Part shown: one piece after another, positions 1-30,786 of the stretch
Position numbering within the stretch: the stretch's first letter is position 1
How the letters are laid out: every line of letters begins with the position of its first letter
Origin: a virus
Strand: one strand, 5' to 3'
Virus record (IMG/VR): IMGVR_UViG_3300006052_000023
Coordinates: 1 to 30,786 of that record
Length of the DNA: 30,786 nucleotides
Position numbers and translations under genes: made by a program
The notes under the pieces: model-generated
Told to the model about the DNA's origin: nothing
Database searches by the model: none
The model's input: the letters and a program-made list of their open reading frames with translations, nothing else

Positions 1-379
1 GCTGATTACTCTGCCCTTCTTGCCTCCTCTGGATCAAGATGTTTGGTCCGACCGGCAATGGGAACCTTTTCAACTGGACCGCGATCTTTCCGACGGAGGT
101 ACGGAACTGGTTCAATACGGTGCGGGGGTTCTCGATGGTTGGGATACCGATGCCGATCAACAGTTTGCCGGACCCGTTTATTTAACGGACCGCGATCTAT
201 CGGATGCGGGAACAGAGCTGATTACTCTGCCCTTCTTGCCTCCTCTGGATCAAGATATTTGGTCCGACCGACAATGGGAACCTTTTCAACTGGACCGCGA
301 TCTTTCCGATGGAGGTACGGAGCTGGTTCAATATGGACCGGGGGTTCTCGATGGATGGGATAGCGACGCCGATCAGCAA
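1..379 (+). repeat. Near-identical direct repeat at the left edge
   Basis: Bases 1 to about 163 match bases 217 to about 379 at an offset of 216 bases (72 codons) with roughly a dozen mismatches, several of them synonymous. The first 40 bases of the two copies are identical. This is the most recently duplicated block in the repeat gene, whose other repeats are conserved mainly at protein level. Confidence 0.85.
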
Positions 380-1933
380 AAGCCACAGATTCCTTTGTTT
401 GGCCTAGATACATTGTCCGATGAGGGAGTGGAAAAAATTACGCTTCCGCCGATTGTTACTTCTTTCACTTGGGATGATCCGGCCGAACAGCAAAAATCAA
501 TGCCGGATTTATTTAAAGACCATCTTTTGGATGAGGGCGTGGAACTTATCCAATATGGTCCGGGAACTTTGGATGGATGGGATACCGATTCGGATCAGCA
601 ACTATCCGGTCCATTTTTTGTAGTGGACCGGGACATTCCAGACTATTCAATAGAACTTGTACAGTACGGTGCGGGGGTTCTCGACGGATGGGATACCGAT
701 GCTGATCAACAAAAGCTGCAGATTCCTTCGTTTGGTCTGGATACCTTATTGGACGAAGGTGTTGAAAAAATTACGCTTCCTCCGATTGTCACGTCATTTA
801 CATGGGATGATCCGGCTGAACAACAACGTCCGATGCCGGATACGTACAAAGACCATGTTTCTGACGAAGGTGTCGAACTTATTCAATATGGTCCGGGGGT
901 TCTTTCCGGTTGGGTTTTGGACGCGGAGCAACAAATCTCTACTAATTTTTATATTGGCTTAATTGGGCCTCCTTGGATGGGTTTTGATGTTCAAGAAGAC
1001 CGCGATTGGCCAAATTTAATTCTTTACGGTCCCGGTGTTCTCGATGGATGGGATACTGATGCCGACCAACAACGTTTGCAATTACCTGTTTTTGGTATGG
1101 ATATCTTATCGGATGAAGGTGTGGAAAAAATTACCCTTCCTCCGTTGGTTTCCTCGTATACTTGGGATGATCCGGCCGAGCAACAAAAATCGTTACCGGA
1201 TGTGTTTAAAGATCATCTGACTGACGAGGCAGTTGAATTAATCCAATATGGTCCCGGCGTCCTTGACGGTTGGGATACCGATGCTGATTCACAAAAACCT
1301 TCCGACCTCTACCTTACCGACCGCGACCTTATGGACAACGGGGTGGAGGCCCTCGTATACGGGCCGGGGGTTTTAACGGGGTGGGATACCGACGCCGACG
1401 CTCAAAAACCGACCGACTTATATCAGATCGATCGGGACCTTATGGACTCGGCCGTGGAACTGGTACAGTACGGTGCGGGGGTCCTATCGGGATGGGATTC
1501 GCCGCCCGAGTCGCAATTACCCGCGGTTTACGTTGTACGAGACTTGGACGAGGATCGGCAATGGACAAATTATATTGTTCTTCCACCGGTTCCGACGGCC
1601 TCGCCTCTTGACGATGTTTTTCAACAACAGAGTCTTTTCAAAATATACCTAGACTCCGTAGAAGAACAGGCAAAACAGATTATTCTTCCGCCTTTTGAGG
1701 CCGATGAACAATCTCGTTTTATCTTGGTACTTCCGGTCCCATCTTTTCAAGATTGGACTCAAGAAACTAACTTTCTATACTCTTTGATTTCGCGGAGATG
1801 TTTTGCTTTGTTTGCCGGTTTATTGGCGGCTCAGGCCCAAGAAATATCTTCGCAATTGACTGGAAAATCTCTGGTTACGGCGGCCGTTCTGACGCCTCAA
1901 ACGGCGGTGCTGGGGGGAGGTATCTTTGTCTAG
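2..1933 (+). CDS. Repeat-built acidic protein, 5'-truncated by window edge
   Basis: The reading frame is open to the left edge. The apparent TTG start at 20 is not a start: codons 2-19 read LITLPF, which matches the same context inside the gene about 72 residues later, so the gene begins outside the window. About 640 residues are visible. Most are degenerate repeats of about 35-40 residues with cores such as DRDLSDGGTELVQYG and GVLDGWDTDADQQ, alternating with GLDTLSDEGVEKITLPP and FTWDDPAEQQ. Near residues 110-410 a larger unit of about 111-120 residues recurs three times. The repeats fade after about position 1560 and the last 50 residues are more hydrophobic. I do not recognise the family. 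Its place beside small structural genes and its repeat architecture suggest a virion surface or fibre protein; the aspartate clusters could bind calcium, but that is inference. Confidence 0.8.
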   Translation: MITLPFLPPLDQDVWSDRQWEPFQLDRDLSDGGTELVQYGAGVLDGWDTDADQQFAGPVYLTDRDLSDAGTELITLPFLPPLDQDIWSDRQWEPFQLDRDLSDGGTELVQYGPGVLDGWDSDADQQKPQIPLFGLDTLSDEGVEKITLPPIVTSFTWDDPAEQQKSMPDLFKDHLLDEGVELIQYGPGTLDGWDTDSDQQLSGPFFVVDRDIPDYSIELVQYGAGVLDGWDTDADQQKLQIPSFGLDTLLDEGVEKITLPPIVTSFTWDDPAEQQRPMPDTYKDHVSDEGVELIQYGPGVLSGWVLDAEQQISTNFYIGLIGPPWMGFDVQEDRDWPNLILYGPGVLDGWDTDADQQRLQLPVFGMDILSDEGVEKITLPPLVSSYTWDDPAEQQKSLPDVFKDHLTDEAVELIQYGPGVLDGWDTDADSQKPSDLYLTDRDLMDNGVEALVYGPGVLTGWDTDADAQKPTDLYQIDRDLMDSAVELVQYGAGVLSGWDSPPESQLPAVYVVRDLDEDRQWTNYIVLPPVPTASPLDDVFQQQSLFKIYLDSVEEQAKQIILPPFEADEQSRFILVLPVPSFQDWTQETNFLYSLISRRCFALFAGLLAAQAQEISSQLTGKSLVTAAVLTPQTAVLGGGIFV

Positions 1934-2333
1934 TTCGCCGCTGTTTCCGATTCCTACTATTTTTCAACTTGATAACACAAATAACCAGTATTTTCAGTGG
2001 GGACCAATTGTCGATGGTCTGTCGGTGGTAAACGGGGTTTTGGTTTCTAACCCGACATACGTCGCTGACATGACAATTACGGTATCTCTTTATATGAATC
2101 GAGACATCTACAACCCCACGGCCACCCCCGGAACGCTGGTTTCTGCCTTTGGCACCGGTGGCCAATTGGTGATGACCTACACGGGTTCATCCGGGATTTA
2201 CCAGGTTACGATTCCAAGTTTTACGGCGACCCCCGGAGGAAATTACGTCATGGTTCTTGACGCGCCCTCTTCTCCCAGTGGTTATCAAGGACACTGGGAG
2301 AAAAGTGTGAATATAACAACAAGACAATCTTAA
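1926..2333 (+). CDS. Small beta-rich phage protein, Ig-like
   Basis: A 135-residue protein starting with TTG at 1926. The start is supported by a GGGGGAGG ribosome binding site at 1912-1920, five bases upstream, and overlaps the end of the repeat gene by eight bases, suggesting translational coupling. After a short N-terminal segment the sequence looks like a single beta sandwich: VADMTITVSLYMNRD, then a polar stretch, then GQLVMTYTGSSGIYQVTIP, a GGNYVMVLDA strand and a terminal GHWEKSVNI strand. The order (strand, 'T..G', 'Y.V.IP', 'G..Y...', 'G.WE') resembles Ig-like accessory proteins common in phage structural regions. There is no signal peptide or membrane segment. A role alongside the upstream repeat protein is inference. 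Confidence 0.75.
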   Translation: MSSSPLFPIPTIFQLDNTNNQYFQWGPIVDGLSVVNGVLVSNPTYVADMTITVSLYMNRDIYNPTATPGTLVSAFGTGGQLVMTYTGSSGIYQVTIPSFTATPGGNYVMVLDAPSSPSGYQGHWEKSVNITTRQS

Positions 2334-2344
2334 AAGGAGAAGCT

Positions 2345-2614
2345 ATGCAAGATGCAAAGGGAAACGAACTCAAAGTCGGTGGCAAAATCTACATTCACGG
2401 TATTATCAAAGAAATGCGAGATGACGGAACCGTCTTTATCAAAACTTCTCATGGCGACATGTTCGTAAGTGTCAAACCTGAAAATGTGGTGTCGGCGCCC
2501 ACGGTTGTTTCTACTGATATTTCAACGCCTGATCCTGATCCCGACCCAATTGCCGTGACTTCCGATTCGGCTTCATCCCCGATTGAGACAAAAGGAAAAG
2601 GAAAGATGAAGTAA
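2345..2614 (+). CDS. Small SH3-like hypothetical protein
   Basis: 89 residues, starting at ATG 2345 behind AAAAGGAG. The first half (GNELKVGGKIYIHGIIKEM, DGTVFIKT, SVKPENVVSA) reads as a small beta barrel of the SH3/KOW-like kind often found in small phage proteins. The second half is a low-complexity tail rich in Asp, Pro and Ser, ending in a Lys/Gly-rich stretch. It overlaps the next start by one base (TAATG). Function unknown; no catalytic motif is visible. Confidence 0.7.
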   Translation: MQDAKGNELKVGGKIYIHGIIKEMRDDGTVFIKTSHGDMFVSVKPENVVSAPTVVSTDISTPDPDPDPIAVTSDSASSPIETKGKGKMK

Positions 2615-2796
2615 TGTTATGTCGGGCGTCGCCTCCGTCGATCGGCCCCACCGGACAAAATTATTTGAAACCACATGTTCCGGGAACGGGCCGATATGAT
2701 GGACAAGAAAGACTCTCGTGTGTATTCTGTGGTTGCTGGTTAGGAGAAGCGTATGTACCTGGAGACAGTAGAACCATTGAGTTGGAGAAAAGTTAG
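2614..2796 (+). CDS. Small cysteine-motif hypothetical protein
   Basis: A 60-residue frame beginning at an ATG that overlaps the previous stop by one base (TAATG). It contains CVFCGCW at residues 36-42, a half zinc-ribbon type motif, in a Gly/Pro-rich context. It overlaps the next gene by 44 bases, and that gene has a better ribosome binding site, so this could be a chance frame. The coupled start and the presence of other small Cys-motif genes nearby favour a real gene. Function unknown. Confidence 0.5.
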   Translation: MLCRASPPSIGPTGQNYLKPHVPGTGRYDGQERLSCVFCGCWLGEAYVPGDSRTIELEKS

Positions 2797-3196
2797 GGTC
2801 ATTTTTTTGCGGTACTTTGACGTTCGGCGAATCCGGCGGAGTGTCGATAAGATCAAACGGGAGACGGCGGCCCTTTATCAAATGATCGCGGAAGTAACCG
2901 AGGCCAATAAGCAATTGGAAAAAGATTTAGAACAGGCCCGATCTGAACGAGATGAACTGTTAATTGAACTATCAAAGTATCAGATCGTTGACCCGAACGG
3001 AAAATGCCCCGGTTGCGGAGCAACCGACGGAGTAATCGAAACCAAGCAAGATTTTGAAAATCAGGTCGCCTATGTCGAGCATTCTTGCAAGGTTTGCAAG
3101 TGCATCTGGCCAGAGGCGCCGGTGCATAAAGACTTGGCAAAAATGTATGCCAAACCAATGCCCCCGGGTCCCGGTAAGCCGGCCGGCGTGGCATAA
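2753..3196 (+). CDS. Coiled coil plus zinc-ribbon protein
   Basis: 147 residues starting at ATG 2753 behind TAGGAG. The N-terminal part is basic with a short hydrophobic stretch (VRVIFLRYF). Residues about 30-75 form a charged heptad-like helix (VDKIKRETAALYQMIAEVTE onward) that should be a coiled coil. The C-terminal part carries C85-x2-C88 and C112-x2-C115 with about 23 residues between the pairs, a zinc-ribbon arrangement, and ends in a Pro/Gly-rich tail. It sits 14 bases before the portal gene. It is probably a small head-region or regulatory protein; a DNA-binding role is possible but not shown. Confidence 0.75.
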   Translation: MYLETVEPLSWRKVRVIFLRYFDVRRIRRSVDKIKRETAALYQMIAEVTEANKQLEKDLEQARSERDELLIELSKYQIVDPNGKCPGCGATDGVIETKQDFENQVAYVEHSCKVCKCIWPEAPVHKDLAKMYAKPMPPGPGKPAGVA

Positions 3197-3210
3197 AGGA
3201 GTGAGATAAG

Positions 3211-5271
3211 ATGAAGAAAAATGCCCTGGTAAAGTCTCCGGTTAAAATTTTACCGGCGGGTGGAAGTTATGGACGTTTGTTTACGGCGCCCTCGCCCCGC
3301 GTACAAGGAATTCGCCAGGGAATTGGATGGTTTGGGCCAGAGCAGGCGATCGCACCCGTGGCCCCGCCGGGGACGACACCCCGCGGTTTCCAATATACTC
3401 CGGGGCAAAACCTGATCTATACGCCCCGCGCCACCGAAGATTTGACAATGGAAGACCTGCGGGAATTTGCCAAGTATCCCATTGTCCGGTATATTATCGA
3501 AACCAGAATTGATCAAATTTGCCGTCAGGCGTGGTCAATTCGGGTAAAACCAAAAGCCGGCGAGTCTAACCGGCAACGTCTTGCGCGCGAGGCCGGCGAT
3601 AAGATTGTTCAACAACTTACCAATTTTTTGCAATACCCCAATCCGGATTGCACCTGGCGCAGCTTTCTTAGAATGTTGATGGACGATGTCCTGGTAATCG
3701 ACGCGCCGGCCATATTACTTCGGCGTAATGCCCTGGGGGATATTGCCGAGATGCGGGCCATTGACGGAGCTACCATTGTTCGTTACATCAATGAGCAGGG
3801 TTGGACTCCGGACAAAGGAAAGGCCTATGCTCAGTTGTGGTATGGAATTCCGATGGTGGACCTTACCACGGATCAACTGGTGTATCGCCCGGAACATCCC
3901 CGTACCAATAAATTGTACGGGTATTCTCGCGTTGAGCAGGCCTACAAGCAAATCATTCTTGGACAGAACCGTCTGGAAATGCAATTACAGTTCTATGAGA
4001 ATGGCTCGATTCCAGATGGCATCATGGTGGTTCCTCCCACCGCAACCCCAGAACAAATTGAACGTCAGCAAAATTGGATGAACTCGACGTTGGCCGGAAA
4101 CCTTTCTCGGCGTGTCCAACTTCGCCTTATTCAAGGCTTCAATATCGATGGGAAACCAGAACAAATTCTCTTTCCAAAAGAGAAATTGATCACGGATGAA
4201 ACAGATGATTTTATTATTCGGTCATTATGTTTCGCTTTCCAGGTATCTCCACAACGTTGGATGAAGATGGTCAATCGTGCCTCGGCCGAGGCCTCCCAGG
4301 AGGCCGCCGAAGAAGAGGGTCTGGCTCCTACCAAAGATTATGTCCGCGATCTCATGAACTACATTATTCAGTGTAAATTGGGTTTTGTAGAGCACGAGTT
4401 TGCATGGGCGGATCACCGCGACCCAGATATTCTTAAACAGGCCCAGGCCGACGAACTTTATGTCAAGGCCGGAATTAACACTATCAATGAAATTCGTGAA
4501 AGTAAGGGGGACGACCCGAGTCCCAATCCGGCCGCCGATCAACTGAATATCGTCACTGGACAAGGTACGGTAGAGGTTGGCCAAACTCTTCCTTCCAAGC
4601 AGGCCGAACAGCTGGCAGGATCAAAAAGCGGTACGGGTGGGCGTCCCGGTAGTTTAACAAGTACCGGAACCGTAAACAAGCCACCTTCGACGTCACAGGT
4701 TAGTCCGGCAAAACAAAAAGACTCAAAAAAGAAGGCCCTGGAAGCGGGAGATTTATCCAAAGGTTATAAATTTGCCTCTACGCAAATTAACCTTCCCGGC
4801 CCGTATGCCGAAGAAATTATCGAACTGGGTCGTAGTTTGATTCCAGAAGAAGATTTGGACGGCCGTGGGAGAGAAACGGAGCCGCATGTCACCGTAAAGT
4901 ACGGTGTTCATGAAAATGAACAACGTTTGCGAATGGCATTGGAAAATCACGAACCAATTGAAATTCTTTTGGGGCCGGTAGAGACATTCGAACCATCTGA
5001 ACATAGTGACGGAGCGGCCCCGGTAGTTATCAAAGTTATCTCTGGTGATCTTCGTAAAGTTCGCCGAGACGTGGATACTTTCGTGGGTGCCATGCCAGAT
5101 AATTTTGACTATACTCCACATGTAACCATCGCCTATGTACGGGCCGATTGCGCAAGCAAGTACCAGGGGGCGGGAGATTTCAGTGACGTGAAATTTATCG
5201 CCAAATCCATGTCTCTTTGCAAAATGGACGGAACCAAATTAGAAGTTCCGTTGGGTAAATCGGAGGAATAG
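3211..5271 (+). CDS. Portal protein with C-terminal 2H phosphoesterase domain
   Basis: 686 residues, ATG at 3211 with AAAGGAG nine bases upstream. Residues about 70-440 look like a siphophage portal: the conserved start (YPIVRYIIETRIDQICRQAW), the wing region with DDVLVIDAPAILLRR, and the long helical stretch around QNRLEMQLQFYENGSIPDG. The portal forms the dodecameric vertex ring through which DNA is packaged. A Ser/Thr/Lys-rich linker (about 445-515) leads to a second domain (about 518-686) with two H-x-T motifs, PHVTVKYG (H559, T561) and PHVTIAYV (H637, T639), the signature of 2H phosphoesterases (LigT, CPDase, phage Acb1 families), which act on 2',3'-cyclic or cyclic oligonucleotide bonds. 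The frame is continuous through both parts and I see no well-placed internal start. The domain's activity and substrate are inference. Confidence 0.92.
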   Translation: MKKNALVKSPVKILPAGGSYGRLFTAPSPRVQGIRQGIGWFGPEQAIAPVAPPGTTPRGFQYTPGQNLIYTPRATEDLTMEDLREFAKYPIVRYIIETRIDQICRQAWSIRVKPKAGESNRQRLAREAGDKIVQQLTNFLQYPNPDCTWRSFLRMLMDDVLVIDAPAILLRRNALGDIAEMRAIDGATIVRYINEQGWTPDKGKAYAQLWYGIPMVDLTTDQLVYRPEHPRTNKLYGYSRVEQAYKQIILGQNRLEMQLQFYENGSIPDGIMVVPPTATPEQIERQQNWMNSTLAGNLSRRVQLRLIQGFNIDGKPEQILFPKEKLITDETDDFIIRSLCFAFQVSPQRWMKMVNRASAEASQEAAEEEGLAPTKDYVRDLMNYIIQCKLGFVEHEFAWADHRDPDILKQAQADELYVKAGINTINEIRESKGDDPSPNPAADQLNIVTGQGTVEVGQTLPSKQAEQLAGSKSGTGGRPGSLTSTGTVNKPPSTSQVSPAKQKDSKKKALEAGDLSKGYKFASTQINLPGPYAEEIIELGRSLIPEEDLDGRGRETEPHVTVKYGVHENEQRLRMALENHEPIEILLGPVETFEPSEHSDGAAPVVIKVISGDLRKVRRDVDTFVGAMPDNFDYTPHVTIAYVRADCASKYQGAGDFSDVKFIAKSMSLCKMDGTKLEVPLGKSEE

Positions 5272-5586
5272 ATGGCCGCAAGTCAAGATTTAACAGCCGG
5301 GGGTGGTGGTCAAACGGTTAACGTTACCGGGGCCGCCGCGCAATTGGTTAAAAACGGAGGTGGACGATTGGAGGCCGTCTTGGTGACGGCCGTCAATACC
5401 GGTACCACATGGACTTTTTACGATTTCAATAGTATTACCGGATATGTCAATGGAACTATCATCGGTGTAATTCCATCCGGTACCACGGCCGGCACCATTT
5501 TTCGTTTACAAATGCCAACCTCCCTAGGTATCGTCGCAGTTCCCACGGGTGGTTCGGCCGGATCGCTTACCACCAGTTTTTGTTAA
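5272..5586 (+). CDS. Small head-region protein, possible decoration protein
   Basis: 104 residues, ATG directly after the portal stop, with CGGAGGA a few bases before. It is Gly/Thr/Val-rich: LVKNGGGRLEAVLVTAVNTG, then TTWTFYDFNS, GTIIGVIPSG and LQMPTSLGIVAVPTGGSAGS. This pattern of short strands and turns, with 'GTI.GV.P' followed by 'G..F.LQMP...GI..VPTGGS', resembles a small beta protein that recurs beside portal and capsid genes in many phages. A capsid decoration or accessory role is plausible from position; the sequence has no diagnostic motif. Confidence 0.75.
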   Translation: MAASQDLTAGGGGQTVNVTGAAAQLVKNGGGRLEAVLVTAVNTGTTWTFYDFNSITGYVNGTIIGVIPSGTTAGTIFRLQMPTSLGIVAVPTGGSAGSLTTSFC

Positions 5587-5627
5587 TCGGGGGCGGGAAA
5601 AATATCTCGCCTCAAGAAAGGACTACC

Positions 5628-6059
5628 ATGAAAAATCAACGGAGAGGTCTACCGGCCATCTCCACTGAAATTGCCCAAATAAAATGCGAACAAGAACTAT
5701 TTCGTGTTACTGGTTTGTTAATTGCCTTGTTACGGCATAAACATGAAGGTCGGGCATTTATCCCGGCTCAACTTGCCCAAGATAGTCAGCATTTGGGCGT
5801 ACATCACCAGTTTATTCCAGAGTTACGAACGCTTCGAATTACGGTGGTGGGACGAGACGGGCAACCGATTAAGGAGGTTCTTGATAAGTCCGATCTTGAA
5901 CTATCCGGCGCAGAAAATCCAGTAAATACTGAATTTGATTCTGAGTCTCAACCTGAACCTCCACCAGAACCGCTCAATTGCAGTGGCGACTGGCATAAAC
6001 AGACCGATGCCTTGGGTCTTCGTTGTCCACTGTGCGGAAGGAGTGATAAAGTGTTATGA
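5628..6059 (+). CDS. Small hypothetical protein with C-terminal Cys/His cluster
   Basis: 143 residues. I choose ATG 5628, preceded by GAAAGGA, rather than a TTG at 5580 that overlaps the previous gene without a ribosome binding site. Residues about 13-60 are probably helical (STEIAQIKCEQELFRVTGLL onward). The middle is charged, followed by a Glu/Pro-rich linker. The C-terminus carries NCSGDWH and RCPLCGRS, a C-x4-H ... C-x2-C cluster that could bind zinc. It overlaps the next start by four bases (ATGA). Function unknown. Confidence 0.7.
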   Translation: MKNQRRGLPAISTEIAQIKCEQELFRVTGLLIALLRHKHEGRAFIPAQLAQDSQHLGVHHQFIPELRTLRITVVGRDGQPIKEVLDKSDLELSGAENPVNTEFDSESQPEPPPEPLNCSGDWHKQTDALGLRCPLCGRSDKVL

Positions 6060-6223
6060 TTTCCGAGTTGAAGTTGGTACCGACTAAAAAGCCGGTTAAA
6101 ACTGACTCGAATGTCATTGAAAAATCCGGCGAAGAATCTTTGGAAAAATCCCTCGAAGCCAAAGAAATGAAACAAATAAAATACCCGGGGCGTCGCTCTC
6201 CGGCCATGAAGAAAAGGAGATAA
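6056..6223 (+). CDS. 55-residue charged hypothetical protein
   Basis: A short frame starting at ATG 6056, overlapping the previous stop in an ATGA junction, with AAGGAG at 6038-6043 (a slightly long spacing of 12 bases). The product is rich in Lys and Glu (VIEKSGEESLEKSLEAKEMK) and ends in a basic tail (PGRRSPAMKKRR). Its last codons supply the AAAAGGAG ribosome binding site of the following gene. The coupled start and the lack of any other use for this 170-base stretch support it. No domain is recognised. Confidence 0.55.
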   Translation: MISELKLVPTKKPVKTDSNVIEKSGEESLEKSLEAKEMKQIKYPGRRSPAMKKRR

Positions 6224-6228
6224 GTACT

Positions 6229-6840
6229 ATGAAGGGAAATGTAATTCGCTTGATTTTTGTCACCTGCCTCGTTTTTTTCGCCCTTTCCATGTCCAGCGTA
6301 GCGCAGCTTAATTCTTTGCCGACTACCTGCGTTCCCGGTGGTTTGAATGATACGGTTACTTTGCAGGCCCCCGGAGGTGCGCAATCTCCCTCGACTCCCT
6401 CGGGACTTTGGAAATGCACGGCGATCAATCAGTTTACTTTTTTCGGTTCTACCACCGGTAACGCCCTGGTGGGTGCGACCCCCATCGGAGGTTCTATTAC
6501 CTTTACCGGCCTGTCTGCCACGCAGTCTGGCACTCTGGCCGCCTCGGCACTACCGGGTTTGTATTCTGTTTCTATGTATTTGGATCAGATCGCGGCCTGC
6601 GCGACCGGAACCGGTACCGTGGTAGTAACCTTCACCTATACGGACGATGTTGGTTCTCGAACCACGGCCAACCAGACTCTTACCATGACTACCACCCCGG
6701 CCTCGAACGCTCCCGTGCAGGTGACCCTGGTAATGTGGAATAACGCGGCGGCCAACATTACCTATACTTCCACGTACACGGCCTGTACCACCGGAACCGG
6801 AACGTACTCTCTGCGCGCCGTGGCCGAAAAAGTATTGTAA
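6229..6840 (+). CDS. Secreted-type protein with signal peptide, beta-rich
   Basis: 203 residues, ATG 6229 with GGAG nine bases upstream. The N-terminus is a textbook signal peptide: MKGNVIR, a hydrophobic core LIFVTCLVFFALSM, then SSVAQ, giving a type I signal peptidase site after Ala about residue 25. The only core cysteine is not in a lipobox. The mature part is Thr/Gly/Ala-rich with alternating strands, and six cysteines could form disulfides in the periplasm. It lies between head genes and the protease-scaffold gene, where exported proteins are not expected. It could be a moron-type gene affecting the host surface or a virion-associated beta protein. Function is unknown. Confidence 0.75.
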   Translation: MKGNVIRLIFVTCLVFFALSMSSVAQLNSLPTTCVPGGLNDTVTLQAPGGAQSPSTPSGLWKCTAINQFTFFGSTTGNALVGATPIGGSITFTGLSATQSGTLAASALPGLYSVSMYLDQIAACATGTGTVVVTFTYTDDVGSRTTANQTLTMTTTPASNAPVQVTLVMWNNAAANITYTSTYTACTTGTGTYSLRAVAEKVL

Positions 6841-6863
6841 TCTGAGAAAAAGGAGCCAGCTTT

Positions 6864-8681
6864 ATGGCCTTTGGGTTGAACAAGTTTATTCAGTTGTCAA
6901 AGGTCGACGAGGCCACTCACGAAGTTTGGGGAATCGCATCGTCTGAGGCCCCGGATGCGGATGGCGAAATCGCAGATTACGATGCGACCAAGGCCGCTTT
7001 CCAAAAGTGGTCCGAAGATACCTTGAACAAAACCCAGGCGGCCGGACAGGACCCTTCATTGGGAAATGTCCGGTTGCAACACACTTTGACCATCGCCGGT
7101 AAAGTTATCAAAATTCAATATGATGATGAGGGCCGAAAGGTTTTAATCGGTTCTCAACCGGTTAACGACGAGATTTGGGAACTGGTAAAAGGTGGATTTG
7201 TCACCGGATATTCCATGGGTGGTGGTTATGCCTGGAAAAAACCAGATGGCAAGTATACCCGTTTTGCGCCGGTTTTGGCAGAAATGAGTTATGTAGATGC
7301 GGCCTGTAATCCCGAGGCCAATTTCACTTATATCAAGGCCGATGGTAATTCAGAACTTCGCAAGTTTAAAAAAGGTGATGAACTTCCCGCCGGAGTTCTC
7401 GAAACCATGGCAAAACGAGTTGCGGCCATTCTCCAAAAGCAAGCCAATCCTGCTAAATTTTTACATGCATGCAATGAAAATTGTTTTCATGTAGAAGATT
7501 CGGAATTGGCAAAAGAAACAAAGAAAAAGGGAGGGCAGGAACTACATGCATCTGAATTCGCCTTTGTGGGCGATGCGGATGACCCAAGTACCTGGAAACT
7601 TCCAATTCATGATGCGGCCCATGTTCGTAATGCCTTGGCACGGTTCAACCAAACCGAGGGCATTCCGGCGGGGGAGAAAGACAAAGTTCACGCACGGATC
7701 GTGGCGGCCGCGAAGAAATTTGGTGTCGAAGTAAGTGAAAAGGCCCTACGAGCCGTATTTAAAAAATGTGAAACAGAACCCACTGGCAAAGTAACACGCT
7801 TCTTGTTACAATCGGTTAATGGGCTGCATAAGGGTTTGTGGCAAGTTGCCCAAATGGCCGAGTTACTTGATTCTCTGTACGGTCTTTGCATGAGCACGCA
7901 GTACGAAGCGGAAATTGAACAGGACAGTTCTTCGATTCCCGCCGAGTTGCGCGCCCATCTCAAATCTTTGGCCAGTACTTTGATTTCCCTGGCCGAAGAA
8001 GAAACAGAGGAAATCATCTCCGCCACGGGCGGGAAGGAGAAACTCTTAATGGCACTCGAATTGAATGACATGCAAAAGGCGGAGTTGCAAAAGGCGCGCC
8101 ACTCCATTGATCAGATGCTGGACAATTTGCACAAGTCCAGTCATGCGATGCACGACGGTATGATCGCGCATCATCAGACAATGCAGGAATGTCACAAGGC
8201 CCACTGTGCAAAAATGATTGGCATGCATGACAAGGCCATTGCACAGCACCAAGACCGAAAAGAAGAAGTAACCGATCACATCGCGAAAATGAAAAAGGCC
8301 CTGGGTGTAATGGGTGGAGAAACCGAGGGTATCATGGATGGCCACGAGGCCGACAAGGCTGCCAAAGATGCCATGGAAAAAGCAGCCAAGGAAAAGACCG
8401 ATAAGGAGGCCGCCGATCGGGCCGCCGCGGAGTCCGCGATGAAAATTGAAACTGAAAAAATGGAGAAGGCTTTTAAAGAACAACAAGAAAAGTTTGAAAA
8501 GGCCCAACAGGAAACGGCCAATCAGATCAAAACTCTTGTTGAGCAGGTCGAGAAACTGACCAAGGCCGCGGCCACCACGATCGTTACTCCCGGCTCCCAG
8601 ACCGACCCGAAGTTGATTACCCCGGAAGGTCAGCATTTGCAGAAGTCGTCCGCCGATACCATGCGGGATACCGGAATCTAA
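6864..8681 (+). CDS. Prohead protease (XkdF-like) fused to capsid scaffold
   Basis: 605 residues, ATG 6864 with AAAGGAG upstream. Residues 1-155 match the XkdF-type phage serine protease region: VWGIASSEAPDADGEI near the start, H73 in LQHTLTIAG, S117 in GYSMGGGY and E140 in APVLAEMSYVDAACNP; H73 and S117 are the candidate catalytic residues. Residues about 228-293 (EFAFVGDADDPSTWKLPIHD ... RIVAAAKKFGVEVSE) match a small domain often joined to phage proteases and known as DUF6582. Residues 300-390 are helical. From 396 on the protein is a long charged coiled coil with a His-rich part, as expected for a scaffold. It precedes the capsid gene, as in HK97-like phages. The scaffold is probably cleaved by the protease. 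Confidence 0.85.
   Translation: MAFGLNKFIQLSKVDEATHEVWGIASSEAPDADGEIADYDATKAAFQKWSEDTLNKTQAAGQDPSLGNVRLQHTLTIAGKVIKIQYDDEGRKVLIGSQPVNDEIWELVKGGFVTGYSMGGGYAWKKPDGKYTRFAPVLAEMSYVDAACNPEANFTYIKADGNSELRKFKKGDELPAGVLETMAKRVAAILQKQANPAKFLHACNENCFHVEDSELAKETKKKGGQELHASEFAFVGDADDPSTWKLPIHDAAHVRNALARFNQTEGIPAGEKDKVHARIVAAAKKFGVEVSEKALRAVFKKCETEPTGKVTRFLLQSVNGLHKGLWQVAQMAELLDSLYGLCMSTQYEAEIEQDSSSIPAELRAHLKSLASTLISLAEEETEEIISATGGKEKLLMALELNDMQKAELQKARHSIDQMLDNLHKSSHAMHDGMIAHHQTMQECHKAHCAKMIGMHDKAIAQHQDRKEEVTDHIAKMKKALGVMGGETEGIMDGHEADKAAKDAMEKAAKEKTDKEAADRAAAESAMKIETEKMEKAFKEQQEKFEKAQQETANQIKTLVEQVEKLTKAAATTIVTPGSQTDPKLITPEGQHLQKSSADTMRDTGI
8049..8681 (+). CDS. Nested capsid scaffold from in-frame internal start
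   Basis: An ATG at 8049 (residue 396 of the protease-scaffold frame) is preceded by AAGGAG at 8034-8039, nine bases upstream, as good as the true starts in this operon. It would give a separate 210-residue protein (MALELNDMQKAELQK ...) made almost entirely of coiled coil, without the protease and DUF6582 parts. This copies the layout of lambda C/Nu3, where the scaffold is made from an internal start in the protease gene and is needed in excess. The internal start is read from sequence; its use is inferred. Confidence 0.65.
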   Translation: MALELNDMQKAELQKARHSIDQMLDNLHKSSHAMHDGMIAHHQTMQECHKAHCAKMIGMHDKAIAQHQDRKEEVTDHIAKMKKALGVMGGETEGIMDGHEADKAAKDAMEKAAKEKTDKEAADRAAAESAMKIETEKMEKAFKEQQEKFEKAQQETANQIKTLVEQVEKLTKAAATTIVTPGSQTDPKLITPEGQHLQKSSADTMRDTGI

Positions 8682-8696
8682 TTTCAAGCAGTTTCA

Positions 8697-8722
8697 CCCC
8701 CTGACGCGTACCCCCTGACGCG
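8697..8722 (+). repeat. Tandem 12-mer in the capsid gene leader
   Basis: CCCCCTGACGCG occurs at 8697-8708 and again at 8711-8722, separated by two bases, in the 80-base gap between the scaffold stop and the capsid start. The gap is otherwise featureless up to the AAGGAGG. It could be a protein or RNA element acting on capsid expression, or a relic. Confidence 0.6.
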
Positions 8723-8761
8723 AGTACAGACCAAGGAAGTATGCCCAAGGAGGCCAGAGCT

Positions 8762-10495
8762 ATGAGTCATTTGCACAACATCCTCCCGCAGCCCATGTAC
8801 GCCCGGTATCTGGCGGAAACTGCGGATTTCAACCGTGATTTTGTCAAGAAAAATCTGAGCGCCCAAGAACAAGAACTTCTGCGAAAGTTCAAAACCACCG
8901 AGGGTGATGAAAAGCAGGCCCGTGAGCGTGAGGTCCTGGCTCGGCAGTTAATCAAGGCCCAGGCCGACGCTTATTACAATGCCGATGGATCGCCCAAGGC
9001 CGGTGCCCTGCGCAAGGCCGGTGTAACTTCTGGTCTGGGTTACAATTTTTATGATCTCCGCGCCCCGGTTCAACTTTCTTATCCGGTCAATGTTCCGTTT
9101 CGTAACATGCTTCCTCGTGTGGGACGTGTGAATGACGGATACGGCGTGGCCGCCCACTGGATGGCAACTCGTAACTTCGGCACGGTATATGCCGGAGTTT
9201 CGGAAGGTCAACGAAACCAGTTGGCAACCCCCGATCAGAACAACTACACTGCGACCTACAAAGAAATCGGCGTAGAGCGTGGTGTGACGTTTACTGCCCA
9301 GTTCGCCGGCGAAGGTTTCTCCGACAACGTGGCAGACGAACATCTCCGTGGTTTGCACGAATTGTGGCTCCAGGAAGAGGCCCTGATGTTGATGGGCAAT
9401 TCCGGAACCGCCTCGGGAAATAACGGTTACTTGCTTGGAACTACCAATACCCCGGTCAATGCTTTGGTAACCGCGACCTCACCCATTGGTTCGGGTGTAA
9501 ACGTCACCGTTTACTGCATCGCCATGACCGGCCTGGCGAATCCCAACAATACGCAGTATGGTTATGGTTTGTTTCCGACGGCCACCTCGGGATTGACCCC
9601 GACTTATACCCGTACTAACCAGGATGGCTCCACCACCGTAGTTAACGGAGGCATGGGAATTATCAGCGCGGCCAGCAACACGGTGGTCACGACCGGCGGT
9701 GCGCAGGTAGTTACCTCGACCGTCACGGCGACCAAAGGCGCGTTCTCTTATGCCTGGTATGTTTCGATCAATGCTTCTCCGATCACGGCCAATGCTTATC
9801 TGTATTCGATCACGACCGTGCCAACCGTGACCATTAACTCAAATCCGGTTAACACCAACCAGGCGGCCAACGCGGCCGGCCTTACCACGGATCACTCCAA
9901 TAACCCGACGGACTTCGATGGTCTTCTGACCTATGCCGCGGCCACGGCGGGAACCTACTGGAAGGACCTGGGAGGCGCCACTCTTACCTCTGGTAAGGAT
10001 GGCACCGTGGTGGAAATCGAAGCGGCCTTGCAAGACCGCTGGACCCAGTATCAGGCGGAGGTGGATGAAATCTGGTGCGGTACGCAGGCGCGTATTACCC
10101 TGGATCAGGCTATCCGTTACTCTGGCACGGCCAGTCCGGCGTTCCGCTTTGAATACAGCCGCGATGCGCAGAATAACCTATTGGGTGGATACGTGGTTTC
10201 TGCGTATCAGTCCAAGTGGAGTTTGAACAGTCGTGGCGGAGCGGCCATTCCGGTTCGCCATCACCCCATGCTTCCTCCGGGTTGCATCTTCTTCCACGTG
10301 AAGACGAATCCCTATCCCCACAGCCGCATTCCGTTTGTCGCCGGCATGCTGGTACAACGTGAATACTACTCGATCGAATGGCCCCTGGTCACCCGCCAGT
10401 GGACGTTCGGTACCTACGTCCACGAAGTACTGGCGCACAACCTTCCCTGGATCAGTGGTTTCTTGTCCAGCGTCGGTCCGTTCGTCGGCAACTAA
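8762..10495 (+). CDS. Major capsid protein
   Basis: 577 residues. I choose ATG 8762 because AAGGAGG at 8747-8753 sits eight bases before it; an in-frame ATG at 8741 has only a poor site. The product begins with a charged helical arm (residues about 15-75), possibly a processed delta-like region, followed by the capsid fold: APVQLSYPVNVPFRNMLPRV, IGVERGVTFTAQFAGEGFSD and LWLQEEALMLMGNSG. Residues about 225-370 form a Thr/Gly/Ser-rich insertion that may be a surface-exposed beta domain. The C-terminal part (EALQDRWTQYQAEVDEIWCG to PLVTRQWTFGTYVHEVL) resumes the HK97-type core. It is followed by two hairpins, in keeping with a very highly expressed gene. At 577 residues it is long for the family because of the insertion. 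Confidence 0.88.
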   Translation: MSHLHNILPQPMYARYLAETADFNRDFVKKNLSAQEQELLRKFKTTEGDEKQAREREVLARQLIKAQADAYYNADGSPKAGALRKAGVTSGLGYNFYDLRAPVQLSYPVNVPFRNMLPRVGRVNDGYGVAAHWMATRNFGTVYAGVSEGQRNQLATPDQNNYTATYKEIGVERGVTFTAQFAGEGFSDNVADEHLRGLHELWLQEEALMLMGNSGTASGNNGYLLGTTNTPVNALVTATSPIGSGVNVTVYCIAMTGLANPNNTQYGYGLFPTATSGLTPTYTRTNQDGSTTVVNGGMGIISAASNTVVTTGGAQVVTSTVTATKGAFSYAWYVSINASPITANAYLYSITTVPTVTINSNPVNTNQAANAAGLTTDHSNNPTDFDGLLTYAAATAGTYWKDLGGATLTSGKDGTVVEIEAALQDRWTQYQAEVDEIWCGTQARITLDQAIRYSGTASPAFRFEYSRDAQNNLLGGYVVSAYQSKWSLNSRGGAAIPVRHHPMLPPGCIFFHVKTNPYPHSRIPFVAGMLVQREYYSIEWPLVTRQWTFGTYVHEVLAHNLPWISGFLSSVGPFVGN

Positions 10496-10503
10496 AGTTG
10501 ATA

Positions 10504-10525
10504 CCGGAGGGGGAAACCCCTCCGG
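10504..10525 (+). terminator. GAAA-capped hairpin after the capsid gene
   Basis: Nine perfect base pairs, CCGGAGGGG with CCCCTCCGG, closed by a GAAA tetraloop, nine bases after the capsid stop. There is no T-run directly after it, so it may protect the 3' end of capsid mRNA or act with the next hairpin rather than terminate alone. Confidence 0.7.
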
Positions 10526-10533
10526 ATCAATTG

Positions 10534-10571
10534 AAGCGGCTCTCTTCCAGGGGGATGGGAGCCGCTTTCAT
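10534..10571 (+). terminator. Second hairpin after the capsid gene
   Basis: AAGCGGCTC at 10534-10542 pairs with GAGCCGCTT at 10559-10567 around a 16-base loop, followed by a weak T-rich tail (TTTCATT). It is probably a leaky terminator that lowers transcription of the connector genes relative to the capsid gene. Confidence 0.6.
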
Positions 10572-10579
10572 TAAGGCTT

Positions 10580-10741
10580 ATGAAAAAACCCTCTTGTGAA
10601 CATTCCGAGGAATACATGTGTCCACTTTGTCATCATTGTTTTCAATGCCGGCATCGTTACGTAGAACGCGCCGATGGTTGGTGGGTCCGATGTGTTAATT
10701 TGATTTGGCATCGGGCGGTACCGGCCAAGGAGATGAAGTAA
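10580..10741 (+). CDS. 53-residue zinc-finger-like protein
   Basis: A short frame from ATG 10580 to TAA 10741, whose stop overlaps the next start by one base (TAATG). The product holds many Cys and His residues: SCEHSEEYMCPLCHHCFQCR, then H25 and, near WWVRCVNLIWHR, another Cys and His. The MCPLC and HCFQC motifs suggest one or two zinc sites. The ribosome binding site of the next gene (AAGGAG at 10727-10732) lies inside its end. There is no clear AAGGAG before its own ATG, only TTAAGG. It is small, basic and possibly nucleic-acid binding; function unknown. Confidence 0.6.
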   Translation: MKKPSCEHSEEYMCPLCHHCFQCRHRYVERADGWWVRCVNLIWHRAVPAKEMK

Positions 10742-11649
10742 TGGCTCTTGTATCTCCCGACCCCCGAGATTTGACAACTTGGCAAAGTGCATGGAATTGG
10801 ATGAATTCCAACGCATCTCCACCTAAACAAGAAGAACAAAATATCGTTCAACAATGTATCACCGGGGCCAGCCTGCAATGGCTTCACTGGACCGGCCGTA
10901 AGACTTTGAACAATATCTTTCCTTTTAACGAGGCCTACGACGGGGCCGGCCGCGATCGTCAATTCCTCCGGAATACACCCATTTTGAAAGTTTTCAGTCT
11001 TAATGTGGCAGGTATTGCTATTCCGCAGTCTACTGATGGATTGACGGTTCCGGGATGGATTATCGATGATGACCGGGAAAGTTTGTCATTGATTGGAAGC
11101 AATTTTAACCCGGCCATTCGGCCGTCGGGTTCCTACGGTGTAACCGGTACAAATTACCGGGTATGGGGAGGCTGGAACTTTACCCAGGGCCGGCAAACTG
11201 TGAAAGTAAGTTATTTGGCCGGTTACAATTACCAGTCAAATGAACCCTGGGCCATCGCATCTCCTATCACGGTAAAGAACGCGGGATCATTCGTTATCGA
11301 CATGGGCGTAACGATGACGAATACCGGTATGGTAATGACCCCGGTGCCCTCCGCCCCGGCATCCGGGCAGTATGTCGTGACCTCCTCGGGCGTCTACACT
11401 TTTAATGCCGCGGACGTCTCGGCCGGTGGAAATATATCAATTGCGTATGGTTACAATGGTGTACCGGCCGATATCCAAGAAGCCATGAATAAATTTGTTT
11501 GGCAGAATTACAAACGTCGGCAAACCACCGATGAGAAGTCCCGGATTGTTCCGGGAACTGGTACCGTGACTTATCGAGATTGGGTAATGGCACCCGAGGT
11601 AGATCGAGTGATTCAATCTTATAAGCGCCAGGCGCTTCTCGTTTCCTAA
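10741..11649 (+). CDS. Head-tail connector (adaptor), gp6-like
   Basis: 302 residues. I choose ATG 10741, with AAGGAG eight bases upstream and a TAATG overlap with the previous gene, over an in-frame upstream start at 10705. The N-terminal helices (QNIVQQCITGASLQWLHWTG) and the strand pattern NEAYDGAGRDRQFLRNTPIL, VFSLNVAGIAIP fit the adaptor proteins that dock under the portal in siphophages. The C-terminal helix PADIQEAMNKFVWQNYKRRQ is typical of this group. Residues about 187-240 (DMGVTMTNTG ... GQYVVTSSGVYTF ... ISIAYGYN) form a beta-rich insert that resembles one in the two tail tube proteins downstream. Order (capsid, adaptor, gp10-like, terminator) supports the role. Confidence 0.75.
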   Translation: MALVSPDPRDLTTWQSAWNWMNSNASPPKQEEQNIVQQCITGASLQWLHWTGRKTLNNIFPFNEAYDGAGRDRQFLRNTPILKVFSLNVAGIAIPQSTDGLTVPGWIIDDDRESLSLIGSNFNPAIRPSGSYGVTGTNYRVWGGWNFTQGRQTVKVSYLAGYNYQSNEPWAIASPITVKNAGSFVIDMGVTMTNTGMVMTPVPSAPASGQYVVTSSGVYTFNAADVSAGGNISIAYGYNGVPADIQEAMNKFVWQNYKRRQTTDEKSRIVPGTGTVTYRDWVMAPEVDRVIQSYKRQALLVS

Positions 11650-11651
11650 CG

Positions 11652-11837
11652 ATGGCCAAAAAACTACTGCATGAGCACAACATTGCAAAATCTCCGGCCC
11701 GGTTTTATAACGGTTGTGTTGGAAAAAAGGGGCATCCTTCTCGTAAGGTTGCCAAGGCCGTGGCCCGGGCCATGGGTGATTCTTTGATTCGAGTTTATAA
11801 ATGCCGATTTTGTGGTAATTGGCATCTGGGACACTAA
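11652..11837 (+). CDS. Small basic zinc-finger-like protein
   Basis: 61 residues, two bases after the adaptor stop. It is strongly basic, with a helix-like KVAKAVARAMG centre and a C-terminal KCRFCGNWHLGH: C51-x2-C54-x3-H58-x2-H61, a compact potential zinc site, plus C22. It ends immediately before the next ATG. The charge and zinc motif suggest nucleic-acid binding, but its role among connector genes is unknown. Confidence 0.7.
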   Translation: MAKKLLHEHNIAKSPARFYNGCVGKKGHPSRKVAKAVARAMGDSLIRVYKCRFCGNWHLGH

Positions 11838-12329
11838 ATGTTATCAGTAAAATTGAAATGGGACTGGGAAGCAATTAAGGCCGCCGGTTTTGCAGATAAA
11901 CTGGATCGGGTTCTTCTTTTGTTAATTGAAAAAATTGACGAAGCCTCGAATCAATTTCGTGATCGTGTAGAAGAAAAACTGTCCGGAGAAGTTTTAGAAC
12001 GGCGATCGGGTAAGTTGGCGGACTCGGTAAACATCATACCCGCGGTACAAGATGGAACGGCCATCGTGGGTGGTGTGACGGCGGCCGGTGGGGAGGCATT
12101 CTACGGAATTTTTCAAGAACTTGGCGTAGAACACCCATGGGAAATTATGGTAGTCGACATGAAGGCACTTCATTTTTTGGCCGAAGGAAAGTCTATATTT
12201 TCAAGGCATGCACGGCATCCCGGACTGCCGGCTCGAAGTTACATGGAAAGTACCGCCGAAGAAGAACACGACTTAATACTAGATATGATGGCCTCGGCGG
12301 TTCAGGAGGGTCTTCTGAGTGGAGAATAA
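11838..12329 (+). CDS. HK97 gp10-like tail completion protein
   Basis: 163 residues, ATG right after the previous stop. The pattern is that of the HK97 gp10 family: a long N-terminal amphipathic helix (WEAIKAAGFADKLDRVLLLL), the RSGKLADSVNI motif, then YGIFQELGVEHPWEI and RHPGLPARSYMESTAEEEHD, where the 'Y..F.E.G' and 'PARSY' elements are characteristic. These proteins form a ring between the adaptor and the tail. It overlaps the next gene by 11 bases, and its end carries that gene's AGGAGGG. Confidence 0.87.
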   Translation: MLSVKLKWDWEAIKAAGFADKLDRVLLLLIEKIDEASNQFRDRVEEKLSGEVLERRSGKLADSVNIIPAVQDGTAIVGGVTAAGGEAFYGIFQELGVEHPWEIMVVDMKALHFLAEGKSIFSRHARHPGLPARSYMESTAEEEHDLILDMMASAVQEGLLSGE

Positions 12330-12795
12330 TACCCCACGTGAAAAAATCTATTCGGCATTATTTCAACTTTTGCAAGATTCGTATACCTGGGTATACACAT
12401 CTCGCTCTTTTCGTTTATGGAGTGATACCCCCACCGGACAACAACCTGCCTTGTACATGCGGCAAAGAACCGAGGTACCAGATCAACCATCTCAAAATGC
12501 CGGCCTGACCCGATGGCATCTACGGGTTTATGCCTGGGTTTATGTACAGGCGAGTCCAAATTCTGATGAACCTGGTTATGCACCGATTCAGGCACTTAAC
12601 CCAGTTCTCGACGCTATTGATAAGGCATTGGGTGGTGAAATACCAGGCGCAAAACAGACGCTGGCACGATATAATGGAGGCGTCTCCCTGGTTGAACGAG
12701 TTTGGTTAAATGGCCCGATCTTGATCAATGATCCCCCGGCCGGCGACTTGCAAATTATCGCGGCCTTACCGATAACTGTAACGGCAGGATTTTAA
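12319..12795 (+). CDS. Tail terminator-like protein
   Basis: 158 residues with a GTG start at 12319, supported by AGGAGGG at 12304-12310 eight bases upstream and an 11-base overlap with the gp10-like gene. It starts with a helix (EKIYSALFQLLQDSY), continues with strands (PALYMRQRTEVPD, RWHLRVYAWVYVQA), a helix (ALNPVLDAIDKALGG) and a C-terminal strand (GDLQIIAALPITVTAGF). This alpha-beta order, the length and the position just before the tube gene fit tail terminators, which cap the tail tube at the head end. Confidence 0.75.
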   Translation: MENNTPREKIYSALFQLLQDSYTWVYTSRSFRLWSDTPTGQQPALYMRQRTEVPDQPSQNAGLTRWHLRVYAWVYVQASPNSDEPGYAPIQALNPVLDAIDKALGGEIPGAKQTLARYNGGVSLVERVWLNGPILINDPPAGDLQIIAALPITVTAGF

Positions 12796-12805
12796 GGAGG
12801 GCACC

Positions 12806-13588
12806 TTGGCTTTTCAATTTGGTTCCGGAGTTGTCTGGTGTACGCCAAATGGTGGCAATCTTGCCACTAACCCCACTCCTTTGGAATTGGGTACCATCGA
12901 ATCAGCCAGCGTCGATTTTACCGGTACGCTGAAAGAATTGATTGGTTTCCTTCAATTTCCAGATGACGTGGCCGTCGGTGAAAAGAAGGTCAGTGGTAAA
13001 ATTACCATGGGCCGAATTGACGCCTTGACTTTTAACAATGTGTTCTTTGCGGATGTGGCCGCGGCCGGCACCGTAAACGACTATTACAATTTTGCCGCGA
13101 CGGTTCCCACCACACCTTTCCAAGTTACCATCATACCTCCTCTCAGCGGTACGTTTTTTGCCGATCTGGGTGTGATCTATGCTTCCGGGACCAACGCCGG
13201 AAAACGGTTTATTAACGTCGGCGCCGGTTCATTAACTGCCGCCGGTCAATACAAAGTAAACACCGGGACTGGCGTTTACACCTTTTTCTTGCAAGAAGGT
13301 CCAGTATTGATTTCGTACCAGTATACGCTTGCTTCGACCGGAAACACGTACCAGATCAATAACCAAATCATGGGTTATGGTCCAGTTCTTATGCTTGATT
13401 TGCTCTGGGGTTATCAGGGCGGTTATCAAGGAGCGGCCAATGCCCTGGGCATTCATCTCTACGCGGCCCGTATTTCCAAGTTGAACATGGCCGCCAAGAA
13501 TACCGATTATGTAAAGCCGGAATTTGATTTTTCGGCCTTCGCCAACGCCTCCGGTCAGGTTGGTTACATCATCCAGAGCGCGAACTAA
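12806..13588 (+). CDS. Tail tube protein, copy 1 (TTG start)
   Basis: 260 residues. The TTG at 12806 is preceded by AAGGAGG at 12794-12800, five bases upstream, and aligns exactly with the ATG of the next gene. Residues 1-83 and the last 79 are nearly identical to copy 2 (about five differences in each block), while the middle (about 84-180) has diverged. Tube-like strands are GTIESASVDFTGTLKELIGF and KKVSGKITMGRIDALTF. The middle holds ADLGVIYASGTNAGKRF ... YTFFLQEGPVLISYQYT, an insert resembling that in the adaptor. As the first tail gene after the terminator it is probably a tail tube subunit. The weaker start codon suggests lower output than copy 2. Confidence 0.82.
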   Translation: MAFQFGSGVVWCTPNGGNLATNPTPLELGTIESASVDFTGTLKELIGFLQFPDDVAVGEKKVSGKITMGRIDALTFNNVFFADVAAAGTVNDYYNFAATVPTTPFQVTIIPPLSGTFFADLGVIYASGTNAGKRFINVGAGSLTAAGQYKVNTGTGVYTFFLQEGPVLISYQYTLASTGNTYQINNQIMGYGPVLMLDLLWGYQGGYQGAANALGIHLYAARISKLNMAAKNTDYVKPEFDFSAFANASGQVGYIIQSAN

Positions 13589-13597
13589 GGAGCTGAC

Positions 13598-14371
13598 ATG
13601 GCTTTTCAATTTGGAAGTGGTGTCGTATGGTGTACCCCGCAAACGGGAAATCTCGCCACTAACCCGACTCCCGTGGAACTGGGAACCATCGAGTCGGCCA
13701 GCGTGGATTTTACCGGTACTTTGAAAGAACTGATTGGGTTCTTGCAATTTCCTGATGATGTGGCCGTGGGTGAAAAAAAGGTGTCTGGCAAGATTACCAT
13801 GGGGCGCATTGATGCTTTTACCTTTAACCAGGTCTTTTTTGCGGATACTACGTCCACTCCGCAGACGAATGACCAGTACAACGAATCTCGCACCGTGGCC
13901 GCCGGCGCCGCGACCGTGGTTCCTCCGGGTTCCGGAACCTTTGTGGGCGATCTGGGTGTGATTTATGCCTCCGGGGCCAACGCCGGAAAACGATTTACAA
14001 AGGTTGCCTCTGCCCCGGCGGTGGGGCAATATACCAATTCCGGAACCACGGCGTACGGTTTCAATACCGGAGATAACGCGTCGGTTGTATTAATTTCTTA
14101 CCAATACACGATCGCCGCGACCGGTACTTCTTACCAGATCAATAACCAGATCATGGGTTATGGTCCGGTAATCTCTCTTGACTTTTTGTGGGGATACCAG
14201 GGTGGTTACCAGGGCGCGGCGAATGCCCTGGGAATTCATTTGTACGCGGCCCGTATCTCCAAACTAAACCTGGCAGCCAAGAATACCGATTATGTCAAAC
14301 CAGAGTTCGACTATTCGGCATTCGCCAATGCCTCCGGCCAGGTGGGATATATCATCCAGTCGGCGAACTAA
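13598..14371 (+). CDS. Tail tube protein, copy 2 (ATG start), likely major
   Basis: 257 residues, ATG 13598 with AAGGAG five bases upstream, nine bases after copy 1. It is a tandem paralogue of copy 1: the N-terminal block (MAFQFGSGVVWCTP ...) and the C-terminal block (YQINNQIMGYGPV ... VGYIIQSAN) are conserved at protein level, while synonymous sites differ widely, so the duplication is not recent. The variable centre is shorter and contains GDLGVIYASGANAGKRFTKV. The better start codon and the strong terminator after it suggest that this is the abundant tube protein. Both copies could be built into the same tube. Confidence 0.83.
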   Translation: MAFQFGSGVVWCTPQTGNLATNPTPVELGTIESASVDFTGTLKELIGFLQFPDDVAVGEKKVSGKITMGRIDAFTFNQVFFADTTSTPQTNDQYNESRTVAAGAATVVPPGSGTFVGDLGVIYASGANAGKRFTKVASAPAVGQYTNSGTTAYGFNTGDNASVVLISYQYTIAATGTSYQINNQIMGYGPVISLDFLWGYQGGYQGAANALGIHLYAARISKLNLAAKNTDYVKPEFDYSAFANASGQVGYIIQSAN

Positions 14372-14393
14372 CGGCCCGACGTAGTACAATAAT

Positions 14394-14428
14394 GGGGCCG
14401 ACTGAAAACAGTCGGTCCCAAATTTTTT
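14394..14428 (+). terminator. Rho-independent terminator after tail tube genes
   Basis: GGGGCCGACTG at 14394-14404 pairs with CAGTCGGTCCC at 14409-14419 (11 pairs, one G-T) around an AAAA loop, followed by AAATTTTTT at 14420-14428. This is a classic terminator separating the abundant tube genes from the chaperone and tape measure genes. Read-through or a downstream promoter must feed the later genes. Confidence 0.92.
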
Positions 14429-14445
14429 GTTTTACCGGAGAATAC

Positions 14446-14775
14446 ATGGCACGAACCAAAGAAGTTGAAATCTATGGACAAAAATTTGTCATTGCTTCTC
14501 TCACCCTCGACCAAGTTGAACAATTATTTCCTGCCACCAAAGAAGAACAAGACAAGTTGAAAGAAAATCCCCTGGGACAGGCCGAACGGGTATATCAGTG
14601 TATATCGTTCAGTTTGAGTACCGCCCGTCCTGACGATCCCTGGGACAAGGCCCGTATCAAACGAGAACTGGACATGGTTACTTTTGGCGAGTTGCACCTG
14701 GCAATTCTTCGGCTCAGTGGCCTGGCGCCCGAGGAAGGCGCGGGGGAACCGAGGGCAACTCCGAGCATTCATTAA
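14446..14775 (+). CDS. Tail assembly chaperone (G-like)
   Basis: 109 residues. The true start is ATG 14446, after the terminator, with CCGGAG five bases upstream; the longer frame reaching back to 14188 runs through the tube gene and is not used. The product (MARTKEVEIYGQKFVIASLT, LDQVEQLFPAT ..., ERVYQCISFSLSTARPDDPW, FGELHLAILRLSG) has the small alpha-beta pattern of the first tail assembly chaperone of siphophages, which sits between tube and tape measure genes. Near its 3' end the sequence GGGGGAA (14742-14748) could allow a -1 frameshift into the following frame to make a longer G-T type fusion. Confidence 0.8.
   Translation: MARTKEVEIYGQKFVIASLTLDQVEQLFPATKEEQDKLKENPLGQAERVYQCISFSLSTARPDDPWDKARIKRELDMVTFGELHLAILRLSGLAPEEGAGEPRATPSIH
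14742..14748 (+). promoter_or_regulatory. Candidate -1 ribosomal frameshift site
   Basis: The heptamer G GGG GAA lies in frame with the chaperone gene. Slipping back one base re-pairs GGG with GGG in the P site and reads GGA in the A site, and the new frame stays open to 15068. A Shine-Dalgarno-like GAGGAAGG lies just upstream (14731-14738), a type of stimulator known from bacterial frameshifting. I see no strong downstream stem. Confidence 0.55.
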
Positions 14776-15068
14776 ATTACGGCACCATTCGGGGTTGCGT
14801 GATTACGGTGACGGGATGGACATGGGAATATGTCGGGGCAATGGCCTTTTGCGATATTATGTCGATGTTTGAGTATTGGGCCGATTGCCCTCCCGAGCAT
14901 CTTTTGTTTCGTGGGTTCGTTGGTTACGAAGGAAAAAAGAAAAAACAGGCTCCGACACCAATGGAACAGCGCCTCGTGGCCGGAATGCCAGGATACAGTT
15001 TGGACGGAATGCCAGACTGGCGGAGGACGGCAATTGAAAGAGAATTGAACAAAATGAAAAAGGGGTGA
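14748..15068 (+). CDS. Tail assembly chaperone extension (T-like), -1 frame
   Basis: The frame is open from well before 14742 to the stop at 15068. A stand-alone start at GTG 14799 would give 89 residues but has no convincing ribosome binding site and would cut off the likely N-terminal helix (SLNYGTIRGCVITVT). Reading through the slip site gives a fusion of about 207 residues. The T-like part (GWTWEYVGAMAFCDIMSMFE, DCPPEHLLFRGFVGYE, then a basic, polar C-terminus) fits the second half of G/GT chaperones. Only four bases separate its stop from the tape measure start, the usual arrangement. Confidence 0.65.
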   Translation, partial: TEGNSEHSLNYGTIRGCVITVTGWTWEYVGAMAFCDIMSMFEYWADCPPEHLLFRGFVGYEGKKKKQAPTPMEQRLVAGMPGYSLDGMPDWRRTAIERELNKMKKG

Positions 15069-15072
15069 TTGT

Positions 15073-18000
15073 GTGGCCGACGAGAATGAGATAAAAACTA
15101 ATATCACGGGCGACGCCTCTCAACTCAATGCAACATTGGACGAGGCGCAGGCCCGAATTGATGCCTTTTTTGCAAAGACCGCAAAAGGGCAACAAATGTC
15201 GGTCAACTACGCCTGGGGCCAGGCCCTAAAAGAAGATGCCACCCGGACGGAAGAAGCCAAGGCAAAACTAGAAGAATACAACCGAGTTATTGCCGAAAAC
15301 AAAGCAAGACAAGAAGCGGCCACCGACGAGTATCTTCGTGGGTTCGCGGCACAGCAACAGGCCTCGGGTGTATACGCGCGGGCGGCCCAACAAGAGACTC
15401 AAAACTTAGGCGATGCACAGGCCCGGGCCGTGGCAATGGCGAATACGCTACGCACGGGCGGAGTCGCCTCCGATGACGCGGCCAGTGCCCTTCGAAATCT
15501 TGGCTTTAGTGCCGAGGCCACCGCCGAGGCCATGCGCATGGCCGGGTTCTCTGCCGAGGAAATGGGAGAAGAGGCCGACGCCGGTGCCAATAAGGCCACC
15601 TACAGCATGTTTCGTGCCCGTGCCGCGGCCCAGGGATTTGGGGCGGCCCTCTCCGGAAGTCCCGGTGGATTGACTTTTGGAATGGCCCGAATGGCCGCGG
15701 CCTCATCGGTACTTGGACCCATTCTAGAAGCTGCTTTTCCGGTCATTGGTCTTCTTGTTTTTATTGACCTTCTTTCTCAATTACCGGCGATGTACGACAA
15801 ACTAGTTGACAAGGTCGCCGGATGGGGAAAGGCACAAGAGCAAGTATTTTCTCAAAATATTAAAGATGTTACTGCCGCAATTACCCGGGCAGATCAACTT
15901 GCGCAACGTCGGGCGCAAGACCAAGGAGCAGAAGTAACTGCCGAAACCGGTAAAAAATCCCTTGGTTTAGGCGCCGAAGAAGAGGCCCTGCGGCAATATC
16001 AAGCAGAACTTGGTAATACCCAAAAACAGCTCTATGAAATTAAGTCTACTCTGGACTCGACCGACTATACCAAGGCTTTTCATTTGGGTCGAAATGCTCG
16101 AACTGGTCAAGAATATAAGACTCAGGTACCAAATCTAGATAATGAAGAATTTCAGAAAGGAGTCGATAAACAATTTGATCTTTTCAATCATTATTTAGAT
16201 GATCTTGAAAAAAAGACCGGTCAACGAAAAGTTGCCCTCGACCCTATTGATTGGACCGCTTCAGATACCACGATTCGAACCAATATTCAAAAACTTTCTG
16301 AACGTATCAGCGAAGAAACAAGAAAAATAGAAGAAACGCAAGTCGATACGACTTTGCGTTTGAACAAAATTGTTCCCGAGAAAGTTCGCGCAAGCGTTGA
16401 TGAAGAAATCAAAAATTTCAATCTTGCGGAGCAATTAAAGACTGCCACTCTGGATAAGGGCAGTAACGAACGCATCGCCTCGGTTCAACGAGAACTCGAC
16501 AACTTGGTTGCCATGGGTCGGGCCGGTACGGATGAGTACATCCAGACTCAAATAAAACTTGCCCAGACTACCCAGACGGTTCACGCGGCCCAGTTTGCCG
16601 AGTTTTCGGCAGATGCACGCGACCGAATTGATCAAATTCGTCAAGATGCCGACGCCGAACAAACTCAAAACCAGAGAAAACTATCGGTTGCCATTGCGGC
16701 CCACGGGGCAGAATCTGCCGAGGCGCAAAAGGCCGCCCAGGACATAATCACGGCCCGTCGGGCGCAGGGCGAGGCCGAGATTGGTCAATTGCGGTTGGTC
16801 TTGGAAGAGGCCGTTAAAGATCACGGTCTGGAATCATCCGAGGCCCGCCGGGCCTACGGGGAAATTACCAAGGCGGCCACTAAGATGGCCGATGATATTC
16901 GGGCCGCCCAGAACAAAATACATGAAGAAATGCGCAAGGCGGATGCCGAGGAAACAGACCGGGCAACAAAGAGGGCCGTTGATCAGAGTATCCAGGCGCA
17001 AAAAGATTTTGATGAGCAACAAAAAATTGCCCAGGAAAAGGCGGCCTTACAAGAGAAGGCCGGTCAACGTGTCGGAGGTCTAGTAGGAATCCAGGCCGAA
17101 CGTACGGCCATCGAACAACGACGGGCCATGATCGAGGCAACTCGTCAAATTGACGAGAAGTTCGCCCAAGATCAAGTAACAATTGAAACTAATGCGGATC
17201 GGAAAAAACTGGAGAATTTGAAAGAAACCGATTCCAACTACGTAACTGAGAAAGAGGCCCTGGAAAACAAACTGGCCGATGACGAGAAGAAAGGCGTCGA
17301 CCGGATTCTTGAAATAAATCGTAAGGCAAAAGAAGAACTTGCCAAACTTGACCAGAAAGAATTGGCCGATCGAGAGAAAACTCAACAAAGTTTTGTAACA
17401 TTCTGGGATTCAATCTGGGACAAAATGTTGTTCCGGGCGCATAGTTTTTCCCAGGCGATGACTTTTCTTTGGCAAGATATCGCCAAGAAAGGCATTGATT
17501 CTTTGGTAAAACTGGCCGGAGAATTCGTGGCAAAGTATGTATTCATGGAGGCAGTTGATGCCCTCATGCATGTTAAATTTATTCAAAACTTAACCGCCTG
17601 GATCGCTAAAAAACTTGCCATTGAAACCGGGGCCGAGGCTAAAAAAAGAACACAGGCCGCGGCCGAGACGGCCATGGTAATAACGGAACAAGCAAAGCAG
17701 ACAACCGCCGTCGTGGCGGCTCAGACGAAACAAACCGCCGTTATTAAAGCGGCCAAAACGGCCCAGGCCGCGGCCGCGGGAGCCAGTGTCGCGGCCCAGA
17801 TTGCTGCCAACGCGGCCCTGGCACATTCGGATGTCGGAACCGCGGCGGCCGTGGTATTTTTACAAGCCATCGAAAATATTCCATTTCCGGACAATGTCGT
17901 AGCTGCCCCTATTCTTGCCGATCAAACATATACCGCCGGCCTACCCTTCGCCATCGCCGCCTCGGCCGCGGGAGGTTGGGACCTGCCGGGCGGCGGACCT

Positions 18001-18270
18001 TTCGCCACGTTGTTACATGCGCATGAAATGGTTTTACCGGCGCACCTGGCCGAGAATATTCGACGCATGTCGGACCCCATGGGCAGCAATGCGACCCCCG
18101 GCGCACCGGCCCATTTTCACTTTCATCAGGGAGACGTACACGCCCTCGATGGTTCTTCCGTGGGAGAAGTTATGAGCCGTTCTCCCAACACATTTGTCAA
18201 GATGGTCGAGAGCGGCCTACGCCGAGGTGCCTTCGGTAACTTGAAAAATCTTTCAAGGAGGGGACATTGA
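15073..18270 (+). CDS. Tape measure protein
   Basis: 1065 residues, GTG start at 15073 with AAGGGG just upstream. It is the longest helical gene, directly after the chaperones: a long series of charged, Ala- and Gln-rich coiled coils (about 20-150, 300-760), with a hydrophobic segment at about 212-240 (SVLGPILEAAFPVIGLLVFI) and another helical region around 780-860. The C-terminal part is Ala-rich and ends in a compact region (LLHAHEMVLPAHLAENIRRM, HFHFHQGDVHAL) of the kind seen at the C-termini of tape measure proteins. It sets tail length and is probably injected with DNA; at about 1.5 angstroms per residue it implies a tail of roughly 160 nm. No peptidase domain is obvious. Confidence 0.9.
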   Translation: MADENEIKTNITGDASQLNATLDEAQARIDAFFAKTAKGQQMSVNYAWGQALKEDATRTEEAKAKLEEYNRVIAENKARQEAATDEYLRGFAAQQQASGVYARAAQQETQNLGDAQARAVAMANTLRTGGVASDDAASALRNLGFSAEATAEAMRMAGFSAEEMGEEADAGANKATYSMFRARAAAQGFGAALSGSPGGLTFGMARMAAASSVLGPILEAAFPVIGLLVFIDLLSQLPAMYDKLVDKVAGWGKAQEQVFSQNIKDVTAAITRADQLAQRRAQDQGAEVTAETGKKSLGLGAEEEALRQYQAELGNTQKQLYEIKSTLDSTDYTKAFHLGRNARTGQEYKTQVPNLDNEEFQKGVDKQFDLFNHYLDDLEKKTGQRKVALDPIDWTASDTTIRTNIQKLSERISEETRKIEETQVDTTLRLNKIVPEKVRASVDEEIKNFNLAEQLKTATLDKGSNERIASVQRELDNLVAMGRAGTDEYIQTQIKLAQTTQTVHAAQFAEFSADARDRIDQIRQDADAEQTQNQRKLSVAIAAHGAESAEAQKAAQDIITARRAQGEAEIGQLRLVLEEAVKDHGLESSEARRAYGEITKAATKMADDIRAAQNKIHEEMRKADAEETDRATKRAVDQSIQAQKDFDEQQKIAQEKAALQEKAGQRVGGLVGIQAERTAIEQRRAMIEATRQIDEKFAQDQVTIETNADRKKLENLKETDSNYVTEKEALENKLADDEKKGVDRILEINRKAKEELAKLDQKELADREKTQQSFVTFWDSIWDKMLFRAHSFSQAMTFLWQDIAKKGIDSLVKLAGEFVAKYVFMEAVDALMHVKFIQNLTAWIAKKLAIETGAEAKKRTQAAAETAMVITEQAKQTTAVVAAQTKQTAVIKAAKTAQAAAAGASVAAQIAANAALAHSDVGTAAAVVFLQAIENIPFPDNVVAAPILADQTYTAGLPFAIAASAAGGWDLPGGGPFATLLHAHEMVLPAHLAENIRRMSDPMGSNATPGAPAHFHFHQGDVHALDGSSVGEVMSRSPNTFVKMVESGLRRGAFGNLKNLSRRGH

Positions 18271-19235
18271 GTTTAACTACAAATGTTCCAGTTTTTCCTG
18301 GTTTTATACCGGATCAGGTGGGAGGGGCGGCCGTGACCTATCCGGTTCGATCACCCACCTGGAACATCAAAAAGACGCCCAAGTGGAATAATGTCCGGCA
18401 TCAAGCCGTCAATGGGCGAATGTTGGTGGTAAAATATTGGGCAAATCCTCTTTGGGATTTTGAATTGGCCTACGGATATATCAAAGATAATCCCGCGGAT
18501 CAGGCCGCCTTTTATCCGACTCCCATTCCATATACGGATTATCAAATTCTTTCCGGATTTTACAATGGGATGCAGGGGGGAGGAAATGAGTTTGCCTTTA
18601 CTCCACCGGATTCCGTGGTCGGAGGGACCTTTACCACCTCCGCCGTAAGTGGTACCAGTAACTACTGGACCATTTATGTCAATAACACGCTCTCGGCCGG
18701 CTTGTACGCCATTCTCTCCGGCTTTACCACGACGACCTGGTTAAATGGCCAAATTCTACCCATCATCCGGGCCACTCCGACGTACATCGTCGTATATTAT
18801 GTCCATGCAAATCAGGCCCTGGTAAATGAGGCGGCCGGACACGTGATCGCCGGCCAATCCCTGGCCACCCCAGATTCTAACAACAACATTCCTTTGATCA
18901 ATACAACCGGAGGTTATCCCACGTTACCCCTGGGCGGAACCCCCACGGTGACAAATCCGGTGACCGAGGCAACGCAGTTAATCGACGCCGCGTCGCTTTC
19001 TGTTTACGCAAATGGTACATTAGTTGGCTCAGGTTATACCATACAACCCGCCGATAGCATTGCTCCGTATGGTGGACTGGTGCTGAACTTTACCTCGGCT
19101 CCGTCATCTCCGGTCATGGCTCTTTTCAATTACTACTATCTTTGTCGTTTTTCAGAAGATTCCCAAGAGTTTGAGAATTTTATGACCGGACTTTGGATGT
19201 GTAGTTCACTAAAATTTGAACAGGTGCGAATTTGA
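18267..19235 (+). CDS. Distal tail protein (RcGTA g12 / DUF2460 position)
   Basis: 322 residues, TTG start at 18267 overlapping the tape measure stop (TTGA), with AAGGAGGGG upstream. The N-terminal part (VTYPVRSPTWNIKKTPKWNN, MLVVKYWANPLWDFELAYGY) resembles the conserved core of distal tail proteins that join the tube to the hub: strand-rich, with an aromatic 'W.FEL.Y.Y' segment. The C-terminal half is Thr/Gly-rich and beta (SGYTIQPADSIAPYGGLVLN, FNYYYLCRFSEDSQEFENFM). Position after the tape measure and before the hub-like gene is the same as RcGTA g12. Family assignment by position is stronger than by motif. Confidence 0.68.
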   Translation: MSLTTNVPVFPGFIPDQVGGAAVTYPVRSPTWNIKKTPKWNNVRHQAVNGRMLVVKYWANPLWDFELAYGYIKDNPADQAAFYPTPIPYTDYQILSGFYNGMQGGGNEFAFTPPDSVVGGTFTTSAVSGTSNYWTIYVNNTLSAGLYAILSGFTTTTWLNGQILPIIRATPTYIVVYYVHANQALVNEAAGHVIAGQSLATPDSNNNIPLINTTGGYPTLPLGGTPTVTNPVTEATQLIDAASLSVYANGTLVGSGYTIQPADSIAPYGGLVLNFTSAPSSPVMALFNYYYLCRFSEDSQEFENFMTGLWMCSSLKFEQVRI

Positions 19236-20755
19236 GAGTCATCTACGATCCCGCCGGCAACGATATCAGTACAACAATGCAGACCAGTCTTCAAAACAAC
19301 CGGTCTGTGTTCATGGCCAATTTATATACGTTTATGCATCGCCAGTTTTGGAAAAATGACACCGCGGGTAATATTGTTATTTGGTCATTTACCGATGCCG
19401 ATATTCCACTGGCCTTGCAGCAACTGCAACTTTTTGCCTCGGGTGCCTCTAATCCTCTTACATTGAATAATAGTCATGTTGTGTATAACCAATCTTCTGG
19501 TTCAAGTTACATAACATACTCTCCGGAGAAAATTACCCGTGGAAAACTTTCATATGAAGTTGGCCTAGTCGCAAAAGATGTAGAGGTAACTTGGTACATC
19601 GACGATACCCAAGACTATTTTGCGGCCCTGAGTGGAAGTTATGGAACCTTGCAAACACCGGCCACTTCTGCACTTTCCATGAAACAAGCAATGGCGACGT
19701 ACCGGGCATTTGATGACTGCCCATTCTGGATTCATCGGGGAGTATTTTTCGCCACGCAACCAATTTGGGACGGTAGTTTACTGGGTTGTTTTACCGACGG
19801 TACGGGGCAAATTGTCGCCGGTCAAACTCCTTTTCTAATTGCCAACGGGGGAACGTTTATCGTTCCGGCCGGGGCCAACCAATTGCAAATGGGGATGAAC
19901 GACTATCCGTACAGTGATAATTCCGGGGCCTGGGTAATGTCGGTAAACGCGAGCAACGTGACGGTCAATAGTACGTGTGCGCCTTACGTGTATACCGCCG
20001 GTGTATTGAACACGGCCTTTCCTATTCCAAGTTCTGGACAGGCGGCCCCGGTGGTAGTATCTGGTTTGACCGCCGGCCAAAATGTTTTGATTCAATATGT
20101 AAGTGGAACTTGCGGACTACATTTTAGTTCTCCCCCGTTTTTTGGTCCCATCGGCGCGGTGAATTTCGCCTTTTCAGGTTCATCCAGTTCGCCTGGTCAA
20201 TATGCCGTTTCCACTATTCCCACCAGTACGCCCGTATTGGAAGGAACATCCTTAATGTACCGTGGATTTATCCGGAAGACCTCCGCGGCCGCCGACAGTC
20301 TTTCAATTACGTTGGGAAGTCTTATGCAGATTTTACAAGACACCCAGTTTCCTACTCAATTGATTATGCCCGGTAATCGAGATGTGCAGTTTATTCCATC
20401 TCCGGGGGTCAGTTCGGCATATTTGACCACGCCACTTACGGTAACATCGCCGGTATCTGTTACTTTTAAGGCCGGCTCCACACTTACACAAAATCAATTG
20501 CAAGATTGTTGGGTTACTTTTCAACCTTCACTTCCGGCCAACGTATGGGCGCCTCAAAGCGGCCTTCCTCCCGTCTCGACCCCCGGATGGCGGATTATGA
20601 GCAACACCGCGGCCGCCTCGGGGGCAAATACGAACGTTACATTCTACGACCCACTTATCATTCCGGCCTCACCCGCGGCCGTAAACGTCTTTACTCAAAC
20701 CTCCGGCAGCGCGCCGGGATTCAATGCTGTTCCACCGCCCGAAAACAGTCTATAA
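19232..20755 (+). CDS. Tail hub-like protein (RcGTA g13 / DUF2163-like)
   Basis: 507 residues, TTG at 19232 overlapping the previous stop in TTGA; only a weak CAGGTG precedes it, so translation is probably coupled. The N-terminal part has VFMANLYTFMHRQFWKNDTA, IVIWSFTDADIPL and the strand ITRGKLSYEVGLVAKDVEVT, typical of hub proteins of this group (start of protein, 'T.ADIPL', 'I.RG...'). Near residue 340 is MYRGFIRKTSAAADSLSITL, where these proteins have 'F.G.I'. A beta insert (about 185-330) is unusually long. The Cys-rich C-terminal element of classic DUF2163 proteins (as in lambda gpL-type iron-sulfur hubs) is not seen. Order with the neighbours supports the call. Confidence 0.72.
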   Translation: MRVIYDPAGNDISTTMQTSLQNNRSVFMANLYTFMHRQFWKNDTAGNIVIWSFTDADIPLALQQLQLFASGASNPLTLNNSHVVYNQSSGSSYITYSPEKITRGKLSYEVGLVAKDVEVTWYIDDTQDYFAALSGSYGTLQTPATSALSMKQAMATYRAFDDCPFWIHRGVFFATQPIWDGSLLGCFTDGTGQIVAGQTPFLIANGGTFIVPAGANQLQMGMNDYPYSDNSGAWVMSVNASNVTVNSTCAPYVYTAGVLNTAFPIPSSGQAAPVVVSGLTAGQNVLIQYVSGTCGLHFSSPPFFGPIGAVNFAFSGSSSSPGQYAVSTIPTSTPVLEGTSLMYRGFIRKTSAAADSLSITLGSLMQILQDTQFPTQLIMPGNRDVQFIPSPGVSSAYLTTPLTVTSPVSVTFKAGSTLTQNQLQDCWVTFQPSLPANVWAPQSGLPPVSTPGWRIMSNTAAASGANTNVTFYDPLIIPASPAAVNVFTQTSGSAPGFNAVPPPENSL

Positions 20756-20764
20756 GGAGAATTC

Positions 20765-21001
20765 ATGGTTAATCCTCGAGTTGGTCAAATAGTTTACTAT
20801 GTATTGGAATCGGGCGAAAAACGACCGATGTTAGTAGTTGTCACAGAACTTGAACAGATCGGTGGGTATGTGTTTTTAAAACCCGGAGACGATGGCACTG
20901 CCACGACTCGTTGGGTTTGGGCGATTATGGCGCAGGCCGAAACACTCTTTACGGTAACTACTAAACCTGGTAACTGGTACTATCCTTTTCCGGAGTTGTA
21001 A
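20765..21001 (+). CDS. Small phage protein before the tail peptidase
   Basis: 78 residues, ATG 20765 with AAGGAG seven to nine bases upstream. The pattern PRVGQIVYYVLESGEKRPML, VFLKPGDDG and a C-terminal PGNWYYPFPE resembles a small SH3-like phage protein family that typically reads 'VG.IV.YVL..G..RPA' and ends 'PGTWHWP'. Its place between hub and peptidase is unusual compared with RcGTA. Function unknown. Confidence 0.72.
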   Translation: MVNPRVGQIVYYVLESGEKRPMLVVVTELEQIGGYVFLKPGDDGTATTRWVWAIMAQAETLFTVTTKPGNWYYPFPEL

Positions 21002-21002
21002 C

Positions 21003-21473
21003 ATGGATATATCAGAGCAACGCGCCGCCGTTGTTAAAGAGGCCCGGGAATGGGAGGGTACGCCCTATCATCATGGCGCCGGCCTAAAAAAGATTGGTAC
21101 AAGTTGTTCTTGGTTTATCGCCGCGGTTTTTAACAACGCCCTGGGGGCAAATTTAACCGTGGTTGAGCATGCGGAACAATGGTATCTATCGGATATCAAC
21201 ATAAAAACTAAAAACAATTTGTATTTGAATGAACTGCAACGACATGGCTTTATTGAAATTTTGGAAGAAGACCGTGGACCAGGAGACTTGTTACTCAGCC
21301 GCACAAACAATGTTCTCTATTGTCACGGTGGTATAATTTTGGCGTGGCCCTCGGTGGCGCACACAATCGTGGGTCGGGGAGTAGACATATGTCGATCGGC
21401 CTATTCCAGTTGGTACTTTGGACAAGATATAAAGTCTTTGAAATTCTATTCCTGGAAGGAATGGCATGTTTAA
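21003..21473 (+). CDS. NlpC/P60-type tail tip peptidase
   Basis: 156 residues, ATG 21003, immediately after the previous stop. It has the NlpC/P60 layout: helix (QRAAVVKEAREWEGTPYHHG), catalytic Cys in IGTSCSWFIAAVF (C35), then PGDLLL, and YCHGGIIL with H108 as candidate catalytic His and H120 as the third residue. The usual aspartate before the cysteine is a serine here. Such peptidases lie between hub and J-like genes in lambda-like and GTA-like tails and cut peptidoglycan stem peptides during entry. It overlaps the next gene by eight bases. Confidence 0.83.
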   Translation: MDISEQRAAVVKEAREWEGTPYHHGAGLKKIGTSCSWFIAAVFNNALGANLTVVEHAEQWYLSDINIKTKNNLYLNELQRHGFIEILEEDRGPGDLLLSRTNNVLYCHGGIILAWPSVAHTIVGRGVDICRSAYSSWYFGQDIKSLKFYSWKEWHV

Positions 21474-24400
21474 GGGTAATTTGGCACAGGGTCCTTTGCG
21501 CGCAACCGCCCTGCAAGTTTCTACCACGGCCATCGGCCAGACCATACCAATTACATACGGTTATGACCGTACCGACGGTCGTCTGATATATTGGTCAAAT
21601 TTTATCTCCCACGGCGGTGGAAGTGGTTTCTTTGGCTCGGGTGCGTCGGGAACCACCTATTCGGCCAATGTTGATCTTTTGATGGGTTACGGCCCGATGG
21701 AGGGAGTATCCGACCTGTGGGCAAATGGTTCGTGGACATTTGTCTATTCAGATATCTACTCTTTCACACCCGGCGCCGTGACCGGCGGACAAACGGTCAA
21801 CTGGTCTATTCCAATGTCTACCTCGGTAAATCCCAATGGCAATGGCATTGTTTTAGTGGCTGGTGTGTATATTTCCAACGTGCCCTATAGTGCCTCTTAC
21901 AATGATTATGTTTTTCCGGGGGTCACCAACTCTTTTACTCTGAGTGGTACGGGGGTCATTCCTCTCAACAATGCCCAATTTCCGGCACCCAATAACAAGA
22001 GTTACGTAAATGGCAGTATTCCCTATGCCTACTATAACTCTGTTTATACCATACATACCGGCTCCGTAGTTTTTCCGGTTGCCATGAGCGCGCCCTATAT
22101 CAATGTTGTCTATTATTTTTGCCAACACAATGATAAACCAAACCCCATCGTATCTCTTGGTTTAGCCTGGGAAGCGCAACTTGGTTCAGGAAGTTCGGGA
22201 CAACCGGTGGTATATCCGGAGTTCAGCGGCGCAAGTGGCGCCAATGTTAACTTGGGTGGAAGTCCGGTTTTTCCCCAGATTCAATTCCATGTAAAGGGTC
22301 TTTACGGTAACGGTTGGGATAGTTCCCAGGGCAGTATGGCAGGATGGACCTCTGACCCCTATCCTATTCAGATGCCGGCCGCGGGCGATTGTAACGTGGC
22401 GGACATCATGATGGACGTCATCTGCTCCGGAAATAATGTGGGCTTATTTGGAACCAATGCGGTTTGGAATCATGGGGCTTGTTTCAATAATATTGTGTAC
22501 GATGGCACCGGGGGTTACGGTAACATTCTTCAATTCTCTCGGTACGGTGGTATCGTCATCGACGAGAATACCGGTCTTGGCCTAAACAAGGTTCGTAACT
22601 ATAGCCATGCCTATACCATTTATATTTCTGGTACCGTGACAGATCAAATATCTTGCGCGCAGGTTCTTACTGAACTGGCCGAAATTGCGAATGCCGCGCC
22701 GGTCTGGAACGGGGCATCTTTAGATTTCATTCCATATTGTGAGGTATCCAATTATGGTAACGGAGCATCTTATGTTGCTCCCACGGCGGCCGGCCCCAGT
22801 TTTAACCTTGGTTACTCTCATTTCAAAGTAACTCCCACCAAGAAGGGAAGTACCGCCGACAAGTCTCCTTTAATCGGAGACGGTGGAGTTCCCAAAGACA
22901 ACTTCAATTCTTTGGCGCTAAATTTCAAAGATCGTACGGGCCAAACCAATAACAATATGATTCTTGTTTCAGATGCCTACGACATTTCTCGTCAGGGACA
23001 AATGCCGCAGGGTTCTCGTTCTTTCAACTGGATTCAGCACCCTTTGGTCGCGGCGCCGGTGGCCTGGGCGATTTTACGACGTAATATTCAAATTACGAGA
23101 CATGGAACTTATTCATTCGATCTTCCGGCTTGTTGGAGTCCGATCCTTTCGCTTATGGATTTTGTGACTCTTAATGATACTTACCTGAGTCCATTTCCGG
23201 TACCAGTTCGCATTATCAAGATTGATGAAAATGAAGATTTTAGTCTGGCCATTGAGGCCGAACGGTTTGTGTACGGAGCCTCGGCTCCCGTGGCGCCCGG
23301 TACGGCAAACGTGGCCGTCAGTTCCGGCGGGAGTGGCTCGGGTGGAAATGGAAGCCAGGAGGCGGGAAGCGTCAATACTCCGATTATTTTTGAGGCAATT
23401 CCGGCCATTTCAAGTCAGCAACAACTTTGGCTTTGTGTCTCGGGCTCTCCTACGACCACCGGCGCGGTGACCGGGGCCACGGTGACTAACCCCGGTTCTT
23501 ACACGGTCGCCCCTTCGGTGACCATCACCGGAGATGGCTCTGGTGCCACGGCCGCGGCTATTTTGAATGGCTCCGGTGGTGTGGCCTCAATTTTTATTAT
23601 CACCCCCGGAGTTGGTTATACCCACGCGTCGATTGTGTTTGGTTCTGGTACCGCCGCGGCAACTGCGATCATCAACAATATCAATCTTCCCTACGGCGGG
23701 TGTTACGTGATGCTGTCCACGGACGGCGGGGCCACTTACAACTATATCAACGGTTCGGCGGCCTCCAGTGTTATTTATGGAAGTCAAATAATGGGCCTGG
23801 TGTACAATTCCAATTATCCATCTCATGTTGACCCGGATGCGGCGGATACGTTATATGTTGACCTCACGGAAAGTGGTGGTGCGCTCCCGGCTTATTCCAC
23901 GGCCCAACGAGATGCCTTCGTGTCACTTTGTTATATGGCCGGAGGAGGAACAATCACCGGAAGTGGCGGTACCACACTCACCATTCCCTATGAATTGATT
24001 TCATACTCTCAGTCAAGTTTGCAAGCCACTAACAAGTACGCCTCGAATACTCCGCCGGGAAGTTCGACGCAGATTCGCCGCGGTGTCTATACTACCCCGG
24101 TCGCGGCGCACAACATCGGAACACAATTTAGTTTCCTGGAAGATGGCAATGTTTTTAAGTGGAATCTTCCAAGTACCTTGGTAGGAGTCACGCTTTATTT
24201 CAAGTTTCTTGCCTTTAACACCGTCGGAGGTACTGTTCAACCTTTATCCAGTGCCACGGCGTATTCTTTTACCCCCACCGGCCTTGTTGGTTGGGGACAA
24301 ATTACCTACACCATTAGTCCGGTGCCCTCGGTCTATCAGGGACAGGCAAGTGGTTGGGCCGGCGTCGACACCAATAGTTCGACCTGGACCAATACAAATG

Positions 24401-25038
24401 ACGTTTATTTTCCTCCTCTGACCGCAACTTTTTCCAATGGTAAAGTCCTGAATTACGCGGCCCGAGATTCGGGCCTGGCGGTCTTTTCAGGAAGTGGCCA
24501 GACGGCCTGGGTTACTATTTATGATCCCACCCAGATTGGAGAACCAAGCGGAGTGGCCACTCTTACGGCCTATGCCGATTTGAATCAAACTCGTTGGAAT
24601 ACTCCGGGATATACCCGGGTTGGTACTTTGACCAGTGGTTCGGGAAGTTCGGGCGGGGGCGGAGGATCAGGTTCCAGTGGTCCATACTTTATCTCCTCAT
24701 TCGAAGGCGACCCCACGCTTACCCGGCCGATTGCCAGTCAAATTCTTCTTTCCCATGTTATACCAGGAAACTTGACTAACGTGGTTTTGCCGGTGGGTCT
24801 GGCCGGATCGCGGGCCATTTGCAAAGCGGCGCCGACCGGGGCCGTCACCATCACGATCAAACAGAATGGTACGACCCGTGGAACAATTAACTTTGCGGCC
24901 TCGGCCACGACGGCCACGTTCAGTTTTACTTCGGCGGTTACATTATTGCCCGGAGACATCGTAGACTTTATCTATCAGGCGGGTTCTGATCTTACTTTCG
25001 CCGGTGTTTCTTGGTCACTGGCAGGAACGAGGAGTTAA
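21466..25038 (+). CDS. J-like tail tip / host-specificity protein
   Basis: 1190 residues, ATG 21466 with GGAAGGA five bases upstream. The start (GPLRATALQVSTTAIGQTIP, YGYDRTDGRLIYWSNF) is the usual opening of tail tip proteins that follow the peptidase (lambda J, RcGTA g15). Residues about 300-600 form the central hub region (ISCAQVLTELAEIANAAPVW, IQITRHGTYSFDLPACW, PVRIIKIDENEDFSLAIEAE). After a Gly/Ser linker (about 620-636) comes a beta domain with GATVTNPGSYTVAPSVTITG, a repeat type common in tail proteins. A second Gly/Ser linker at about 1057-1072 precedes a separate C-terminal domain (1073-1190) that could bind receptor. It probably closes the tail tip and contacts the host. Confidence 0.85.
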   Translation: MFKGNLAQGPLRATALQVSTTAIGQTIPITYGYDRTDGRLIYWSNFISHGGGSGFFGSGASGTTYSANVDLLMGYGPMEGVSDLWANGSWTFVYSDIYSFTPGAVTGGQTVNWSIPMSTSVNPNGNGIVLVAGVYISNVPYSASYNDYVFPGVTNSFTLSGTGVIPLNNAQFPAPNNKSYVNGSIPYAYYNSVYTIHTGSVVFPVAMSAPYINVVYYFCQHNDKPNPIVSLGLAWEAQLGSGSSGQPVVYPEFSGASGANVNLGGSPVFPQIQFHVKGLYGNGWDSSQGSMAGWTSDPYPIQMPAAGDCNVADIMMDVICSGNNVGLFGTNAVWNHGACFNNIVYDGTGGYGNILQFSRYGGIVIDENTGLGLNKVRNYSHAYTIYISGTVTDQISCAQVLTELAEIANAAPVWNGASLDFIPYCEVSNYGNGASYVAPTAAGPSFNLGYSHFKVTPTKKGSTADKSPLIGDGGVPKDNFNSLALNFKDRTGQTNNNMILVSDAYDISRQGQMPQGSRSFNWIQHPLVAAPVAWAILRRNIQITRHGTYSFDLPACWSPILSLMDFVTLNDTYLSPFPVPVRIIKIDENEDFSLAIEAERFVYGASAPVAPGTANVAVSSGGSGSGGNGSQEAGSVNTPIIFEAIPAISSQQQLWLCVSGSPTTTGAVTGATVTNPGSYTVAPSVTITGDGSGATAAAILNGSGGVASIFIITPGVGYTHASIVFGSGTAAATAIINNINLPYGGCYVMLSTDGGATYNYINGSAASSVIYGSQIMGLVYNSNYPSHVDPDAADTLYVDLTESGGALPAYSTAQRDAFVSLCYMAGGGTITGSGGTTLTIPYELISYSQSSLQATNKYASNTPPGSSTQIRRGVYTTPVAAHNIGTQFSFLEDGNVFKWNLPSTLVGVTLYFKFLAFNTVGGTVQPLSSATAYSFTPTGLVGWGQITYTISPVPSVYQGQASGWAGVDTNSSTWTNTNDVYFPPLTATFSNGKVLNYAARDSGLAVFSGSGQTAWVTIYDPTQIGEPSGVATLTAYADLNQTRWNTPGYTRVGTLTSGSGSSGGGGGSGSSGPYFISSFEGDPTLTRPIASQILLSHVIPGNLTNVVLPVGLAGSRAICKAAPTGAVTITIKQNGTTRGTINFAASATTATFSFTSAVTLLPGDIVDFIYQAGSDLTFAGVSWSLAGTRS

Positions 25039-25042
25039 CCAG

Positions 25043-26113
25043 ATGGCAGGAATTTTTACCAATGGTGTATTTTCAATGGGTTTTGACATGGACCCCGGCG
25101 TGGCGCAAATTTTTACGCAGAGCGCCGGGGGTAGTTTTACCAGTGCCACGACTCCCTTTGGTTATGGTTATTCTTTGCAGTTGGCCAACGGCATTAGTTC
25201 TCCCGCCGGAATTCTTTTCAATACAACACTTACAAGTGTAATCATGGGTGCTCGGTTGATTTGTACCGGCGGTCTTCCATCAACCAATGCGATTATTTTA
25301 CAATTCTACGACGCCACGGCCGGTGCGGCCCAGGTATCTCTTCGTCTTTATTCGGATGGTCACCTACAGTTCTTTTTGGGAGGTGGGACGGGTACTCCGT
25401 TGGGATCGGCCTCGGCCTCTGGTCTGATTGTTAATAATACCTGGGTTTATTTAGAGGCCTCGGTTACGATCAATAACAGCGGCGCCGGGGCGGTGGCCTG
25501 TCAAATTAACGGAACATCTGTTATTTCCGCCGGTTCTTTGGCCTCAACACAAAGTACGGCAAATGCATATGTCAACGCATTTCAGTTCGTGGCCGGTCCT
25601 CCCAGTAACTCCTACTGGGATGACTGGTATATGCTGGATACCACGGCCGCCTCGCCATTGAATGCCTTTCTCGGCAATGTTCAGGTGCGGGGCGATAAAC
25701 CGAATGCCAATTCGGCGGTGGGTGGACGGAATGCCTGGAGTCCGACCAATCCTACCAATGTCAACTATACGAACGTAGGCAATGTACCTTATTCGGCGTC
25801 GCAATATAACGCCGATTCAACAGTGGGCGACTATGACATGTTCCGATTTCCTACCCTATCGGCGGCCTCGGTCTATTTCGTCAATGAGTGGGCAGCATTG
25901 ACTTTGGATAGCGCCGGAAGTAGAACCGTAGAATTGAATTGTTACTCTACAACCGGTGGAGGTTCAACCGACGCGCCCAGTACCCCGATTACACCCTCGT
26001 CCGGATCAATTGGTTATTTCAGCCAACCGCAAATTGTCGACCCCAATACCGGGTCGGCCTGGACCGTGGTCGGAGCGGGTAACGCAGAATTCGGAGTCAA
26101 GGTACAGACTTAA
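25043..26113 (+). CDS. LamG-like tail protein
   Basis: 356 residues. I choose ATG 25043, with GAGGAG upstream; the in-frame start at 25004 overlaps the J-like gene more and lacks a site. The pattern is a concanavalin-like beta sandwich: MGFDMD near the start, ILFNTTLTSVIMGARLICTG, VSLRLYSDGHLQFFLGGGTG, WVYLEASVTINNSGAGAV and YWDDWYMLDTTA, the standard closing 'DD.Y..D' of such domains in phage tails, followed by LNAFLGNVQVRGDKPNANSA. Carbohydrate binding is plausible. It ends in TAATG, coupled to the next gene. Confidence 0.72.
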   Translation: MAGIFTNGVFSMGFDMDPGVAQIFTQSAGGSFTSATTPFGYGYSLQLANGISSPAGILFNTTLTSVIMGARLICTGGLPSTNAIILQFYDATAGAAQVSLRLYSDGHLQFFLGGGTGTPLGSASASGLIVNNTWVYLEASVTINNSGAGAVACQINGTSVISAGSLASTQSTANAYVNAFQFVAGPPSNSYWDDWYMLDTTAASPLNAFLGNVQVRGDKPNANSAVGGRNAWSPTNPTNVNYTNVGNVPYSASQYNADSTVGDYDMFRFPTLSAASVYFVNEWAALTLDSAGSRTVELNCYSTTGGGSTDAPSTPITPSSGSIGYFSQPQIVDPNTGSAWTVVGAGNAEFGVKVQT

Positions 26114-27909
26114 TGGCAAAAGTCTACGTATTCACCCCACCCAACGCCGGATCGTCGATTCTCACCTCGACCATTTACCCCAATGCCGACGGGGCCTCGG
26201 TTGAAATCCCTTGGTCGGCAGATATTCTCGCCCCCTCCGCCGGGGGATGGGAAACATCCAATGGAACAAATACGGCGTCGGCGGGTTATAGTTGGACCAA
26301 TTTTGATGCCGTCATACAAAACCAATTAAACTACGGGGCGCACTCCGTGGTAGTTTCTTTGTCCCCGATCAGTTTCAGTAACGGAGTCGGACGAGGAAAT
26401 AAAACCAGTCCTCAATATATTTTTAGTACCAATTGGGCCGCCTCTCTGAGCGTTCCGCAACTATATACCGGGGCCACCTCCGACTACCCCGGAGATGCCT
26501 TGATCCCGTATGGCACCTGTGCCCAGGGGGTGGATAATACGGCCTTTCCCGCCGCCTGGACTACTCCGTTTTTAACGGCCTGGAAGGCCGCCGTGGGACA
26601 GGCCCTAACTCATATGGCCGGACAGTCTTATGCGCCGTACATCGCCTATATCCGGGTGGGCGGAGGTGCGGGAGGTGAGTGGTTTCCCTGGGCAACCCAG
26701 GCACTAGAAACATTGTGCTCTCCGGCCAACGTGGCCGGTCTTAAAACCCAATGGATGGCCTATAACAATACAATGCAGTCGTATATCACCGGCCTGGGAA
26801 CCGGATTTCAATTTGTTCAGGCCATGGACGGAGGTTTCGCAAGTCAAAACATTCCCTATCATTGGTGTACTTCCGAGGCTACCAATGCAGTTACCAATAG
26901 CATGAATGGTATTGGTACCGAGGGCCTAAAAGGTCAAGATATTACCAATTTTAACGCGGTCGGATATGCCGATGGAAATACGCATGTTTCCGGATATCCC
27001 TCCATGAACTCGGCATATTTATTCAAGACTTACCTTCGTTCTTCGCAGTTAACTCATTTGCAGACGCAAACCTCCGCGGCCAGCGATCCGACTAATACCA
27101 ATCAGCCAGGATCATTGGTTCCACTTTTACCCTATGCCACAAATACAATTTTTTCAACTGATATCGAATTGTACTACGTAGATTGGCAAGTGGCCTATGA
27201 CCCGGCCAACACTAATCACGGAACCTACGGCGCGGCCTACGCCCAGGCCATTCAAACGGCACGGGGTATCGTGGCCTCCTGGCAAAGTGATGTGTATGCC
27301 GATACGTTCAAAGTTCCCGAGGCGCCGCGGGGATTTTATCAACCTACGGAATTTGACGGTTTTGTCCGGTCTTTAGTCAAGGCAAGATCATTACAGATAA
27401 CTCGAGAAATGGTGCTGGTTCTCCCGGCCGTGGCACCTTATCTTCGGGTATTCGACGCAGATGACGGAAGCGGACAACGTTCACAAATTTCGACGGCGCA
27501 TATGTGGGCAATTGACGCGGATCAAGTAATTGGACCGCCGGCCGTTATCCACGCCCGAAATTTGCAGATTACCCGTGAGGTGATTATTCCGGCCCCGGTA
27601 TCTACCGTGCATGCCCGGGATTTACAAATTACCCGCGAGGCGATTATCATTCATACGCCAACGGCCAAAGATTTTCAAATTATTCGTGAGGCGATTCTAC
27701 AGGCAAATCCACTGGTTCGTAATTTGCAGGTTTTTCGAGAAACTGTATTAATACGACCCCTTCCGGTCAATCTTCTTACCTTTTTTGATGGCGACACCGA
27801 TCGAGTATTAGGTTGGGGAATACCCACGGCCGCCATTCAGCAAGAAGATTTTTTTACCCAGGTATTTGGACCAATTTTTCTTCAACCCCAATTGTGCATT
27901 AACACCTAA
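26113..27909 (+). CDS. Glycosidase-like barrel protein with C-terminal repeats
   Basis: 598 residues, ATG 26113 overlapping the previous stop by one base. Residues about 1-400 look like a glycosidase-type TIM barrel: GASVEIPWSADILAPSAGGW, FDAVIQNQLNYGAHSVVVSL, YIAYIRVGGGAGGEWFPW (E189, candidate acid/base) and STDIELYYVDWQVAYDP (E352, candidate nucleophile). From about 424 the protein changes to five short repeats of the type R-[NDS]-[LF]-Q-[IV]-x-R-E-x-[IV] (at about 424, 480, 500, 518, 535), interspersed with acidic stretches (VFDADDGSGQ, FFDGDTDRVLG). It may be a depolymerase-like or binding spike; enzymatic activity is inferred only from fold resemblance. Confidence 0.65.
   Translation: MAKVYVFTPPNAGSSILTSTIYPNADGASVEIPWSADILAPSAGGWETSNGTNTASAGYSWTNFDAVIQNQLNYGAHSVVVSLSPISFSNGVGRGNKTSPQYIFSTNWAASLSVPQLYTGATSDYPGDALIPYGTCAQGVDNTAFPAAWTTPFLTAWKAAVGQALTHMAGQSYAPYIAYIRVGGGAGGEWFPWATQALETLCSPANVAGLKTQWMAYNNTMQSYITGLGTGFQFVQAMDGGFASQNIPYHWCTSEATNAVTNSMNGIGTEGLKGQDITNFNAVGYADGNTHVSGYPSMNSAYLFKTYLRSSQLTHLQTQTSAASDPTNTNQPGSLVPLLPYATNTIFSTDIELYYVDWQVAYDPANTNHGTYGAAYAQAIQTARGIVASWQSDVYADTFKVPEAPRGFYQPTEFDGFVRSLVKARSLQITREMVLVLPAVAPYLRVFDADDGSGQRSQISTAHMWAIDADQVIGPPAVIHARNLQITREVIIPAPVSTVHARDLQITREAIIIHTPTAKDFQIIREAILQANPLVRNLQVFRETVLIRPLPVNLLTFFDGDTDRVLGWGIPTAAIQQEDFFTQVFGPIFLQPQLCINT
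27382..27765 (+). repeat. LQITRE-type protein repeats
   Basis: Five copies of a 12-15 residue motif: ARSLQITREMVLVLP, HARNLQITREVIIPAP, HARDLQITREAIIIHTP, AKDFQIIREAILQ and VRNLQVFRETVLIRP. The first two are 56 residues apart; the rest are 17-20 apart. DNA similarity is clearest between copies two and three. Confidence 0.85.
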
Positions 27910-27960
27910 CTTGCGATACGATCGGCAGCGTAGGGTAACTGCCCCAGTGAGGACAAGAGA

Positions 27961-28320
27961 ATGCTTCGTCGCTTCGTCAGCTTATCTGCCCTCTCGGTGC
28001 TTGTATATTTGAGTGCGATACTGGTTGTTCAGGCTCAAAACAACCCGATGGAAGTAACCATCAACCGGTTAGACGACCGTACGCGTCAAATTGAAAGTGC
28101 CCAGGCTACCAACACCGCCGAGACTAATGAACTTCAACGACAACTTCACGAACTGCAACAGCAACGGTTAGATGAACGAATTGCCGTGGTAGAAAGCACC
28201 GAGGCGACCAATACAAAACTTCTAATTGGAATTTGCCTTGGTATGTTTCCAGTTTTAATTGATTTGGCACGTCGATGGATGACACAATCTCAGGCAAAAG
28301 AACCAGACCCGGGGGATTAA
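27961..28320 (+). CDS. Small two-membrane-segment coiled-coil protein, lysis region
   Basis: 119 residues, ATG 27961 with GAGGA seven bases upstream. The N-terminus (MLRRFVSLSALSVLVYLSAI, ending VVQAQ) is a signal peptide or membrane anchor. Residues about 30-80 are a polar coiled coil (RLDDRTRQIESAQATNT, NELQRQLHELQQQRLDERI), and LLIGICLGMFPVLIDLA forms a second membrane segment before a short charged tail. It lies just upstream of the endolysin. A spanin- or holin-related role is plausible, but the two membrane segments flanking a coiled coil do not match a standard class that I recognise. Confidence 0.7.
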   Translation: MLRRFVSLSALSVLVYLSAILVVQAQNNPMEVTINRLDDRTRQIESAQATNTAETNELQRQLHELQQQRLDERIAVVESTEATNTKLLIGICLGMFPVLIDLARRWMTQSQAKEPDPGD

Positions 28321-28322
28321 GT

Positions 28323-28742
28323 ATGCTGATTGATAACTTGAAAACGCAGTTAATCCGGGATGAGAGTCTTCGATTGAAACCATATCGAGATACGGTGGGA
28401 AAACTTACCATCGGCGTCGGTCGGAACCTTGACGATCGTGGTATTACCGAGGCCGAGGCCGACCTCATGTTAGAAAATGATATCGCGGATCATCACCAAA
28501 AACTTCTGGAAAATTTGCCCTGGACGGGCCAACTTGATGAGGCCCGTCTCGGAGTTTTAATTGCCATGAGTTTTAACATGGGAGAAAATCGCCTGGAAGG
28601 ATTCCACCAAACCTTGTCATTGGTCAAGACCGGAAATTACGGGGCCGCGGCCGATGAGATGCTTAACTCAACTTGGGCAAACCAGGTGGGTGCCCGCGCA
28701 CATCGTCTGGCGCTCCAAATGAAAACCGGAGAGTGGCAATAA
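28323..28742 (+). CDS. Endolysin, T4-type lysozyme (GH24)
   Basis: 139 residues, ATG 28323 shortly after the previous stop; a longer in-frame reading from 28275 overlaps the previous gene and lacks support. The T4 lysozyme active site is clear: RDESLRLKPYRDTVGKLTIG with E14, D23 and T29, the same 9 and 6 residue spacing as E11, D20 and T26 of T4 lysozyme. RLGVLIAMSFNMG and the C-terminal WANQVGARAHRLALQMKTGEW are further family hallmarks. It cleaves the glycan strands of peptidoglycan. No signal or SAR segment is present, so it needs a holin for release. Confidence 0.96.
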   Translation: MLIDNLKTQLIRDESLRLKPYRDTVGKLTIGVGRNLDDRGITEAEADLMLENDIADHHQKLLENLPWTGQLDEARLGVLIAMSFNMGENRLEGFHQTLSLVKTGNYGAAADEMLNSTWANQVGARAHRLALQMKTGEWQ

Positions 28743-28752
28743 AAGGAGGAGG

Positions 28753-29160
28753 ATGATGACTGCCACGGCGCTTCCCAATATTACCCGCCTAGATGTCTGG
28801 TTGGTGATCGTACTGACTGCCCTGGTGTATCTTGCCATCAAGGCGTGCCGGGCAAAATTTCCTGATCCGGCCATTCTCCAAGGCTACGCCACCATCTGTA
28901 ATACCAAAGGTGGTATCATTTTAATTTTGCTGTGTCTTTGGCTTCTCACACTCGGGGTCACTACGACATTTTGCATGTGGGTCATTGTAAAAGGAATTGA
29001 TCCGCAAAATGCCGTGGTCATTTTTATGTTGGGCGTTCTTTCCGGAACGGCCTTTGGCAATGTCAATGGTGCATTTTTCAAAACGATGACCGGCGAAGAC
29101 CCCAAGATTCCGGTACCACCCCCAAACCAACTTCCCCCGAAGGAAACGACGGGGGCCTAA
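28753..29160 (+). CDS. Membrane protein, holin candidate
   Basis: 135 residues. Two adjacent ATG codons (28753, 28756) follow AAAGGAGG; 28756 has the better spacing. Three hydrophobic segments are visible: WLVIVLTALVYLAI, GIILILLCLWLLTLGVTTTF and VVIFMLGVLSGTAFG, followed by a Pro-rich polar tail (PKIPVPPPNQLPPKE). Size, three membrane segments and the place right after the endolysin fit a holin that would release it across the inner membrane. Confidence 0.72.
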   Translation: MMTATALPNITRLDVWLVIVLTALVYLAIKACRAKFPDPAILQGYATICNTKGGIILILLCLWLLTLGVTTTFCMWVIVKGIDPQNAVVIFMLGVLSGTAFGNVNGAFFKTMTGEDPKIPVPPPNQLPPKETTGA

Positions 29161-29186
29161 CACGTTTCATTAAGGAGAAAACTGAT

Positions 29187-29600
29187 ATGACGTTCTTCGG
29201 AAAGATTGAAAATTTCTTCAAGAAGGTATTTGGCTCTACCAAATGGGAAACCACGGCGGCCTCGGTGATTACCCTGGTCGCACCTCTGCTCGAAACCGTC
29301 GTGACTCTGACGGCCGGCGAGCCGGCGGCGATGTTGGTGGAAAATGTCATTCACGAAATTCAAGGTGATCTGGCGGCCGTCTCGGCCGTGGTAACCTCGG
29401 CCGTGGTACCGGGTACCACGGGATCGGCCGCCGTGGCAACCAATGTTCTCACGGCGGTACAAAACAATCTTCAACAATTATTGGCGGCGGCCGAGATTAA
29501 AAATCCGGTTACCCAGCAACAGGTCACCGGTATCGTAAACACAGTCGCCGGCGAAATCAATGCCATTCTGGCAGCGGTTAAAAACGCAAAGGCGGCCTAA
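29187..29600 (+). CDS. Small amphipathic/hydrophobic helical protein
   Basis: 137 residues, ATG 29187 behind TAAGGAG. It opens with an aromatic, basic amphipathic helix (MTFFGKIENFFKKVFG), continues with moderately hydrophobic Ala/Val-rich helices (SVITLVAPLLETVVTL, AVVTSAVVPGTTGSAAVATN) and ends helical (VAGEINAILAAVKNAKA). There is no cysteine and no enzyme motif. It is next to the holin candidate and may associate with the membrane; its function is unknown. Confidence 0.7.
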   Translation: MTFFGKIENFFKKVFGSTKWETTAASVITLVAPLLETVVTLTAGEPAAMLVENVIHEIQGDLAAVSAVVTSAVVPGTTGSAAVATNVLTAVQNNLQQLLAAAEIKNPVTQQQVTGIVNTVAGEINAILAAVKNAKAA

Positions 29601-29601
29601 A

Positions 29602-30291
29602 ATGGAAAGAATCCGTGAATGGTCCGTGGTGGCGACACTATGGGCGCTCACGGTCCTCCTGATAACCCTCGGGTACTATATCCCGGGGGTTGTCAGAGAT
29701 TTGCACAAAACTTTGGGAACGTACCAGGAATCAGGTAAACAGATGACTAAAACGTTATCTGAGTTACAGGGTACCCTGGGGGCAACCCGGGAGGCCGTGG
29801 GAACTTCTAAACAAACTCTTGAACAGGTCCGAGATGCGGCCGCCATTTTTAAATCGGCCGCGTCAGATAACCAGACCTATTACCGGCAGTTGGCCCGACA
29901 GGCAGTGGGCATGGAACGGGCGCTTCGATTGACTTTGGATCGTACCGACCGATCGCTCAATGACCATGTTCTTCCCGATATGGACGCAGCGATCACGGCT
30001 TTTAACCTGCATTCGAGTGAAACCCTCGATTCGGTGACCACGGCCGGTAATTCTTTGAATCGGCAGATTACCGATCCGCAAATTGCCATGTTTATTAACA
30101 ATATGAACCTGGCCAGTCTGGCGACCGCCGATACCATGGCGCATGTCGATAAAACCTCGGTCGCCGTGGAACATACCGTCGAGTATTACGACAAGAAATT
30201 AACCACCCCGGTGGGGTTTGCCAAGACCGTTGCCCATGGAGTTTTGGATGTTGGCTCCAAGGTAGGTTCTATGTTTGCCGGTTTTAAATAA
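29602..30291 (+). CDS. Membrane-anchored helical protein
   Basis: 229 residues. ATG 29602 is chosen: it starts one base after the previous stop, while an upstream in-frame start at 29560 lies inside that gene. The N-terminus has one membrane segment (VVATLWALTVLLITLGYYIP), followed by about 190 mostly polar residues with long heptad-like helices (LHKTLGTYQESGKQMTKTLS, SKQTLEQVRDAAAIF). By topology, the helical part would be on the periplasmic or cytoplasmic side depending on orientation. It is the last gene before a strong terminator. It could be a spanin-like or exclusion-type protein; no family is recognised. Confidence 0.72.
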   Translation: MERIREWSVVATLWALTVLLITLGYYIPGVVRDLHKTLGTYQESGKQMTKTLSELQGTLGATREAVGTSKQTLEQVRDAAAIFKSAASDNQTYYRQLARQAVGMERALRLTLDRTDRSLNDHVLPDMDAAITAFNLHSSETLDSVTTAGNSLNRQITDPQIAMFINNMNLASLATADTMAHVDKTSVAVEHTVEYYDKKLTTPVGFAKTVAHGVLDVGSKVGSMFAGFK

Positions 30292-30298
30292 TCTGATA

Positions 30299-30334
30299 CC
30301 CGACTCCCGAGCCTTGGGAGTCGGGCCTTTTTTT
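30299..30334 (+). terminator. Strong Rho-independent terminator at operon end
   Basis: CCCGACTCCC at 30299-30308 pairs perfectly with GGGAGTCGGG at 30316-30325 around GAGCCTT, followed by CC and seven T residues (30328-30334). It ends the late operon seven bases after the last stop and lies between convergent genes. In the minus direction the T-run is poor, so it works mainly for the plus strand. Confidence 0.95.
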
Positions 30335-30340
30335 AGGGAA

Positions 30341-30718
30341 TTATATAGATGACTCGCTCCTTCGACGCTTCGCATATTGATCTCTTCGCTTCCGGCGCTT
30401 GGCCGCTTTTGTCTTGGGTTTCGGACGATAGGCCAGCACGCGGTCTGCGATGCGGTCTAGTTCGGGGGGAGTTTTCATAGCGCACCGTCCCTTTGCGAGC
30501 AGGGTTAAGAACGGCTTAGGTAGTTGTAAGCCTAGTGCATCATTGGCGATTTTATGGTACTCGTTGGCAATCCGCATTTCTGCTTCACTGAATTGCAGCA
30601 TCAAGTCAAAGCAATCCTTCACTGGAATGGTCTCAGCGGAGTAGCCTACCTTTGCGCGGATCAAACGCTTGGCATATTCCTCGTGGGGAATTGGGATTGA
30701 ATAAGATGGTTGGGTCAT
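30341..30718 (-). CDS. Small hypothetical protein with basic C-terminal tail
   Basis: 125 residues on the minus strand. The start ATG (30716-30718) overlaps the stop of an upstream minus-strand frame (ATGA) and is preceded by AAGGAA. The first 90 residues are probably helical (HEEYAKRLIRAKVGYSAE, MLQFSEAEMRIANEYHKIAN); the last 30 are extremely basic (PKTKAAKRRKRRDQYAKRRR), a likely nucleic-acid-binding tail. It belongs to a unit of opposite direction, probably early or regulatory genes. No family is recognised. Confidence 0.72.
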   Translation of the reverse strand: MTQPSYSIPIPHEEYAKRLIRAKVGYSAETIPVKDCFDLMLQFSEAEMRIANEYHKIANDALGLQLPKPFLTLLAKGRCAMKTPPELDRIADRVLAYRPKPKTKAAKRRKRRDQYAKRRRSESSI

Positions 30719-30786
30719 GCTGTCAGTTCCTTGTTGGTGAGATGCTTTCCGACTACCGCAATCACGAACGAGTCCAGCCGCTCCAA
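30715..30786 (-). CDS. C-terminal end of a minus-strand gene, truncated by window edge
   Basis: The last 23 codons of a frame (LERLDSFVIAVVGKHLTNKE, then LTA) read in from the right edge and stop at TGA, overlapping the next start as ATGA. The stop region contains the AAGGAA of the following gene. Too little is visible to name it. Confidence 0.5.
   Translation of the reverse strand: MERLDSFVIAVVGKHLTNKELTA

Follow-up and report, generated by a model that had tools for sequence, protein, structure and literature searches.

2H phosphoesterase domains joined to phage head proteins form a described class. In the available text of Iyer et al. (2017; PMC5512222), such domains are fused to MuF or to portal proteins, and either an RNase role or the degradation of nucleotide signals was proposed for them; the accessible part of a 2022 paper (PMC9503650) repeats the 2H-portal/MuF fusion and adds injection. 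The protein studied here is encoded in what we call the window, the whole 30,786-nucleotide stretch of viral DNA analysed (IMG/VR record IMGVR_UViG_3300006052_000023). It likewise carries its 2H domain on a portal polypeptide and, with the product of a second contig, L021, provides further examples of the class for which the same text proposes packaging and injection, the examples in the figure of Iyer et al. standing outside the comparison. The novelty of the architecture is therefore lowered by its publication, in that text, in 2017 (PMC5512222). To judge from the sequences compared here, the new elements would be the breadth of the carriers, the nesting of 2H among polyvalent domains and an exchange between 2H and MuF.

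Acb1 (T4 gp57B), an anti-CBASS 2H nuclease, has in common with the window domain the 2H fold, the HxT/HxT tetrad and an aromatic residue at the W74 site, but it is a small free protein, whereas the window domain is a portal-fused, predicted enzyme in which W147 and E141 are not conserved. LigT/ThpR, CPDase and YjcG (PF13563, PF02834), which represent the best Pfam family and the closest folds, are cellular free enzymes, unlike the portal-fused domain. Polyvalent proteins, which are thought to be injected, also carry 2H (Tunturi_5 gp321, L038, L022), and L038 is among the closest tree relatives of the window domain; these are chains of many effector domains, in contrast to the one extra domain on the window portal. 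Tunturi_5 gp321, a similar multidomain 2H protein of 1362 aa, comes from a cultured phage. In the Gordonia phage proteins Rofo gp16, Lilbeanie gp16 and GMA2 Orf10, the carrier is a head maturation protease rather than a portal.

The portal-2H reading frame

An open reading frame check found one uninterrupted frame of 686 codons at 3211-5271 on the plus strand. The domain order of its product is HK97-type portal, disordered linker and 2H phosphoesterase domain, and the features to which we refer are as follows.

3211..5271, plus strand: portal-2H fusion ORF, 686 aa; a single open frame with portal and 2H family matches
3325..4560, plus strand: portal core, residues 39-450; portal HMM over 39-450 at 517 bits, Foldseek matches to portals
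4561..4764, plus strand: low-complexity linker, residues 451-518; pLDDT <50 at 470-532
4765..5244, plus strand: 2H phosphoesterase domain, residues 519-678; family HMM at 159.8 bits, PF13563, AlphaFold model
4885..4893, plus strand: first H-x-T motif (H559, codon from 4885; T561, from 4891); invariant in 53/53 sequences
4987..4989, plus strand: F593, at the place of the base-stacking W74 of Acb1; Phe in 53/53, from the alignment with T4 Acb1
5119..5127, plus strand: second H-x-T motif (H637, codon from 5119; T639, from 5125); invariant in 53/53
6864..8681, plus strand: probable head maturation protease with a coiled-coil C-terminal half (protease-scaffold type), assigned from position
8741..10495, plus strand: probable major capsid protein; phrog_13692, a PHROG of unknown function, the role assigned from position

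The portal part is recognised by Pfam as Phage_portal (PF04860, residues 134-431, E 1.6e-17; 64.1 bits, against a curated cut-off of 39.1) and by PHROGs as phrog_2662 (E 2.8e-51), and its modelled fold matched the portals of phage 812 (8qje, E 9.4e-17), HK97 (8fql, E 6.2e-11) and T5 in Foldseek, the model itself being of moderate quality only, with pLDDT of about 50-95 in the core. What the earlier note had read from the DNA, namely a portal, a linker and a 2H domain in a single frame, is confirmed, and its positions for the two motifs proved exact. By analogy with the portal family, the protein would form a dodecameric ring at one vertex, giving about 12 copies of the 2H domain per virion.

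The linker region is of low confidence (pLDDT below 50 at residues 470-532) in the full-length AlphaFold model, which also shows the 2H domain poorly because the portal alignment has no 2H rows; that model was left out of all conclusions on the 2H domain. Separate translation of the 2H domain from ATG, GTG or TTG was considered and rejected, no such in-frame codon occurring between residues 430 and 542, and with the usual start codons the domain would thus be produced solely within the portal protein. A single-sequence pattern search with the whole protein returned no close relatives in viral contigs. We also rejected a chance reading, a frame artefact and an assembly error, since the independent contig L021 repeats the same portal-linker-2H order, its protein aligning with that of the window over residues 41-670 (E 2e-90).

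Fold, catalytic residues and the relation to Acb1

Pfam assigns residues 546-646 to 2_5_RNA_ligase2 (PF13563) with an E-value of 2e-9, or 1.1e-10 when the domain is searched alone; the window protein did not reach the cut-off of TIGR02258. To measure conservation, the window domain was aligned with 52 relatives found in viral contigs, most of which share 20-36% identity with it; H559, T561, H637 and T639 are invariant in all 53 sequences. An AlphaFold model of residues 516-686 built on this alignment had a mean pLDDT of 95.7, and its top PDB matches in Foldseek were all 2H-superfamily entries: drCPDase (E 5.5e-7), the penguinpox cGAMP PDE, YjcG (TM 0.70), Usb1 and LigT. The top BFVD match was part of a large protein of an uncultured phage (TM 0.87). 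The predicted fold thus places the domain in the 2H superfamily without specifying a substrate; of what the earlier note led one to expect, the 2H-like fold was found in the model and the two H-x-T motifs in the homologues.

That four catalytic residues are retained on unrelated carriers, and among sequences sharing 20-36% identity, argues for selection for catalysis and supports the view that the domain is catalytically intact and, as a prediction, active. A structural or assembly role, such as the binding of RNA or DNA at the portal with catalysis not under selection, would suit the fact that most related portals do without 2H, having MuF or nothing in its place; the same invariant tetrad makes such a role very improbable.

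The earlier note had linked the domain to Acb1 and CBASS, and for this specific link we found no particular support. A true Acb1, destroying the cyclic di- and trinucleotides of CBASS, would be a narrower form of the explanation preferred below. It is suggested by the family profile, whose best PDB sequence match is Acb1 (9q2g, E 7.5e-9), by the Pfam Acb1 family (PF23474), which the 2H domain alone matches just above the cut-off (27.5 bits against 27, E 3e-6), and by the W74 position of T4 Acb1, which is occupied by Phe in 53/53 sequences. However, PF13563 outscores PF23474 on the window protein, and the whole protein falls below the Acb1 cut-off at 23.0 bits. Of the T4 residues described in PMC9117128 (W74; the lid residue W147; E141, a base contact), neither W147 nor E141 has a conserved counterpart in the 53 sequences, including the window, in a C-terminal part where the alignment is uncertain; the position of Y12 lies in an N-terminal alignment of low confidence. 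Foldseek shows no preference for Acb1 either, placing CPDase, the poxvirus cGAMP PDE, YjcG, Usb1 and LigT above the Acb1 proteins of phages BCSR5 and FBB1. A search of the literature found neither an Acb1-portal fusion under that name nor a DUF1073-Acb1 fusion. On this balance we consider a true Acb1 unlikely.

Carriers of the 2H domain and its exchange with MuF

Portals that carry 2H at the C-terminal end come from three Pfam families: PF04860 (the window and L021), Portal_Mu PF06074 (L013) and Phage_portal_3 PF06381 (L033 and L023, the latter with a pterin dehydratase-like part). In cultured phages with a DUF1073-type portal, checked through L033, the similarity covers the portal part only among the matches listed. 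Elsewhere 2H occurs together with the S78 prohead protease (L050, L055; L024 has a protease-like region), and it is also part of large proteins that contain PBECR1 (L022), LPD1 and LPD5 (L011), ddrB-ParB (L009), ART-PolyVal (L038, L036) or methylase/helicase domains (L010).

The Gordonia proteins (loci L155:7981-10632, which is GMA2 Orf10, L156:2756-5371 and L157:2340-3992) contain a 2H-like region with both H-x-T motifs, recognised by the family HMM at weak similarity, and in Rofo and Lilbeanie the protease-2H gene lies close before the gene for the capsid (major head) protein. GMA2 Orf10 is similar, in addition, to fusion proteins with an ADP-ribosyltransferase; its annotation as a 'putative structural protein' was not counted as proof of presence in the virion.

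In several contigs a stand-alone 2H gene is flanked by a terminase gene on one side and by an intein-containing gene for a T4-type portal on the other; the 595-kb LR756511 shows the same arrangement of stand-alone 2H gene, terminase and T4-type portal. The intein-bearing portal genes beside stand-alone 2H are exemplified by L005:5128-7701 and similar contigs. The 25 commonest neighbouring families listed include portals, terminases and capsid genes.

This company bears on RNA repair. After cleavage by host anticodon nucleases or toxins, the domain would open the resulting 2',3'-cyclic phosphate ends and so allow tRNAs to be resealed. Such a function has been envisaged for other 2H enzymes of phages, the best Pfam and PHROG names are 2'-5' RNA ligase2 and RNA ligase, CPDase and LigT stand among the top structural matches, and in L067, a divergent relative, 2H is joined to a part resembling a polynucleotide kinase. 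The window, however, has no recognised RNA ligase or kinase; neither appears among the 25 commonest families beside the stand-alone genes, a list that leaves out 35 rarer ones; fusion to a portal is a poor placement for a repair enzyme; and, according to the available text of PMC5512222, Iyer et al. never saw this type of 2H with RNA ligases. We therefore regard repair as a minor candidate that is probably wrong.

For 2H and PBECR on MuF or portal proteins the same available text (PMC5512222) suggests an RNase role; a Usb1-like enzyme of this kind, directed at host RNA once it has been delivered, accords with the close structural match to Usb1 and with the presence of PBECR1 in the same protein as 2H in L022. 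Usb1 is nevertheless no better a match than other 2H enzymes, and we saw no RNA-binding additions in the window domain, so that this role seems to us distinctly improbable.

In a maximum-likelihood tree the window belongs to a clade of 10 rows (support 100/97) with L038, L036, L009, L015, L012, L010, L018, L021 and L014, most of which are polyvalent or similar multidomain proteins. In the window ORF itself Pfam recognised only the portal and 2H, and not the several effector domains of a polyvalent protein. The five portal fusions do not form one clade and require four changes on this tree, in which many deep branches are weak; a common origin for all five is disfavoured (p-AU 0.033).

A rearrangement is preserved in two members of the clade, the sister contigs L014 and L021. 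L014 has a portal-MuF protein followed by a gene with an N-module and 2H (L014:2261-6591), whereas L021 has a portal-2H protein followed by a gene with an N-module and MuF (L021:4243-8156); the portals are 52% identical, the 2H parts 47% and the MuF parts 54%. From this swapped arrangement it follows that 2H and MuF changed places between neighbouring head genes, an exchange that is not found in the available text of PMC5512222 or PMC9503650. The C-terminal 160 aa of L014:2261-5677 and L021:4243-7020 form a conserved module, 52% identical and with an E-L/C-K-T-M motif, which follows MuF in the L014 portal and 2H in the L021 portal; it has no Pfam match and could represent a further domain of effector or nuclease-like type.

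Among 53 dereplicated portals of the window's family, 17 have MuF, two have 2H (the window and L021) and 34 have neither, with the bias that it was the 2H search, not the portal search, that brought in L014 and L021. None of the 80 portal-scan loci has a direct 2H fusion, and in only one, L102, does a 2H gene lie downstream (0.8 kb). The PF04860 portal-2H fusion thus appears rare, L021 being the only other case found; no MuF is recognisable in the window. A related portal at L076:4911-7262 ends in an HNH endonuclease domain. Another, from the Arthrobacter phage Mufasa8 (L003:2134-5133), ends in MuF and is annotated in one record as a MutT/NUDIX hydrolase; it may be a portal-Nudix-MuF fusion.

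The variety of carriers, the nesting among polyvalent copies and the exchange with MuF make the 2H domain look like cargo of the head or virion, and at the level of sequence they show a movable module, which phages attach to a variety of head proteins and injected proteins. The presence in the head or virion that the earlier note had suggested gains indirect support in this way, from the obligate fusion to the portal and from relatives on head and polyvalent proteins. Now that the same enzyme module is seen to have been recruited to several unrelated head proteins, the prediction made in 2017 can be tested, and the cultured Gordonia phages with head protease-2H proteins, which have laboratory hosts, offer a practical test system.

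Possible function and the neighbouring genes

The explanation we favour, with our judgement evenly divided on it, is a head-borne counter-defence phosphodiesterase, in which the C-terminus of the portal carries an active 2H domain as cargo on a flexible linker. Lacking a separate start codon of the usual kind, the domain would be translated together with the portal and should therefore be built into the head. The C-terminal crown of known portals points into the head, and the 2H domain would accordingly hang inside the capsid. The domain would cleave a phosphodiester bond in some molecule of the host antiviral response, either a nucleotide or an RNA; candidates are oligonucleotide signals, cyclic or 2'-5' linked, and 2',3'-cyclic ends of RNA. 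It could act near the time of head assembly, late in infection, in the producing cell; alternatively, a head protease could cut the linker, and the 2H domain would be ejected and act in the next host. Delivery would need such a cut, since the ring-bound portal itself is not ejected, and a candidate for the cutter, judged by its position, is the product of 6864..8681, which has weak PHROG matches to head maturation proteases (E 4.6e-4 and 9e-3) and also matches phrog_21715.

A role against bacterial defence is plausible by analogy, from the company that 2H keeps and from published 2H enzymes that destroy immune nucleotides, Acb1 and poxvirus enzymes being reported to cleave immune cyclic nucleotides. 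A phage prohead protease has been reported to interact with a CBASS sensor, so that head assembly can be the moment, or the trigger, of detection by the defence. It is possible, if doubtful, that every virion contains some twelve copies of a phosphodiesterase that destroys the signal, fixed to the portal or released, and that these blunt nucleotide-based immunity without new gene expression. If so, the weakening of immunity would set in either while heads are being assembled or as soon as infection begins. The known anti-CBASS enzymes, Acb1 among them, are free proteins; in contrast, incorporating a 2H enzyme into the head would provide a ready-made counter-defence, or place one at the site where head assembly may trigger the defence.

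PADLOC found no match to its defence families, and a pattern search of genome contigs matched no host or prophage for the window. Brevundimonas phage Polewnik has a homologue of the probable major capsid protein (8741..10495) at the corresponding relative position. At 2-1933 the window encodes an open, repetitive protein of 643 aa, with repeats such as QYGAGVLDGWDTDADQQ and no Pfam match. Two adjacent, closely similar genes, at 12806-13588 and 13598-14371, are probably a duplicated tail or tube protein.
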